64,000 nucleotides of DNA, from contig NZ_JAAVTX010000003.1 in NCBI RefSeq assembly GCF_012163145.1, forward strand, positions 682,001-746,000, in the 5' to 3' direction. The DNA comes from Falsiroseomonas frigidaquae. GTDB taxonomy: Bacteria; Pseudomonadota; Alphaproteobacteria; Acetobacterales; Acetobacteraceae. The notes beneath the pieces are model-generated. The model was given only the letters and a program-made list of their open reading frames with translations. It made no database searches and was not told where the DNA came from. The first letter of the stretch is position 1. Each line of letters opens with the position of its first letter. Below, one piece after another: positions 1-64,000 of this stretch. A program made the translations under genes and the position numbers.

Positions 1-924
1 CTGCTGTATGGCGAGCACGACCGCAACCTGGCCCGGATGGAAGTCCGGCTCGGCATCCGCCTTGGCAGCCGGGGCAACCGCCTGACCATCACCGGCGCGC
101 CGGAGCGGACCGATGTGGCGGAAGCGGCGCTGATGGCGCTGTGGCGACGATTGCAGAAGGGGGAGCCGGTGGGCAGCGCGGAGGTCGAGGCGGCGATGCG
201 GATGGCGGAGGGGGTGCAGGAAAGTGACCCCCGCCTGCCGCTGCAGGACCTGCCGGCGATCCGCACCCGCAAGGGCGCCATCGCGCCGCGCACCCCGGCC
301 CAGGCCGCCTATATCGATGCGCTGGCGCGCAGCGAGATGGTATTCGGCGTCGGCCCGGCCGGCACCGGCAAGACCTACCTCGCCGTGGCGCAGGGCGTGG
401 CGCTGCTGCAGGCCGGGCGTGTCGACCGCATCGTGCTGTCGCGCCCCGCGGTGGAGGCCGGCGAGAAGCTCGGCTACCTGCCGGGCGACCTGAAGGAGAA
501 GGTCGACCCCTATCTCCGCCCGCTATACGACGCGCTGCACGACATGATGCCCGCCGAGCAGCTCACCCGTCGCATGGCGGCCGGCGAGATCGAGGTGGCG
601 CCGCTGGCCTTCATGCGCGGCCGCACGCTGGCGCATTGCTACGCCATCCTGGACGAGGCGCAGAACACCACCGCCGCGCAGATGAAGATGTTCCTCACGC
701 GAATGGGTGAGGGCAGCCGCATGGTCATCACCGGCGACCCGACCCAGGTGGACCTGCCGCCGGGCCAGCGTTCGGGGCTTGCCGAGGCGCTCTCCATCCT
801 CTCGGGGGTGGACGGCATCACGGTGGCGAGATTTGCCGAAGAGGATGTGGTAAGGCATCCCTTGGTTGCGCGCATCGTCGCCGCATATGGTCGGATGGAC
901 CAGGCGGCGCGCGGGCGTGGATGA
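1..924 (+). CDS. ybeZ: PhoH-family ATPase (YbeZ), 5' end cut by window
   Basis: PhoH/YbeZ-type P-loop ATPase that works with the RNase YbeY in RNA metabolism. The reading frame is open from base 1, and the residues before the first ATG (base 37) read LLYGEHDRNLAR, which is typical PhoH N-terminal sequence, so the true start lies upstream of the window. Counting from the first visible codon, Walker A GPAGTGKT is near residues 118-125 and Walker B (AILDEAQN) near 215-222; both look intact. It is followed in the same direction by ybeY and ybeX, the widespread ybeZYX arrangement. Family assignment is firm; the RNA-related role is known from family context, not seen directly here. Confidence 0.95.
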   Translation: MLYGEHDRNLARMEVRLGIRLGSRGNRLTITGAPERTDVAEAALMALWRRLQKGEPVGSAEVEAAMRMAEGVQESDPRLPLQDLPAIRTRKGAIAPRTPAQAAYIDALARSEMVFGVGPAGTGKTYLAVAQGVALLQAGRVDRIVLSRPAVEAGEKLGYLPGDLKEKVDPYLRPLYDALHDMMPAEQLTRRMAAGEIEVAPLAFMRGRTLAHCYAILDEAQNTTAAQMKMFLTRMGEGSRMVITGDPTQVDLPPGQRSGLAEALSILSGVDGITVARFAEEDVVRHPLVARIVAAYGRMDQAARGRG

Positions 925-984
925 GTTGTTCGGTGACGGTCCTTCACACAGGGCGGATCGGGCACCGGGGGCATTTGGAGAGCG

Positions 985-1512
985 ATGGAACCGTTAAGTA
1001 GACATCCCGGCTCGGGCGCGGAGGCCCGGGCCGGGATGCAGAGCGAGGATGCGGGCATTACCGTCGTCCTCGCCACCCAGGGATGGCGTGCTGCCGTGCA
1101 TCACCCGGAAGCGCTTGCCCGCCGTGCCGTGGCCGCGGCCCTGCGGGAAGCCGGCGCCGCCGGCGCCGTCACCGTGCTGCTGACCGACGATGCGGAGGTC
1201 AAGCGCCTCAACACCGGGCATCGCGACAAGGCCAAGCCGACCAATGTGCTGTCCTTCCCGGGCGGCCTGCCGGGCCACCTGGGCGACATCGCCTTGGCGC
1301 TGGGCGTGGTGCGGCGGGAAGCCCGGGAAGCCGGGCGCAGGCCGGCGGACCATCTGGCGCATCTCGTCGCCCATGGTGCCCTGCATCTGGCTGGTCACGA
1401 TCACCTGGATGCCGGCGAGGCGCGGCGCATGGAACAGGCGGAGGCGCGCGTGATGCGCCGCCTCGGCCGCCCCAACCCCTGGAAGGAGGGCCGGGGACGG
1501 CCAGCGACATGA
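985..1512 (+). CDS. ybeY: YbeY endoribonuclease / rRNA maturation factor
   Basis: Single-strand-specific metallo-endoribonuclease involved in 16S rRNA 3'-end maturation and ribosome quality control. The zinc-binding signature HxxxHxxxxxH is intact at H130, H134 and H140 (HGALHLAGHDH), after the conserved TNVLSFP stretch. The 175-aa length is usual. I chose ATG 985 because a GGAG lies about 6 bases upstream; M18 (base 1036) is possible, as the first 20 residues are poorly conserved. The stop overlaps the ybeX start (ATGA), so the two are translationally coupled. Confidence 0.95.
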   Translation: MEPLSRHPGSGAEARAGMQSEDAGITVVLATQGWRAAVHHPEALARRAVAAALREAGAAGAVTVLLTDDAEVKRLNTGHRDKAKPTNVLSFPGGLPGHLGDIALALGVVRREAREAGRRPADHLAHLVAHGALHLAGHDHLDAGEARRMEQAEARVMRRLGRPNPWKEGRGRPAT

Positions 1513-2447
1513 GCGGCAACGGAGACCATGCGGGCCACGCGACCCCGATCGAGCGCCGCAACAGCCTGCTCTGGCGGATCCAGGGCCTGCTGCGCCGGCG
1601 CACCGCGGACACCGTGCGTGACCAGGTCGAGGAACTGCTGGAAGGCCGGCAGGAGGAAGGCGCCCCGAACGACCCGGACCACCTCGGCGGCGGTCTGGAC
1701 CTGAATGAGCGCGCGCTGCTCGGCAATGTGCTGCGGCTGCGCGACAAGGCGGCCTATGACGTGATGGTGCCGCGCGCCGACATCCTGGCGATGCCGGAGG
1801 ATCTGACACTCGACCAGGCGATCCGCCTGATCCAGCGCGAGGGCCATAGCCGCTTCCCGGTGTACCGGGAGAACCTCGATGACATCGTCGGCATGGTGCA
1901 CATCAAGGATGTCTTCGCCGCGGTGGGGCGGGACCCGGATACCTTCTCGCTGAAGGCCATCCTGCGCCGGCCCCTGTTCGTGGTGCCGACGATCCCGGTG
2001 CTGGACATGCTGCTGCAGATGCGCGCCGCGCGCATCCACATGGCGCTGGTCGTGGATGAATACGGCGGCATCGACGGGCTGGTGACCATCGAGGATCTGG
2101 TGGAGACCATCGTCGGCGATATCTCCGACGAGCACGACGAGGTGGCGCCCGCCACCATCCAGGACCGCCCGGACGGCACGGTGGAACTGGACGCCCGCAC
2201 CACGGTCGAGGCCTTCGAGCAGAAATTCGGCGCAGTGCTGACCGATGAGGAGCGCAGCGCGGATATCGACACGGTGGGCGGGCTGATCTTCACCCTGGCC
2301 GGGCGGGTTCCGGCCCGAGGGGAGCTGATCTCGCACCCATCCGGCCTCGAATTCCGCGTGCTGGACGCCGATCCGCGCCGCATCCGCCGGCTGCGGGTCC
2401 GCCGCCCCGGTGCTGCCGGAGAGCCGGCCCGCCAGGCGGCCGAATGA
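1509..2447 (+). CDS. ybeX: CorC/HlyC-type CBS-domain protein (YbeX)
   Basis: 312-aa CBS-pair protein of the CorC/YbeX family. A short charged N-terminus is followed by the family sequence VMVPRADI near residue 84, two CBS domains (about 90-212) and a C-terminal CorC_HlyC domain (about 225-305) with the VGGLIF signature. It lacks the membrane domain of full-length HlyC/CorC transporters, so it is the soluble YbeX type, linked in other bacteria to ribosome biology or magnesium/cobalt handling. The start at 1509 overlaps the ybeY stop by 2 bases. In many proteobacteria the next gene is lnt; here the operon ends and lnt sits about 30 kb away. Confidence 0.92.
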   Translation: MSGNGDHAGHATPIERRNSLLWRIQGLLRRRTADTVRDQVEELLEGRQEEGAPNDPDHLGGGLDLNERALLGNVLRLRDKAAYDVMVPRADILAMPEDLTLDQAIRLIQREGHSRFPVYRENLDDIVGMVHIKDVFAAVGRDPDTFSLKAILRRPLFVVPTIPVLDMLLQMRAARIHMALVVDEYGGIDGLVTIEDLVETIVGDISDEHDEVAPATIQDRPDGTVELDARTTVEAFEQKFGAVLTDEERSADIDTVGGLIFTLAGRVPARGELISHPSGLEFRVLDADPRRIRRLRVRRPGAAGEPARQAAE

Positions 2448-2480
2448 AAAACCCTCTCCCCCCGTTTGCGGGGGAGAGGG
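2447..2480 (-). terminator. Rho-independent terminator for glf operon
   Basis: An 11-bp perfect stem (2452-2462 with 2470-2480, CCCTCTCCCCC / GGGGGAGAGGG) with a 7-base loop. Read on the minus strand it is followed by TTTTT (2447-2451). It sits just past the glf stop and also abuts the ybeX stop, so it may work partly in both directions. Confidence 0.75.
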
Positions 2481-2488
2481 CTTCCCGG

Positions 2489-3658
2489 TCAGTCGCCAGC
2501 GGCCACCCGACCGGCGGCGATCTCATCGTTCACCGCCATCGGCGGCACCACCTTCTGGATGCGCTCGAAGGTGGCCAGCGCCTGACCGACGACCTGGTCC
2601 ATGTTGTAGTAGCGATAGGTCGCCAGCCGGCCGACGAACCAGGTCTCCCGCTCCGCATCCGCCAGCGCCTCATACTTCTTGTAAAGCGCCTGGTTCTCGG
2701 GCCGCGGGATCGGATAGTAGGGGTCGCCCTCGGCAGAGGGGAATTCGTAGGTCACGCTGGTCTTCGGATGCACCTGGCCGGTCAGGTACTTGTATTCCGA
2801 GACGCGGGTGAAGGGCGTGGATTCCGCCGGGTGGTTCACCGTGCCGGTCGGCAGCGCCTGTTCCTGGTCCAGCGTCTCATGCTGGAAGCGCAGGCTGCGA
2901 TAGGGCAGGCGGCCGTAGCGGTGGCCGAAATACTCATCCACCGGCCCGGTCCAGATCACCCGGCGGAAGCTGAAGCGCTTTCGCGCCTCGGCGAATTCCA
3001 TCCCGGTGCGGATCGTGATGTTCGGGTGGTCCAGCATGCGGCTGAACATGGCCGTGTAGCCATCCCGCGGCATCGCCTGGAACCGATCGGTGAAGTAGCG
3101 GTCGTCCCGGTTGGTGCGCGTCGGCACGCGCGCCGTGACGGATTTGTCCAGTTCGCTCGGGTCCAGCGCCCATTGCTTGCGCGTGTAGCCGCGGAAGAAC
3201 AGCTCGTACAATTCGCGGCCGACCTTGCCGACCACCACATCCTCGCTCGATCGCACCTGCTCGACCTGCTCGGCGCGTTCCGCGAACCAGGCTTCGAGCT
3301 GGTCCTCGGTCAGTTCCAGCCCATACAGGCGGTTGATGGTGTCGAGGTTGATCGGCATCGGCACCTGCACCGTCTGCCCCGTGCTGGGGCTGACCACCTC
3401 GGCCAGCACGCGGTGCTCATAGGGGCGCCAGTCGGTGAAGCGCGACAGATGCGTGAACACCGCCTCGCTGTTGGTGTGGAAGATGTGCGGGCCGTAGCGG
3501 TGGATCATCACCCCGGCCTGATCCGCGTGGTCATAGGCGTTGCCGCCGATGTGGTCCCGCTTGTCGATCACCAGCACCCGGTCGCCGCGGGACGCCGCAA
3601 GGCGCTCCGCCAGCACGGAACCGGCGAAGCCGGCACCCACGACGAGCCAATCAAACAT
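2489..3658 (-). CDS. glf: UDP-galactopyranose mutase
   Basis: Flavoenzyme converting UDP-galactopyranose to UDP-galactofuranose, the donor for Galf in surface polysaccharides. The N-terminal FAD-binding motif GAGFAG is at residues 8-13, and family blocks RYGPHIFHT and FFRGYTRKQWALDP are present; 389 aa is the usual length. Its start overlaps the end of the upstream glycosyltransferase by 8 bases, so the two are probably co-transcribed and functionally linked in glycan synthesis. Confidence 0.95.
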   Translation of the reverse strand: MFDWLVVGAGFAGSVLAERLAASRGDRVLVIDKRDHIGGNAYDHADQAGVMIHRYGPHIFHTNSEAVFTHLSRFTDWRPYEHRVLAEVVSPSTGQTVQVPMPINLDTINRLYGLELTEDQLEAWFAERAEQVEQVRSSEDVVVGKVGRELYELFFRGYTRKQWALDPSELDKSVTARVPTRTNRDDRYFTDRFQAMPRDGYTAMFSRMLDHPNITIRTGMEFAEARKRFSFRRVIWTGPVDEYFGHRYGRLPYRSLRFQHETLDQEQALPTGTVNHPAESTPFTRVSEYKYLTGQVHPKTSVTYEFPSAEGDPYYPIPRPENQALYKKYEALADAERETWFVGRLATYRYYNMDQVVGQALATFERIQKVVPPMAVNDEIAAGRVAAGD

Positions 3659-4841
3659 TCGCCACCCCCGATGCCATCGCCGTTGCCGGCACCGCGCCGG
3701 CGCCCGCCCGTTCCGGAACCCGCAGCAGCGCGGCCATGCGCGCCCAGGTCAGGTCCCAGGAATTCTTCGCCAGCTGCAGGTCGACGCGCGCCAGGAAGGG
3801 TGCCCGCGGCCGCGCCAGCAGAGCATCCGCCTGCTCCGCCAGTTCGGCGGCGGATTCCACGATCTCGACCAGCCCGGCCTCGCCGTAGTCCCGCACCACA
3901 TCCACCACCGGCGTGGAGATCACCGGCAGGCCGGCGGCCAGGAATTCCGGCGTCTTGGTCGGGCTGATGAAGCGCGTGCTCTCATTCAGCGCGAAGGGCA
4001 TGAAGCCCATGTCCCAATGCGCCAGATACTCCGGCAGTTCGTCATAGCTGCGGCCGCCGAGCCAATGCAGGTTCGGCGCCTGCGGCAGGCTGGCGGCGTC
4101 GATCTTCACGACCGGACCCAGCATCACCAGCTGCCAATCCGGCCGCAGCGCCGCGAAGGCGGCGACCAGTTCCAGGTCCATCCGCTCATCCACCACGCCG
4201 AAGAAGCCGATGCGCGGATGCGGGATGCCGGCCAGGGAGGCCGGCTCCGCCACCGCGCCGCGGGCGCGGCCGAAATGGGCGGTATCAATGGAGGAGGGGA
4301 AGCAATGCACCCGTGGGTGCCGGTCGCGCTTCGCCTCGTACAGGCTGCGCCCGCCGGTGAAGACCAGATCGGCCCGTTCCAGCAGCCGGCGCTCCATTTC
4401 CAGCATTGCCGGCGGGGCGCCGCGGAAGGCGGAAAGCTCGTCCATGCAGTCATAGACGGTGACATCCGCCTTGATGTGGTCGGCGAAGACCAGCGCCATC
4501 GGCGTGTAGAACCAGGCCACCAGGCGGCGCCCGGCGCGTTCCGCCAGCAGCCCGTCGAGCAGCGCGCGCTGCGCGGCGAAGCTTTCCGCCACCGAGAGCC
4601 CATGCGGCAGCACGGGAACCGCGCGCAGCACACCCCCAGGTTGCGGCGAAAGGTCCAGCCGCGCGGCGGCGATCGGCTCCTCGCGCGGTTCCTCGAAGAA
4701 GATTACCTCATGGTCCTGCGCCGCGCGCGTCATCAGGTGCTGCGGGCGCTGGAAGACGAAGTCCCAGCGAAGATGCGAGAGGCAGAGCAGCACGGACCGT
4801 GCCTCACCGCCGTTACCTGTCGGGGGAGCAGCCATTGTCAT
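3651..4841 (-). CDS. Glycosyltransferase of the type paired with Glf
   Basis: 396-aa glycosyltransferase. The N-terminal block LSHLRWDFVFQRPQHLM is characteristic of a group-1 (GT-B) transferase subfamily often found beside glf. The C-terminal half carries the donor-site region (SPTKTPEFLAAGLPVISTPV). An earlier in-frame ATG exists at 4940, but I chose 4841 because AGGAG lies about 8 bases upstream and conserved sequence begins soon after. Coupled to glf, so a galactofuranose-related role is plausible; donor and acceptor cannot be read from sequence. Confidence 0.85.
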   Translation of the reverse strand: MTMAAPPTGNGGEARSVLLCLSHLRWDFVFQRPQHLMTRAAQDHEVIFFEEPREEPIAAARLDLSPQPGGVLRAVPVLPHGLSVAESFAAQRALLDGLLAERAGRRLVAWFYTPMALVFADHIKADVTVYDCMDELSAFRGAPPAMLEMERRLLERADLVFTGGRSLYEAKRDRHPRVHCFPSSIDTAHFGRARGAVAEPASLAGIPHPRIGFFGVVDERMDLELVAAFAALRPDWQLVMLGPVVKIDAASLPQAPNLHWLGGRSYDELPEYLAHWDMGFMPFALNESTRFISPTKTPEFLAAGLPVISTPVVDVVRDYGEAGLVEIVESAAELAEQADALLARPRAPFLARVDLQLAKNSWDLTWARMAALLRVPERAGAGAVPATAMASGVANV

Positions 4842-5012
4842 CCTGGTCTCCTGTGTCCAGCATCCGGGCACGCGAGACCCCTCCGCCGCGGCCCGTTTGG
4901 GCCGCCGCTCCGGACCTGCTGGATGTCCTGATGCAGGCAAAACGCGCGATGCTGCGCTGCGGTTCCAGCCGAGGCCGGAACGGGAATCAGCCGTCGCGCC
5001 GTTGATCTCAGC

Positions 5013-5750
5013 TCAGGAGAATTGCGTCCGTTGCAGCACCGGGTCGGCCGGCAGCCCGGCGATCTCCCGGATCAGCTTGCGCCGCACGGCCTGGCCGAAA
5101 TCGGCGAAATCCTCGGCCGCGATCATGAAGGCGCCGGGCCCGCCGATCACGCTCTCCCGGTAGTAGATGTCGAGCGGGATGGGCGGGCGGCGGCCGAAGG
5201 TCGGGCGGTCGTTCAGGATCGGCAGCCCGTTGATGGTGATGCCCTCCGCCACCGCGCGGTCGCGCGCTTCCTCGGCCGGCGGGCCGCTGTTGTTGACCCC
5301 GTCGCCGGAGACATCGATCACCCGGCGCGTCGCCTCGAAGGGACATTCCGCCAGGGTGCGGCGGGAGAATTCAATACCGCCGGAGATCGAGGTCCAGGAC
5401 AGCGAGGCCCGCGGCGCCTCCGCCAGGCCGGTGGCCCAGACCTCCGCCTGCATCTGGCTGCCGATGCGGGTCCAGGGCAGCACGAGGCGCTGGTATTCCA
5501 GCCCCGCCCATTCGACATAGGCGACCGCGACGCCACCCATCATGCCGCCGCGGATCGCCTCCACCAGCCGCGGATCGACCATGGCGTTGCGGTAGCCTTC
5601 GCGCTGCAGCCGTGCCTCATCCTCATCGATCGAGCGGCTGACATCGACGGCAAGCACCAGCGCCACATCGACCGGTTCATTTGCCCGGCTGCCCTCAGGA
5701 CGAAGCGCGGCCGCGGCACCCGCCGCGGCGAGAAGGGACCTGCGGTACAT
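5013..5750 (-). CDS. DUF1194 protein, exported von Willebrand A-like
   Basis: 245-aa protein of the alphaproteobacterial DUF1194 family, with a vWA-like fold. An N-terminal signal peptide (MYRRSLLAAAGAAAA) precedes the MIDAS-type metal site DVSRSID near residues 36-42 and the second conserved block IDVSGDGVNNSG. I placed the start at 5750 because GGGAGG precedes that ATG by about 6 bases; an upstream ATG at 5810 lacks this. It stands alone between the glycan genes and holA. The function is unknown; a periplasmic protein-binding role is inferred from the vWA fold. Confidence 0.85.
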   Translation of the reverse strand: MYRRSLLAAAGAAAALRPEGSRANEPVDVALVLAVDVSRSIDEDEARLQREGYRNAMVDPRLVEAIRGGMMGGVAVAYVEWAGLEYQRLVLPWTRIGSQMQAEVWATGLAEAPRASLSWTSISGGIEFSRRTLAECPFEATRRVIDVSGDGVNNSGPPAEEARDRAVAEGITINGLPILNDRPTFGRRPPIPLDIYYRESVIGGPGAFMIAAEDFADFGQAVRRKLIREIAGLPADPVLQRTQFS

Positions 5751-5863
5751 CCGCGACCTCCCGCTGCATGAACGAAGCCCATGCAACCGCAACGCGTGGC
5801 GTCGGTTCAAGCAGATAGATATTTTTCTTTGAACCGCCTTGCGCTTGGCGGTTCCGCGCAGGG

Positions 5864-6871
5864 TCAGCGACGCGCGTAGGCGGCGGCCTGGCGGGCGAGG
5901 GCGGCGATGCCGGCGCGGGCCAGCATTTCATGCACCTCCCGGAACGCGGTGGTCTTGGTCCGGCGCTCGGCCTCCAGCAGCGCCGCGCCCTGGGTCTCCA
6001 GCGCGGCCAGCGGCCAGATCCGCAGCGCCTTGTCGAAGGCGGGCTTGTGGCGGAAGAACACCGGCGGGCGCAGCACACCCGCATCGCCGGCCAGTTGCGC
6101 CTCATGCAGCCGCTGCACGTGGCGCAGCGTGGCGCGCACCACCATCACGGCATTCGCCCCTTCCGCGAAGGCGGCATCCAGCGCCCGGTCGGCGGCCTGG
6201 GCGTTGCCGGAGGTGGCGGCCATCAGCGCGGTGTCGAGATCCGCCGTCGCGCCATCGGCGACGCAGGCCATGGCGGCGGCCTCATCCACCTTGCCGTCCG
6301 GGCCGGCATGCAGCGCCAGCACCTCCACCGCGCGGCGCAGCAGCATGCGGTCCTCGCCGAGGCGGGCCGCCAGCCAGGCGAGCACCGGCGGGTCTGCCTG
6401 CACGCCCTGTTCGCGCAGCAGGCGGCTGATGGTGCCGGCCAGTTCCTCCGGCCTTTCGCGGTAGCAGGGCACCACCATGACATCCGGCGCGGCCTCCGCC
6501 ATGGCGCGCAGCTTGGACCGGGCGGTCATCTCGCCGCCTTCCAGCAGCAGCAGCGCATCCCCGGCGCCGGCCAGCGCGTCCTTCAGCGCCGCGGCATGCG
6601 CATCCGTCGCGTCACGCAGGCGGACCACGCGGCGGCCGCCGGTCATTGCCAGCGCCGCCGCTTCCCCGGCCAGCGCGCCGGGGCGGGCGGCTTCGTCCCG
6701 GCTCAGCTCGGCCAGGCGGAAAGGGTCGGGGGTGGGGCCGAGCACCGCGCGCACCAGCGTTTCCGCCCGCTCCCGCGCCAGGCCGGCATCGTCACCATGC
6801 AGCAGCACGGCGCGGGTGGCGCCAGGATCGGCGAGGAAGGCGCCGGTACGCTTCGGGTCGAGCTTCGCCAT
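5864..6871 (-). CDS. holA: DNA polymerase III subunit delta
   Basis: 335-aa clamp-loader delta subunit, which opens the beta sliding clamp. The N-terminus (AVLLHGDDAGLARERAETL) and the helical C-terminal collar region match the HolA pattern. Last gene of a minus-strand run DUF3576-leuS-lptE-holA, an order conserved in many alphaproteobacteria; it starts 6 bases after the lptE stop. Confidence 0.92.
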   Translation of the reverse strand: MAKLDPKRTGAFLADPGATRAVLLHGDDAGLARERAETLVRAVLGPTPDPFRLAELSRDEAARPGALAGEAAALAMTGGRRVVRLRDATDAHAAALKDALAGAGDALLLLEGGEMTARSKLRAMAEAAPDVMVVPCYRERPEELAGTISRLLREQGVQADPPVLAWLAARLGEDRMLLRRAVEVLALHAGPDGKVDEAAAMACVADGATADLDTALMAATSGNAQAADRALDAAFAEGANAVMVVRATLRHVQRLHEAQLAGDAGVLRPPVFFRHKPAFDKALRIWPLAALETQGAALLEAERRTKTTAFREVHEMLARAGIAALARQAAAYARR

Positions 6872-7502
6872 CGCCGATCAGCGGATGGCAGGCGTCAGCC
6901 CGGGCACCAGTTCCGGCCGAGCGGGCTGCACCACCATGGGGCTCGCGCCCTGCGCTGGGGCGGGCCCACCCTGCGCCAAGCCGGCGGCGCCAGCCTCCCG
7001 CCTGCGGAAATCCACCGCGATGCGGGTGACGACCAGCTCGGCCAGCAGCTCCGCCAACCGCTGTTCCGCCACTTCCCGGCTGCTGTCGGCGGCGAAGAAC
7101 TGGTTGGGCGGAATGTTGTAGGCCTCGATGCTGCGCTCGATGCCGGAGGCCAGCGTCTCCGGCGGCGGACCGATCCGCGCCAGCAGCCAATTGGCGGTGC
7201 CGATGTAGCGCACCCGCGTGGCGGTGCCGTCGCGCTGGATGCCGACGCCCTCCGCCTGCAGATTAGGCGACAGCCGCAGCTCATACAGCGGCTGGTCCGG
7301 GCCGGAGACGCTCTGGCCCATGCGCTGGTAAAGCGCACGCCGCAGAAGCTGGCCAAACCGCTCCTGGATGACGGTGACGCGGATGCGGGACAGCTCCGCC
7401 CGCATCTCCCCGCCGGCGCCGCCGCCATAGAGGGGCCGGAAGCCGCAGCCGCCCAGCGCCAGCAGGCCGAGCCCGCCGAGCAGCCGGCGGCGCGAGAAGG
7501 AT

Positions 7503-10145
<2,643 letters not shown>

Positions 10146-10232
10146 CGTGCTGCGGTGCGCTGGCCTGGGTTGGGTTCTCCGGCATAGAACCCCCGCGCTG
10201 CCCTGGGAAGGGCGGCGCGGGGCGGCATGGTC

Positions 10233-10787
10233 CTACCGCGCGGCGGCGGTGGACTGGGCGCGCAGTTCGCGTGCCCGGGCGAGCACCTGATCCTCAAGCT
10301 CCGAGGCCGTGCCGGCGGAGACCGGGACATCCACCCAGGCATTGCCGCGCAGTTCCTGCCGGAACAGCGCCACGCGCACGCCATCCGAGCGGAGCTGGCG
10401 GCCGAGGATATAGGCGGTGGCGCGGAAGCGCTCGCTGGGGTTGCCCGGGGGCGAGTACCAATCCGTGATCAGCACGCCGCCGAAGGGGTCGGCGGAGGAC
10501 AGAGGCATGAAGGACAGCGTATCCAGCGCCGCGCGCCAGAGGAAGGCGTTCACGCCGATGCCGACGCCACCCTGGTCGGCGCCGCCGCGCTGCTGGCTGC
10601 GGTCGGTGCCGAACAGCAGGATACCGTCGCTGCCGCCGAGCCGCCCACGCACCTGGTCCCGCCGGCGGTCGGAGCTGTATTCGTCGAGTTCGGGCGTGCG
10701 GACATTGCCTTGGAGCGCGCTGCACGCCGCCAGCAGCGTTCCGGTCAGGCCCACCATCATCAGTCGCGTCAGGCGCATCTTTCCCAT
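10233..10787 (-). CDS. DUF3576 lipoprotein
   Basis: 184-aa conserved alphaproteobacterial protein of unknown function, typically encoded just upstream of leuS as here (88-base gap). A lipoprotein signal peptide (LMMVGLTGTLLAAC) gives a predicted acylated Cys at residue 22. The conserved core includes LWRAALDTLSFMPLSSADPFGGVLITDWY. Probably an envelope protein. Start could be M1 (10787) or M4 (10778). Confidence 0.87.
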   Translation of the reverse strand: MGKMRLTRLMMVGLTGTLLAACSALQGNVRTPELDEYSSDRRRDQVRGRLGGSDGILLFGTDRSQQRGGADQGGVGIGVNAFLWRAALDTLSFMPLSSADPFGGVLITDWYSPPGNPSERFRATAYILGRQLRSDGVRVALFRQELRGNAWVDVPVSAGTASELEDQVLARARELRAQSTAAAR

Positions 10788-10879
10788 CCTGGCCCGGCGG
10801 GGGCCTTTTCTGCGGATGGTCTTACCCTTCCAGCGCCCGATCGCAAAGCCGGGGGTGCAATGGCGGGGCGGTGAACATG

Positions 10880-10910
10880 AAAAAGGGACGGCAGGTTTCC
10901 CTGCCGTCCC
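10880..10910 (-). terminator. Rho-independent terminator of the porin gene
   Basis: Perfect 10-bp stem GGGACGGCAG / CTGCCGTCCC (10885-10894 with 10901-10910), 6-base loop, followed on the minus strand by TTTTT (10880-10884). It lies 26 bases past the porin stop, giving the porin its own transcript end before DUF3576. Confidence 0.85.
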
Positions 10911-10936
10911 CCTTCAGGCTAGCCGATCCGGAAGGA

Positions 10937-12133
10937 TCAGAAGGCCAGGCGCGTGCCGAGGATGAACACGTCGATGCTGCGGTTGCGGTAGTTGGCCGCA
11001 ACGTTGGCCGCACCGAACGGACGGACGTTCTCGTCCTCGATGTTGGTGTAGTTCGCGAAGACTTCGAGGCCCGGGGCCACGGTGTACACGGCGCCAACGC
11101 CGACCGCCTGCTGCTCACGATCGCCAGCGTCCACGCCACCGACAACGCCGTTGTCACGCTTGCCGAGCGAGTAGAAGGCGCCAACGGAGATCGCACCGGC
11201 ACGGTAGGTCGCGCCGAGGGTCCAGTTGTTGGAGTTGTCGAGGCCAGCGGCCAGACCACCACGGCCCGGAGCGGAACCCGAGTAGCGGCCCCAGATGTAG
11301 TGACCACCGACGGTGAAGCCCATCGCGGACAGGTTCAGGCCGGCCTGGTAGGCGTTCGGGTCACGCAGGGTGGAGCCCGTCGGGACATCGGCGCGCATCG
11401 CGGAGAACGCCGCGGCCACACCGACATTGCCGAAGCTGCCGCGGTAGCGGATGGCGCCGGACAGCTCGTTGCGGATGGAGCCCGCGTTCGGGTTGCGCTG
11501 CAGGGCGGCGTTGTTGGCGGCGGCCGGCTGCAGGAAGTTCTCACCCTCGTACTGGTTCGGCGCATAGCTGACGCCGAAGTCGAAGCCGAAGAACTGCGGG
11601 GACAGGTAGATGATCTTGGTGCTGTCGCTGCCGTCGTTGATCGTCGTCAGGATGTAGCGGGTGCCACCGGCTTCCGGCGCGATGAACTCGTCCCAGCCAC
11701 CCGACTCACCGAGGTTCGTCACGCCCGGGGCGGCGACCTTCAGCTGGTCGGCGGCGCTGTCGTTGTCACCGAACTGCAGGGTGCCGAGGGTCGGGGAGGA
11801 AACGAAGCCCCAGACTTCGTCGGTGTCGATGGCGGTCTGGCTGGTGTTGTTGTTATCCAGCTGCAGCTCGATCTCGGCACCGTAGGACAGGCCGTTGGCC
11901 GCCTTGCCGCGCACGATCACGCTGATTTCCATGTCGGAGCGGAAGTCGACCTTGGAGCGGGAAGCGGGCAGGCCGGTGATCGCCGCAGTGTCGAAGTTGT
12001 CGTCGACGTAGCCGCCGGTGAACTCGAAGTAGCCGCCCACGCGAACCGTCGGAGCCGTCTGCGCCTGGGCCACACCCATGCCCATCAGCGCGGCGCCAAC
12101 CACCGCGGTGGTGCCCAGCAGAATCTTGCGCAT
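10937..12133 (-). CDS. Outer-membrane porin
   Basis: 398-aa outer-membrane beta-barrel porin for passive diffusion of small solutes. A clear Sec signal peptide (MRKILLGTTAVVGAALMG, cleavage near AQAQ at about 24) is followed by alternating amphipathic strands (VRVGGYFEFTGGYVDD) and a terminal Phe (LGTRLAF), the usual C-terminal signal for barrel assembly. ATG 12133 has GGAGGAGG upstream and replaces a longer in-frame ATG at 12226. The nearly uniform C/G-ending codons and the dedicated terminator suggest high expression. Confidence 0.92.
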   Translation of the reverse strand: MRKILLGTTAVVGAALMGMGVAQAQTAPTVRVGGYFEFTGGYVDDNFDTAAITGLPASRSKVDFRSDMEISVIVRGKAANGLSYGAEIELQLDNNNTSQTAIDTDEVWGFVSSPTLGTLQFGDNDSAADQLKVAAPGVTNLGESGGWDEFIAPEAGGTRYILTTINDGSDSTKIIYLSPQFFGFDFGVSYAPNQYEGENFLQPAAANNAALQRNPNAGSIRNELSGAIRYRGSFGNVGVAAAFSAMRADVPTGSTLRDPNAYQAGLNLSAMGFTVGGHYIWGRYSGSAPGRGGLAAGLDNSNNWTLGATYRAGAISVGAFYSLGKRDNGVVGGVDAGDREQQAVGVGAVYTVAPGLEVFANYTNIEDENVRPFGAANVAANYRNRSIDVFILGTRLAF

Positions 12134-12247
12134 ATCTAAAAACCTCCTCCTGCGCCGGGTGGCCCCCGGCATGCGACGACCCGCCTGCCCCCCTCGGCAG
12201 GACGCCGCCACCAGGTTCCCCCCCAATGGCAGTCAGGTCCGGGGCGG

Positions 12248-12277
12248 ATAATGATCCCGGCGCTGCGGACAGGGCAA
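12248..12277 (-). promoter_or_regulatory. Possible sigma70-type promoter for porin
   Basis: On the minus strand TTGCCC (12277-12272) and CATTAT (12253-12248) are separated by 18 bases, each 4/6 to consensus, about 115 bases upstream of the porin start. CATTAT lies in an otherwise GC-rich gap. Tentative. Confidence 0.3.
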
Positions 12278-12339
12278 CGGCACAGCAGCGACTGACGCGA
12301 CTTCCTTGAGACAGTGTGGCGAATGGGCAACAAGGGTGT

Positions 12340-12948
12340 TCAGCGCCGCAGCGCGCCGATCGCCGCCAGGCCCGCCAGCCGGCCGCGCGGCAACCGCCCC
12401 GCCGTTGCCGCCGCCACGCCGCCCAGCGCCACCGCCGGCTGGCCGAGCCGCGCGGCGAGCGCGCCCCACCGCAAGGGGCCCAGCGCCGGCGCGCCCGGGT
12501 GGCTGGCGGTGGCGAAGGCCGGGGAGACGAAGCCGAGATCCGCCCCCAGCCGCCGCGCCCGCGCCACCGCAGGGCGCCCATGCACCGCCAGCGAAAGCCA
12601 GGCCCAGGGGGTGCCGCGCCGCCGCGCTGCCAGGAAGGCCGTCAGCCCCGGCGGCGCGGCGCGGTCCGGCAGATGCAGCCCGCAGCGAAGCCGCAAGGCC
12701 GCCGTCGGATCGCCGCCCAGCAGCAGCAGCAGCCCACGCCGCCGCACCACCCGGCGCAGCCGCGCCAGCACCGGCGGCCGCAGGCCGCGCGCCAGCACCC
12801 CCGCCCCGCGCGGCAGCAATGCCGCGGCGGCACACGGGTCCGGCAGCCGCACCGGGTCGGAGACCAGCCACAGGCGGGGGATCGGCCCATGCAGCCGCCC
12901 ATCGCGCGGCTTGAGCACATGCGACCAGCCCTCTAGCGTCCGTCCCAT
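12340..12948 (-). CDS. Thiamine phosphate synthase / TenI family protein
   Basis: 202-aa TIM-barrel protein of the ThiE/TenI family. The N-terminus PRLWLVSDP matches the first strand, and the C-terminal half (GADLGFVSPAFATASHPGAPALG, then ALGGV) matches the pyrophosphate-binding and glycine-rich blocks. Middle-region motifs for HMP-PP binding are weak, so a TenI-like role or low activity is possible. The ATG at 12948 overlaps the yggS ATG on the other strand; an in-frame GTG at 12918 is an alternative. Extremely Ala/Arg/Leu-rich. Confidence 0.75.
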   Translation of the reverse strand: MGRTLEGWSHVLKPRDGRLHGPIPRLWLVSDPVRLPDPCAAAALLPRGAGVLARGLRPPVLARLRRVVRRRGLLLLLGGDPTAALRLRCGLHLPDRAAPPGLTAFLAARRRGTPWAWLSLAVHGRPAVARARRLGADLGFVSPAFATASHPGAPALGPLRWGALAARLGQPAVALGGVAAATAGRLPRGRLAGLAAIGALRR

Positions 12949-13633
12949 GCCGCACGATCCCCCGCTTGACCCGACCATCGCCGCCAATCTCGGCCAGATC
13001 CGCCACAGGATCGCCGAGGCTTGCGCACGCGCCAACCGCCCGGCCGAAGCCGTCACCCTGGTTGCCGTCTCCAAGACCCATCCCGCCACGGCGGTCGAGG
13101 CCGCGCTGGCTTGCGGCCAGATGATCTTCGGCGAGAACCGGGTGCAGGAGGCGGAGGGCAAGTTTCCCGCGCTGCGCCCCGCCTGGCCGGCGCTGCGCCT
13201 GCACCTGATCGGCGCGCTGCAGACCAACAAGGCGCGCGAGGCGGTGCGCGTGGCGGATGTGATCGAGAGCCTGGATCGCCCGAAGCTCGCCCTGGCACTG
13301 CGCGACGCCATGGCGCGGGAAGACCGCCAGCCGCGCCTGCTGATCCAGGTCAATACCGGCGACGAACCGCAGAAGGCCGGCATCGCACGCGCCGAGGCCG
13401 ATGCCTTCATCCGCGCCTGCCGGGAGGAACACGGCCTGCCGGTGGACGGGCTGATGTGCATTCCGCCGGCCGAGGACGATCCGCGGCCGCATTTCGCGCT
13501 GTTGGCCGAAATGGCGACGCGGCATGGCTTGGCCACGCTGTCCATGGGCATGAGCGGCGATTTCGAGGCGGCGATCGCCGAGGGCGCCACCCATGTCCGC
13601 GTCGGCAGCGCCATCTTCGGGCGCCGCGACTGA
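12947..13633 (+). CDS. yggS: YggS/PLPBP pyridoxal phosphate homeostasis protein
   Basis: 228-aa PLP-binding protein of the YggS/PROSC family, which buffers free pyridoxal phosphate and has no known catalytic activity. The PLP-binding lysine is K43 in VAVSKTHP; IFGENRVQE, HLIGALQTNKAR and LSMGMSGDFEAAI are family blocks. The C-terminus ends on the typical VRVGSAIFGRR. The start codon shares two bases with the start of the divergent thiamine gene, so there is no room for an upstream Shine-Dalgarno outside that gene. Confidence 0.93.
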   Translation: MPHDPPLDPTIAANLGQIRHRIAEACARANRPAEAVTLVAVSKTHPATAVEAALACGQMIFGENRVQEAEGKFPALRPAWPALRLHLIGALQTNKAREAVRVADVIESLDRPKLALALRDAMAREDRQPRLLIQVNTGDEPQKAGIARAEADAFIRACREEHGLPVDGLMCIPPAEDDPRPHFALLAEMATRHGLATLSMGMSGDFEAAIAEGATHVRVGSAIFGRRD

Positions 13634-13694
13634 GCCAGGCGCCTCAGGGCCGGTGCGCCAATCGGGGCGGCCGGCCCGCGAGACTTCGGGCGTT

Positions 13695-14252
13695 TCAGTG
13701 GTGCTTCCAGGACACCTCGGTCAGTGCCGGCTCGGTCGGGTCGCAGCGCAGCCAGGTGCCGTTGGCGACCGACTGGCCCGTCATTGCCAGGATGAAGCCC
13801 CAATGCGCGACCACCAGCGTGCTGGACCAGTCGCCAAGGGCCGACATCTCGGCGCGAAACAGCGCCGCCCGCGCCAGGACCTGATCCGCCGGTTCCTCCT
13901 GCGCCGGCCACCACACCTCCTCCACATGGCTGAAATCCAGATGCGGCCATTCGGCGGAGAGCGCCGTGGTGGGGCTGCCCACGTCGCAGGTGAAGGCATA
14001 GCGTTCCCGCACAAGCGGCTGCACCAGCACCTTCAGCCCCAGCCGCCGGGCCAGGGGCGCCGCCGTCTGCAGGGCGCGGCTGTAGGGGGAGGCGATGATG
14101 CGCGTGATACCCTCCGCCGCCAGCGCTTCCGCCGCCTGTTCCGCCTGGCTGTGGCCCAGCGGGGTCAGCCGCGGGTCGATGATGCCGGGGTCGCGCCGCG
14201 TGGCGCTGAAATGCAGGTTGAACTCGCTTTGTCCGTGGCGCAGCAGGATCAT
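13695..14252 (-). CDS. Histidine phosphatase family protein
   Basis: 185-aa phosphoglycerate mutase-like phosphatase. The catalytic RHG motif is at residues 5-7 (MILLRHGQSEF), IIASPYSRALQTA supplies the phosphate-pocket arginine, and a later AHWGF supplies the second histidine. Substrate unknown. Convergent with yggS, and its start is divergent from timA by about 180 bases. Confidence 0.88.
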   Translation of the reverse strand: MILLRHGQSEFNLHFSATRRDPGIIDPRLTPLGHSQAEQAAEALAAEGITRIIASPYSRALQTAAPLARRLGLKVLVQPLVRERYAFTCDVGSPTTALSAEWPHLDFSHVEEVWWPAQEEPADQVLARAALFRAEMSALGDWSSTLVVAHWGFILAMTGQSVANGTWLRCDPTEPALTEVSWKHH

Positions 14253-14430
14253 CGGCGGGGCGGCTCCTCATGAACTTCGAAAGGATGGCCTGGCGGCGCG
14301 CAGGGGCAATCCCCGGCACGGTTCGGGCGTTGGAGTGGGTCTATTGACGCATAGGACCCATGATCCGCGGCCGTAGGCGTTGCGGGGGCCCTGGGGCCGC
14401 CTTAAGTGAGTGCTTGATGAGGAGTTGGCA

Positions 14431-15111
14431 ATGTCGGGCGGCTTTCCTGTCGATCTGATCCTGTTCGCAATGGTCGCGGCCTTCCTGGTGCTGCGCCTGC
14501 GCAGCGTGCTCGGCCGCCGTACCGGCTTCGAGCGTCCGCCGCGCGAAGGTGCGGCGCCCTACGACCCACGTGCCGCGCGCCCCGTCGGTGAGACGGACCA
14601 GCCCGAGTTGCCGCCGCCCGCCCCCGCCAGCACCACGCGCCATGTGGTGCCGGACCCGCGGACGCCGACCGGCCAGGCTTTGGCGCGCATCAAGGGCATC
14701 GATCCGTCCTTCGAGCCGCATGGTTTCCTGAACGGGGCCGAGGGCGCTTTCCGGATGGTGGTGGACGCCTTCGCCCGTGGTGACCGGGAAACGCTGCGCG
14801 CGCTGCTGGCCGATGACGTCTATGGCGGCTTCGAGGGTGCCATCACCACCCGTGAGCAGGCCGGCGAAACCCAGCGCTCCGAAGTACGCGCCATGCAGGA
14901 GGCCGGGATTGAGTCCGCCGACCTGCGCGGCACCACCGCCGATGTAACCGTGCGCTTCATCAGCGACCAGGTGAACCTGACCACGGCGAGCGATGGCAGC
15001 ATCTCCGCCGGCGCCGAGGCGGTCACGGAACTGACGGATATCTGGACCTTCCAGCGCGACCTCCGCAGCGAAGACCCCACCTGGCGCCTCGTCGCCACCC
15101 GCTCCGCCTAG
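14431..15111 (+). CDS. Tim44-domain protein (TimA-like)
   Basis: 226-aa membrane-anchored protein with one N-terminal transmembrane helix (residues 5-24, DLILFAMVAAFLVLRL), a Pro/Arg-rich linker to about residue 85, and a C-terminal Tim44-like domain from about 90 to the end. Bacterial homologues (TimA) resemble the mitochondrial import motor subunit; their bacterial role is unclear. I chose ATG 14431 because GAGGAG sits 7-12 bases upstream; an earlier ATG exists at 14410. mltA follows after 21 bases, a conserved alphaproteobacterial pairing. Confidence 0.88.
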   Translation: MSGGFPVDLILFAMVAAFLVLRLRSVLGRRTGFERPPREGAAPYDPRAARPVGETDQPELPPPAPASTTRHVVPDPRTPTGQALARIKGIDPSFEPHGFLNGAEGAFRMVVDAFARGDRETLRALLADDVYGGFEGAITTREQAGETQRSEVRAMQEAGIESADLRGTTADVTVRFISDQVNLTTASDGSISAGAEAVTELTDIWTFQRDLRSEDPTWRLVATRSA

Positions 15112-15132
15112 TTTCGGGACGCTGCCGCGGTC

Positions 15133-16242
15133 GTGTGGCGCGGGTTTCTCCTGGCTGGCCTGCTGGGGCTTGCCGGGTGCGCGGAGCCGGTTTCCTATCC
15201 GCGGCAGGTCGAGTTTTCGGAGCTGCCGGGGTGGACGGGGGACAGGCTGGAAGCGGCGCTACCCGCCTTCCGCGCGAGTTGCGCCGTGCTGGCGCGGCTG
15301 CCGCCGGACCGGGTGATGGGCGGCGAAGGGGAGACTGCCCGCAAGGCCGGTGATTTCGCCCGGGCCTGCGCCGCCGCCGCAGACCTGCCCGCGGATGGCG
15401 CGGCCGCCCGCCGCTTCTTCGAAAGCCACTTCCTCGCCTACGCCGTCGGCGAGGATGTGCTGACCGGCTATTACGAGCCGGAGCTGCGCGGCAGTTCAAC
15501 CCGTACCGGCCCCTTCCAGACCCCGCTGCATGCCCGCCCGCCCGAACTGGTGGAGGTCGATCTCGGCAGCTTCGCCCAGGATCTGCGCGGCCGCCGCACC
15601 GCCGGCGTGGTGCGGGATGGCCGGCTGCAACCCTATCCCGACCGGGCCGCCATCGCCGGCGGGGCGCTGGCGGGGCGCGGGCTGGAACTGGCCTGGGTGG
15701 ATGACCCCGCCGATGCCTTTTTCCTGCAGATCCAAGGCTCTGGCCGCGTCCGGCTGACCGATGGCCGCGTGCTGCGGCTGGGCTACGCCGCGCAGAACGG
15801 CCACCCCTACTACGCCATCGGCCGCGCCCTGGTGGAGAACGGCGCCCTGACGCGGGAGACCGTCTCGATGCAGGCGATCCGCGCCTGGCTGGCCGCCGCG
15901 CCCGCCGCGGAGGCCACAGCGCTGATGAACCGCAACCCGAGCTACGTCTTCTTCCGCCCGCTGCCGGACCTGCCGCCGGAGGCCGGGCCGCTGGGTGCCC
16001 TGGGCGCGCCGCTGACGCCCGGGCGGTCCCTCGCGGTGGATCGCACCCGCACGCCGCTCGGCGCGCCCGTCTGGGTGGCCGCGCAGGCGCCGCTACGGCG
16101 TCTGGTGGTGGCGCAGGACACCGGCGGCGCCATCCGCGGCTCCGCGCGAGCCGATCTGTTCACCGGCTGGGGCGATGCGGCCGGCGCCGAGGCGGGCGGG
16201 ATGCGCGACCGCGCCGCCCTGTTCGTGCTGCTGCCGCGGTAG
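15133..16242 (+). CDS. mltA: Membrane-bound lytic murein transglycosylase A
   Basis: 369-aa peptidoglycan lytic transglycosylase. GTG start, lipoprotein signal (LLAGLLGLAGC, Cys 16), MltA domain containing LTGYYEPEL and FFLQIQGSGRV, and a C-terminal 3D domain (VAQDTGGAIRGSARADLFTGWG) holding the catalytic and structural aspartates. It cleaves glycan strands to 1,6-anhydro-muropeptides; the ampG-like permease at 19.7 kb would recycle such products. Confidence 0.95.
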   Translation: MWRGFLLAGLLGLAGCAEPVSYPRQVEFSELPGWTGDRLEAALPAFRASCAVLARLPPDRVMGGEGETARKAGDFARACAAAADLPADGAAARRFFESHFLAYAVGEDVLTGYYEPELRGSSTRTGPFQTPLHARPPELVEVDLGSFAQDLRGRRTAGVVRDGRLQPYPDRAAIAGGALAGRGLELAWVDDPADAFFLQIQGSGRVRLTDGRVLRLGYAAQNGHPYYAIGRALVENGALTRETVSMQAIRAWLAAAPAAEATALMNRNPSYVFFRPLPDLPPEAGPLGALGAPLTPGRSLAVDRTRTPLGAPVWVAAQAPLRRLVVAQDTGGAIRGSARADLFTGWGDAAGAEAGGMRDRAALFVLLPR

Positions 16243-16282
16243 TTTTCTCGGCTCACAGGTCGCGGAAATTCGCCTGAAAGGC

Positions 16283-16315
16283 CCTCTCCCCCCTGCGGGC
16301 GGAGAGGTTTTTTTT
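16283..16315 (+). terminator. Rho-independent terminator of timA-mltA
   Basis: Stem CCTCTCC / GGAGAGG (16283-16289 with 16301-16307) followed by eight T residues on the plus strand. Lies between the convergent mltA and hemE stops. The stem resembles the element at 2452-2480. Confidence 0.8.
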
Positions 16316-16321
16316 GGCCTG

Positions 16322-17377
16322 CTACAATCCGGCCCGGACGATCCGGACGAGCTGCGCGACATGCTCCGGCGGTGTCACCTTCTCAATGCCGTGGCCCAGG
16401 TTGAACACGAAGGGCCGGCCGCGCATCGCCGCCAGGATCTGCCGCGCCTCGGCTTCCATCGCGTCGCCGCCGGCAATCAGTGCCAGCGGGTCCAGATTGC
16501 CCTGCAGGCCCACCGTGGCGGCAACGGCGGAGGCGGCGAAGCGGGGGTCCATGGAGGTGTCCATGGCCACCGTGTTGACGCCGGTCCGCAGCGTGTATTC
16601 GCCGATCAGCGGCCCGGCCAGGCGCGGAAAGCCGATGATAGGGATGGAGGGGTGCAGCCGCTTCAGGCTGCGGACGATGGTCGCGGTGGGCTCGATCACC
16701 CAGCGGCGGAACTGCGCCGGCGGCAACAACCCGGCCCAGCTGTCGAACAGCATCAGTGCCTCGGCCCCCGCCTCCGCCTGGGCCAGCAGGTATTCCGTGG
16801 TGGCCTCGACCAGGATGCGGATCAGCTTGCCGAACAGGGCCGGGTCGCTGAAGGCCATCTGCCGCGTGGTGGCGAAGTCCCGGCTGCCATGGCCTTCGAC
16901 CATGTAGCAGGCGACCGTGAAGGGGCTGCCGGCAAAGCCGATCAGCGCGGTCTTCGGGTGCTGCGCCTCCAGCGCCGCGCGCACCCGGCGCACCGTCTCC
17001 AGGATCGGGGCCGCCCTTTCCCGCACCGCGCCCACTTCCAGAGCATTCACCGCTGCCAGGTCGCGCAACGGCTCGAGCTGCGGGCCCTCGCCCTCGGCGA
17101 AGCGGAGCGGCTGGCCCATGGCCCAGGGGACCATCAGGATGTCGGAGAACAGGATGGCGCCGTCCATGCCGTAGCGGCGGATCGGCTGCAGCGTCACCTC
17201 CGCCGCCATCTCCGGCGTGGTGCAGAGCTTGATGAAGCCGCCGGCCTGGGCGCGGATCTCGCGGTATTCGGGCAGATAGCGGCCGGCCTGGCGCATCAGC
17301 CACATCGGCGGCGGCCAGACTGCCTCCCCCGACAGGGCACGCAGCAGCGGTTTACCGGGCGCGTCCGTGGTCGTCAT
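16322..17377 (-). CDS. hemE: Uroporphyrinogen decarboxylase
   Basis: 351-aa enzyme decarboxylating uroporphyrinogen III to coproporphyrinogen III in heme synthesis. The signature PPPMWLMRQAGRYLPEYR near the N-terminus and the later ILFSDILMVPWAMG block are present. The start at 17377 (MTTTDAPG) fits family length; a longer frame to 17566 runs into the non-coding origin-like region and is unlikely to be used. In Caulobacter and Rickettsia hemE borders the chromosome origin, as proposed here. Confidence 0.95.
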   Translation of the reverse strand: MTTTDAPGKPLLRALSGEAVWPPPMWLMRQAGRYLPEYREIRAQAGGFIKLCTTPEMAAEVTLQPIRRYGMDGAILFSDILMVPWAMGQPLRFAEGEGPQLEPLRDLAAVNALEVGAVRERAAPILETVRRVRAALEAQHPKTALIGFAGSPFTVACYMVEGHGSRDFATTRQMAFSDPALFGKLIRILVEATTEYLLAQAEAGAEALMLFDSWAGLLPPAQFRRWVIEPTATIVRSLKRLHPSIPIIGFPRLAGPLIGEYTLRTGVNTVAMDTSMDPRFAASAVAATVGLQGNLDPLALIAGGDAMEAEARQILAAMRGRPFVFNLGHGIEKVTPPEHVAQLVRIVRAGL

Positions 17378-17839
17378 GCCCGCTGGCTCTGCCGTCAAAC
17401 CCGCCTCCCCTGGTTCCGCCCGATGGCTCCTCTGCCTAGGGCACGGCCGTCGAAACGCCAATTCCCCAATAAGAAGAAAGAATCCTAAAGAGTCTGTGGG
17501 GGTAGTAGGGCCCTGTGCACGATGGGGATCACGGCTCGCCCGGTTTTCGTCCACAGCCCTGTCCATAGCCCGACCGGGGCGCAGAGTGCTGATTCGGCTC
17601 GGTGAATCGTCTTACCCCCGGAAACGCTCCGCAACCGCGGCGATTCATCCCGTGTGCCGGCGCCGGGACGGTTGTCCCCACTGACAGGGCGGCGCCACCC
17701 GGCGGGCCGAACTTGTCCCCAGCATCCACGGCTTTCCGCAGCCGCTTCGACGCCCTGTCATGGGGCGGCGCCATGCGGTAAGCCTGCACACTGAGGAAAC
17801 CATTCGGCCCTGCCGGGCCGCCGGAGCCGGGCGCCCCAT
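17378..17839. other. Candidate chromosome replication origin (oriC)
   Basis: The longest gene-free gap in the window (462 bases), between hemE and ppsR. It holds an A/T-richer patch (about 17460-17494); near-matches (7/9) to the DnaA box TTATCCACA at 17523-17531 (minus strand), 17547-17555, 17672-17680 and 17713-17721 (the last two both TTGTCCCCA, 41 bases apart); five GANTC sites (17480, 17490, 17591, 17604, 17642); and an 11-base direct repeat GGGCGGCGCCA (17687 and 17763). hemE beside a DUF299 gene is the setting of oriC in Caulobacter and Rickettsia as I recall it. No perfect DnaA box was found. Confidence 0.6.
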
Positions 17840-18727
17840 ATGCCGAGCCGCACGATCAACCTGCACCTGGTCTCCGACAGCACCGGGGAGACGCTGAACT
17901 CCATTGCGCGCGCCACGCTGTCCCGTTTCGAGGACCCGCATGTCATCCACCATCGCTGGTCGCTGATCCGGTCCCGCCTGCAGCTCGACCGGGTGCTGGA
18001 GGGGATCCAGTCCGAGCCCGGCCCGGTGCTGTTCACCCTGGTCGATCGCAGCCTGCGCCTGGCGCTGGAGGAGCACTGCCAGCGCCTGCATATCGAGCAC
18101 ATGTCGCCGCTCGAGCCGGTGATGGAGATGCTGCAGCAGGCGATCGGCGCCCCGGCGCGCGAAAAGCGCGGCGCGCAGCATGTCATGGATGCCGATTATT
18201 TCCGCCGGATCGACGCCATGCACTATGTGCTGGCGCATGATGACGGCCAGGGCACCGCCGGCATCGCGGAGGCCGATGTCTGCATCGTCGGCGTCTCCCG
18301 CAGCAGCAAGACACCGACCTGCTTCTACCTGGCGAACCGCGGCATCAAGGCGGCCAATGTGCCGCTGGTGCCCGGCGCGCCGCTGCCGGTGGAGCTGGAG
18401 ACGGCGCCCTGCCCGGTGATCGGCCTGCATATCGAGACCAATGCGCTGATCGAGATCCGCCGCCACCGGCTGAAGCTGATCGGCGCGCATGGCGTGCACC
18501 ACGACGCCACGGATTACGTGGACCATGAGGCGGTGAAGGCGGAGATCCAGGCGGCCCGCCGGCTCTGCACCCGCCATGGCTGGCCGGTGATCGACGTGAC
18601 CCGCCGCTCGATCGAGGAGACGGCGGCGACGGTGCTGCAATTGATGGAGGCCTGGCACGCCCGCCGCGGCGCCAGGCCGCCGGAACCGCCGCGCTCGATC
18701 GATCCGGCCTCCGGCGTGTTGGCCTGA
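17840..18727 (+). CDS. ppsR: PEP synthase / PPDK regulatory kinase-phosphorylase (DUF299)
   Basis: 295-aa DUF299 bifunctional enzyme that inactivates pyruvate phosphate dikinase or PEP synthase by ADP-dependent phosphorylation and reactivates it by phosphorolysis. The N-terminal [15 protein letters not shown] and the P-loop GVSRSSKT (residues 151-158) are diagnostic. First gene to the right of the putative origin. Stop and maf start overlap as TGATG. Confidence 0.93.
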
Positions 18728-19353
18728 TGCGGCAGGCGGAGCAGCCGGCGCTGGTGCTGGCCAGCGCCTCGGCCACCCGCCGGGCCTTGCTGGAGGCGGC
18801 CGGGCTGCGCTTCGAGGCGATGGCCGCCGCGGTGGATGAGGCGTCGATCAAGGAAGCCGCCCAGGCGGAGGAGATCCCGCCAGCGGAGGCCGCGATCATG
18901 CTGGCCGAGGCCAAGGCCATGCGGGTGGTCCGCAAGCGGCCGGAGGCGCTGGTGATCGGCTGCGACCAGCTGCTGACCTGCACTGACGAAGCCGGGGTGC
19001 TGCGCTGGTACGACAAGCCGGCGGACCTCGCCGCTGCCCGCCGCCAGCTACTGGCGCTGCGTGGCCGGCGGCATGAGCTGGTGACCGCGACGGTGGCCTG
19101 GCGGGATGGCCAGCGCATCTGGCAGGACGTCACCACCCCGCGGCTGACGATGCGGGATTTTTCCGAGGAGTTCCTTGCGGATTACCTGGCCGCCGAAGGC
19201 GAGGCGGTGCTTTCCAGCGTCGGCGCCTATCGGCTGGAAGGGCCGGGCATCCACCTGATGGCGAAGGTGGAGGGCGCCCACAGCGCCATCCTCGGCCTGC
19301 CGCTGCTACCGCTGCTCGGTTTCCTGCGGCAGCATGGGGTTCTCGGCGCGTAG
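18727..19353 (+). CDS. maf: Maf-family nucleotide pyrophosphatase
   Basis: 208-aa Maf/YceF house-cleaning nucleoside triphosphate pyrophosphatase. N-terminal LASASATRRALLEAAG matches the signature SxSPRR-type block, with Ala replacing the usual Pro. VIGCDQLL fits the YceF type (m7GTP-preferring) better than the dTTP/UTP type with ADT; this subtype is inference. Coupled to ppsR. Confidence 0.9.
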   Translation: MRQAEQPALVLASASATRRALLEAAGLRFEAMAAAVDEASIKEAAQAEEIPPAEAAIMLAEAKAMRVVRKRPEALVIGCDQLLTCTDEAGVLRWYDKPADLAAARRQLLALRGRRHELVTATVAWRDGQRIWQDVTTPRLTMRDFSEEFLADYLAAEGEAVLSSVGAYRLEGPGIHLMAKVEGAHSAILGLPLLPLLGFLRQHGVLGA

Positions 19354-19356
19354 CGG

Positions 19357-19704
19357 TCAGTCGACCGGCAGGAAGATGAAGACCACCGCCGCCACCAGGC
19401 AGCCCATGGCCGCGAAATAGGTCCAGCGGAGTTGCTCGCCCAGGAACATCACGCTGAACACCGCGAAGACCGCGAGCGTGATCACCTCCTGCATCACCTT
19501 GAGCTGCTGCCCGGTGAAGGTGCCGTAGCCGATGCGGTTGGCGGGCACGGCGAAGCAGTATTCGAAGAAGGCGATGCCCCAGCTGGCCAGCACCGCCAGC
19601 CAGAGCGGCCAGGCCGGCTGCTTCAGATGGCCGTACCAGGCGAAGGTCATCAGCACGTTGGAGAACACCAGCAACAGCGGTGTCAGGAAATACGGGCTCG
19701 TCAT
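19357..19704 (-). CDS. DMT-family small membrane protein (DUF486)
   Basis: 115-aa protein with four predicted transmembrane helices and the DUF486 signature (MTFAWYGHLK, FEYCFAVPANRIGYG). Function unknown; related to drug/metabolite transporters by fold. The ATG at 19704 overlaps the stop of the upstream AmpG-like gene (ATGA). Convergent with maf, with only 3 bases between them. Confidence 0.88.
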   Translation of the reverse strand: MTSPYFLTPLLLVFSNVLMTFAWYGHLKQPAWPLWLAVLASWGIAFFEYCFAVPANRIGYGTFTGQQLKVMQEVITLAVFAVFSVMFLGEQLRWTYFAAMGCLVAAVVFIFLPVD

Positions 19705-21047
19705 GCAGGCAGGTCTTTCGCGGGCGGCACTACGGGTTGCGCGGGCGGCGGCAACCGCCGGAGCAGGAACAGCATGATCGCCATCGCCGGCAGCGCCGCC
19801 AGCGTGGTCAGCCCGAAGAACCAGGACCAGCCCAGCCCCTCCGCCAGCCAGCCGCTGCCGGCACCCAGGGTGCGCAGCGGCACGGCGGCGAGCGAGGACA
19901 GCAGCGCATATTGCGTGGCGGTGAAGTTGCGGCTGGTCAGCGCCGAGAGATAGGTGACGAAGGCGGCGTCGGCCAAGCCATCGGTGAAGTTCTCCACCCC
20001 CACCTGCAGCCACAGCATCGGCGGCGAATAACCGGCCTGGGCCAGCGCCACATACATCAGGTTGGACAGCATCTGCAGCACGCCGGTCAGCACCAGCGCC
20101 CGCGCGGTGCCGAGCCTGGCCACCACCCAGCCGCCGGCGAGCGCGCCCGCCAGGGTCATGAACAACCCGAAGACGCTGCCCACCGCCGCGACCTCGAGCC
20201 GGGAGAAGCCAAGTTCGCGGTAGAAGGGCGCGGTCATGATGCCGGCCAGCGCCTCACCCAGCTTGAACAGCGCGACGAAGCCGAGGATGGCCAGCCAGTA
20301 GCGGCGGCCCATGAAATCCACGAAGGGATCTACCACCGCCAGCTTCAGCCGCCGTGCCCAGGGCAGCACCTGTACCGGCGGCGCGGCGGGTTCCGGCCCC
20401 AGCAGCACCGCGGCGAAGCCGACGCCGATCAGCGCCGCGCAATAGGCGAAGGCGGCGGTCCAGCCGGCGAATTCGGCGATCGCCAGGGCCCCGGCATTGG
20501 CCGCCAGCAGCGCCGCGCGGTAGCCCCAGATGTAGCAGGCCAGCCCGTAGCCCTGGTTGTTTTCCTCCAGCACCTCGATGCGGTAGGCGTCCACCACGAT
20601 ATCCTGACTGGCCGACAGGAACGCGACCAGCACCGCCACCATCACCGTGACCTCCGCCGCGGTGGAAGGGTCGGTGAAGCCAAGGCCCAGGATGGCAGCC
20701 GCCAGCAGCGGCTGGATGGTGGCCAGCCAGCCGCGCCGCCGACCAAGCCAGCGGAAGGCCGGCGGTGCCGCATGGTCCAGCACGGGCGCCCAGAGGAATT
20801 TGAAGGCATAGGCCAGGCCGATCAGCGCCGTCAGGCCGATGGCGGTCAGCGAGATGCCGGATTCGGAAAACCACTGGCGCAGCGTGAAGGCCGTCAACGG
20901 CAGCGGCACGCCGGCGGAAAAGCCCAGCGCCAGCAGGACCAGGAAGCGCCGGTCCCTCAGCAGGGGCATCCTGGAAAGGACGCCGCGGAACGGGTTGGGC
21001 AAGCGGAACTCCTCTCTGGCCGCCACCCAGCCCGGGGAGGCTGGCAA
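19701..21047 (-). CDS. ampG: AmpG-like muropeptide permease (MFS)
   Basis: 448-aa major facilitator protein with about 12 transmembrane helices. Motifs SGISLTAIGL, KFLWAPVLD, SASQDIVVDAYR and the GVENFTDGLADAAF block are typical of AmpG, which imports anhydro-muropeptides for cell-wall recycling. Start could be M1 or the later M27 (MPLLRDRRF); the extra N-terminus is weakly conserved. Translationally coupled to the DUF486 gene. Confidence 0.88.
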   Translation of the reverse strand: MPASPGWVAAREEFRLPNPFRGVLSRMPLLRDRRFLVLLALGFSAGVPLPLTAFTLRQWFSESGISLTAIGLTALIGLAYAFKFLWAPVLDHAAPPAFRWLGRRRGWLATIQPLLAAAILGLGFTDPSTAAEVTVMVAVLVAFLSASQDIVVDAYRIEVLEENNQGYGLACYIWGYRAALLAANAGALAIAEFAGWTAAFAYCAALIGVGFAAVLLGPEPAAPPVQVLPWARRLKLAVVDPFVDFMGRRYWLAILGFVALFKLGEALAGIMTAPFYRELGFSRLEVAAVGSVFGLFMTLAGALAGGWVVARLGTARALVLTGVLQMLSNLMYVALAQAGYSPPMLWLQVGVENFTDGLADAAFVTYLSALTSRNFTATQYALLSSLAAVPLRTLGAGSGWLAEGLGWSWFFGLTTLAALPAMAIMLFLLRRLPPPAQPVVPPAKDLPA

Positions 21048-21088
21048 GGTCTAGAAGGTTTTTCGCCCGCGTGGAAACGCCCGCCGGT

Positions 21089-21436
21089 TCAGTCCTGCAG
21101 CGCCTCGGTCAAAGCGAGGCGCGCCGCCTTCAGCCGGCCGAGCAGCCGTCCCGGCGTCACCAGCCGCAGCCCGGGCGATTCCACCCGCAGCAACAGTACC
21201 GTGCCCGGCGCCAGGTTCAGCGATTTCCGCAACTGGCCCGGCAGCGTCAGCCGTCCCTTGCGATCCAGCGTGGGTTGGCGGCCACGTTCGGCGGATTCGC
21301 CCGGCGAGATCGCAAGCTCCCCATCCTCCACCACCACCTGGAGCTTCACGCCAGGCTCCAGCCCGGTCGCTGCCCGCAACGCGGGTGTCAGCAGCACACG
21401 CCCGCGTGTGTCGAGCTGTAATCTGATAGCGCGCAT
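21089..21436 (-). CDS. Tandem AbrB/SpoVT-domain DNA-binding protein
   Basis: 115-aa protein made of two successive swapped-hairpin AbrB-type units: LDTRGRVLLTPALRAATGLEPG (about residues 8-29) and LDRKGRLTLPGQLRKSLNLAPG (about 56-77). The two halves align with each other, which resembles MraZ-like architecture in one chain. Start at 21436 has no strong ribosome site; a longer frame continues to 21649. Likely a DNA-binding regulator. No toxin partner is adjacent, so an antitoxin role is unsupported. Confidence 0.75.
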   Translation of the reverse strand: MRAIRLQLDTRGRVLLTPALRAATGLEPGVKLQVVVEDGELAISPGESAERGRQPTLDRKGRLTLPGQLRKSLNLAPGTVLLLRVESPGLRLVTPGRLLGRLKAARLALTEALQD

Positions 21437-21691
21437 CCAACCATCCGACCGTTGCGTTTGTGGAGTGTGCAGCAGAATCATCACCCAGCGCAAAGGGCGC
21501 GCGCCCCGGGCATGGGTGGCGCGCCAACTTCGCATGCCATCCTGCACGAAACCCTTTTGGGAGTGCAGCGACGACGGTGTAGCTTTCGTATTACGGTCCC
21601 GTGGCGCCCCCCGCCCGGGCCCGGCCCTGCGGCGCGTCGCGCATCTCAAGACCGGACCTCCTCCGGCGGCGCGTCGCAGGGGCCCCCCGCA

Positions 21692-22180
21692 TCAGGCCAG
21701 CGTGATGCAGAGGGTAGCGGTGAAGCGCAGCGTCGCACCATGGATGGTCAGGTCGCCGCTGAATGGCTGCGGCTCGCCCGACTGATCCACGAAGCCCAGG
21801 CCGCCATCGGCATCGAGATGCAGCGACAGGCCCGGCTCCAGGACATTGATCGCGATGACCAGCTGCGTGAGCGAGACATCGCGCAGGGCCAGCACGTCCT
21901 GGCCTGGCTGACCGACGAATTCGGCATTGCCATCCGCCGGCGACCAGCAGGCTGCGGCCCGCGCCGGGACCGCGGATTGGGGTGCCTCGGGCGCCAATTC
22001 GGGTAACACTTCGGGTAACACTTCGGGGGCGAGGCGGGGCAATGCGTGGGTTCGGTGGGGGCCGTTGCCCTTGCCGGCCAGCCCCCAGCTCCCCCGCCCC
22101 CAGCTCCGCGCCAGATCATGCCAGCCGCGTGCCGAACGCGGGCCGCGCCAGAGGGAAGGTTTCTTGTTATCCGCGCTCAT
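21692..22180 (-). CDS. RTX-less paralog of the neighbouring RTX protein
   Basis: 162-aa protein of unknown function. The N-terminal half is basic and low-complexity (RGPRSARGW). A 12-base tandem repeat (CGGGTAACACTT units near 22003-22026) encodes EVLPEVLPEL. From about residue 90 it aligns with the C-terminal domain of the RTX protein at 22356: GQPGQDVLALRDVSL versus GGSGQDTLILQGVNL, and FSGDLTIHGATLRF versus FSGQLNIGGETLKF. It has no GGxGxD repeats, so it looks like a duplicate that lost the calcium-binding array. Expression unknown. Confidence 0.6.
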   Translation of the reverse strand: MSADNKKPSLWRGPRSARGWHDLARSWGRGSWGLAGKGNGPHRTHALPRLAPEVLPEVLPELAPEAPQSAVPARAAACWSPADGNAEFVGQPGQDVLALRDVSLTQLVIAINVLEPGLSLHLDADGGLGFVDQSGEPQPFSGDLTIHGATLRFTATLCITLA

Positions 22181-22355
22181 CAACCCAGTGCTCCCGCTTC
22201 TGCAACTCGCGTGAGTAAAGGCTAGGCGCGGGGCCAAAGGGCCGGCAGGCGGGGCGTAACGATCGGGCGGATAGGCAGCGCCTTGGCAGCGGGGGTTGAA
22301 CGCGCGAAGGGCGGCGCCGCTGCCGGCGCCGCCCCCCGTATAATTACCAGCAGGA

Positions 22356-22994
22356 TCAGAACTGGATCTGCAGGCGCTCCACATCGAAGAACTTCAGCGT
22401 CTCGCCGCCGATGTTCAGCTGGCCGCTGAAGCTGACCTGCTGGCCGGCCTGGTTGGTGAAGCTCACCTGCCCGGCGGAGTTCACCAGGATCTGCAGGCTC
22501 GGGTCATACAGCTGCAGCGCGGCGTTCAGCGTGTCCAGGTTCACGCCCTGCAGGATCAGCGTGTCCTGGCCACTGCCGCCATGGAACTCGTCGCTGCCGT
22601 CGCCCGGCGCCCAGATGTAGCTGTCATTGCCCTCGCCACCGAAGGCCTTGTCGGCCGCGCCGTCGCCCGCGCCGCCATCCAGCGAGTCATTGCCGGCATC
22701 GCCGAACAGCTCGTCGGAACCGTCGCCGCCATAGGCGAAGTCGTTGCCGCTGCCGAGGAAGACCTTGTCGTTGCCGGCGCCGCTGTTCACCGCGTCGTCG
22801 CCGCCGGCCGCATGGACCTCATCCTGGCCGCCGGCGGAGATGACGGTGTCATTGCCCTCGCCCGCGAAGATCTTGTCCATGCCGTCGCCGGTCTGGATGT
22901 TGTCCGCGCCGGCGGTGCCGTAGCGGTCGGTGAAATTGCCGCCCGAGACCTTTTCCAGGTCACTGCCGTCGATCGCCTTCGGTGTGCTGCTCAT
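22356..22994 (-). CDS. Small RTX (hemolysin-type) calcium-binding protein
   Basis: 212-aa acidic protein with about seven nonapeptide-like repeats (GEGNDTV, GAGNDKV, GSGNDFA, GDGSDEL, GDAGNDSL) across residues 35-135. These form a calcium-binding beta-roll in type I-secreted proteins. A C-terminal beta-rich domain follows and ends in QIQF. There is no Sec signal; the N-terminus DLEKVSGG resembles a double-glycine leader. No type I transporter genes are nearby. Ribosome site AGGAGG just upstream of ATG 22994. Role unknown; secretion is inferred. Confidence 0.8.
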   Translation of the reverse strand: MSSTPKAIDGSDLEKVSGGNFTDRYGTAGADNIQTGDGMDKIFAGEGNDTVISAGGQDEVHAAGGDDAVNSGAGNDKVFLGSGNDFAYGGDGSDELFGDAGNDSLDGGAGDGAADKAFGGEGNDSYIWAPGDGSDEFHGGSGQDTLILQGVNLDTLNAALQLYDPSLQILVNSAGQVSFTNQAGQQVSFSGQLNIGGETLKFFDVERLQIQF

Positions 22995-23257
22995 CGGAGC
23001 CTCCTTTTCGTTGCGTGTCCCGATGACCGAACGCTAGGCCCTGTCCGCGCCGCGCGATACGTGTCCCGTGCCTTTGGACGGCATAGGCGCAGCCGATGGC
23101 TGGTGACGTCCCAGACCGCTTGGCTGTTGCTTTTACTGCACAAGGAAGCCGCGCTGGCGCGTGTGGTGGTTCCAAGCCGGTAAAAAAAGATCCTGCGACA
23201 ATTGCGGGTCTGCCGGGCTGCAGCCTTGTTGCGGCGGCCCGGCAGCAGGCGGAAACG

Positions 23258-23290
23258 AAAAAGGCCCCCTCCGCGATGGCGGAGGGGGCC
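23258..23290 (-). terminator. Rho-independent terminator of typA
   Basis: Perfect 12-bp stem GGCCCCCTCCGC / GCGGAGGGGGCC (23263-23274 with 23279-23290), 4-base loop, then TTTTT on the minus strand (23258-23262). Just past the typA stop. The rest of the gap 22995-23257 is the presumed upstream region of the RTX gene; no clear promoter seen. Confidence 0.85.
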
Positions 23291-23326
23291 CTGGTAGGCG
23301 ATGGCCGAAAGGCCGGACGAAACGGC

Positions 23327-25156
23327 TTATGCCGCTTCGCTCTCGGACTTGCGGGCGTTCTTCTTGCGCTCATGCGGGTCGAGGTAGCGCTTGCGCAGGC
23401 GAACGGCGGTCGGCGTCACCTCCACCAGCTCGTCTTCCTCGATATAGGCGATGGCCTGTTCCAGGCTCATCCGGCGCGGCGGCACCAGCAGAAGCGCCTC
23501 GTCCTTGCCGGCGGCGCGGATGTTGGTGAGCTTCTTTTCCTTGATCGGGTTGACGTCCAGGTCGTTGTCCCGGCTGTGCTCGCCCAGGATCATGCCGACA
23601 TAGACCTTCACGCCCGGATCGACGAACAGCGTGCCGCGCTCCTGCAGCGAGAACAGCGAATACTGGATCGCCTCGCCATCGGAGTTGGAGATCAGCGACC
23701 CGTTGCGGCGGCCCTCGATCGGGCCGGCCCAGGGCTGATAACCCGCGAAGATGCGGTTCATGATGCCGGTGCCGCGCGTGTCCGTCAGGAACTCGCCATG
23801 GTAGCCGATCAGGCCGCGCGACGGGATCAGGAAGGTCAGGCGCAGCTTGCCGCCACCCGACGGCCGCATGTCCTGCATCTGGCCCTTACGCAGGGACAGC
23901 TTCTGCACGACGACACCCGAATATTCCTCATCCACGTCGACCAGGCATTCCTCGAACGGCTCCTCGCGCTCACCCGTCTCCGGGTGCGCACGGGTCAGCA
24001 CGCGCGGGCGGCCGATGGTCAGCTCGAAGCCCTCACGGCGCATCTGTTCGATCAGCACGCCGAGCTGGAGTTCGCCGCGGCCGGCCACCTCGAAGGCGTC
24101 CACTTCCTCGGAGACCTTGATGGAGATGGCGACGTTGCCCTCCGACTCCTTGAACAGGCGGTCGCGGATCTGGCGGGAGGTGACCTTCTTGCCCTCGCGG
24201 CCGCCGAGCGGGCCGTCATTGATGCGGAAGGTCATCGACAGGGTCGGCGGATCGACCGGGATGGCCGGCAGCGGCTCCATCACGGCCGGGTCGCAGATGG
24301 TGTCCGGGATGGTGCCGTTGGACAGGCCGGCGATGGCGATGATGTCGCCGGCATAGGCCGTCTCCACCACCACGCGGTCCAGCCCGCTGAAGGTCATCAG
24401 CTTGGTCAGGCGGCCGGTTTCCACCACGGACCCGTCGCGGCGCAGCACCTTCACCGGCATGTTGAGCCGGGCGGTGCCCTGCTCGACGCGGCCGGTCAGG
24501 ATGCGGCCGAGGAAGTTGTCGGCCTCCAGGATCGCGGCGTTCATGGCAAACGGCAGGTTCGGGTCGAGGCCCGGCGCCGGCACATGCGACAGGATCAGGT
24601 CGAACATCGCCGACAGGTCCTTCTTCGGACCGTCCATCGTCTCATCCGCCCAGCCCTGCCGGCCGGAGGCGAACAGCATCGGGAAGTCGAGTTGGTTGTC
24701 GTCGGCGCCGAGCGCCGCGAACAGGTCGAACATCTCGCTGTGGACCTCGTCCGGACGGGCGTCCTGGCGATCCACCTTGTTGACGACCACGATCGGGCGG
24801 ATGCCGCGGGCCAGCGCCTTGGTCAGCACGAACTTGGTCTGCGGCAGCACGCCCTCGGCGGCGTCCACCAGCACCACCGCGCCATCGACCATGGACAGGA
24901 TACGCTCCACCTCGCCGCCGAAATCGGCGTGGCCAGGGGTGTCCACGATGTTGATCTTGACGCCCTTCCATTCCACCGCGGTGGATTTGGCAAGGATGGT
25001 GATGCCGCGCTCGCGCTCGAGGTCGTTGCGGTCCATCGCGCGTTCCGCCACCACCTGATTGGTGCGGAAGGCGCCGGCCTGCTTCAGAAGATTGTCGACG
25101 AGGGTCGTCTTGCCGTGGTCGACGTGTGCGATGATCGCGACGTTGCGAATGTCCAT
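23327..25156 (-). CDS. typA: Ribosome-associated GTPase TypA/BipA
   Basis: 609-aa translational GTPase. G1 motif AHVDHGKTT at residues 10-18, RGITI switch I, DTPGHADFGG (G3) and NKVDRQDA (G4) are intact, followed by EF-G-like domains and the BipA C-terminal domain. It acts on the 70S/50S ribosome in stress and assembly. Single-gene unit with a strong terminator. Confidence 0.97.
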   Translation of the reverse strand: MDIRNVAIIAHVDHGKTTLVDNLLKQAGAFRTNQVVAERAMDRNDLERERGITILAKSTAVEWKGVKINIVDTPGHADFGGEVERILSMVDGAVVLVDAAEGVLPQTKFVLTKALARGIRPIVVVNKVDRQDARPDEVHSEMFDLFAALGADDNQLDFPMLFASGRQGWADETMDGPKKDLSAMFDLILSHVPAPGLDPNLPFAMNAAILEADNFLGRILTGRVEQGTARLNMPVKVLRRDGSVVETGRLTKLMTFSGLDRVVVETAYAGDIIAIAGLSNGTIPDTICDPAVMEPLPAIPVDPPTLSMTFRINDGPLGGREGKKVTSRQIRDRLFKESEGNVAISIKVSEEVDAFEVAGRGELQLGVLIEQMRREGFELTIGRPRVLTRAHPETGEREEPFEECLVDVDEEYSGVVVQKLSLRKGQMQDMRPSGGGKLRLTFLIPSRGLIGYHGEFLTDTRGTGIMNRIFAGYQPWAGPIEGRRNGSLISNSDGEAIQYSLFSLQERGTLFVDPGVKVYVGMILGEHSRDNDLDVNPIKEKKLTNIRAAGKDEALLLVPPRRMSLEQAIAYIEEDELVEVTPTAVRLRKRYLDPHERKKNARKSESEAA

Positions 25157-25415
25157 GGTTTCGTCCGGGTTCCGGCCATAAGAGTTTCAGCGAGCGATCC
25201 CGAGGAACCGCGTCGCGCCGACCCCCGCCGCCCCGGGCATGACCGTCACGGGACGGTCATCCAGGCACTTCGCTGGGCCATTGGCTTTGATGCGGCGCAC
25301 ACATAAGGCGACGGACGCCAAAAAGCGAGCGGGAACCGCATCGGGCCGGCCCGGGGCAGCCCCGTCCGGAGGGCAGGGCTGCCGCGCATGGCGCCATGCG
25401 TCCGGGCGGTCGGCG

Positions 25416-26036
25416 CTACATGCGCCCGGGGGCGGGCATCGGGCCAGGCTGGAACATCGGCGCAGGCGCGGGCCCCAGCGTGCGGGGCGCGGTGCCGGCG
25501 CCGGTGCCGCCTCCGGTCGAAGGGGCCATCGGCATGCTGCGGCCGGTCGCCGTGTCATTCGTCATCGGCGCTGTCCCTGGCGCCGCCATCGGGGAAGGGG
25601 CGCGGAGCTGCGCCATCGCCTGGTCGATATGGCGGTTCACCGCGCTGCGGTCGCGCCGGCCCAGCGCTTCCCGCGCCGAGGAAATCTCCGACACCGCCCC
25701 GCGGTCCATCGGCGTACCGGCCTGGCTCGGCATGACCGAGCGGGTGAGCAGGCGGGTTTCGGCCTGCTCGAGGTTCTCCCGCGCCTGTTGCGTGCGGCCG
25801 GCGGAAACCGCCTCCCGCGCCTGGCGCAGGAAATTCTCGGCGGCGGCGGTGTCCATGCTCGATTGGCTGCTGCCCATCGGCGCCTGGGACATCGGCGCCT
25901 GGGACATCGGGGCTTGCGACATCGGGGCTTGCGACATCGGGGCCTGGCGCAGCGGCTCGGTCATCTGCGCCTCGGCGGTCGCGGCCCAGGGCAGGATCAG
26001 CGCACTGGCCAGGATCAGGGCGGGTTGAAGTCGCAT
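25416..26036 (-). CDS. Exported protein with QAPM repeats, function unknown
   Basis: 206-aa protein. Sec signal peptide (LQPALILASALILPWAATAEA) followed by five tandem QAPM(S) units (residues about 31-55), then a helical segment (about 60-145) rich in Ala/Arg/Gln (ENFLRQAREAVSAGRTQQARENL), and a Pro/Met/Gly-rich tail. Helical part resembles short periplasmic TPR-like hairpins. AGGAGG lies upstream of ATG 26036. I do not recognise a named family; Met-rich repeats could bind metal, which is speculation. Confidence 0.75.
   Translation of the reverse strand: MRLQPALILASALILPWAATAEAQMTEPLRQAPMSQAPMSQAPMSQAPMSQAPMGSSQSSMDTAAAENFLRQAREAVSAGRTQQARENLEQAETRLLTRSVMPSQAGTPMDRGAVSEISSAREALGRRDRSAVNRHIDQAMAQLRAPSPMAAPGTAPMTNDTATGRSMPMAPSTGGGTGAGTAPRTLGPAPAPMFQPGPMPAPGRM
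25875..25949 (-). repeat. Five 15-bp tandem repeats within coding sequence
   Basis: Units of 15 bases (CATCGGCGCCTGGGA twice, CATCGGGGCTTGCGA twice, then a diverged fifth) encode the QAPMS repeats. Pairs are identical within and differ between, suggesting recent stepwise duplication. Number of copies may vary among strains. Confidence 0.85.
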
Positions 26037-26145
26037 GCTGAACCTCCTTCATGGGCCGGAAGCGGCCCTCGGCTGTTCAACGCGGCCCGGCGCGCCCGGG
26101 TTCCGGGGCGCGCAACGTCCTGTTCCCGCGGAAGTTCCGGCCGGT

Positions 26146-27150
26146 TCAGCCGGCGACCAGCGCCTTCAGATCAGCCTGCGGACGGGCGCCGAAATGGCTG
26201 ATCGCCTCGGCCGCGGCGACCGAGCCCCAGCGGCCGCATTCCGCCAGCGCCTTGCCCTGCGCCAGCGCCGCCAGGAAGCCGGCGGCATAGGCATCGCCGG
26301 CGCCGGTGGTGTCCACCACCTGCGTCGGCACCGCCGCCACCTGCCACTGCTCGGCGCCGGCCACCACCAGGCTGCCATGCTCCGACCGGGTGATGGCGGC
26401 CAGTGATACCTCCTGCCGCACCCGCGCCACGGCGGTGTCCAGGTCGTCCGTCTCGTACAGGGACAGGATCTCGGACTCGTTGGCGAACAGGATGTCGGTC
26501 TCGTTCCTGACGAATTCCTGGAAGGCGGCGCGGTGGCGGCCGACGCAGAACGGGTCCGACAGCGTCAGCGCGATCTTCCGACCGGCCGCGTGCGCAGCGC
26601 GGGAGGCCTTGAAGAAGGCGGCCTTGGCCTCGGGCGGGTCGAACAGGTAGCCCTCGAGGTAGGTGACGGCGGCCGATGCCACCTCCGCCTCGTCCACATC
26701 ATCCGGCCCGAAGGCGACACAGGCGCCGAGGAAGGTGTTCATGGTGCGCTGGCCATCCGGCGTCACCAGGATCAGGCAGCGCGCGGTCGGTGCGCCGCCG
26801 GATAGTGGCGCGGTGGGGAAGCGCACGCCGGCGGCGCGGATGTCATGCGCGAATACCTTGCCCAGTTCATCCGCCGCGACCTTGCCGAGGAAGCCGACGC
26901 GGGCGCCGAGCGCCGCGGCGACGGCGCAGGTATTGGCGCCCGACCCGCCGCTGCCTTCGACGCCCGGACCCATCGCGGCGTAGATCCGCTCCGCCGCCGC
27001 CGTATCGATCAGCGCCATGCTGCCCTTGGTCATGGATTGCGCGGCCAGGAAGCCATCCTCGGCGCGGGCCAGCACGTCGACGATGGCATTGCCAATGCCG
27101 AGCAGGTCGAGGGTGGGCCCATCGGAGTTGGACGGGGCGGCGTTGGTCAT
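26146..27150 (-). CDS. Adenosine kinase (PfkB family)
   Basis: 334-aa ribokinase-family sugar/nucleoside kinase. N-terminal LLGIGNAIVDVLA, the GGSGANTCAVAAALG motif and the catalytic C-terminal signature DTTGAGDAYAAGF (Asp as base) are all present; the pattern fits adenosine kinase-type alphaproteobacterial PfkB proteins. Start moved from 27222 to 27150 (MTNAAPSNSD), since the earlier segment is non-conserved. Monocistronic. Confidence 0.87.
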   Translation of the reverse strand: MTNAAPSNSDGPTLDLLGIGNAIVDVLARAEDGFLAAQSMTKGSMALIDTAAAERIYAAMGPGVEGSGGSGANTCAVAAALGARVGFLGKVAADELGKVFAHDIRAAGVRFPTAPLSGGAPTARCLILVTPDGQRTMNTFLGACVAFGPDDVDEAEVASAAVTYLEGYLFDPPEAKAAFFKASRAAHAAGRKIALTLSDPFCVGRHRAAFQEFVRNETDILFANESEILSLYETDDLDTAVARVRQEVSLAAITRSEHGSLVVAGAEQWQVAAVPTQVVDTTGAGDAYAAGFLAALAQGKALAECGRWGSVAAAEAISHFGARPQADLKALVAG

Positions 27151-27282
27151 CTGCGGTGCGGCCTTCTGCGAATGCGCCGGAAACTGCCGGAAGGGCGGCG
27201 CGCAGGCTAGTCCCGGCCGCATGAAGCGGGCCTGAAGGCCAGTTGATTAGCGTGGCGCTTTCCCCGGCCGCGGCGCCGGGCC

Positions 27283-27948
27283 ATGTCCCGGAACATGTTG
27301 CAGAACCTGCTGCTGGCGATGCGCCAGCTTCCCGACCCCGCCTTCCGGCGGCCCCTGTTCTTCGGCGCGCTGGGGGCGCTGGCCGGGCTGGCGGGCCTCG
27401 CCTGGCTGTCCGCCTGGGGCCTGGGCGCGGTGGCGGGCGGCGATGGCTGGCTCGCCGCCGCCGCCGCAGCGGCCGGGGTGGTGCTGGTGGCGGTGGCCGC
27501 CTGGTGGCTGTTCATCCCGCTGCTGCTGGCGGTCGCCGGGCTGTTCCTGGATGGGGTGGCGGAGGCGGTGGAACGCCGGCACTACCCCAGCCTGCCGCCG
27601 CCGCAGGGGGCGAGCACCGCGGTGCAGGCCTGGGGGGCGGCGGTGATGGCGGCCAAGCTGGTCGGCCTCACCCTGGTGCTGCTGCCGCTGTCGCTTTTGC
27701 TGCCAGTGGTGGGCGTGGTGATCCTGTGGGCGGTGGCCGCCATCTTCCTGGGCGAGGGGCTGTTCGAGGGGGTTGCCCTGCGCCGCATGGGCCGTGCGGC
27801 CGCCGATGCGCTGCGCCGCCGGCGTCGCTTCGCCATCTGGGGCCTGGGCGCCGCGCTGGCGCTGCTGGCCGCGGTGCCGCTGCTGAACCTGCTGGTTCCG
27901 GTGCTCGGCACCGCCGCAATGACCCACCTGTTGCACAGATCGGCATGA
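27283..27948 (+). CDS. EI24/CysZ-like membrane protein
   Basis: 221-aa integral membrane protein with four or more long hydrophobic segments and the EI24-domain pattern (FIPLLLAVAGLFLDGVAEAVERRHYP). Related proteins include the sulfate permease CysZ; substrate here is unknown. Divergent from the adenosine kinase gene. Confidence 0.8.
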   Translation: MSRNMLQNLLLAMRQLPDPAFRRPLFFGALGALAGLAGLAWLSAWGLGAVAGGDGWLAAAAAAAGVVLVAVAAWWLFIPLLLAVAGLFLDGVAEAVERRHYPSLPPPQGASTAVQAWGAAVMAAKLVGLTLVLLPLSLLLPVVGVVILWAVAAIFLGEGLFEGVALRRMGRAAADALRRRRRFAIWGLGAALALLAAVPLLNLLVPVLGTAAMTHLLHRSA

Positions 27949-27960
27949 TCGCCGTTCCCA

Positions 27961-27978
27961 GCCGGAACTTTCCGGTTG
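27961..27978 (+). terminator. Weak hairpin after EI24 gene
   Basis: GCCGGAACTTTCCGGTTGG forms a short near-perfect hairpin 13 bases past the stop, followed only by TCTTT. Possible weak terminator. The rest of the gap to 28159 shows nothing recognisable. Confidence 0.3.
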
Positions 27979-28159
27979 GTCTTTCCGGTGGATGAGTTGC
28001 GGAGATTTGCAGAAGCGGCGCGGCGCGGCGTTGTCTGAACGCGGTGGAGCGTGTTAGCCGGTGCATCCGTACGGTGCGCAGGCAGCGCGCCCGCCGGACC
28101 ATCTGGCGCCTGTTGCGCCCGGCCGCGATGCTGCCGCGGGACACCGTTGAAGGGGGACG

Positions 28160-28834
28160 ATGATGAATGTCTTCGGCCGTCGCCGGGAAGAAAAGCCGGC
28201 CGAGCCCAGCCCCGACCCGCAATCGACCACCGTTCCGACCTCTCGCGACCCCGATCTGGGCGCGCCAAACCGACCCACCAGGGATGCCTCCACCATGAGC
28301 CTCGCCCCGAAGCCGCCCACTCCCACCATGCCGACCGGCCCGACGCCGTCCCCCGGCACCGCCATTCCGCCGCGTCCGCCCCAGATGGGTGCGCAGATGG
28401 GCGGGCAGATGGGGGGCCAGCAGCCCGGTGGCGCGCCGACCATGCCGACGCCCCGTCCGCAGGCGCCGGATCGCCGCACCCTGGTGGTCGGCCGCGGCAT
28501 CAGCCTGCAGGGCACGGTGGCCGATGCCGAGCGCCTGGTGGTCGAGGGCACCGTCGAGAGCCAGATGATCCAGGCGACCGAGCTGTCGATCAGCCAGACC
28601 GGCGTGTTCAAGGGCGAGGTCCAGGTCGAGGACGCCGAGATCGCCGGCACCTTCGACGGCACGTTGACGGCGCGCGGCCAGCTGGTCATCCGCGGCACCG
28701 GCCGCGTCATCGGCACCGCCCGCTGCCGCCGCCTGATGGTCGAGGATGGTGGCCAGATCTCCGGTAAGATGGAGATGCTGGGCGACGCGCAGGTGGCCCC
28801 CGGCCCGGCGCCGCGCGCCTACGCCGAAGGCTGA
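28160..28834 (+). CDS. Bactofilin (polymer-forming cytoskeletal protein)
   Basis: 224-aa bactofilin. A long disordered N-terminus rich in Pro, Met, Gln and Gly (to about residue 110) precedes the right-handed beta-helix DUF583 domain (TLVVGRGISLQGTVADAERL onward to about 210). Bactofilins self-assemble without nucleotide and scaffold envelope enzymes. GGGGG precedes the start. Its stop overlaps the next gene's start (TGATG), suggesting the lipoprotein downstream is a partner. Confidence 0.92.
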   Translation: MMNVFGRRREEKPAEPSPDPQSTTVPTSRDPDLGAPNRPTRDASTMSLAPKPPTPTMPTGPTPSPGTAIPPRPPQMGAQMGGQMGGQQPGGAPTMPTPRPQAPDRRTLVVGRGISLQGTVADAERLVVEGTVESQMIQATELSISQTGVFKGEVQVEDAEIAGTFDGTLTARGQLVIRGTGRVIGTARCRRLMVEDGGQISGKMEMLGDAQVAPGPAPRAYAEG

Positions 28835-29520
28835 TGCAGACCCGCGGCACCGCTTGGGTGTCGCGGGGCCGCTCGCCGCGACCTTGGGGGATGGCGGTCG
28901 CGGCGATACGCCGCCCGCAGGTCCTCCGTCCGGTCATGTTCATGGTCCTGCTGCTGGGGGTGGCCTGCGCCCAGCCGGATCCGTCGGATCCCGTGGTGGT
29001 ATTGCGGGAGGCCCTCGCCTCCCACCAGGCCAGCCTCGCCGGCATCGCCCCCCGCACGGCGGCGGCCGGCGGCGAAGGCTCCGTAGCCCCATCCGTCGCC
29101 CCATTGGGCGCTCCCGCCCCCACCGCGCCGGCCCGGCCGCGATCGGGCGCCGGGGAGGCTGGAAGGGCCGAGGCTGGCGGATCGCCCACCATGGCGGGGC
29201 AGTTCGTCGGCCACGCGCCCGGCACGGTCATCGCCTGGCTCGGCGAACCCCGCTTGCGGCGGGAGGAGGGCAATGCCGAGATCTGGCATTACCAGGGACC
29301 GCAATGCCATCTGGACCTGTTCTTCTACCGGGACGACGTGCCGGGCGCGGGGCTGCGCGTGGCCTTCGCCGCCGCGCGCGCCATCGGCACCGCTCGGCGC
29401 GGCGAGGCTGCCTGCCTGCGCGACATCGCCCGCGGCGCCGGCGGCCCGGCGGTCCCCGCCGCCCTGCCGGAGGAACTGCCGGCGGCGGAGCCTGGGCCGG
29501 AGCCGGTGGCGGGCGCCTGA
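28834..29520 (+). CDS. Putative lipoprotein coupled to bactofilin
   Basis: 228-aa protein. A basic N-terminus leads into a hydrophobic stretch and lipobox-like LLLGVAC (Cys about 45), suggesting the true start may be M20 or M35. A Pro/Ala/Gly linker is followed by a conserved-looking domain (about 120-195: LGEPRLRREEGNAEIWHYQGPQCHL in part), reminiscent of BamE/SmpA-like envelope lipoproteins. Function unknown; translationally coupled to the bactofilin. Confidence 0.7.
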   Translation: MQTRGTAWVSRGRSPRPWGMAVAAIRRPQVLRPVMFMVLLLGVACAQPDPSDPVVVLREALASHQASLAGIAPRTAAAGGEGSVAPSVAPLGAPAPTAPARPRSGAGEAGRAEAGGSPTMAGQFVGHAPGTVIAWLGEPRLRREEGNAEIWHYQGPQCHLDLFFYRDDVPGAGLRVAFAAARAIGTARRGEAACLRDIARGAGGPAVPAALPEELPAAEPGPEPVAGA

Positions 29521-29522
29521 CC

Positions 29523-29738
29523 CTACAGGTAGCGGCCGCGCTCCAGGATCTCGAGCGTGTAGTCCCGGTAGCTCATGCCCAGTTCCTCCGCCCGCGCCAG
29601 GCGGCGCAGCACGATCTCCCGCCCCGGGCTGCGCCAGGCGCGACGATGCGCGCGCCGCCAGCAATGCAGGCGGTAGCCTTCATCTGGATCCGGATCCTCC
29701 AGCGGCGGTCCGCCATTATGGCCGAGCGGAGTGGTCAT
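29523..29738 (-). CDS. Small conserved protein (LGHNGGPPL type)
   Basis: 71-aa protein beginning MTTPLGHNGGPPLEDP, a motif recurrent in small alphaproteobacterial proteins, followed by an Arg/Trp-rich helix. Function unknown. It ends 3 bases from the stop of the convergent lipoprotein gene and starts about 50 bases from the divergent XRE-cupin regulator, so it could share regulation with it. Confidence 0.65.
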   Translation of the reverse strand: MTTPLGHNGGPPLEDPDPDEGYRLHCWRRAHRRAWRSPGREIVLRRLARAEELGMSYRDYTLEILERGRYL

Positions 29739-29790
29739 CGCGGCTGCCTCTCGCGGGGAAGGCCGAAACTATGATAGACGAAAATCCACC

Positions 29791-30372
29791 ATGCAAGACG
29801 ATCTGATCCCCGACGAGGCCGGCCAGCGCCTGGCCGCGCGCCTGCGGGCGGAACGGGAGGCGCGTGGCTGGTCGATCGCGACCCTGGCAGAACGCTCCGG
29901 CGTCTCCCGCGCCATGATCAGCAAGGTGGAGCGGGCCGAGGCGAGCCCGACCGCCGCCCTGCTCGGCCGCCTTTCCGGCCCCTTCGGCCTGACGCTGTCG
30001 GCGCTGCTGGCGCGGGCGGAGGCGTTGGCGCCGGGCGGGGTGGTGGCGCGGGCGGCGGGGCAGGCGCTGTGGCGCGACCCGGGCACCGGCTATCTGCGCC
30101 GGCTGCTGTCGCCGCCCGGTGCCAATCCGGAACTGGTGCGGGTTGAATTGCCGCCGGGCGCCGTGGTGCCCTACCCGGCCGAAAGCTACGCGCTGCTCGC
30201 CGGCCAGTGCATCTGGCTGCAGGAAGGCGAGTTGCTGTTCCATGAGGGGGAGCGGACCCATCGCCTGGCGCCAGGCGATTGCCTGGCGCTCGGCCCGCCG
30301 GCGGATTGCCGCTACGAGAATCCCTCCGCCGCGCAACCCTGCCTCTATCTCGTGGCGGTGGCGCGACGGTGA
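29791..30372 (+). CDS. XRE-family regulator with cupin domain
   Basis: 193-aa transcription factor: helix-turn-helix (about residues 12-66, WSIATLAERSGVSRAMISKVERAEASP) plus C-terminal cupin (about 110-190) that likely senses a small ligand. Start at 29791; an earlier in-frame ATG (29731) is possible but lies in the intergenic region. The AEC transporter 59 bases downstream is a plausible target or co-transcribed partner. Confidence 0.88.
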   Translation: MQDDLIPDEAGQRLAARLRAEREARGWSIATLAERSGVSRAMISKVERAEASPTAALLGRLSGPFGLTLSALLARAEALAPGGVVARAAGQALWRDPGTGYLRRLLSPPGANPELVRVELPPGAVVPYPAESYALLAGQCIWLQEGELLFHEGERTHRLAPGDCLALGPPADCRYENPSAAQPCLYLVAVARR

Positions 30373-30431
30373 CGGCTTGCGCAGGATGGGCGCCGATCCC
30401 TCAAGGTGCCTGACCGGATGACTCCTCCCCC

Positions 30432-31349
30432 ATGACCCATTGGCTGGACGCCTTCGTGCCGGTTTTCGGCCTGCTGGCCCTGGGCGCGCTGCTGCGCCGG
30501 AAACTGCTGCGCGACGACACGATCTGGGCGGGGATCGAGAAGCTGGTCTTCTGGGTGCTGCTGCCCAGCCTGATCGTGACGGCCCTGGCCAATATGCGGC
30601 TGGCGGATCTGCCGGTGGGCGGGCTGGCCGGGTCCATCTGGGGTGCGCTGCTGGCCGGCACCGGGATTTCGCTGCTGCTGGCGCGCGGGTTGGGGGCGGG
30701 GCATCCGGCCATGACCTCCATCCTGCAGGGCGGCATCCGCTTCAACAACCTGATGGGCTTCGCCATTGCGGGGGCCATCTGGGGGCCGCCGGGCATCGCG
30801 CTGTGCGCCATCTGCACCGGGCTGATCGTGCCGATGGTGCAGACCATCACCACCCTGGCTTTTGCTTTCGGCGGCGAGGGCCGGGTGCTGCCCGCGCGGC
30901 TGGCGCGCCAGGTGTTGCTGAACCCGCTGATCATCGCCTGCGCGCTGGGCTTCCTGCTATCCGTGCTGGGCGGACTGCCGCCGGGGCTGAGTCCCACGGT
31001 GCGGGTGCTCGGCCAGGCCTCGGTCGCGCTCGGGCTGCTCTGCGTGGGTGCGGCGCTGACCCTGAAGGGGCTGGGCGACCGGCCGCTGGCGCAGGCAGCG
31101 ACGGCGGTGCTGAAGCTGGGCGTGGTGCCGCTGATCACCTTCGGCCTGGCCAGCGCCCTGGGGCTGGGGCCGCTGCCCACCGCCATCGTGGTGATGCTGA
31201 TGGCGCTGCCCACGGCGGCGACCAGCTATGTGATGGCGCGCGCCATGGGCGGCGATGCGCCGCTGATGGCGGCGATCACCACCAGCGAGCATGTCGTCTC
31301 CATCCTGACCCTGCCGATCTGGATCTGGTTCCTCAGCGGCCGGATGTAG
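30432..31349 (+). CDS. AEC-family transporter
   Basis: 305-aa auxin-efflux-carrier type permease with about ten transmembrane helices and the family FVPVFGLLALGALLRR start and RFNNLMGFAIAGAIWG centre. AEC members export organic acids or amino-acid derivatives; the substrate cannot be told. Follows the XRE-cupin gene in the same direction. Confidence 0.85.
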   Translation: MTHWLDAFVPVFGLLALGALLRRKLLRDDTIWAGIEKLVFWVLLPSLIVTALANMRLADLPVGGLAGSIWGALLAGTGISLLLARGLGAGHPAMTSILQGGIRFNNLMGFAIAGAIWGPPGIALCAICTGLIVPMVQTITTLAFAFGGEGRVLPARLARQVLLNPLIIACALGFLLSVLGGLPPGLSPTVRVLGQASVALGLLCVGAALTLKGLGDRPLAQAATAVLKLGVVPLITFGLASALGLGPLPTAIVVMLMALPTAATSYVMARAMGGDAPLMAAITTSEHVVSILTLPIWIWFLSGRM

Positions 31350-31376
31350 CAGGGGCTACATTCGTGGAAGGGTCGG

Positions 31377-32378
31377 TTACCTGCGCGGCAGGAAGCCGAC
31401 AATCTCCTCCGCCCGGGCGCAGATCGGCGCGGCGATCGCCTCCGCCCGGTCGGCGCCGAGGCGAAGCTGGGCGTCGAGCGTCGTCGGGTCGTCCAGCAGC
31501 CGGGACATTTCCTTCCGGATCGGGTCCAGATGCGCGACCAGGGCGGCGACCAGCACCTCCTTGAACGCACCGAAGCCCTTGCCCTCATGCTCCCGCAGCA
31601 CGTTCTCCGGCAGGGTGCCGGTGATGGCTGCCAGGATGCCGACCAGGTTGCGCGCCTCCGGCCGGTTCTCCAGACCCGAGGCATGGCCGGGCAGCGGCTC
31701 GGCATCCGTGCGGGCCTTGCGGATCTTCTGGGCGATGGCGTCGTGGTCATCCGTCAGGTTGATGCGCGACTGGTCGGAGGGGTCCGACTTGCTCATCTTC
31801 TTCGTGCCGTCGCGCAGCGACATGACGCGGGCGGCAACGCCCTGGATCAGCGGCTCGATCTTCGGGAAGAAATCCACCTCGTAGTCGTGGTTGAACTTCT
31901 GGGCGATGTCGTTGGCCAGCTCCAGGTGCTGGCGCTGGTCGTCGCCGACCGGCACCTGGGTCGCGTGGTAGGTCAGGATGTCGGCAGCCATCAGGTTCGG
32001 ATAGACATACAGGCCGCTGGACGCGGCCTCCCGGTCCTTGCCGGCCTTATCCTTGAACTGGGTCATCCGGTTCAGCCAGCCAAGGCGGGCGACGCAGTTG
32101 AAGATCCAGGCCAGCCGCGTATGGGCATGGACGTGGGATTGCAGGAACAGGGTGCAGCGCTTCGGGTCCAGGCCGCAGGCGATCAGCGCCGCCGCCATCT
32201 CCCGCGTCTGCCGCGCCAGCTCCTTCGGGTCCTGCCAGACGGTTATGGCGTGCAGGTCCACCACGCAGAAGATGCTCTCATGCGTGTCCTGCATCGGCAC
32301 CCAGTTGCGGATGGCGCCGAGGTAGTTGCCGAGGGTGGGCACGCCGGAGGGCTGGATGCCGGAGAACACGCGGGTCAT
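31377..32378 (-). CDS. trpS: Tryptophanyl-tRNA synthetase
   Basis: 333-aa class I synthetase charging tRNA-Trp. [16 protein letters not shown] carries the HIGH-equivalent region, and [10 protein letters not shown] is the KMSKS loop; both are intact. Length is typical. Convergent with the AEC transporter. Confidence 0.96.
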
Positions 32379-32412
32379 CTGGGGATACTCTGCTTGGGCG
32401 GGGAACGGTTGT

Positions 32413-32470
32413 GCCGCCTATGCGGCGCACGTCAAGCCGTCAGCCGCCTATGCGGCGCACGTCAAGCCGT
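32413..32470. repeat. Two 28-bp direct repeats, 30-bp period
   Basis: GCCGCCTATGCGGCGCACGT... is present twice (32413-32440 and 32443-32470), identical over 28 bases, in the gap between trpS and secB. Each copy contains a small inverted repeat (GCCGC..GCGGC). Confidence 0.9.
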
Positions 32471-32558
32471 GACCGGATGCGCGCGGCTTCAACCCTGGCC
32501 CGGCGCGGTGGCGCGTGGTAGCCCGCGGCAGCCGATCTTCGCATGAGCGGGAACCCCG

Positions 32559-33071
32559 ATGTCCGACCAGAACGCGCCTTCCTCCCCGATCCCGAACGGC
32601 CAGCCGGCACCGCCGCTGCAGCTCAACATCCAGTACACCAAGGATCTGTCCTTCGAAGTGCCGGGCGCGCCCGAGATCTATGTGACGCTGCGCGAGCAGC
32701 CGCGGGTGGACCTGGCGCTGGACGTGCAGGCCCGCCCGGTGGAGCAGGGCCAGAACGTCTTCGAGGTGTCGCTGCAGATCCGCGCCGACGCCAAGGTGGG
32801 CGACACCCCCTGCTTCATCGCGGAACTGGTCTATTGCGGCGTCTTCACCATCAATGTGGAGCAGCAGCATCTGGAGCCGATCCTGCTGGTGGAATGCCCG
32901 CGCCTGCTGTTCCCCTTTGCCCGCAACATCCTGGCCGACATCACCCGTGACGGCGGCTTCCCGCCGGTGATGCTGGCGCCGATCGACTTCGTCGCGCTGT
33001 GGCAGAGCCGCCGCGGTCCCGGTGCCCAGGGTGTCCAGGGCGCGGCGCAGCCGCCGGTCGGGATCGCCTGA
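32559..33071 (+). CDS. secB: Protein-export chaperone SecB
   Basis: 170-aa cytosolic tetrameric chaperone that holds outer-membrane and periplasmic precursors for SecA. Family blocks LNIQYTKDLSFEVPGAPE, FIAELVYCGVF and LFPFARNILADITRDGGFPPV are all present. Alphaproteobacteria usually keep secB near dnaQ/coaE by the origin; here it is about 15 kb to the right, next to lnt. Confidence 0.96.
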   Translation: MSDQNAPSSPIPNGQPAPPLQLNIQYTKDLSFEVPGAPEIYVTLREQPRVDLALDVQARPVEQGQNVFEVSLQIRADAKVGDTPCFIAELVYCGVFTINVEQQHLEPILLVECPRLLFPFARNILADITRDGGFPPVMLAPIDFVALWQSRRGPGAQGVQGAAQPPVGIA

Positions 33072-34684
33072 AGCCCCCTCGCGCCGCGCCGCGCGAGGGT
33101 TTCGCGCGGCGCCTGTCCACCTCCGGTCGCTGGCGCGACGCGCTGACGAGGCGGGTCGCGGGGCCGGGCTTCTGGCGCGCGCTCGCCACCGCCTTCGGGC
33201 TGGGCGCCGTGACGGCGCTCGCCTTGCCGCCGGTGCATCTGGTGCCGGTGCTGCTGCTGACGCTGCCCGGCCTGTTCATCATGGTGACAGCCGCGCCCAG
33301 CGCGCGGCGCGCCGCCCTGATCGGGCTGGCCTGGGGCTGGGGCTTCCATGTCGCTGGCCTGCACTGGCTGACGAATGCCATCCTGACCGAGGCGGAACGC
33401 TTCTGGTGGCTGGTGCCGATCGCGGTGCCGGCGCTGGCGCTGCCGCTGGGCGCCTTCACCATCCTGCCGGCCCTCGCGACCCGCTGGGTCAGGCCGGGCT
33501 TGCCGCAGGGCCTGGCCTTCGCCGCCGCCTGGCTGGCGGCGGAGCTGCTGCGCGGCGTCGTCTTCACCGGCTTTCCCTGGAACCTGCTCGGCACCGTCTG
33601 GGCCTTCGCCAGCCTGCCGATCCAGGCGGCCGCCTGGGTTGGCGTGCACGGCCTGTCGCTGGCCACCGTGCTGCTGGCCCTGGCGCCGCTGGCCGGACGG
33701 CGCGGCTGGATCGGCGGCGGCGCGGCCCTGCTGGTCTTCGCCGGCATCGGCCTGGGCCGGTTGTGGCCGGCCGAGCCGGAGCCCGAGCCGGTCACCATGG
33801 TCCTGGTCCAGGGCAATGTGGCGCAGGAGGCGAAGTGGCGGGAGGATACCCGCCTGCCGATCTTCCAGCGCTACGTCGATCTATCCGCCGGCGGCGTCCG
33901 CACCGCGCTCCAGGAGGCACCGGGCAACCGCATCGTCGTGGTCTGGCCGGAAACCGCCAGCCCGTTCCTGCTGGCCAGCGACCCGCGCGCCGCCGAAATG
34001 GCCACCGCACCCCTGCCGCCCGGCGCCCTGCTGCTGGCCGGCAGTGTGCGGGCGGAATTCGGCGCCGATGGCCGCGCCACGCAGGTCTGGAACAGTCTGG
34101 TGGCGCTGGACGCCCAGGGGGCGGTGCTGGATGCCTATGACAAGGCGCATCTGGTGCCGTTTGGCGAATACACGCCGCTGCGCGGCCTGCTGCCGATCCG
34201 CATCGTCGTCTCGGCGCTGGACTTCACCGCGGGGCCGGGGCTGCGCAGCGTGCGCCTGCCGGGCCTGCCGGCCTTTGGCGGGCTGATCTGCTACGAGGTG
34301 ATCTTCCCCGGCGCGGTGACGCCGGCAGACCGGCCGGGCTTCCTGCTGAACATCACCAATGATGCCTGGTTCGGCATCTCGGCCGGGCCGCACCAGCATC
34401 TGGCTGCCGCCCGCCTGCGTGCGGTGGAGGAAGGACTGCCACTGGTGCGCGCCGCGCAGACCGGCATCTCCGCCGTCTTCGACGCGCGCGGCCGCGTGGT
34501 GGCGCGGATGGGGCTGGCCGAGACCGGCGTGGTGGTGGCGCCCCTGCCGCGCGCGGCGTCCGCGACGCCCTTCGCACATCTAGGATTGTGGATCCCGATC
34601 GGATTGCTCGTCCTGGTATCAGTCGTTGCGATTACGTCATCGAATTGGCGAGTCACCTCCGGAGGCGAGAAGCTGTCTCCATGA
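32999..34684 (+). CDS. lnt: Apolipoprotein N-acyltransferase
   Basis: Inner-membrane enzyme adding the third acyl chain to lipoproteins. N-terminal transmembrane helices (from about residue 60) precede a nitrilase-like domain: WPETASPF (catalytic Glu), YDKAHLVPFGEY (Lys) and LICYEVIFPG (Cys) are intact, with a final membrane helix. The start is uncertain: the only standard start before the conserved part is GTG 32999, overlapping secB by 73 bases; the next ATG is well inside the membrane domain. Usually follows ybeX, which here is 30 kb away. Confidence 0.9.
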   Translation: MAEPPRSRCPGCPGRGAAAGRDRLKPPRAAPREGFARRLSTSGRWRDALTRRVAGPGFWRALATAFGLGAVTALALPPVHLVPVLLLTLPGLFIMVTAAPSARRAALIGLAWGWGFHVAGLHWLTNAILTEAERFWWLVPIAVPALALPLGAFTILPALATRWVRPGLPQGLAFAAAWLAAELLRGVVFTGFPWNLLGTVWAFASLPIQAAAWVGVHGLSLATVLLALAPLAGRRGWIGGGAALLVFAGIGLGRLWPAEPEPEPVTMVLVQGNVAQEAKWREDTRLPIFQRYVDLSAGGVRTALQEAPGNRIVVVWPETASPFLLASDPRAAEMATAPLPPGALLLAGSVRAEFGADGRATQVWNSLVALDAQGAVLDAYDKAHLVPFGEYTPLRGLLPIRIVVSALDFTAGPGLRSVRLPGLPAFGGLICYEVIFPGAVTPADRPGFLLNITNDAWFGISAGPHQHLAAARLRAVEEGLPLVRAAQTGISAVFDARGRVVARMGLAETGVVVAPLPRAASATPFAHLGLWIPIGLLVLVSVVAITSSNWRVTSGGEKLSP

Positions 34685-34716
34685 ACCGACGCAGCCGGGG
34701 GTATGAAAGCATTATT

Positions 34717-34762
34717 GAGATTTCTCAAAAGAGTTGACAATTCATGACCGGCCGGATACGCC
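34717..34762 (+). promoter_or_regulatory. Promoter and palindromes upstream of XRE regulator
   Basis: A perfect -35 TTGACA (34734-34739) with a weak -10 near 34755-34762 lies in an unusually A/T-rich patch about 125 bases before the regulator start. Immediately upstream are two overlapping palindromes: GAGA-TT-TCTC (34717-34726) and CTC-AAAA-GAG (34724-34733), candidate operators. Confidence 0.5.
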
Positions 34763-34863
34763 TTGCCGCGGCCGCTGGGCGGGCGCGTTCCAGCCCCTGC
34801 ATCGGCTCCGCCCAGGCCAGGATGGCCCCCTGAACGGGTGGACATGAACTTCCCTGGACTGGA

Positions 34864-35325
34864 GTGCGCGCGTTGGCCATCCCGAGCGAAGAGGTTGTCG
34901 AACGAGCGGAACGGGAGCATCGGCCGAGCCCGATCGATGTCCACGTCGGCAGCCGCGTGCGCCTGCGCCGTACCCTCCTCGGCATGAGCCAGGAGAAGCT
35001 GGGCGAGGCCTTGGGCCTTACCTTCCAACAGGTTCAGAAGTATGAGCGTGGCGCGAACCGCATCGGCGCAAGCCGGCTGTTCGACATTTCGCGCGTGCTG
35101 GATGTGCCGATCGGCTTCTTCTTCGACGACATGCCGCCCGAGATGGGTGGCAACCAGGGCAACCGCCGCTTCGGTGGATTCCAGGAACAGCAGGACGGTT
35201 TCGAGGACGACACGCTGCATCGGCGGGAGACGCTGGAGCTGGTCCGCGCCTATTACCGCATCACCGATGCCTCCGTCCGCAAGCGGGTTTTCGAGCTGAT
35301 CAAGAGCCTTACCCCCACGGACTGA
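34864..35325 (+). CDS. XRE-family transcriptional regulator
   Basis: 153-aa Cro/CI-type regulator: VGSRVRLRRTLLGMSQEKLGEAL and FQQVQKYERGANRIGASRLF form a helix-turn-helix that is very common in alphaproteobacteria, often next to lnt and metK; metK is not here. The C-terminus is a charged helix. The start is GTG 34864; TTG 34873 is an alternative, and no ATG lies upstream of the conserved part. Confidence 0.88.
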   Translation: MRALAIPSEEVVERAEREHRPSPIDVHVGSRVRLRRTLLGMSQEKLGEALGLTFQQVQKYERGANRIGASRLFDISRVLDVPIGFFFDDMPPEMGGNQGNRRFGGFQEQQDGFEDDTLHRRETLELVRAYYRITDASVRKRVFELIKSLTPTD

Positions 35326-35333
35326 ATTAACCC

Positions 35334-35843
35334 TCACTGCAACTGGGGGTTGTCGAAGATGGGTTGGCGATAGCGCCGCAGCGCCGCCGCCAGTGCCTCG
35401 CCCAGATCGCGTTTCTCGGCGTCTGAGAGAAAGCACCCAACCTCCACGTGCCGGCCCCGCTGCACCAGGCTGAGCCGCGCAACGCCACCGGCCACCTCCT
35501 CCAGCGCCACCTTGGTCCAATAGGGCTGCAGCACCGCCTCCCGCACCCCGCCGCGGCCATTGGCGGTGACCACCTGCAACTGGTTCTCCGTCAGCCGCAC
35601 CACCTCCCGCGCCCGTGCGCTCCAGCGCCGGTGCAGCGCCACCAGCCCCAGCACCAGCGCGACCTCGACGCCCAGGAAGCCGAGCACCGGCCAAGCGCCG
35701 AGCACCAGGAACAGTCCGCCCGGTATCGCCGCGCCGACCGCCGAGAACAGGCAGAGCAGCCGCATGCCGCCGGCGGACAGGCTCTGCGACGGCGTGCTGA
35801 TCGCTTCGAACAGGATCGGTTCGGCGGTGGCTGACATTGTCAT
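35334..35843 (-). CDS. DUF2244 membrane protein
   Basis: 169-aa protein with two central transmembrane helices (about residues 28-70) and a conserved C-terminal region (LQPYWTKVALEE, GRHVEVGCFLSDAEKRDLGEAL). Function unknown. Divergent from nth with a 29-base gap, a pairing seen across alphaproteobacteria; convergent with the XRE gene, 8 bases apart. Confidence 0.87.
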   Translation of the reverse strand: MTMSATAEPILFEAISTPSQSLSAGGMRLLCLFSAVGAAIPGGLFLVLGAWPVLGFLGVEVALVLGLVALHRRWSARAREVVRLTENQLQVVTANGRGGVREAVLQPYWTKVALEEVAGGVARLSLVQRGRHVEVGCFLSDAEKRDLGEALAAALRRYRQPIFDNPQLQ

Positions 35844-35872
35844 TCACTATGGGGTAGGGCTGGCATTCCGCC

Positions 35873-36595
35873 ATGTCCGAAATTACGAAACCTGCCGCGG
35901 CCGCCCGCGCCACTAAGCCAGCACGCCCGCCCCGCAAGGCGCGCCCGATGAACCGCGCCCAGGCGGAAGCCTTCCTGCGCGCGCTCGCCGCCGCCAACCC
36001 GGCGCCGGAGACCGAGCTCCACTTCCGCGATGCCTATACGCTGCTCGTCGCCGTGGCACTTTCCGCGCAGACCACCGATGTCGCGGTGAACAAGGCCACC
36101 GCCACCCTGTTCGAGGCCGCGGCCACCCCGGCCGCCATGGTCGCGCTGGGGGTGGAGGGCGTCTCGCCGCATATCCGCCGGATCGGGCTGTGGCAGGGCA
36201 AGGCGCGCAACGTGGTCGCGCTGTCGCAGCTTCTGCTGGACCGGCATGGCGGCGAGGTGCCGAATGACCGCGCCGCGCTGGAGGCGCTGCCCGGCGTCGG
36301 CCGCAAGACCGCCAATGTCGTGCTCAACGTCGCCTTCGGGCAGGAGACGATGGCGGTCGATACGCACATCTTCCGGCTCGGCAACCGCACCGGCCTGGCG
36401 CCCGGCAAGACCCCGCGGCAGGTGGAGGACAGCTTGGTGAAGCGCTGCCCGCCCGACATGCTGCGGGACGCGCATCACTGGCTGATCCTGCATGGCCGCT
36501 ACATCTGCAAGGCACGCGCCCCGGAATGCTGGCGCTGCCCCGCACTGGCCTTCTGCAACTACCCGGCCAAGGTCCTGGCCCCGCCAGCCAAGTAG
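35873..36595 (+). CDS. nth: Endonuclease III
   Basis: 240-aa base-excision DNA glycosylase/AP lyase for oxidised pyrimidines. The helix-hairpin-helix LPGVGRKTANVVLN supplies the catalytic Lys, VDTHIFRLGNR the catalytic Asp, and the 4Fe-4S loop C-x6-C-x2-C-x5-C is intact (CKARAPECWRCPALAFC). The N-terminal 25 residues are Ala/Pro/Lys-rich and may be an extension; M23 (35948) is an alternative start. Confidence 0.96.
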   Translation: MSEITKPAAAARATKPARPPRKARPMNRAQAEAFLRALAAANPAPETELHFRDAYTLLVAVALSAQTTDVAVNKATATLFEAAATPAAMVALGVEGVSPHIRRIGLWQGKARNVVALSQLLLDRHGGEVPNDRAALEALPGVGRKTANVVLNVAFGQETMAVDTHIFRLGNRTGLAPGKTPRQVEDSLVKRCPPDMLRDAHHWLILHGRYICKARAPECWRCPALAFCNYPAKVLAPPAK

Positions 36596-36698
36596 CTGGA
36601 GCCGTTTCGTCGGAAGCGACGGCGGTGAAGCGGCTCCAGCTACCTGTCTTCAGGCATTTCCCGGTTCGCCTTGCGAAGCTGCAAGGCCGTGGAATGCC

Positions 36699-37106
36699 CT
36701 ACCGTTCGACATCCTCGATCGACAGGCCGAAGGAGGCCACGCCCTCGGCCAGCAGGTCGCCGAAATTGTCCATGCCGAGCAGCACCTCGGCGGCATCCTC
36801 GCCATTGTCGCGCTCGCCGGCCTGGGCGATGGCCTCGTCCCATTCCTCGGCGGTGAAATCGCCGCGGCCGACCAGGGCGAGCGCGATCAGGGCCGCCTGC
36901 TCATCCTCGTTCAGGGCCAGGATGGCGGCGCGCAGGCTGTCCTCGTCGAACTCGTCCTCTGCCTCCCCGGTATCCGGGTCGCTCTCCGCCTCGGCGTCGA
37001 GGTCCACCACATCGGTGCCCTGCACCGCCCTCGCGTGGTCCACCAGCGTGGCCACCACCTCCAGGCTGATGCCCAGATCGAGATCGTCTTCCGATGGCTC
37101 CGCCAT
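36699..37106 (-). CDS. DUF3775 protein
   Basis: 135-aa highly acidic protein matching the DUF3775 pattern: an N-terminal ISLEVVATLVDHARAV block, an Asp/Glu-rich linker, and a C-terminal helical part (ALNEDEQAALIALALVGRGD, then LLAEGVASFGLSIEDVE). Function unknown. Start at 37106 (MAEPSEDD) preferred over 37187. Monocistronic. Confidence 0.8.
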   Translation of the reverse strand: MAEPSEDDLDLGISLEVVATLVDHARAVQGTDVVDLDAEAESDPDTGEAEDEFDEDSLRAAILALNEDEQAALIALALVGRGDFTAEEWDEAIAQAGERDNGEDAAEVLLGMDNFGDLLAEGVASFGLSIEDVER

Positions 37107-37195
37107 GGGGCCGCCCCTTTTCGTCACGTCGCGTTGAATGTGGATTAGAACGTCCGGGCCGGCCGGGTTCCAGGGCCGGCCCGTCAAAAAATGTC

Positions 37196-38035
37196 TCAGC
37201 CATTCACCCAGTCGGGTGCCATGCCGGGATTCACGAAACGCCGGTCCTTCGGCAGCGCCGCGATCACCGCCAGATCATCCGCATCCAGCTTCAGATCAAG
37301 CGCCGCCAGATTCTCCGCCTGCCGCGCCGGGCTGGCCGCCTTGGGCACCATGGCCACGCCGGGCTGCGCCAGCAGCCAGGCCAGCGCCACCTGGGCGGCG
37401 GAAGCGCCATGCTTGCGGGCGATGTCCTGCAGGGCCGGCTCGTTCGGGGCGTTGCCCTTGCCGAGCGGCGAGTAGGCGGTCAGCGCCATGCCATTGGCGC
37501 GGCAGATGCCGAGCAGCTTCGACTGGTCCAGCAGCGCATGGCACTCCACCTGCAGGCAGGCGAGGCTCACCCCCTGGTCGCCCCCTTGGTCAATCGCCCG
37601 CTGCAGCAGCTTCGGCGGGAAGTTGGAGACGCCGATCGCCTTGGCGCGCCCCTCCGCCCGGATCGCGGCGAGGCCCGCCAGCGCATCCGGCAGATCCAGC
37701 TCCGGGCTCGGCCAATGGATCAGCAGCAGGTCCACATAGGGCGTCGCCAGGCGCTTCAGGCTGGCATCGAAGGCGCTGCGGATCGCCGCGCCATTCGTCT
37801 TGTCATTCCAGATCTTGGTGGTGAGGAAGATCTCCCCGCGCGGCACGCCAGATGCCGCGAGGCCGGCGCCAACAGCCTCCTCATTGCCGTACATCTCCGC
37901 GGTGTCGATGTGGCGGTAGCCGAGCGAAAGGGCGGATTGCACCGCGGCGCTGCATTCCGTCCCCTTCATAGGCCAGGTGCCCAGGCCCAGGCGGGGCATG
38001 CGGATGTTCGGCGTCTCGATGACGGGCATCGCCAT
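37196..38035 (-). CDS. Aldo/keto reductase
   Basis: 279-aa NADPH-dependent oxidoreductase with a TIM-barrel fold. Signature blocks GYRHIDTAEMYGNEEAVG (catalytic Asp, Tyr), LLLIHWPSP (His) and AIGVSNFPPKLL are intact; Lys is in TTKIWND. GGAG precedes the start; a downstream M3 is possible. Ends the minus-strand run CobW-WD40-reductase; substrate unknown. Confidence 0.9.
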   Translation of the reverse strand: MAMPVIETPNIRMPRLGLGTWPMKGTECSAAVQSALSLGYRHIDTAEMYGNEEAVGAGLAASGVPRGEIFLTTKIWNDKTNGAAIRSAFDASLKRLATPYVDLLLIHWPSPELDLPDALAGLAAIRAEGRAKAIGVSNFPPKLLQRAIDQGGDQGVSLACLQVECHALLDQSKLLGICRANGMALTAYSPLGKGNAPNEPALQDIARKHGASAAQVALAWLLAQPGVAMVPKAASPARQAENLAALDLKLDADDLAVIAALPKDRRFVNPGMAPDWVNG

Positions 38036-38046
38036 GCGGGCTCTCC

Positions 38047-39054
38047 TCAGCGCTTCGAAAGATCGACGAAACCGGCCAGCCCGGCTTCCGTGCCGAAGGC
38101 CAGCCGGGTGCCCGTGGCGTTCCAGGCCAGGCTGGTGATGGCGGAGCCGCGCGGCGGCGCCACCGGCACCACCTTGCCGCTCGCCACCTCGGCCATCAGC
38201 ACCAGCCCGTCGCCGAAGCCGGCGGCGACCACTTCGTGCTGGGGATGGCAGGCGACGGCGCTGCACAGCACCTCGTCCCCGCCGGCGAGTTCGGTCGGCG
38301 CCTTGCCCATCGGGCCGCCGCCGAAGAAGGGCCACAGCACCACGGATTCCGCACCACTGGTCGCCAGCCAGCGGCCGCGGCTGGTGAAGGCGATGGAATG
38401 CGTCTTGCCGGGGTAGCCGGACATCCGCATGTGCTGGCCATCCGCCAGCCGCCAGCCATGCAGCGCGGTTTCCTGCATAGCGGTGACCACATGGGTGCCG
38501 TCCGGGCTGAAGGCGATGGCGTGGTGGCTGCCCTTCCACTCCAGCACCTTGGGCTTGTCCTCCTTCGCCGCGACGAACCACAGCGAGGCGCCGCCATAAT
38601 GGCTGGCGGCCAGGCGCTTGCCCTTGGCATCGAAGGCCAGCCCACCGACGGAGGAGGGATGTGGCAGGGATTTCAGCACCTTGCCCGTGCCATCCAGCAC
38701 ATGCGCCAATTTGCCGACGGAGGCCGCGCGGATGCCCGATTCATGCGCCGCGACGTGGTCCACCCACTTGCTGCCGAATTTCGCGACCTCGGTCACCGTA
38801 CCATCCGGCGCGGTATGCACCAGGCGGCCATCATCGCCGCCGGTCAGGAAGCCGCCCTTGGCATCGGCGCAGGCCGACAAGATGGCACCGTCATGCGCCT
38901 CGGCCGTGATGTCGCCGATCCGCACCGTCCCATCCGCCAGCGCGAAGCCGAGCACGCCGGCGCGGTCGAAGATGGCGGCCACCACCCAGCCGCCGAGTTC
39001 CTGCGTCGTGCCGCGCTGCGCCAGCAGGAAATCGGCCTCCGTGACACCAGCCAT
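38047..39054 (-). CDS. WD40-repeat protein paired with CobW-type GTPase
   Basis: 335-aa cytosolic beta-propeller with about seven weak WD40-like blades (for example HAIAFSPDGTHVVTA, HSIAFTSRGRWLATSG, TSLAWNATGTRLAFG). No signal peptide. The start (39054) overlaps the stop of the COG0523 GTPase (ATGA), so the two are coupled. A WD40 partner beside CobW-like zinc chaperones recurs in alphaproteobacteria; a role in metal delivery is inferred. Confidence 0.85.
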   Translation of the reverse strand: MAGVTEADFLLAQRGTTQELGGWVVAAIFDRAGVLGFALADGTVRIGDITAEAHDGAILSACADAKGGFLTGGDDGRLVHTAPDGTVTEVAKFGSKWVDHVAAHESGIRAASVGKLAHVLDGTGKVLKSLPHPSSVGGLAFDAKGKRLAASHYGGASLWFVAAKEDKPKVLEWKGSHHAIAFSPDGTHVVTAMQETALHGWRLADGQHMRMSGYPGKTHSIAFTSRGRWLATSGAESVVLWPFFGGGPMGKAPTELAGGDEVLCSAVACHPQHEVVAAGFGDGLVLMAEVASGKVVPVAPPRGSAITSLAWNATGTRLAFGTEAGLAGFVDLSKR

Positions 39055-40025
39055 CAGGCCGGCACCTGGCACGCCTCGAAGCCGCGGCGCAGTTGCGGGC
39101 GGTTCAGGTCGCGGCCGATGAAGACGATCTTCGAGCGGCGCGGGTCGCCGTCCTTCCAGTTCCCGATGTAGTCGCCATCAGCAATCATGTGCACCGCCTG
39201 GAAGGCAAAGCGCCGGTCGTCATTGGCGTATGACAAAATGCCCTTGGTGCGCAGCAGGTCCTGGCCCTTCTTCTGCAGCAGGTCGCTGATCCAGGCGTTG
39301 AACTTCTCCGGGTCCAGCGGGCGGCTGGCCTCGAAGGACAGGCTCATCACCGCGTCGTCATGGGTGTGGTCGTCCTCGCCGGAGAGGAATTCCGGGTCCC
39401 GCTCCAGGATGCGTTCCAGGTTGAAGGCATCGCGGCCGATCACGGCCTCGATCGGCACGTCGGATTTCGTGGCGCGGCGGATCTCGGCATAGGGGTTGAT
39501 GCCGCGGATGCGGCGCTCCACCGCATCGGCTTCCTCGGGCGTCACCAGGTCGATCTTGTTCAGCACGATGATGTCGGCGAAGGCGATCTGTTCCTGCGCT
39601 TCCTTGCTGTCATCGAGGCGCGCGAACAGGTGCTTGGCGTCCACCACGGTGACGATGGCATCCAGCTTCGTGGCGCGCTTCACATCCTCATCGGCGAAGA
39701 AGGTCTGTGCCACCGGGGCGGGGTCGGCCAGGCCGGTGGTCTCGACGATGATGCCGTCGAACTTGCCCTTGCGCTTCATCAGCCCGCCGATGATGCGGAT
39801 CAGATCGCCGCGGACGGTGCAGCAGATGCAGCCGTTGTTCATCTCGAAGACTTCCTCGTCGGCATCGACGACGAGGTCGTTGTCCACCCCAAGCTCCCCG
39901 AACTCGTTGATCACCACGGCGAATTTCTTGCCGTGGTTCTCCGAAAGGATGCGGTTGAGCAGAGTGGTCTTGCCGGCGCCGAGGTAGCCGGTGAGCACGG
40001 TGACGGGAACGGGGGTATCGGCCAT
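39054..40025 (-). CDS. CobW/COG0523 metallochaperone GTPase
   Basis: 323-aa G3E-family GTPase. Walker [10 protein letters not shown] (13-21), the metal-binding CxCC motif CICC (66-69), NKIDL (G4) and a His/Asp-rich insert (DDHTHDD) point to a zinc-type metallochaperone. The C-terminal CobW domain follows. Start at 40025; longer frame to 40196 is not conserved. I saw no convincing Zur palindrome upstream. Confidence 0.9.
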
Positions 40026-40164
40026 CGGGGCGGTCTCCGGGATCGGTTTGGGCGCATATATGGGATTGCGCCGCCCGGCTACCCGTGCGGCGCATGCAAC
40101 CCTGCGATCCCGGGGGCCCCATGCGGCCCGGAGGGCCGAGCGGCCGCCGCGGCTTATACGTCGC

Positions 40165-40214
40165 GCCAAGGGCGCGCTTCGGGGCGAAGAAGCCAAGGGC
40201 GCGCCTTCGGGGCG
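40165..40214. repeat. Imperfect direct repeat in CobW upstream gap
   Basis: GCCAAGGGCGCGCTTCGGGG (40165 on) recurs at 40192-40214 with one inserted C, 27 bases apart, each self-complementary around GGCGCGC. Lies in the 274-base gap between cobW-type gene and the aminotransferase stop. Confidence 0.6.
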
Positions 40215-40265
40215 CTGCCCCGACGCCGCCCGTCACGCCCATGGCGTGCCTGTGGCACGACTGAG

Positions 40266-40292
40266 GCGCACGAAGGTGCAGCCTTCGTGCGC
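40266..40292. repeat. Perfect 11-bp inverted repeat after aminotransferase
   Basis: GCGCACGAAGG / CCTTCGTGCGC with a 5-base loop, 8 bases past the aminotransferase stop. No T-run on either strand, so a transcript-stabilising or factor-dependent stop hairpin rather than a classical terminator. Confidence 0.6.
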
Positions 40293-40299
40293 TTGATGA

Positions 40300-41625
<1,326 letters not shown>

Positions 41626-41703
41626 CGGAGTGGTCCTTCTGCGCCGCAATCCAAGCAAGCGGCGCGGCCGGGGGCAAGCGTTCGCTCCAGAGGCGGGTCT
41701 TCC

Positions 41704-42363
41704 ATGAATCTCCTGGTCCTCGATGGGGCGCTCGCCCGCTGCTCTGTTGCCGCCTTCGCGGATGGCGTGCTGGTGGCGGAGGAAGCGGCCGACGGCGCGC
41801 GTCAGCAGCCCACCGCCCTGCCGCCGATGGCCGCGCGGGTCCTGGCCAGGCTGGGCGCGCTGGATGCGGTGGCGGTGGTGGTGGGGCCGGGCGGCTTCAC
41901 CGGGCTGCGCGCCGCCATCGCGCTGGCCGAAGGCCTGGCACTGGGCGCCGGCGCCCGCCTCATCGGGGTCACCACCGGGGAGGCGCTGGCCGCCGCACTG
42001 CCGGAGGCGCTGCGGCAAACCCACCAGGTGTGGTCCGCGGTCGATACGAAGCGCGGCCGGCTGGTGCTGGAATGCCTGGCGCCCGGCGCCTGGGCCGCCG
42101 AGGCCCCGCCGCGCCCGATGGCGGAGGCCGAGCTGCCGCAACCCGACGGCCCGGTGGCGCTGGTCGGCGATGCCGCGTCCATCGCGGCAGCCCGGTTGCT
42201 GGCACGCGGCGCCCGCGCGCTGCTGACCGACAGCCGCCTGCCAAGCGCGGCCGCCGCCGGCCGGGTGGCGCTGCTGCGCCTGGCCGGTGCCATTCCGGGG
42301 CGGGACGCCGCGCCGCTCTATGCCGAGCCGCCGGCGGTGCGGCTGCCCGTCCCCGCGCCATGA
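41704..42363 (+). CDS. tsaB: tRNA t6A biosynthesis protein TsaB
   Basis: 219-aa ASKHA-fold partner of TsaD in making threonylcarbamoyl-adenosine at tRNA position 37. N-terminal MNLLVLDGALARCSVA and GPGGFTGLRAAIALAEGLALG are signature. rimI follows 24 bases downstream, the usual tsaB-rimI arrangement. Confidence 0.92.
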   Translation: MNLLVLDGALARCSVAAFADGVLVAEEAADGARQQPTALPPMAARVLARLGALDAVAVVVGPGGFTGLRAAIALAEGLALGAGARLIGVTTGEALAAALPEALRQTHQVWSAVDTKRGRLVLECLAPGAWAAEAPPRPMAEAELPQPDGPVALVGDAASIAAARLLARGARALLTDSRLPSAAAAGRVALLRLAGAIPGRDAAPLYAEPPAVRLPVPAP

Positions 42364-42387
42364 ACCGCGCGCCATGAACCGCCCATC

Positions 42388-42795
42388 ATGAACCCGGCCG
42401 AGGCGGCGGCGCTGCATGCCGCCAGCTTCCCCCCGGCCGAGGCCTGGGGAGCGGATGCCATCGCGCTGATGCTGGACCTGCCCGGTGCCTTCGGCGTGCT
42501 GCGCCCGGCAGCCGGCTTCGTGCTGGCGCGCGTCGCGGCCGATGAGGCGGAGATCCTGACCCTCGCGGTGGTGCCTGACGCGCGCCGCGCCGGCCACGGT
42601 TCCGGCCTGCTGGCGGCGGCGATGGCCGGCGCGCGGGCGCGTGGCGCGGCGACGCTGTTCCTGGAGGTGTCGGACCGCAACCAGGCGGCCCGGGCGCTCT
42701 ACGCTGCCTTCGGTTTCACCGAAGTGGGGCGCCGCCGGCGCTACTATCCGGATGGCGCCGACGCGCTGGTGCTGCGGCGAAGCCTGGATCAGTAA
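42388..42795 (+). CDS. rimI: Ribosomal protein S18-alanine N-acetyltransferase
   Basis: 135-aa GNAT acetyltransferase. ILTLAVVPDARRAGHGSGLL holds the acetyl-CoA loop (R/Q-x-x-G-x-G/A), and LEVSDRNQAARALYAAFGF the C-terminal signature. Assigned as RimI from position behind tsaB. The short spacer contains a repeated CCATGAACCGC, giving several ATG codons; 42388 gives the conserved N-terminus (MNPAEAAALHAASF). Confidence 0.88.
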   Translation: MNPAEAAALHAASFPPAEAWGADAIALMLDLPGAFGVLRPAAGFVLARVAADEAEILTLAVVPDARRAGHGSGLLAAAMAGARARGAATLFLEVSDRNQAARALYAAFGFTEVGRRRRYYPDGADALVLRRSLDQ

Positions 42796-42872
42796 TACCC
42801 GGCCTCGCGGAACGGAACCTGCGGAAGGCGATTGAGCGCGGAACGGTCATGATCCGCGGCACCTGGTATAAA

Positions 42873-43130
42873 TCAGCTCTTCTTGCGGATCAGCAGTATC
42901 AGCACACCATCTGCCGCTTCCGTTGCCGAGAGCACGCTGTGACCCTGCTCGGTGGCCGTGCGGGGCACGTTCTGCCGCGGTTCGTCGCCCTTCAGCCGCA
43001 GCCGCAGGACCTGCCCCGGCTGCATGCGGTCGAGCGCCAGGCGGGTCCGCACGAAGGTCATCGGACAAGTCTCGGTGGTTATATCCAGGTCCCGGTCGTG
43101 GGTCTGTTCTTCGGCTGTGACAAGTTTCAT
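42873..43130 (-). CDS. TusA-like sulfurtransferase family protein
   Basis: 85-aa small protein of the TusA/SirA/YedF fold. The diagnostic CPxxxxxxR pattern is intact (TETCPMTFVRTRLALDRM), with the C-P cysteine being the sulfur carrier site. Ends in a hydrophobic strand, ILLIRKKS. Divergent from mucR with a 153-base A/T-richer gap. Target unknown. Confidence 0.87.
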   Translation of the reverse strand: MKLVTAEEQTHDRDLDITTETCPMTFVRTRLALDRMQPGQVLRLRLKGDEPRQNVPRTATEQGHSVLSATEAADGVLILLIRKKS

Positions 43131-43283
43131 CGGAACCCGCCCATTTTGTTTGGCAATGATCGTTGCGTCGGATCGATTCCGAGCAATATAGTCGCGGCAA
43201 GCATAGTGGCCCAGGACATCTCGTCCGAATGCCCCGAACGCGTCGGCCCCTCCCGGCCCGACGATGCAGGCGAGACCGGAAAC
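43131..43283. promoter_or_regulatory. Divergent upstream region of tusA-like and mucR
   Basis: A 153-base gap with an A/T-richer portion (about 43141-43200, including CAATATAG) that must contain the promoters of both divergent genes. No -35/-10 pair is clear enough to assign. Confidence 0.35.
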
Positions 43284-43736
43284 ATGGCTGAAACGACTTC
43301 GAACCCCGACATTCTGGGCCTGACCGCCGAGATCGTCTCGGCGCATGTCTCGAACAATTCCGTGGCAGTGGCCGACCTGCCGAACCTGATCCAGGAAGTC
43401 TACCGGACCCTCTCCAGCATGGGCCAGCCGGTGATCGAGGTGGCGGAACGGCCGCAGCCCGCGGTCCCGGTCAAGAAATCCGTGACGCCGGAATTTCTGA
43501 TCTGCCTGGAAGACGGCAAGAAACTGAAGATGCTCAAGCGGCACCTCAAGACGTCGTTCAACCTGACGCCCGACCAGTACCGGGAGCGTTGGGGCCTGCC
43601 GTCGGACTATCCGATGGTGGCGCCGAACTACACCAAGCACCGCTCGACCCTCGCCAAGCGCATCGGCCTCGGCACCAAGCCGCGGGGCCGTCCGCCGGGC
43701 CGCGGCCGGGCAGCCGGGGCTGCGCGCGAAGCCTGA
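43284..43736 (+). CDS. MucR/Ros family transcriptional regulator
   Basis: 150-aa DNA-binding protein of the Ros/MucR family, global regulators of exopolysaccharide, motility and cell-cycle genes in alphaproteobacteria. The conserved C-terminal domain (FLICLEDGKKLKMLKRHL, YRERWGLPSDYPMVAPNY) is complete, but of the zinc ligands only the first Cys and first His remain: the second Cys is Asp (CLED) and the second His is missing. Zinc-free family members are known. Start at 43284 (MAETTSN). Basic tail RPPGRGR. Confidence 0.92.
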   Translation: MAETTSNPDILGLTAEIVSAHVSNNSVAVADLPNLIQEVYRTLSSMGQPVIEVAERPQPAVPVKKSVTPEFLICLEDGKKLKMLKRHLKTSFNLTPDQYRERWGLPSDYPMVAPNYTKHRSTLAKRIGLGTKPRGRPPGRGRAAGAAREA

Positions 43737-43862
43737 GGCGGGCGGCCGCCCCGGGCCCGTCGGCTTCGCCCCATCCTCCGGGTGGTCTGGCGACGCGGAC
43801 GGGGCTATGGATAGTGCTCCGGCCCTTATCGGCCGGATCGCCGGAGGGTGCCGCGCCTGAAC

Positions 43863-44360
43863 ATGCAGAGTTCCGACGCCCCGACACGCGCTGACGCCGA
43901 ACGCCCCGATCCCTCGCGGATCGAGCGCCTCTGCGTCGAGCGTGGTCTGAAGATGACCGGTCAGCGCCGGCTGATCGCGCGCGTCCTCAGCGAAGCCGAG
44001 GACCATCCCGACGTGGAGGAGCTGTACCGCCGCGCCGTCACCCTGGACGCCAAGATCTCGGTCGCCACCGTCTACCGCACGGTCCGGCTGCTGGAGGAAA
44101 AGGGCATCGTCGAGCGCCGTGACTTCGGCGGCGGCCGCGCCCGCTACGACCCGACCGATCGGGGCCATCATCATCACCTGATCGACGTGGACACCGGCAA
44201 GGTGCTGGAATTTGAGGATCCGGAGCATGAGAAGCTGGCGCAGGCGATCGCCCGGCGGCTCGGATTCACCCTGGTGGGGCAACGGCTGGAACTGTTCGGC
44301 CGCCGCGCCCCCGCCGCCCCGCCGCCCCGCGCGCCCCGCCCGGTCAAGACCCGCGGCTGA
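43863..44360 (+). CDS. Fur-family regulator
   Basis: 165-aa metal-dependent repressor. The winged helix (LKMTGQRRLIARVLSE, SVATVYRTVRLLEEKGIV) is followed by metal-site GHHHHLIDVDTGKVLEFEDPE; the CxxC structural-zinc pair is absent, as in alphaproteobacterial Fur/Mur. Start 43863 (ATG) or GTG 43848. Same direction as mucR and olsB. Metal (iron or manganese) not determinable. Confidence 0.9.
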   Translation: MQSSDAPTRADAERPDPSRIERLCVERGLKMTGQRRLIARVLSEAEDHPDVEELYRRAVTLDAKISVATVYRTVRLLEEKGIVERRDFGGGRARYDPTDRGHHHHLIDVDTGKVLEFEDPEHEKLAQAIARRLGFTLVGQRLELFGRRAPAAPPPRAPRPVKTRG

Positions 44361-44426
44361 GCGCGCCTCGCCGGGGACAACCCGCGGCGGATCCTGCGCC
44401 GTGGATGAATGCGAGAAGGGATTCGC

Positions 44427-45299
44427 ATGAGTGTCGACGGCCCCCTGCAGGACGACGCGCCGCTGCCCAGCCCGCCAGCCGCGCCTTTCCCCCCTCCGGC
44501 GCCGCTGGGGGCGGGGTTCGAGGAGTTGCGCGCCGGCAATCTCGGCCTGCGCCTGGCCGAGACCGCGGCCGAGATCGATGCCGCCCAGGCGCTGCGCTAC
44601 CAGGTCTTCTATGAGGAGATGGGCGCGCATCCGGACACCGCGACCCGCGCCAGCCGGCGCGACCGCGACGCCTTCGACGCGGTCGCGGACCATCTGCTGG
44701 TGCTGGACCATGACCTGGGCAACGGCGCGGAAGCGGTTGTCGGCACCTATCGCCTGATCCGGCGGCAGGCCGCCGACCGGCTGGGCGGCTTCTACTCGGC
44801 GGCGGAGTACGACCTTTCGCCGCTGCTGGCCTATGACGGACAGATCATGGAGCTGGGCCGTTCCTGCGTCGCCGGCGCCTATCGCACCCGCGGCACGCTG
44901 CAGCTTCTGTGGCGCGGCATTGCCGCCTTCGTCTTCCGCCACCGGATCGACCTGATGTTCGGCTGCGCGTCCCTGCACGGCACCGATCTGGACGCGCTGG
45001 CGCCGCAGCTCAGCTACCTGCACGCCAACCACCTGGCGCCGCCGGCGCTGCGCCCCCGCGCGGTGCCGGAGCGCTATGTCGCGATGGATCGGCTGCCGGC
45101 GGAGGCGATGAACATGCGGGCCGCCCTCGGCGCCCTGCCGCCGCTGGTGAAGGGCTATCTGCGGCTGGGCGGCTTCGTCGGCGACGGGGCGGTGCTCGAC
45201 CCCCAGTTCAACACCACGGATGTCTGCATCGTGGTGAAGACCGACCTCATCACCGACAAGTACTTCCGGCACTACGAGCGGACAGCCGGCCCAGGCTGA
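44427..45299 (+). CDS. olsB: Ornithine lipid N-acyltransferase OlsB-like
   Basis: 290-aa acyl-ACP-dependent GNAT-like enzyme. LRYQVFYEEMGA, DAFDAVADHLLVLD and IMELGRSCVAGAYR match OlsB, which makes lyso-ornithine lipid, a phosphorus-free membrane lipid. N-terminal 35 residues are Pro-rich and variable. AGAAGG precedes ATG 44427. olsA, the second acyltransferase, is not adjacent. Located right after fur. Confidence 0.85.
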   Translation: MSVDGPLQDDAPLPSPPAAPFPPPAPLGAGFEELRAGNLGLRLAETAAEIDAAQALRYQVFYEEMGAHPDTATRASRRDRDAFDAVADHLLVLDHDLGNGAEAVVGTYRLIRRQAADRLGGFYSAAEYDLSPLLAYDGQIMELGRSCVAGAYRTRGTLQLLWRGIAAFVFRHRIDLMFGCASLHGTDLDALAPQLSYLHANHLAPPALRPRAVPERYVAMDRLPAEAMNMRAALGALPPLVKGYLRLGGFVGDGAVLDPQFNTTDVCIVVKTDLITDKYFRHYERTAGPG

Positions 45300-45326
45300 T
45301 TCTTTCGCCCCGGGCCTTGCTGCCGC

Positions 45327-45360
45327 CTTAAGCGGCGCGGATGGCGCCGAGGCCAAGCTT
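45327..45360 (-). pseudogene. 3'-end scar of a second chemoreceptor gene
   Basis: On the minus strand this reads LGLGAIRAA then a stop, repeating the last codons of the intact chemoreceptor (FLGAIRAA, stop at 45372) just downstream of it. A remnant of a former tandem copy. Confidence 0.6.
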
Positions 45361-45371
45361 CACTGCGCTCT

Positions 45372-47447
45372 CTACGCGGCCCGGATGGCGCCGAGGAAGG
45401 TGTCGACCTTGCCACGCAGGGTTTCGGCCTGGCGGGCGAGTTCGGCGGAGGCGCTGCGGACATCGGCGGCGGCGGAGCCGGTGCGGGCGGCGTCCTCGCT
45501 GACGCCGGTGGCGTGGTGGGCGGCCTGCTGGGTGCCGCTGGCGGCCTCCGCCACCGCCTGGCCGATCTCCGCGGTGGCCTGGGCCTGCTGGGAAGCGGTC
45601 TCCGCCACCTGGGCGGTGGTGGCGTTCAGCGTCTCAATGGTCCGCGCGATGGCGCGGACGACCTCGACGGTGCGGGTGGTCTCGGTCTGCATCGCGCCGA
45701 TCTGTGCGCCGATCTCCTCGGTGGCCTTGGCGGTCTGGGCGGCGAGTTGCTTCACCTCGCTGGCCACCACGGCGAAGCCCTTGCCGGCCTCCCCGGCGCG
45801 GGCGGCCTCGATGGTGGCGTTGAGCGCGAGGAGGTTGGTCTGGCCGGCGATGTCGCCGATCAGGCGGACGACGTCGCCGATGCGGGAGGCGGCTTCGGAA
45901 AGGCCACGAACGGTGGCATCCGTGGCCTCGGCGGCGGCAGTGGCCTCGCGGGCGACGGCGGCGGAGGCCTCGATCTGGCGGACGACCTCGGCGATGGAGG
46001 CGGAGAGCTGCTCGGTGGCGGCGGCGACGGAGCCGACATTGGTGCTGGCGAGGGCGGAGGCCTCGGCGACGGCATTGGCGCGGGAGGCGCCGCTTTCGGC
46101 GGTGGCGGCCATGGAGCCGGCGGTGGCGTCGAGCTCGGTGGCGGCGGAGGCGACGGTGCGCAGCACGTCGGCGGTCTCGCCCTCGAAGCCGTGCAGGAGC
46201 TTCTCGATCTCGGCGGCGCGGGCGAGGCGGGCCTGCTGCTCGGTGGCCTGGGCGGCTTCGAGGGCGACGCGCTGGAGGGAGGCGTGGCGCAGGTTCTCGA
46301 CGGCGCCGGCCATCTCGCCGAGCTCGTCGGTGCGGTCGCGGCCGGGCACCTCGAGGGTGAGTTCGCCGCCCCCGATTCGGCCGACGACCTTGGTCAGCGC
46401 ACCCAGCGGCGCCACGATCCGCCGCAGCAGTACCAGCAGGGTCCCCAGCACCAGCAGGAAGGTGGCGAGCATGGCCAGGCCGGTGAGCTTCAGCTCCTGC
46501 CAATGCGCGGCGCTGGTCGCATCGCCGGTGGCCAGTGCCTCCTCCAGCGCCGCGTCGCGCATGCCCAGCAATTCGGCCAGGGCGGCGACGGAGAAGGGGC
46601 GGAACTGTGCGACCGTCAGCGGCCAGGCGGCCGATTGCGCGGCCTGTGGCGCGCCGAGGCGGTTGGCAGCCTCATCGATCAACCGGCTCCAGCCCGCCTC
46701 GGACTGGCCGATATAGCTGCGGCGCTGCGCGGCCAGGGCGTCCACCAGGCGCGGCGTGTCCAGGGCCTCTACCAGGCGCTCGATATTGCTGAAGGATTCC
46801 TGCATGCGGCCGGTCAGCAGGCGTGCCGTGGTCACGGCCGGTGCCTGCACCGGGGTGCCGCCCAGCCAACCGGTGATGAACAGGGCACGGCGGCCTGCCA
46901 GATCACGCAGGGTCGCGGCTTGGATGGCGACTTCCGCGCGGATCGCGAGGTTCGGCGCGGTGGTGGCCAGGCGCCGGCCCACGGTTTGTGCCAGCGTGGT
47001 CATGCCGTTGCCGATCTCGTTCCGCGCCCGCGTCAGGTCGCGCAGGATCGCCGGGTCACGCTCCGCGACCGGGCGGTTGGCCGCTTCGGTGACGCGGCGC
47101 AGCAGGTCGGCTGCCGTCTGCGCGGTGCGCTGCATGATGACGGGATCGAATCCGGCGGCCGTTGCGCTGGCTTCCGCCGCGCCCAGCATGCGGAGCGCCG
47201 TGGCGTGACCCTCCCGCAACTCGGGCAGGTTCGGCTGCTGCAGCACCAGCGCGCCACTCAGGCGGCCGGATTGCACGGCGTAGCCGATCTGGGCGCGCAG
47301 CACGTCGCTGAGGGTGCGGGTGTCGAGAATGCTCCGGTCCGCCTGCCGCGCACTACGCCAGGCATCATTCGCGAGCCACGCCGAGAGAAGAAAGCCCGGC
47401 AGGGCGATCATGGCGAAGCCCATGAAGAAGACGTTGCGGATGCGCAT
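45372..47447 (-). CDS. Methyl-accepting chemotaxis protein
   Basis: 691-aa transmembrane chemoreceptor. TM1 (residues 6-24), a periplasmic sensing domain (about 30-325, helical), TM2 (about 340-362), HAMP (about 363-420) and a cytoplasmic signalling domain with the hairpin tip around [23 protein letters not shown]. No C-terminal CheB/R-tethering pentapeptide. Start at 47447 (MRIRNVFF) with AAAGG upstream; a longer frame extends into the relic. No che genes nearby. Flanked on both sides by relics of a second copy. Confidence 0.92.
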
Positions 47448-47659
47448 GGGGATAACCTTTGCGTGATCGTCCCCTTTTGCGCAGGTGCGTCTTGCTGCAG
47501 CGTTAATTCGCGCCCGTTCCCGGCGCAGTAACTGCTCAGTTATTCGGCAGCGTTGTGTACGTTCCCCGGCACGGCGGCTGTTGTCGCGGGTTTCGGCTGC
47601 GGAGGGCGACGGAAACGGCTTAGCTGCGCGAGCGCGCCTACGGGGTAAGTAGCGCTGCA

Positions 47660-48129
47660 GGCGGCGCGGATGGCATAGGGGAATGTATCGGCCTTGCCCG
47701 ATCGGCCTGAACCTCCTGCCGCCGATCCAGCCGGTCATCGCCAGCGAACGCCTGCCGGCCAGTTCGCGCAGGGCGGCGACACGGGTCGCGACCTCCTGTC
47801 GAATCGCCGGCTCCGGTGCGGTCGGCATAAGCGGCCTGCCGCCGTGGCGCTGGCCGCGGCGGCTCCGAGCAGCCCGGTGATCTTCGCGTGGCCCTGCCGC
47901 AGGTCGGCCATATCCGGCTGCGGCACGAGCGTCGCGCTGTTCAGGCGGCCGGATTGGGTGGTGTAGGTGGACTGGGCGCGCAGTACATCGCTGATGGTGC
48001 GGGTCGCATGATGGCGTGATCGGCCCGCCTGCCGTCCTGCCATGCTTCGGCGGCGATCCAGGGCGACAGGGCGAGGCCAGACAGGGCCAGCAGCCCGAAG
48101 CCGAGCAGAAGGGCGCCGCGGATACGCAT
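47660..48129 (-). pseudogene. Chemoreceptor relic with frameshift and central deletion
   Basis: Three pieces in different frames match the intact receptor in order: [18 protein letters not shown] (start 48129) versus [18 protein letters not shown]; after a frameshift near 48010, [20 protein letters not shown] versus [20 protein letters not shown]; after a second shift near 47835, [20 protein letters not shown] versus [20 protein letters not shown]; and finally [13 protein letters not shown] (47661-47697) versus the extreme C-terminus [13 protein letters not shown]. About 75 residues are missing at the second break, and the whole TM2-HAMP-signalling part (roughly 450 residues) at the last. Not functional as a receptor. 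Confidence 0.85.
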
Positions 48130-48332
48130 CGGTGGCTGACGTCCACAAGCGTGTGCCGGCCGGCGTGACTTTTGGTGAGTACTACTCATCCTAACCCCCC
48201 TGACTGGACGCGCCGGTTCCCATATGCCGAACGTCCGGTGGAAGGATTTCGTTGTGCAAAGCAGCGAAATGCCGGGTGATTTGGCCGGGGGGGCGGCCGG
48301 GGGGTAAGGAAGGCGCCGAAACCTGCCGACGG

Positions 48333-49487
48333 ATGCCCATGACCAGCCTCCCTCCCATTGCCCTGTTCGACATGAAGGCGCAGCAGGCGCTGATCCGCAC
48401 GGAGCTGGACCAGCGCCTGGCCGCGGTGCTCGACGGCGGCCGCTTCATCAATGGGCCGGAGGTGGCGGAGCTGGAGCAGAAGCTGGCCGCCTTCTCCGGC
48501 TGCGCGCATGGCGTCGGCGTGTCCTCCGGCACCGATGCGCTGCAGATCGCGATGATGGGCGAAGGGATCGGCCGTGGCGACGCGGTGTTCCTGCCGGCCT
48601 TCACCTATACCGCCACGGCGGAGGTGCCGCTGGTGCTGGGGGCGACACCGATCTTCGTCGATGTCGACCCGGTGAGCTTCAACATCGACATCGCCGACCT
48701 GAAGCGCCGCATCGCCCTGGTCGAGGCGGAGGGCCGCCTGCGGCCGGCGGCGGTGGTGGGCGTCGATCTGTTCGGCCTGCCCGCCGACTGGCCGGCGATC
48801 GAGGCCATCTGCGCCGAGAAGGGGATGTTCGCGCTGGATGACGCGGCGCAGGCCTATGGGGCTTCGCTCGGCAACAAGCGGCTTGGCCGCTGGGGGCATG
48901 CGACGGCGCTCAGCTTCTACCCCACCAAGACGCTGGGCTGCTACGGCGATGGCGGCGCGCTGCTGACCGATGATGCCGACCGCGCCGAGCTGTGGCGCAG
49001 CCTGCGGACCCATGGCGAGGGCAAGACCCGCTACGAGGTGGAGCGCACCGGCATGAACGGGCGGCTGGACACCATCCAGGCCGCCATCCTGCTCGCCAAG
49101 CTGCCGCTGCTGGAAGGTGAGCTGGCCGCGCGTACCAAGGTGGCCGCGGCCTATCATGCGGGGCTGGCGGGCAAGGTGCAGGTGCCGGAGATGGTGCCGG
49201 GCCATGCCTGGGGGCTCTATTCCATCCTGCTTGCGGATGCCGGACAGCGTGCGCGGGTGCAGGATGCCTGCAAGGCGGCGGGGGTACCGACCTCGATCTA
49301 TTATCCGAAGTCGCTGCACCGGCAGCCGGCCTATGCTGCGGCGCATGCGGGCGCCATCGCCGCCGGCGCCCCCGGGCTGCCTGTGGCGGAGATGCTGTGC
49401 GAGCGGATCCTGTCGCTGCCGATGCACCCCTATCTGACCGAGGCCGAGGTGGCGCGGGTGGTGGCTGCGGTAGTCGGCGCCGTCTGA
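48333..49487 (+). CDS. DegT/DnrJ/EryC1 sugar aminotransferase
   Basis: 384-aa PLP aminotransferase making amino-deoxy sugars for surface glycans. SSGTDALQIAMMGEGIGRGD (cofactor binding), VDLFGLPADW, the DDAAQAYG segment and the Lys motif SFYPTKTLGCYGDGGAL are intact. Two nearby ATGs (48333, 48339); the second gives MTSLPPIALFDMKAQQ. No other sugar-nucleotide genes adjoin it; product unknown. Upstream is the relic chemoreceptor region. Confidence 0.9.
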   Translation: MPMTSLPPIALFDMKAQQALIRTELDQRLAAVLDGGRFINGPEVAELEQKLAAFSGCAHGVGVSSGTDALQIAMMGEGIGRGDAVFLPAFTYTATAEVPLVLGATPIFVDVDPVSFNIDIADLKRRIALVEAEGRLRPAAVVGVDLFGLPADWPAIEAICAEKGMFALDDAAQAYGASLGNKRLGRWGHATALSFYPTKTLGCYGDGGALLTDDADRAELWRSLRTHGEGKTRYEVERTGMNGRLDTIQAAILLAKLPLLEGELAARTKVAAAYHAGLAGKVQVPEMVPGHAWGLYSILLADAGQRARVQDACKAAGVPTSIYYPKSLHRQPAYAAAHAGAIAAGAPGLPVAEMLCERILSLPMHPYLTEAEVARVVAAVVGAV

Positions 49488-49513
49488 AGGCAGGCTGGGC
49501 GGCCGGCGGCGGC

Positions 49514-50374
49514 TCAGCCGCCGCCGTTGAGCAGCCGCACCAGGCCGTCCAGCTGGTCGAGGTCACGGTAGCGGACCACGACCTCGCCGCCCTTGCCGGC
49601 ATGCCGTACGAGCACCTGCAGGCCCAGGCGCTCCGTCAGGTCGCGCTCCAGCGCCCGGGTTTCCGGGTCCTGCGGGCGGGGGGGCGTAGCCTCGGGCTTC
49701 GGCTTGGCGGCGGCCAGGGCCTCCGTCTGGCGCACATTCAGGCCGCGCGAGACCACCTGTGCCGCCAAGCGGCCCGGATCTGCCGTGCCGATCAGGGCGC
49801 GGGCGTGACCCGCCGTCAGGACGCCATTGCGGACCAGGTCCCGAACCGGCCCGGGCAGGTTCAGCAGGCGCAGCGTGTTGGCGACATGGCTGCGGCTTTT
49901 CCCGACCGACTGGCCGAGATGTTCCTGGGTCAGGCCGAATTCGTCGAGCAGCCGCTTGTAGCCCTCCGCCTCCTCCAGCGCGTTCAGGTCCTGGCGCTGC
50001 AGGTTCTCGACCAGGCCGGCGGCCATCGCTTCCCGGTCGCCGAGGTCGCGGATGACGACCGGAACCTCATGCAACTGTGCGGCCTGGGCGGCGCGCCAGC
50101 GGCGTTCGCCGCCGATGATCTCGTAGCTGTCCGGGCTGCCGGCCTTGGGACGCACCAGGATGGGCTGGAGGATGCCGTGCTCGCGGATCGAGCTGGCAAG
50201 CTCGTCCAGGCTGGCGCGATCCATGCCGCCGCGCGGCTGGAAGGGGCCGGGTTCCAGCGCCTCCACCGGCACCGTGCGCAGCGCCTCACCCACCGGGGTG
50301 GGTGGGGCGTCCGGGATCAGCGCCGACAGGCCGCGGCCGAGGCGGGAGGTGGGCTTGCGTGTTGTGCTGCTCAT
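49514..50374 (-). CDS. parB: Chromosome partitioning protein ParB
   Basis: 286-aa CTPase/DNA-binding clamp loading at parS. N-terminal RLGRGLSALIPD, the PFQPR motif, GERRWRAAQ box, LVENLQRQDLNALEEAEGY and the HTH (HLGQSVGKSRSHVANTLRLL) are all there; the C-terminal dimerisation domain is short. Overlaps the parA stop (ATGA). Three parS sites lie within 8 kb. Confidence 0.96.
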   Translation of the reverse strand: MSSTTRKPTSRLGRGLSALIPDAPPTPVGEALRTVPVEALEPGPFQPRGGMDRASLDELASSIREHGILQPILVRPKAGSPDSYEIIGGERRWRAAQAAQLHEVPVVIRDLGDREAMAAGLVENLQRQDLNALEEAEGYKRLLDEFGLTQEHLGQSVGKSRSHVANTLRLLNLPGPVRDLVRNGVLTAGHARALIGTADPGRLAAQVVSRGLNVRQTEALAAAKPKPEATPPRPQDPETRALERDLTERLGLQVLVRHAGKGGEVVVRYRDLDQLDGLVRLLNGGG

Positions 50375-51186
50375 GAGGCGCGAATCCGCGCACGCTCCCG
50401 CTTGAGAAATTCGGCGGCAAGCTTGACATAGGCCTGCGCGCCAGGTGATCGGAAATCGTAAAGCAGGACCGGCAGGCCGTGGGAAGGGGCTTCGCTGACC
50501 CGGACGTTGCGGGGGATGGCCGTCTCGAACACCTTGTCCTTGAAGAAGCCGCGCACATCGCTGGCAACAAGTTCCGACAGATTGTTGCGGCGATCCATCA
50601 TGGTCAGCACGATGCCTTCCAGGCGAAGGCGCGGGTTGAAGGCGCGGCGGACCCGGTCGATCGTGCGCGTGATCTGGCTGATGCCTTCGAGGGCGAAGAA
50701 CTCGGTCTGCAGCGGCACCAGCACACCATCGGCGGCGACCAGGGCATTGAGGGTGATGAGCCCGAGCGACGGGGGGCAGTCGAAGAAGATGTAGTCGAAG
50801 CCGGCAAGCGCATCCCGCCCATCGGCCAATGCGGTGGCGAGCCGGCGTTCGCGATCTTCAAGGCCCACCAGCTCGATCTCGGCCCCCGCGAGATCCGGAT
50901 CGGCGGGCAGGATCCACAGGTTGGCGACCTGGGTCGGGCGCAGCAGATCGCCGAGCGGACGCCCTTCCACCAGCAACGCATAGCTGCCCGCCGAACGGTC
51001 CTGTGCCGCGACGCCGAGGCCGGTGGAGGCATTGCCCTGCGGGTCGAGGTCGAGCAGCAGCACCTTGTGGTTCGTGGCCAGGGCGGTGGCGAGATTGATC
51101 GCGGTGGTCGTCTTGCCGACGCCACCCTTCTGGTTGGCGAAGGCCAGCACCCGCGGCTGCGGGGCTTCAGGCTTGCGGCTGGACAT
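50371..51186 (-). CDS. parA: Chromosome partitioning ATPase ParA
   Basis: 271-aa Walker-type ATPase that, with ParB, moves origins apart. Deviant Walker A KGGVGKTT at residues 20-27; FDYIFFDCPPSLG is the Walker B region. Its start lies 20 bases inside the end of rsmG. Part of the classical mnmE-mnmG-rsmG-parA-parB cluster of near-origin genes. Confidence 0.96.
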   Translation of the reverse strand: MSSRKPEAPQPRVLAFANQKGGVGKTTTAINLATALATNHKVLLLDLDPQGNASTGLGVAAQDRSAGSYALLVEGRPLGDLLRPTQVANLWILPADPDLAGAEIELVGLEDRERRLATALADGRDALAGFDYIFFDCPPSLGLITLNALVAADGVLVPLQTEFFALEGISQITRTIDRVRRAFNPRLRLEGIVLTMMDRRNNLSELVASDVRGFFKDKVFETAIPRNVRVSEAPSHGLPVLLYDFRSPGAQAYVKLAAEFLKRERARIRAS

Positions 51187-51760
51187 GGCGAATATCGCTG
51201 AGGCGGAAGATGGTGGCCTCCGGGTCGGTGCGGCTGGCGAAGCGGTCTAGGGTGAAGGACCAGGCGGGCTGGGCCTCGGCGAGTTCGGTTTCGGCCATGC
51301 GTCCCTTGGGGAAAAGGGCAATGCCGCCAGGGGCGAGCAGGCGGTGGGCATAGGCCAGCAATGTGCCGAGCGGGGCCAGGGCGCGGGCGGTGAGCACGGC
51401 AAGTGGCGGCAGGCGCGCCTCCTCGATTCGGGTCGCATGGATCTGAACCTGGGCCAGGTCGAGGCGCGCGGCGGCTTCGTTCAGGAAGGCCGCCTTGCGG
51501 CGATCCGATTCCACCAGATGGGTTGGGCGGCCGGTGGCGATGGCGAGCACCAGGCCGGGCAGGCCGGCGCCGGAGCCAAGATCGCCAATCGGGCCGGCGC
51601 CTTCCGGCAGCAGCGGGACGAGCTGCAGGCTGTCTTCGATATGGCGCTGCCAGACCTGGTCCGTGGTGGTACGCCCGACCAGGTTGATGCGGGTGTTCCA
51701 GCGCAGCAGCAGCTCGACATAGGCGTCCAGCCGCGCCCGGATGGCGTCATCCAGTGGCAT
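51167..51760 (-). CDS. rsmG: 16S rRNA m7G527 methyltransferase RsmG
   Basis: 197-aa SAM-dependent enzyme (formerly GidB). LLRWNTRINLVGRTT, IGDLGSGAGLPGLVLAI (SAM motif I) and the AVLTARALAPL block are present. ATG 51760 chosen; an alternative GTG at 51805 would start inside the parS site and add 15 residues, and has a weak AGGGG upstream. Overlaps parA. Confidence 0.93.
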   Translation of the reverse strand: MPLDDAIRARLDAYVELLLRWNTRINLVGRTTTDQVWQRHIEDSLQLVPLLPEGAGPIGDLGSGAGLPGLVLAIATGRPTHLVESDRRKAAFLNEAAARLDLAQVQIHATRIEEARLPPLAVLTARALAPLGTLLAYAHRLLAPGGIALFPKGRMAETELAEAQPAWSFTLDRFASRTDPEATIFRLSDIRHVQPQA

Positions 51761-51797
51761 CGGGTCAGGCAGGGGGTGCGGGATCAAGGGGGCCGGG

Positions 51798-51813
51798 TGT
51801 TTCACGTGAAACC
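51798..51813. promoter_or_regulatory. parS site 1
   Basis: TGTTTCACGTGAAACC matches the ParB-binding consensus TGTTTCACGTGAAACA at 15 of 16 positions. Lies between the mnmG stop and rsmG. Confidence 0.9.
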
Positions 51814-51814
51814 C

Positions 51815-53689
51815 CTATACCGGCTCCACCGCGCCGCGTCGAAGGTGGATGGCCAGCGCGGCGACAGCAGCGGGCGTGACGCCGGGAACGCGACTGGCGG
51901 CGCCGAGGTTATCCGGTTGCGCACGTGCCAGTCGTTGCTGCATCTCGGTCGAGAGGCCCGGAATGAAGCGGAAATCGAAGGCGTCCGGGATCGGCAGCGA
52001 ATCCTCCCGCGCCAGCATGCGGCGCTCCGAATCCTGGCGGCGCAGATGCGGGGCGTAGAAGGCTTCGGCCTCCACCTGGACCGCGACCGCAGGCGGCAGA
52101 TCGGCCAGCCAGGGGAAGGCCATGGCCGCCATGGCGGCGGTGACATCCGGCAGGGCCAGCACCTCCAGCACCGTGCGGCGGCGGCCGTCCTGGCGAATCG
52201 GGATGCCGGCGGCGGCCAAGGCGAAGGGCGTGGCCTGGTCCTCGCCAGCCTGCCGCAATGCCTTGGTGACGTCCGTGGCGAAGCTGGCGTGGCGATCCGC
52301 GCGAAGGCTGCCGATGCAGCCCCAGCGCAGGCCGTGGCCGGTCAGCCGCAGCCCGGCATTGTCGGCGCGCAGGCTCAGTCGGTGTTCGGAACGCGCGGTC
52401 AGCATGCGGTAGGGCTCGCTGACGCCCTGGCTCACCAGATCGTCCAGCATCACGCCGATATAGGCTTCGGACCGCCCCAGGATCCGGTCCGGTGGCAAGC
52501 CGGCGGCGCGCTGGGCGGCATTCAGGCCGGCCATCAGGCCCTGGGCGGCCGCTTCCTCATAGCCCGTCGTGCCGTTGATCTGCCCTGCGAGGAACAGGCC
52601 CGGCGCGTTGCGAACCTCCAGGGTCCGGTGCAGGGCGCGTGGATCGACATGATCATATTCGATGGCATAGCCGGGCTGCAGGATGCGGGCGCGAGCCAAC
52701 CCGGGGATCGAGGCGATCAGCGCCGCCTGCACATCTTCCGGCAGGCTGGTGGAGATGCCGTTGGGGTAGACGGTGTCGTCGTCCAGGCCCTCCGGTTCCA
52801 GGAATATCTGGTGGCGCTGGCGATCGGCGAAGCGGACGATCTTGTCCTCGATAGAGGGGCAGTAGCGCGGGCCGACGCCCTGGATCTGGCCACTATAGAC
52901 GGCGGAGCGATGCAGGTTCGCCTGGATCAGGGCATGCGTCGCGGGCGTCGTCCAGGTGATCCGGCACTCGACCTGCGGATTGGTGATGCGGTCCGTCAGC
53001 CATGACATCGGCTCCGGCGGATCATCGCCGGGCTGCGGCTCCAGGGCTTCCCAGTCGATGGTGCGGCCATCGAGCCTGGGTGGCGTGCCGGTCTTCAGAC
53101 GGGCCAACGGCAGGCCGAGCCTGTCGAGCGTCCGCGCCAGTCCCACCGATGGGGCTTCGCCGCGGCGGCCAGCCGGAATGCGCGTGTCGCCGAGATGAAT
53201 TTCCCCGCGCAGAAACGTGCCGGTGGTGAGAATCGCGGCACCGCAGGGAATTCGGGCGCCGCTGACGGTGAGCACGGCGCGGACCCGGCCGGTGGCGTCG
53301 ATCTCCAGATCCTCGGCCGCATCCCCGCGCAGGGTGAGGTTGGGCTCACGTGCCAGCAGGTCCTGCATCGCGGTGCGATAGAGGCGGCGATCAGCCTGGA
53401 TGCGGGGGCCGCGCACCGCGGGGCCCTTGCTGCGGTTCAGTACCTTCGCGTGGATCGCGGCAGCATCGGCGGCGCGTGCGATCAGCCCGTCCAGCGCATC
53501 GACCTCCCGCACCAGATGGCCCTTGCCGATCCCACCAATGGCCGGGTTGCAGGACATCTCGCCAATCGTGTCAAGGCGGTGCGTCAGCAGCAGCGTGCGC
53601 GCGCCACAGCGCGCGGCCGCGGCCGCCGCTTCGCAGCCCGCATGACCGCCGCCCACCACCACCACGTCGAAGCCCGGATCTATCGCCAT
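51815..53689 (-). CDS. mnmG: tRNA uridine-5-carboxymethylaminomethyl enzyme MnmG
   Basis: 624-aa FAD protein (GidA) that, with MnmE, modifies the wobble uridine of several tRNAs. FAD motif [10 protein letters not shown] (12-21), [21 protein letters not shown]-type signature (split here to respect length), and a full C-terminal helical domain. Ends 2 bases from parS site 1. Confidence 0.96.
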
Positions 53690-53708
53690 GGAGCGCGGTA
53701 TAGGCCGA

Positions 53709-55034
53709 CTACTTGCCGATGCAGAAGTCGCGGAACACGGCGTCGAGAACCTGCTCCACCTCCACCCGCCCCGTCAGGCGACCCAGCGCATGCAGGGCCG
53801 TGCGATAGCCCTCGGCTGCCAGTTCAGGCAGCCGGGCCTCCACGGCTTCGCCCAGCCGCGCGGCGGCCTCCGTCAGCGCCGCACGATGGCGGGTGCGCGT
53901 CAGGGCAGGTGCATCGCCGATTCCAGCATGGCGCTCGGCGTGCTCGGCCAGAGCCGCCTTCAGCTCCGCGATCCCGCGTCCGGATTTCGAGCTGGTTGGC
54001 AATACCGGGTGAGAGGCGATCAGCTTCGGCGCCTCGGCGAGGTCGCATTTGGTCGCCAGGACCAGCACCTGCCGCCCTGCCACCAGCAGGGCGAGGCTTC
54101 CGGCATCGGGGGGTTCGTCGGTGGCGAAGGCCACCAGCACAAGGTCCGCCTCCTCCGCGCGGCGCGTGGCGCGCCGCACGCCCTCCTGCTCCACCGCATC
54201 CTGTGTCGCGCGCAGCCCAGCGGTATCGGCCAGCAGGACGGGCACGCCGCCCAGCACAAGGCGGCATTCCACGATGTCGCGCGTCGTGCCGGGCTGGGGT
54301 GAGACAATCACCGCATCACGCTCGGCCAGCGCGTTCATCAGGGAGGATTTGCCGGCATTCGGTGCGCCGAGGATCGCGATCGACAGGCCCTCCCGCAGGC
54401 GCTCCCCGCGTTTGCCGTCCGCCAGATGGCCGGCAATCTCTGCGCGCAGCTGGATCGCCGCGTCGCGCGCCTGTGCGCCGACATCGCTGGGCAGGTCGTC
54501 CATCTCGAACTCGATCGCGGCTTCCTGCTGCGCGAGGATGCGTGTCAGGCGGTTGGTCCAGCCGTCGTACAGCGTTGTCAGCGCGCCGCCGGCCTGGCGC
54601 AGGGCCTGGCGGCGCTGCGCTTCCGTCTCGGCCGCAATCAGGTCGGCGATGCCCTCCGCCTGCGTCAGGTCGATGCGTCCGTGCAGGAAGGCGCGGCGCG
54701 TGAATTCTCCCGGCTCGGCGGGGCGGCAGCCCAGGGTGAGGAGCGCCGCCTCGACGGCCGCGACAATCGCCAAGCCACCATGCAGGTGGAGTTCTGCCGC
54801 ATCCTCGCCGGTGTAGCTGCCGGGGGCCGGAAACCAGAGCACCAGCGCCTGGTCCAGCACTTCCCCCTCGGCGTTCTGCAACTGGCGCAGGCTGGCGCGG
54901 CGCGGCTCAGGCAGGCGGCCGGCCAGTGCCTGCAGCACCATCGCAGATTTCGGGCCGGACAGCCGCAATACGGCAACCGCGGCCGGCCCGGCGCCTGACG
55001 CCCGGGCCATGATCGTGTCGGTCACGCTGCTCAT
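53709..55034 (-). CDS. mnmE: tRNA modification GTPase MnmE
   Basis: 441-aa GTPase (TrmE) partner of MnmG. N-terminal formyl-THF-binding domain ([11 protein letters not shown]), central helical domain, inserted G domain with GAPNAGKSS and DTAGLR, and the C-terminal catalytic CxGK motif (FCIGK) are intact. Start at 55034, with parS site 2 nine bases upstream. Confidence 0.95.
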
Positions 55035-55042
55035 GCGCCGGA

Positions 55043-55058
55043 TGTTTCACGTGAAACG
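55043..55058. promoter_or_regulatory. parS site 2
   Basis: TGTTTCACGTGAAACG, 15 of 16 to consensus, between mnmE and the ferredoxin gene; it may overlap the mnmE promoter or leader. Confidence 0.9.
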
Positions 55059-55071
55059 TCACAGGGCACGA

Positions 55072-55464
55072 TCAAGCCTTCGGCGGCGGCACGTCGCGCT
55101 CGGTCAGCATCAGGTCCGGGGCGCGACCGCCTTCAACCAGATGCGCCTGCAGGATGGCGTCCACATCCTCCCGCGTCTTCGGGCTGTACCAGACCCCCTC
55201 CGGATAGATCACCAGGGCCGGGCCAAATTCGCAACGGTCGAGGCAGCCCGACTGGTTCACCCGCACACCCTTGAGTCCGAGTTCCTTGGTACGCACCTTC
55301 ATGTAGTCGCGCAGCGCCTCGCTGCCCCGGGCGGCGCAGGAGCCGCGCCGATGGCCGTCGGGGCGACGATTGCAGCAGACGAAGACATGCGCACGGAAGT
55401 ACGGGGGCGGGTCCTGCGGCGTCTCAGGGGCTTCGGTCAGTGCGTCGGTCAGTGCATCGGTCAC
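55072..55464 (-). CDS. Thioredoxin-like [2Fe-2S] ferredoxin
   Basis: 130-aa protein with the shethna/NuoE-like thioredoxin ferredoxin fold. Cysteines HVFVCCNRRP, RGSCAARG, NQSGCLDRCEFGP supply the cluster ligands; similar proteins are common beside mnmE and cobalamin genes. GTG 55464 chosen because GGAGG lies 6 bases upstream; a longer frame runs to 55605. The N-terminus has a repeated DALT (12-base DNA repeat near 55436-55460). Confidence 0.85.
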   Translation of the reverse strand: MTDALTDALTEAPETPQDPPPYFRAHVFVCCNRRPDGHRRGSCAARGSEALRDYMKVRTKELGLKGVRVNQSGCLDRCEFGPALVIYPEGVWYSPKTREDVDAILQAHLVEGGRAPDLMLTERDVPPPKA

Positions 55465-55628
55465 TAGGGCCTCCGAGTTCTGGCTTGGCGCGGCATGTAG
55501 CGATGGCGGCACGGCATCGCCAGGGCGATGCCCGGCGCGCGACAGGGGCAACGAAAGCCCGTATGGTGACCTTGGCTTGACGAGCACCGGCAGAGTGTGG
55601 CGCATGGTGGTCCACCGGACGAGAGCGA

Positions 55629-56159
55629 ATGCCCCAGATTACCTGCCTCACGCCCCTCGGCGATATCACCGTCTCCGCGGAGGACGATGCGATCGTGGCG
55701 CTGGACTGGGGCCGTGGCCGCGATCAGGCGCCAACGCCGTTGTTGCGGGAGGCGGTTTCGCAGCTTCAGGACTACTTCGATGGGCAGCGAACCAGCTTCG
55801 ATCTGCCGCTGGCCCCCTTCGGCTCGCCTTTCCAGCAACGGGTTTGGGCGGCACTTCTCCAGATCCCGGCGGGAGAGACCCGGTCCTACGGCGATCTGGC
55901 CAAGCTCCTTGCTTCCTCGGCTCGCGCCGTCGGCCAGGCCAATGGCCGCAACCCCATCCCGATCCTGATCCCATGCCACCGTGTCGTCGCCACGGGCGGA
56001 CGGCTTGGCGGCTATTCGGGCGGCGATGGTCCCGCGACCAAGCGCATGCTGCTGGATCTCGAGCGTCGCGCGCGCCAGTCCAGCGTCGCAGACCCCGTTT
56101 CCTCCGCGGCACAGGCTGAACTCCTCCTCCCCCCATCTGCAGGGACCCTCCCCCGATGA
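55629..56159 (+). CDS. ogt: Methylated-DNA--protein-cysteine methyltransferase
   Basis: 176-aa suicide repair protein for O6-alkylguanine. The active-site PCHRVV, GETRSYGDLA and GGYSGG blocks are intact. The last 25 residues look non-conserved. Stop overlaps the following oxidoreductase start (ATGA). Confidence 0.93.
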   Translation: MPQITCLTPLGDITVSAEDDAIVALDWGRGRDQAPTPLLREAVSQLQDYFDGQRTSFDLPLAPFGSPFQQRVWAALLQIPAGETRSYGDLAKLLASSARAVGQANGRNPIPILIPCHRVVATGGRLGGYSGGDGPATKRMLLDLERRARQSSVADPVSSAAQAELLLPPSAGTLPR

Positions 56160-57127
56160 ACCATGCCATCCGCGTCCACGAATATGGCGGCCCCGAGAAG
56201 ATGGTGTGGGAGGAGGTGCCCGTTCCCTCGCCGAAGCCGGGCGAGGCCCTGGTCCGTCATCATGCGGTCGGCCTGAACTACATCGACGTCTATTTCCGTA
56301 CCGGCCTGTACAAGGCGCCCGCCCTGCCGGCGACGATCGGCATGGAGGCCGCGGGCGTGGTGGAGGCGGTCGGCGAAGGCGTCACGCATGTCGCGCCAGG
56401 CGACCGCGTCGCCTATGCCACCGCGCCGATCGGTGCCTATGCCGAGGCGCGAACCATCAAGGCCGATCGCCTGGTGAAAGTGCCGGAAGCCATCGCCTTC
56501 GAGCAGGCGGCCGCCATGATGCTGCAGGGCATGACGGCGGGTTTCCTGCTGACCCGCACCTACAAGGTGCAGCCGGGCCAGACCATCCTGATCCATGCGG
56601 CGGCCGGTGGCGTCGGCCTGATCATGACGCAATGGGCGAAGCATCTGGGCTGCACCGTCATCGCCTGCGTCAGCACGGAGGAGAAGGCGGCGCTGTCGAA
56701 GGCGCATGGTGCCGACCACGCGGTGATCGGGCTCGAGACGCTGCCGGCGCAGGTGAAGGAGATTACCGGTGGCGCCATGCTGCCGGTGGTCTACGACAGC
56801 GTCGGCCGTGACAGCTTCACCACCTCGCTCGACTGCCTGGCGCCCTATGGGATGATGGTTTCCTACGGCAACGCCTCCGGCCCCGTGACCACGGATATCG
56901 GCATCCTCGCCGCCAAGGGCTCGCTCTATCTCACGCGGCCGACCCTCGCGACCTACACGGCCAAGCGCGAGGATCTGGAGGCCCATGCCTCCGCCCTGTT
57001 CGACGTGGTGGCCAAGGGGGCGGTGCAGATCCGCGTCAACCAGCGCTTCGCACTCAAGGATGCGGCGGAAGCGCATCGCGCCCTGGAAGCCCGCAAGACC
57101 ACCGGCAGCACCGTCCTGATGCCCTGA
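56156..57127 (+). CDS. NADPH:quinone oxidoreductase, zeta-crystallin type
   Basis: 323-aa medium-chain dehydrogenase without zinc. NYIDVYFRTGLYKAPALP and the NADPH-binding AAAGGVGLIMTQWAKHLG are typical of Qor. Reduces quinones or unsaturated carbonyls. Coupled to ogt; a joint stress role is only inference. Confidence 0.92.
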   Translation: MNHAIRVHEYGGPEKMVWEEVPVPSPKPGEALVRHHAVGLNYIDVYFRTGLYKAPALPATIGMEAAGVVEAVGEGVTHVAPGDRVAYATAPIGAYAEARTIKADRLVKVPEAIAFEQAAAMMLQGMTAGFLLTRTYKVQPGQTILIHAAAGGVGLIMTQWAKHLGCTVIACVSTEEKAALSKAHGADHAVIGLETLPAQVKEITGGAMLPVVYDSVGRDSFTTSLDCLAPYGMMVSYGNASGPVTTDIGILAAKGSLYLTRPTLATYTAKREDLEAHASALFDVVAKGAVQIRVNQRFALKDAAEAHRALEARKTTGSTVLMP

Positions 57128-57155
57128 GGCCGAAGCCGGTGGCCCACCCGTAGGG

Positions 57156-57548
57156 TCAGAAGAGCGCGGCCAACGCCAGCCCCATGGCCGCGGCCCCTGC
57201 CGTACCGATCATCGTCAGGGTCAGGCCGGTGCCGAGGACGCGCCAGCGGAACACCTCCGGCTCGCGCCCGATCCCCAGGGCGTGAAATCCCCGCCCTGCC
57301 AGCAGTGTCACGCCCAGCACATGCAGCGCCCAGCTCGGCAGGCCGTTCGCCTCGCACAGCGCCAGCAGCAGCAGGGCGAGCGGCGCTGCTTCGGCGAAAT
57401 TGCCATGGGCGCGCGCTGCGCGTTCCACCAGGCGGTGCGCGGTGCCGAGAGGCTGCTGGTACAGGCGTCGTGCGCGGATCACGCGGGTGGACAGCACCAC
57501 GAAGGCCAGTGCCAGCGGTGCGGCATAGAAGGCGGTGACGGGCAGCAT
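57156..57548 (-). CDS. MAPEG-family membrane protein
   Basis: 130-aa protein with four transmembrane helices and the MAPEG pattern (RVIRARRLYQQ, ERAARAHGNFAEAAPLALLLLAL). Possibly a glutathione-linked membrane enzyme; function not established for bacterial members. Start ATG 57548 overlaps the ybaK-like stop. Confidence 0.87.
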   Translation of the reverse strand: MLPVTAFYAAPLALAFVVLSTRVIRARRLYQQPLGTAHRLVERAARAHGNFAEAAPLALLLLALCEANGLPSWALHVLGVTLLAGRGFHALGIGREPEVFRWRVLGTGLTLTMIGTAGAAAMGLALAALF

Positions 57549-58033
57549 CACGCGTCTTCCCGCACATCGGCCCGCAAGCCGCCAGACAGGCGCAGCAGCG
57601 CATCCGGCGTCGTGGCAAAGACATGCATCGGGGATCCTGCCGCCGCCCAGACCTGCTCGTGTTGGAACAGATCCTCATCGAGCAGCACCAGCGGCGGTGT
57701 CACATGCCCCACCGGTGCGACACCCCCGATGGCGAAGCCGGTGACATCCCGCACCCAGCCGCCATCGGCGCGTTTCACGTGAAACATGTCATCCAACGCC
57801 CTGCCTACCTTGCGCATGTCCACGCGATTGGCGCCCGATGCGATGACCAGCAGCGGTCGCTCCCCTGCGCGAAACACGATGGATTTGGCGATCTGCGCCA
57901 CCGTGCAGCCCACCGCCGCGGCGGCTTCCGCCGCACTGCGCGTGCCTTCCGGGAAGGACGCCACCGTGTCCGGATGCCCCGCCGCCAGCAGCGCCGCACG
58001 CACCCGTTCGACAGATCCGCCTGACATCGCCAT
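57548..58033 (-). CDS. YbaK/ProRS-associated-domain deacylase
   Basis: 161-aa YbaK/EbsC-like protein, probably hydrolysing mischarged aminoacyl-tRNA (for example Cys-tRNA-Pro). AQIAKSIVFRAGERPLLVIASGANRVD holds the conserved Lys, GGVAPVGH the glycine loop. parS site 3 is embedded in its coding region (residues MFHVKR, about 83-88). Confidence 0.87.
   Translation of the reverse strand: MAMSGGSVERVRAALLAAGHPDTVASFPEGTRSAAEAAAAVGCTVAQIAKSIVFRAGERPLLVIASGANRVDMRKVGRALDDMFHVKRADGGWVRDVTGFAIGGVAPVGHVTPPLVLLDEDLFQHEQVWAAAGSPMHVFATTPDALLRLSGGLRADVREDA
57771..57786. promoter_or_regulatory. parS site 3, inside the ybaK-like gene
   Basis: CGTTTCACGTGAAACA, 15 of 16 to the parS consensus, entirely within coding sequence. 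Confidence 0.85.
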
Positions 58034-58044
58034 ATCTCCGCCCG

Positions 58045-59208
58045 ATGGAAACCCTGGCCCTCTACATCCACTGGCCGTTCTGCGCCGCCAAGTGCCCCTA
58101 TTGCGACTTCAACAGCCATGTGCGGGACCGTGTGGACCAGGCCGCCTATGCCGCGGCCCTGCGCCAGGAGCTGGCGCGCGAAGCGGCCCGCGCCAATGTG
58201 GCAGGCCGCCGTCGCCTCGCCAGCATCTTCTTCGGCGGCGGCACGCCCAGCCTGATGGCCCCCGCGACGGCCGCTGCCCTGATCGCGGATGCCCAGGCGT
58301 TGTTCGATGCCGAACCGGACCTCGAGATCACGCTCGAGGCGAACCCGACCAGCGTCGAACTCCAGAAGCTTCGCGACTTCCGCGCCGCCGGCGTCAACCG
58401 CGTCTCGCTCGGCGTCCAGGCGCTCGATCCCGCTGCCCTCGCCTTCCTGGGCCGCAAGCACGATCGCGCCGAGGCCATCACCGCCCTGGAACACGCCCGC
58501 GCCACCTTCCCGCGCGTTTCCTTCGACCTGATCTATGCCCGCCCCGGCCAGGCCGAAGCCGCCTGGCGCGCAGAGCTGCGGCAGGCCCTGTCGCTCGCCG
58601 CCGATCACCTGTCGCTCTACCAGCTCACCATTGAGCCCGGCACGCAGTTCGCCACCCTGTTCGGCCGCGGCGTCTTTACCCTGCCCGAGGGCGACGAAGC
58701 CGCCCGGCTCTACACGGCTACAGCCGAGGAAGCCGCCCGCTTCGGCCTGCTGCCCTACGAGATTTCGAACTACGCCCACCCCGGAGCCGAAAGTCGCCAC
58801 AACCTCGCCTATTGGCGCTACGGCGATTATCTCGGCATCGGCGCCGGCGCGCATCAGCGCCTCACCCAGCCCGACGGCACCCTGCTCGCCGCCCGCCGCC
58901 ACCGCGCGCCGGAGGAATGGCTGGCGCGGGTGCAGCGCGATGGCCACGCGGTGGTCGAGGAGGAAGCGCTGTCACCGCGCGACCGGGCGCGGGAGGCGCT
59001 GCTGATGGGCCTGCGCCTGCATGAAGGGATCGACCCGGCCCGCATCGCCCGCCGCAGCGGCCTCCCCTTCGAAGCCTGCGTGGACATGGCGGCGCTGCAG
59101 CATCTCGAGGCCGAGAACCTGCTCGCCTGGCGCCCGAACGGCCATCTTGCCGCGACCCCGGACGGGCTGCTGCGACTGGACGCGCTGCTGCCCTTGCTGG
59201 TCAACTGA
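58045..59208 (+). CDS. hemW: HemW-type radical SAM protein
   Basis: 387-aa radical SAM enzyme related to coproporphyrinogen dehydrogenase. The cluster cysteines are C13, C17 and C20 (CAAKCPYC), with FFGGGTPSLM and NRVSLGVQALD following. The N-terminus lacks the extension of true HemN, so it is HemW-like, a heme chaperone. Followed after 5 bases by the pyruvyl-transferase gene. Confidence 0.9.
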   Translation: METLALYIHWPFCAAKCPYCDFNSHVRDRVDQAAYAAALRQELAREAARANVAGRRRLASIFFGGGTPSLMAPATAAALIADAQALFDAEPDLEITLEANPTSVELQKLRDFRAAGVNRVSLGVQALDPAALAFLGRKHDRAEAITALEHARATFPRVSFDLIYARPGQAEAAWRAELRQALSLAADHLSLYQLTIEPGTQFATLFGRGVFTLPEGDEAARLYTATAEEAARFGLLPYEISNYAHPGAESRHNLAYWRYGDYLGIGAGAHQRLTQPDGTLLAARRHRAPEEWLARVQRDGHAVVEEEALSPRDRAREALLMGLRLHEGIDPARIARRSGLPFEACVDMAALQHLEAENLLAWRPNGHLAATPDGLLRLDALLPLLVN

Positions 59209-59213
59209 AGGCC

Positions 59214-60191
59214 ATGACCCGCACCGCCTTCCTCGGCGCCTATGGCTACGGCAATCTCGGCGACGAACTCTGCCTGATGGAGGCCATGGCTGCCTTTCCT
59301 TCCACGGAAAGCCACGCCTTCTCGGTCTCCCCCGCCTGGACCCTGCGCTGCTGCCCCGGCCTCGATGCCTGCTTCGCCGATGGCGCCGCCATGCTGGCGC
59401 TGCGGCCGGACCGGGTGGTGTTCGGCGGTGGCATGTTCGGGGTTCCCGATGCCTTCCGGAACTGGATGCCCTGGATCGCCCAGGCGGAGGCGCGGGGCGC
59501 GGAGATCCATTTCCACAACCTCGGCGTCGCCTGGCTGCTGAAGGATCTGGATTGGCTGGATGCGACGGCGCGCGGCGTCATTGCCCGCCTGGCCAGCTTC
59601 ACCGTGCGCGACTACCTCGGCGTGGAGCGGATCGCGGAGGCCGATTTCGGCCGGCTGCCGCGCATCACATTCTTCCCCGAAGCCGACATCCCGCCCGACA
59701 CCGGCCTGGCCGATGCCCTGCTGCCGCAGGATGAGAAGCTGCTCGGCCTGTCGATCATCCCGATGCCCAATATGAAGGCCTGCCTGCAGCAGGAAGCCGG
59801 GCTGGTGCGCGACCTTCTGGCCGAATTCGCCGGCCACCAGATCGTGCCCATCGTCTCCACCGTACATGTGGACAGCATGGCGGAGGACGACATGGCCGGC
59901 TGCCGCGACTTCATCCGGGACTTCCTGCCCGGCGCACGCATTGCTGCGCCCGCCTTGCTGGACCGCGATTTCTGGCACGCCCAGCTCACGCCGCGTCGGC
60001 TCAAGGGGCTGGTGTCGCGGCTGGACGTGCTGGTGACCCAGCGCAAGCACAACGCCATCCATGCCATCGGCTGCGGCGTGCGGGTCATCGGCCTGCACCC
60101 GCTGGAGGATAACAGCCTGCGACGCACCTTCGTCGCCATGGAGCACCGCCTGCCGCCCGGCTCCCGCTGCCTCGGCCTGCTCTACAACTGA
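59214..60191 (+). CDS. Polysaccharide pyruvyl transferase family protein
   Basis: 325-aa GT-B-like protein. N-terminal FLGAYGYGNLGDELCL is the family signature; the C-terminal half has TVRDYLG and the TQRKHNAIHAIGCGVRVIGL motif, with the His that is conserved in CsaB/WcaK-like enzymes. Transfers pyruvate ketals onto surface sugars in characterised relatives. Stop overlaps the next start (TGATG). Confidence 0.85.
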   Translation: MTRTAFLGAYGYGNLGDELCLMEAMAAFPSTESHAFSVSPAWTLRCCPGLDACFADGAAMLALRPDRVVFGGGMFGVPDAFRNWMPWIAQAEARGAEIHFHNLGVAWLLKDLDWLDATARGVIARLASFTVRDYLGVERIAEADFGRLPRITFFPEADIPPDTGLADALLPQDEKLLGLSIIPMPNMKACLQQEAGLVRDLLAEFAGHQIVPIVSTVHVDSMAEDDMAGCRDFIRDFLPGARIAAPALLDRDFWHAQLTPRRLKGLVSRLDVLVTQRKHNAIHAIGCGVRVIGLHPLEDNSLRRTFVAMEHRLPPGSRCLGLLYN

Positions 60192-61132
60192 TGCTGACCC
60201 TGCTCCTGGCCGAACGGCCGTTCCGCGACCTCCGCTCCCGTGCCCTGCTGGCCAACCTGCCGGCACAGCTCGGCGGCGGCACGGCGCTGCTGCTCTCCAC
60301 CGCATCCTCCACCGCCCCGGCGGGCTTCGAGCCGTTGTCGCCGGAGGCCGATCCGGCGGCGCATGGCGTCACCCGCGTCGTCATCGCCGGCGCCTTCCAG
60401 GAGCGTCCTCAACTCGAACAGGCATTCGCGATCGCCGGCCGTGCGGTGGCGGCCGGTGCAGCGCTGGAGCTTCGCGCCTTCACGGTCGAACGCGGCGCCG
60501 CCATGCGGGACCCGCCACGGGGTGTGGAGGTTCTGGCCCGGGCCAGCCCGCTGGAACTGCGGGAGCATCACACCGCCAATGCGCTGATGGTCTGGCGCAG
60601 CCCGGCCGCCTTCCGCATCCGCCCCTATCCCGAATGTGCCGTCGCGCCGGATGACGCGCTGGTCTCCCTGCTGCCGGAGGGTCCGATCCTCGGCCTGTCG
60701 ATCCTGGGCGGCGGGCAGATGCGGCAGGCCTGGACGGCGCGGCTGGCGGAGCTGCGCGCTTTGCTGGCGCCGATGCAGGGCTGGGCCATGCTGCCGCTGC
60801 CAATGGAGCACGCCGCCAGCCCGATGGACGACTTTGCCGGCACCCGCGACTTCCTGGCCGCCCTGCTGCCCGGCACGCCCATGCTGCTGCCCGAGCTGGC
60901 GCAGGAGGTCTGGCGCCGGCGCCAGTTCACGCCGGGCCGGATGCGGGCGCTGGTGGCGCGTTGCGGCGCGGTGCTCACCAACCAGGACCTGCCCGCCGCC
61001 TTCGCCATCGCCGCCGGCGTGCCCGCCATCGGCCTCGCCTTGGGAACGGACCGCCGCGCGATCACCTGCCTGACCCAGTTCGCCAACATCCTGCCGCCCG
61101 GATCGCGTTTGCTACACCCGCCGCGCGGCTGA
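60191..61132 (+). CDS. Degenerate paralog of pyruvyl transferase
   Basis: 313-aa protein aligned with its upstream neighbour over the second half: YPECAVAPDD and LPEGPILGLSILGG versus FPEADIPPDT and LPQDEKLLGLSIIPM; ILPPGSRLL versus RLPPGSRCL. The N-terminal GYGNLGDE signature is gone, and TQRKHNAIHAI has become TNQDLPAAFAI, losing the His. It may be a non-catalytic partner or a gene drifting in function. Translationally coupled. Confidence 0.7.
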   Translation: MLTLLLAERPFRDLRSRALLANLPAQLGGGTALLLSTASSTAPAGFEPLSPEADPAAHGVTRVVIAGAFQERPQLEQAFAIAGRAVAAGAALELRAFTVERGAAMRDPPRGVEVLARASPLELREHHTANALMVWRSPAAFRIRPYPECAVAPDDALVSLLPEGPILGLSILGGGQMRQAWTARLAELRALLAPMQGWAMLPLPMEHAASPMDDFAGTRDFLAALLPGTPMLLPELAQEVWRRRQFTPGRMRALVARCGAVLTNQDLPAAFAIAAGVPAIGLALGTDRRAITCLTQFANILPPGSRLLHPPRG

Positions 61133-61166
61133 GCGCCGGCCCGCTCCAGGGCTGCCTGGCGGCTGC

Positions 61167-62060
61167 TCAGGGCTGGGCGGCAGCCAGTTCCAGCGCCCGC
61201 GCATACACCTGCTTGCGCGGCAGCCCCGTGGCCGCCGCCACCATCGCCGCCGCATCCCGCAGGCTCTGCCCCGCCATGGCGGCGCGGAGCTGCGCGTCGA
61301 GGTCGGCCTCACCCGTCACCTCCTCCGGCGCCGGGCCGACGCAGATGCATATCTCGCCGCGCGCCGGCTCGGTCGCGTAATGCCCCGCCAGCTCCGCCAG
61401 GGTGCCGCGCCGCACCTCCTCGAACCGTTTCGTCAATTCGCGTGCCACCGCCCCCGGGCGATCGCCGCCGAGGCCCTCCGCCAGGGCGGCCAGCGTCTCG
61501 GCCAGCCGGTGCGGCGCCTCATGCAGCACCAGGGTCGCCGTCAGCCCCGCGCGTTCCGCCGCCCGGTGCCGCGCGATCGCCGCCGCCCGCGGCCCATCCT
61601 TCGGCGGCAGGAAGCCCAGGAACACGAAAGGGTGAGGCGGCAGCCCGGACAGCGTCAGCGCCACCACCGCCGCGTTGGGGCCCGGGATGGCGGTTACCGG
61701 CACACCTGCCTCGATGGCGGCACGCACCAGGCGGTATCCGGGGTCGGAGACCAGCGGCGTGCCGGCATCCGAGGCGAGTGCCAGCCGCTGCCCGCCTTCG
61801 ATCCGGGCCAGCACCCGGGGGATCATTTCCGCTTCGTTGTGGTCATGCAGTGGCACCAGCGTCGCGGAGACGCCATAACGCTGCAACATGAGGCCTGTTA
61901 CCCTGGTATCCTCGCAGAGCACGGCATCCACCGCGCCGAGCACCGCGAGAGCCCGGGGCGACAGGTCGCCGAGATTACCGATCGGTGTCGCCACCAGGGA
62001 AAGCCCAAGCGGGGCCTCCCGAGGAGGCGCCGCCCGTTCAGGAGGGTCGCCGTTTGCCAC
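61167..62060 (-). CDS. rsmI: 16S rRNA 2'-O-methyltransferase RsmI
   Basis: 297-aa SAM enzyme methylating the 2'-OH of C1402. ATPIGNLGDLSPRAL, CEDTRVTGLML and ASDAGTPLVSDPG are the tetrapyrrole-methylase-fold signatures. First 15 residues are variable. The start lies on top of that of the divergent LpoA-like gene. Confidence 0.94.
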   Translation of the reverse strand: MANGDPPERAAPPREAPLGLSLVATPIGNLGDLSPRALAVLGAVDAVLCEDTRVTGLMLQRYGVSATLVPLHDHNEAEMIPRVLARIEGGQRLALASDAGTPLVSDPGYRLVRAAIEAGVPVTAIPGPNAAVVALTLSGLPPHPFVFLGFLPPKDGPRAAAIARHRAAERAGLTATLVLHEAPHRLAETLAALAEGLGGDRPGAVARELTKRFEEVRRGTLAELAGHYATEPARGEICICVGPAPEEVTGEADLDAQLRAAMAGQSLRDAAAMVAAATGLPRKQVYARALELAAAQP

Positions 62061-63292
62061 GTCCTTCGTCCCACCATCCGTCCGACGCGCCGGAATCCTC
62101 GGCGCCGTTGCCCAGAACGCCCTGGCGACGACGCCGCCTGGGCGGGGTCACGCTGGGGGCGCTGGTGGGCACACTTCTGGGCCTCGCGGCCTGCGCGCCG
62201 CAAGCCCCCCGCCCCTCCTTCATCGGCGTCGCCCCGCCGATCGGCGGCCAGCCCGTGCTGCCGGGGCCGGTCGGGCCGCAGCGTGCGGCGATGCTCCTGC
62301 CGCTGACCGGGCCGCAGGCGCCGCTTGGCCAGGCGATGCTCAATGCCGGCTACATGGCGCTGTTCGATGAATCGCAATCCGGCATCGAGCTGGCGCCGCG
62401 CGACACCGGTGGCACCCCCGCCGGCGCCCAGGCGGCGGCGAGGGCGGCGATCGCCGATGGCGCGCGCATCCTGGTCGGCCCGCTGACCAGCGCGGAGGTG
62501 GCGGCCGTTGCCGGCCCGGCGCGGGAGGCCGGGGTGCCGGTGCTGGCCTTCACCAATGATTCGCAGCGCGCCGGCGGCGGCACCTGGGTGCTCGGCATCA
62601 CGCCGGAACAGCAGGTGCGCCGCGTGGTCGCCGCCGCCGCCGCGCAGGGTGCGCAGCAATTCGCCCTCGGCGCGCCGGACAATGATTTCGGCCGTGCGCT
62701 CGCCGGCGCGCTGCGCGGTGCCACGGCCGATCTCGGCCTGCCGCCGCCCAGCATCGCGCTGCACCCGGCCAGTGCCGAACCCGCCATGGCCGCCTCCGGC
62801 GCCCGCGTCAGCGGCAGCCGGGCGGATGCGGTGCTGATCGGCGAGACCGGGGAACGCGCCCGCCGCTTCGCCGCCACCTGGATGACGGAAGCCCAGGCGA
62901 ACGGCCAGCAGCCGCGCCTGCTGGGCACTGCGCTCTGGCTGAACGACCCGTCGCTGGGGCGGGAGGCGGCGCTGGCCGGCGCCTGGTTCGCCGGCCCGGA
63001 TGGCCGCGCCCGCGCCCGCTTCGAGGCGCGCTACCGCGACGCCTTCCGCGAAACGCCGCCGCGTGTCGCCGCCACCGCCTATGACGCCGCGGCCATTGCC
63101 ACCCGCGCGCTGCGCAGCGGCGCCTCGCCCGGCCAGGCGATGGCCGGTGCGCCCTTCGCCGGCGCCGATGGCCCGGTGCTGCTGCTGCCGGATGGGCGGA
63201 CCCAGCGCGGCCTCGCCATCTATGCGGTCTCCACCGGCAGCGAGCCGCAGGTGATCGAGCAGGCGCCGGCCCCCGGCGGCCCGGGCTCCTGA
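62054..63292 (+). CDS. LpoA-like penicillin-binding protein activator lipoprotein
   Basis: 412-aa periplasmic-binding-protein fold (type 1) lipoprotein of the LppC/LpoA family that in enterics stimulates PBP1a. Basic n-region, TM stretch LGALVGTLLGLAAC (lipobox), then AAMLLPLTGPQAPLGQAMLNAG. I chose TTG 62054, as AGGAGG lies 8 bases upstream; GTG 61985 is an alternative. rsmI-lpoA divergence is conserved in proteobacteria. Could also be a branched-chain-amino-acid-type binding protein. Confidence 0.82.
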   Translation: MPRPSSHHPSDAPESSAPLPRTPWRRRRLGGVTLGALVGTLLGLAACAPQAPRPSFIGVAPPIGGQPVLPGPVGPQRAAMLLPLTGPQAPLGQAMLNAGYMALFDESQSGIELAPRDTGGTPAGAQAAARAAIADGARILVGPLTSAEVAAVAGPAREAGVPVLAFTNDSQRAGGGTWVLGITPEQQVRRVVAAAAAQGAQQFALGAPDNDFGRALAGALRGATADLGLPPPSIALHPASAEPAMAASGARVSGSRADAVLIGETGERARRFAATWMTEAQANGQQPRLLGTALWLNDPSLGREAALAGAWFAGPDGRARARFEARYRDAFRETPPRVAATAYDAAAIATRALRSGASPGQAMAGAPFAGADGPVLLLPDGRTQRGLAIYAVSTGSEPQVIEQAPAPGGPGS

Positions 63293-63335
63293 GGCGGCGG
63301 CCATGGACCTGCTGAACCGGAGGGTTTGACTGGCC

Positions 63336-64000
63336 ATGCCGGTCGCCGCCCCACCGACCGGACGCTGGCTCGCCGGCGCGGCGCTGATCGGCGGCGTGCC
63401 GGCGCTGGCGCTGTTCATTCTGCTGCTCGGCGGCGCGGTGGATACCGCGCCGGGGCTGCTGGCGCTGGGCGCCACGCTGGTCGCGGCGCTGCTGGTGTCA
63501 CGCATCTGGCTGGCCAATATCGGCGCGCTGTCGGCGGCGCTGCGCCAGGCGGCGGATGGCGCCGGCATGGTGCCGGAACTCACCGGCCGGCTGCTGCTGC
63601 CCTCGGTCGCGGATCTGGCCGAGACGGCACGCCGCGTCGCCCGCGCCCTGCAATCCCGCACCGAGCAGGTCTCCCGCCTGCGCCAGGCGGATGAGGCGAT
63701 CATCGAGCGCCTGCCGGACCCGCTGGTGGTGCTGGACTCTGAAGGCGCACCGCTGCGGGCGAATGCGGAAGCGCGCACGCTGTTCGGCGGCGCCCCCGGC
63801 AGCGCCGGCGACCTGGCCGCGCTGCTGCGCCACCCGGCCATGGCCGAGGCGATTGCCGCCGCGCTGTCCAAGGGCGAGCAGCAGCGCGCCGAGATCGTGC
63901 TGCCAGTTCCGGTGGCGCGGGAGTTGCGCGTGCATGCGGTGCCGATGGACCCGCCGCTGGGCGATGGCGGCCGGCTGCTGCTGGTGCTGTCGGACCGCAC
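63336..64000 (+). CDS. PhoR-like sensor histidine kinase, 3' end cut by window
   Basis: 221 visible residues: two transmembrane helices (about 11-34 and 40-57), a short coiled linker, and a PAS domain (about 118-200, IIERLPDPLVVLDSEGAPLRANAEARTLFG). The kinase core lies beyond the window. Layout matches PhoR of alphaproteobacteria, so phosphate sensing is plausible, and phoB/pst genes may follow. Ribosome site GGAGGG is rather far from the ATG (12 bases). Confidence 0.75.
   Translation, partial: MPVAAPPTGRWLAGAALIGGVPALALFILLLGGAVDTAPGLLALGATLVAALLVSRIWLANIGALSAALRQAADGAGMVPELTGRLLLPSVADLAETARRVARALQSRTEQVSRLRQADEAIIERLPDPLVVLDSEGAPLRANAEARTLFGGAPGSAGDLAALLRHPAMAEAIAAALSKGEQQRAEIVLPVPVARELRVHAVPMDPPLGDGGRLLLVLSDR

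Follow-up and report, generated by a model that had tools for sequence, protein, structure and literature searches.

The hemE–ppsR gap as a probable chromosomal origin

We are highly confident that the 462-bp intergenic region at 17378..17839 is the chromosomal origin of replication (oriC) of a Falsiroseomonas-like bacterium, a reading based on its gene setting, its DnaA boxes and its conservation. The region lies in what we call the window, the whole 64-kb stretch of DNA analysed (C13:682001-746000 of a 6.08-Mb assembly in 19 contigs); the closest named relatives, in a scan of named genomes, are Falsiroseomonas. Two genes diverge from the gap: hemE, encoding uroporphyrinogen decarboxylase, on the minus strand (16322..17377; TIGR01464), and a gene for a ppsR-type (DUF299) regulator on the plus strand (17840..18727; NF003742), which is followed by a Maf-like gene (18727..19353, plus strand). 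These matches bear out the flanking genes named in a first-pass annotation of the same DNA, and its proposal of a candidate replication origin between them is supported by the conserved box sites and the nearby parABS system described below.

The setting beside hemE and a DUF299-type gene, the box cluster and the AT-rich region are together what is expected of a hemE-linked oriC. We consider it very probable that the gap is an ordinary representative of the hemE-linked origins already known in Alphaproteobacteria, its boxes being weak and its presumed melting region carrying CcrM sites. The assignment locates an origin in a lineage for which GC skew, as sampled, is too weak to do so by itself. 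The gap has a GC content of 67% and contains the 11-base direct repeat that had been reported (GGGCGGCGCCA, at 17687-17697 and 17763-17773). No RNA family was matched in 17000-18200 at E-values up to 0.1, and the single-strand fold of 17640-17800 has a z-score of -2.28.

DnaA-box sites and their conservation

We counted as a DnaA box any site with at most two mismatches to TTATCCACA. Four such sites are found in the gap, the best of them with two mismatches, as compared with a mean of 0.41 in 2000 dinucleotide shuffles (P = 0.0005 for reaching four), and these are the four 7/9 box-like sequences of the first-pass annotation, all of which are present. They comprise site A (17523..17531, minus strand; TGATCCCCA), site C (17547..17555, plus strand; TCGTCCACA) and sites E and F (17672..17680 and 17713..17721, both plus strand). 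The last two are the identical pair seen previously: the 64-kb window has just two copies of TTGTCCCCA, which lie inside the gap and 41 bases apart, and the family consensus at F is TTTTCCCCG. Three further sites, absent from that annotation, have three mismatches here and often correspond to better boxes in relatives. These are site B, which abuts A (17514..17522, minus strand; TCGTGCACA here), site D (17559..17567, plus strand; CTGTCCATA here, family consensus TTGTCCACA) and site G (17722..17730, plus strand; GCATCCACG here), with TCATCCACA as the family consensus at both B and G. In 346 kb of the organism's own DNA, at least four boxes within 462 bp are also found at two other places (4 or 5 boxes). 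When the same DNA was scored with a box profile trained on relatives, with the organism's own genome and L003 excluded, the gap ranked first, and an element at C13:68085-68294 scored almost as high.

The relatives were the best 80 of 415 from one scan of named genomes. A divergent hemE-ppsR gap of 288-477 bp is present in 79 of them, the exception (L074) being without hemE at what is there a contig edge, and these 79 gaps plus our own copy form the set of 80 aligned gaps. Together they hold 312 boxes within two mismatches (38.6 in shuffles) and 30 perfect boxes (0.05 in shuffles). Site B is within two mismatches of TTATCCACA in 59 of the 80 gaps and perfect in 19; the corresponding numbers within two mismatches are 52 for site C, 39 for G, 36 for D and 13 for A. 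Conservation in relatives had been set as a check on the proposed origin, and the aligned box sites do recur across the 80 gaps, whereas the exact TTGTCCCCA motif, to which that check referred, is poorly kept, with 32 of 80 gaps within two mismatches at site F and 12 of 80 at site E.

The arrangement extends across the class. A match to hemE was found in 93 of the 114 alphaproteobacterial genomes searched, and we inspected 29 hemE loci from the best-scoring other genomes among these 93. At 26 of the loci, ppsR diverges from hemE across a gap of 303-659 bp that carries three to nine boxes within two mismatches; the remaining three have no ppsR in the stretch examined.

The AT-rich block and the adjacent conserved stretch

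The putative DNA-unwinding element is an AT-rich block at 17453..17497, for which a homologous block is conserved in the relatives. Its AT content is 0.63 in the 30-base window that begins at 17453 and 0.70 in the one that begins at 17468, and the A/T-richer patch described in the first pass is thus present within a GC-rich gap. Between this block and box B lies a conserved GTAGG.GCC stretch (17505..17513), with homologous columns in the relatives. Read on the minus strand, the order is box B, GGGCC and CTACTA, and in 47 of the 80 gaps box B has a CTA[CT] after it within 10 nt. This order looked similar to the arrangement in Bacillus subtilis, where DnaA-trios follow a box. According to the published rule, a box is followed by a spacer of 0-16 and then by at least three NAN trios (PMC8287927). 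We rejected DnaA-trios because our own gap contains none by this rule and the set of 80 gaps is at the random level, with the rule satisfied in 15 gaps and by 17 boxes, as against 20.1 expected for positions drawn at random from the gaps. The published rule does not account for the GTAGG.GCC stretch.

Position of the gap on the chromosome

Genes that mark the origin region were identified to the right of the gap, namely parB-parA-type partition genes (49514..51186, minus strand) and rsmG-mnmG-mnmE (51167..55034, minus strand). Together with three parS-like sites, each with one mismatch (51798..51813, 55043..55058 and 57771..57786), they lie 32-40 kb from the gap. With a fourth parS-like site, at C13:670729, the range for the four is 29-40 kb; C12 carries a fifth. 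Of seven relatives searched, six gave a distance between the gap and the closest parS-like site, which was 7-74 kb, G007 being omitted from the distances as its parS contig was not matchable to its gap contig; contig identity was established by the hemE match for G001, G002 and G003 and by contig number for the other relatives. Such proximity of parABS is characteristic of a hemE-linked oriC.

Strand asymmetry was followed by GC skew and by the KOPS motif, which we took to be GGGNAGGG. For comparison, the octamers described as having a strand bias in Acetobacter pasteurianus include GGG[CA]AGGG (PMC3751514). Within the window there is no skew signal (-0.003 to the left of the gap and +0.002 to the right) and no KOPS signal (3:0 and 4:4, respectively), and the cumulative skew minimum is at 22001-24000 in 2-kb bins. 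Of the 22 samples taken further left on the window's contig, 17 have negative skew, and the KOPS there number 24 forward and 42 reverse, which is consistent with the expectation for DNA left of an origin. The first-pass annotation had expected the GC-skew minimum to fall at the gap; in sampled data the skew signal is weak. A 1.35-Mb contig of F. tokyonensis was sampled in 40 stretches of 15 kb. The cumulative minimum is in the stretch that holds the gap, albeit with a change-point score reached by 208 of 2000 permutations; the KOPS change point (5/2000) lies 0.3 Mb away. For Siccirubricoccus, sampled in 58 stretches of 10 kb, the minima are 0.4-0.8 Mb off: that of the skew fit (25/2000) is ~0.77 Mb from the gap and that of the KOPS fit (0/2000) ~0.4-0.6 Mb, the two flanking the gap on opposite sides without pinpointing it.

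Alternative explanations

It is very improbable, in our estimation, that the origin lies elsewhere, by dnaA or at the box-dense element C13:68085-68294, and that the hemE gap is a relic. The element does contain four boxes within one mismatch, stronger than those of the gap, and it is conserved in our own and four close genomes; moreover, the oriC of A. pasteurianus 386B was predicted to be near dnaA, with skew, AIMS and Ori-Finder cited in support (PMC3751514). However, skew samples from our own contig are negative on both sides of 68 kb, with no sign change there, and the element follows ubiG in only 5 of 18 loci inspected, our own included (with just 311 nt at L274). A sequence model of the element, run with stricter filters, picked up 7 of 149 other genomes of the family, all through weak matches and none of them beside ubiG. 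As for dnaA, no box within one mismatch is found across the surrounding 20 kb, whereas the hemE gap recurs across the Alphaproteobacteria (26/29 loci). Extremely improbable, too, is the view that the gap is a DnaA-regulated promoter region of hemE and ppsR and no origin at all. These genes do form a divergent pair, and many Caulobacter promoters contain DnaA boxes (PMC4468827), but we judge an AT-rich block together with seven aligned box sites to exceed the needs of a promoter. Furthermore, hemE is a marker of the origin mapped in Hyphomonas and borders the Caulobacter origin (PMC6650430), partition genes are near the gap, and a search of 17200-18000 found no sigma-70-like promoter, which is itself weak evidence.

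The intergenic element at C13:68085-68294 (equivalent to L200:8085-8294, with counterparts in L265-L269) spans ~210 bp after a ubiG-like gene and contains the inverted DnaA boxes TTATCCCCA and TTTTCCACA, an AAAAT run and GTTC-N7-GTTC, which we assume to be the SOS-box pattern; it is possibly a DnaA-titration or SOS-controlled locus. Several of the weak matches to it (L290-L298) have a compact triad of box, box and inverted box, for example TTATCCCCA...TGGGGATAA.

Weak boxes and DnaA specificity

No perfect box is found in any of the 14 Falsiroseomonas-like gaps, a group assigned by eye that includes our own, as compared with 29 of the 66 others. We compared a 38-residue DnaA segment around GGRDHTT, obtained from 23 of 24 loci (L263 gave none), in a set without Acetobacteraceae whose gaps hold perfect boxes. 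GGRDHTT is present in all 23, and this DNA-binding segment agrees with our own at 30-38 of its 38 positions. Both segment and gap are known for three genomes only, G008, G013 and G015, in which the best boxes have 1, 1 and 0 mismatches and the segments match our own at 37, 36 and 33 of 38 positions, respectively. Given how little the segment varies among the 23 loci, altered DnaA specificity is unsupported. The first-pass suggestion of possible variant boxes in this genus thus stands in so far as the group has weaker sites, but the DNA-binding segment of DnaA is as in the relatives. The likeliest reading, judged from these sequences, is that the box sites were weakened rather than that DnaA changed, which suggests decay of boxes and not a shift in DnaA specificity. 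Weak origin boxes are known in Caulobacter (PMC4468827).

Comparison with known origins and a proposed initiation pathway

Like oriC of Escherichia coli, the gap has DnaA boxes beside an AT-rich region. The site recognized by CtrA is TTAA-N7-TTAA. Unlike Cori of Caulobacter crescentus, our gap has no TTAA and hence no such site, and the strict motif matched in 1 of the 80 gaps (L018 only), so that the mark of a Caulobacter-type CtrA-controlled origin is not seen; IHF sites, again by a strict motif, were found in 0 of 80. Cori and the gap are alike in their link to hemE (PMC6650430) and in their weak DnaA boxes, which in Cori include G- and W-boxes (PMC4468827). The hemE-linked oriC of Sphingopyxis, which belongs to another order and is likened here by its published description, shares with the gap a conserved setting, conserved DnaA boxes and a putative unwinding element recognized through relatives (PMC4741004). 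In Hyphomonas neptunium, marker frequency peaks near hemE, with parAB and parS close by as they are here; that origin was mapped by experiment, whereas the origin role of the gap is one that we infer (PMC6650430).

We infer DnaA binding, melting, initiation and the direction of spreading along the following lines. DnaA-ATP would assemble on the mostly weak box array, with A and B on the minus strand and C, D, E, F and G on the plus strand, and the oligomer may then extend from A/B to the left, in the direction of hemE. Melting of the AT-rich block (17453-17497) would allow the helicase to load, and replication would proceed bidirectionally from the gap. ParB bound to parS sites 34-40 kb away would segregate the origin region.

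GANTC sites in the presumed melting region

GANTC is the methylation target of CcrM. Our gap has five matches to this motif, absent from the earlier annotation: two in the AT-rich block (17480..17484 and 17490..17494) and three others (17591..17595, 17604..17608 and 17642..17646). Over the 80 gaps there are 415 GANTC, versus 122 in shuffled sequence and 21 expected from the density in the flanks, and by both measures GANTC ranks first in enrichment among 256 XYnZW patterns. Its count is above that of every equal-length flank window in 66 of the 80 gaps, with 8 ties and 6 below. The AT-rich block, which was picked after the alignment had been inspected, holds at least one GANTC in 70 of 80 gaps as compared with ~10 expected from letter shuffles; when the set was thinned to 32 gaps with <60% identity, the numbers were 25 and 4.1. 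The 26 gaps of other Alphaproteobacteria have 72 GANTC versus 40.6 in letter shuffles, and three of them have none. Outside the 64-kb window, 7 of 13596 windows of the organism's own DNA reach the five GANTC of its gap; the three in the Siccirubricoccus gap are reached by 203 of 28072 windows of its samples.

The genome also encodes a CcrM-type methylase (PF01555 + PF18755), and the gene and the GANTC enrichment of the gap are together what a CcrM-methylated origin would be expected to have. A RAMA-domain match was found in 30 of 32 genomes, in 29 above the cut-off. We rejected the idea that GANTC is tied to the presence of CcrM, there being no contrast between genomes with and without such a match: the gaps that lack GANTC (G029, G056, G040, L033 and L034) belong to genomes with a RAMA-domain match, and the two genomes without one, G060 and G089, have 4 and 3 GANTC in their gaps.

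It is conceivable, and we regard it as rather unlikely, that the unwinding block of the Acetobacteraceae oriC is itself a CcrM target, with hemimethylation after firing putatively limiting re-initiation. The hemimethylated state would persist until late in the cycle, when CcrM acts, and would alter melting or DnaA access. In E. coli oriC, Dam sites lie in the unwinding 13-mers and resemble the GANTC sites of the AT-rich block, although the methylase differs; if the proposal is true, the two would be convergent counterparts. Cori also carries several GANTC sites, initiation stayed normal in a Caulobacter ccrM deletion, and intergenic over-representation of GANTC is already known for Alphaproteobacteria (PMC3973325). 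The concentration of GANTC in the AT-rich block, as measured in Acetobacteraceae gaps, poses the question of whether CcrM methylation affects initiation outside Caulobacter; the portions of the literature on GANTC that we consulted (PMC3973325, PMC11514494, PMC6090056 and PMC8116508) give no account of GANTC in the Acetobacteraceae unwinding block. A separate cluster was observed in F. tokyonensis, between genes or at a gene edge, where eleven GANTC fall within ~280 bp with a repeated CGAGTCGCG (C1:1066589-1066866; L198:6589-6866).
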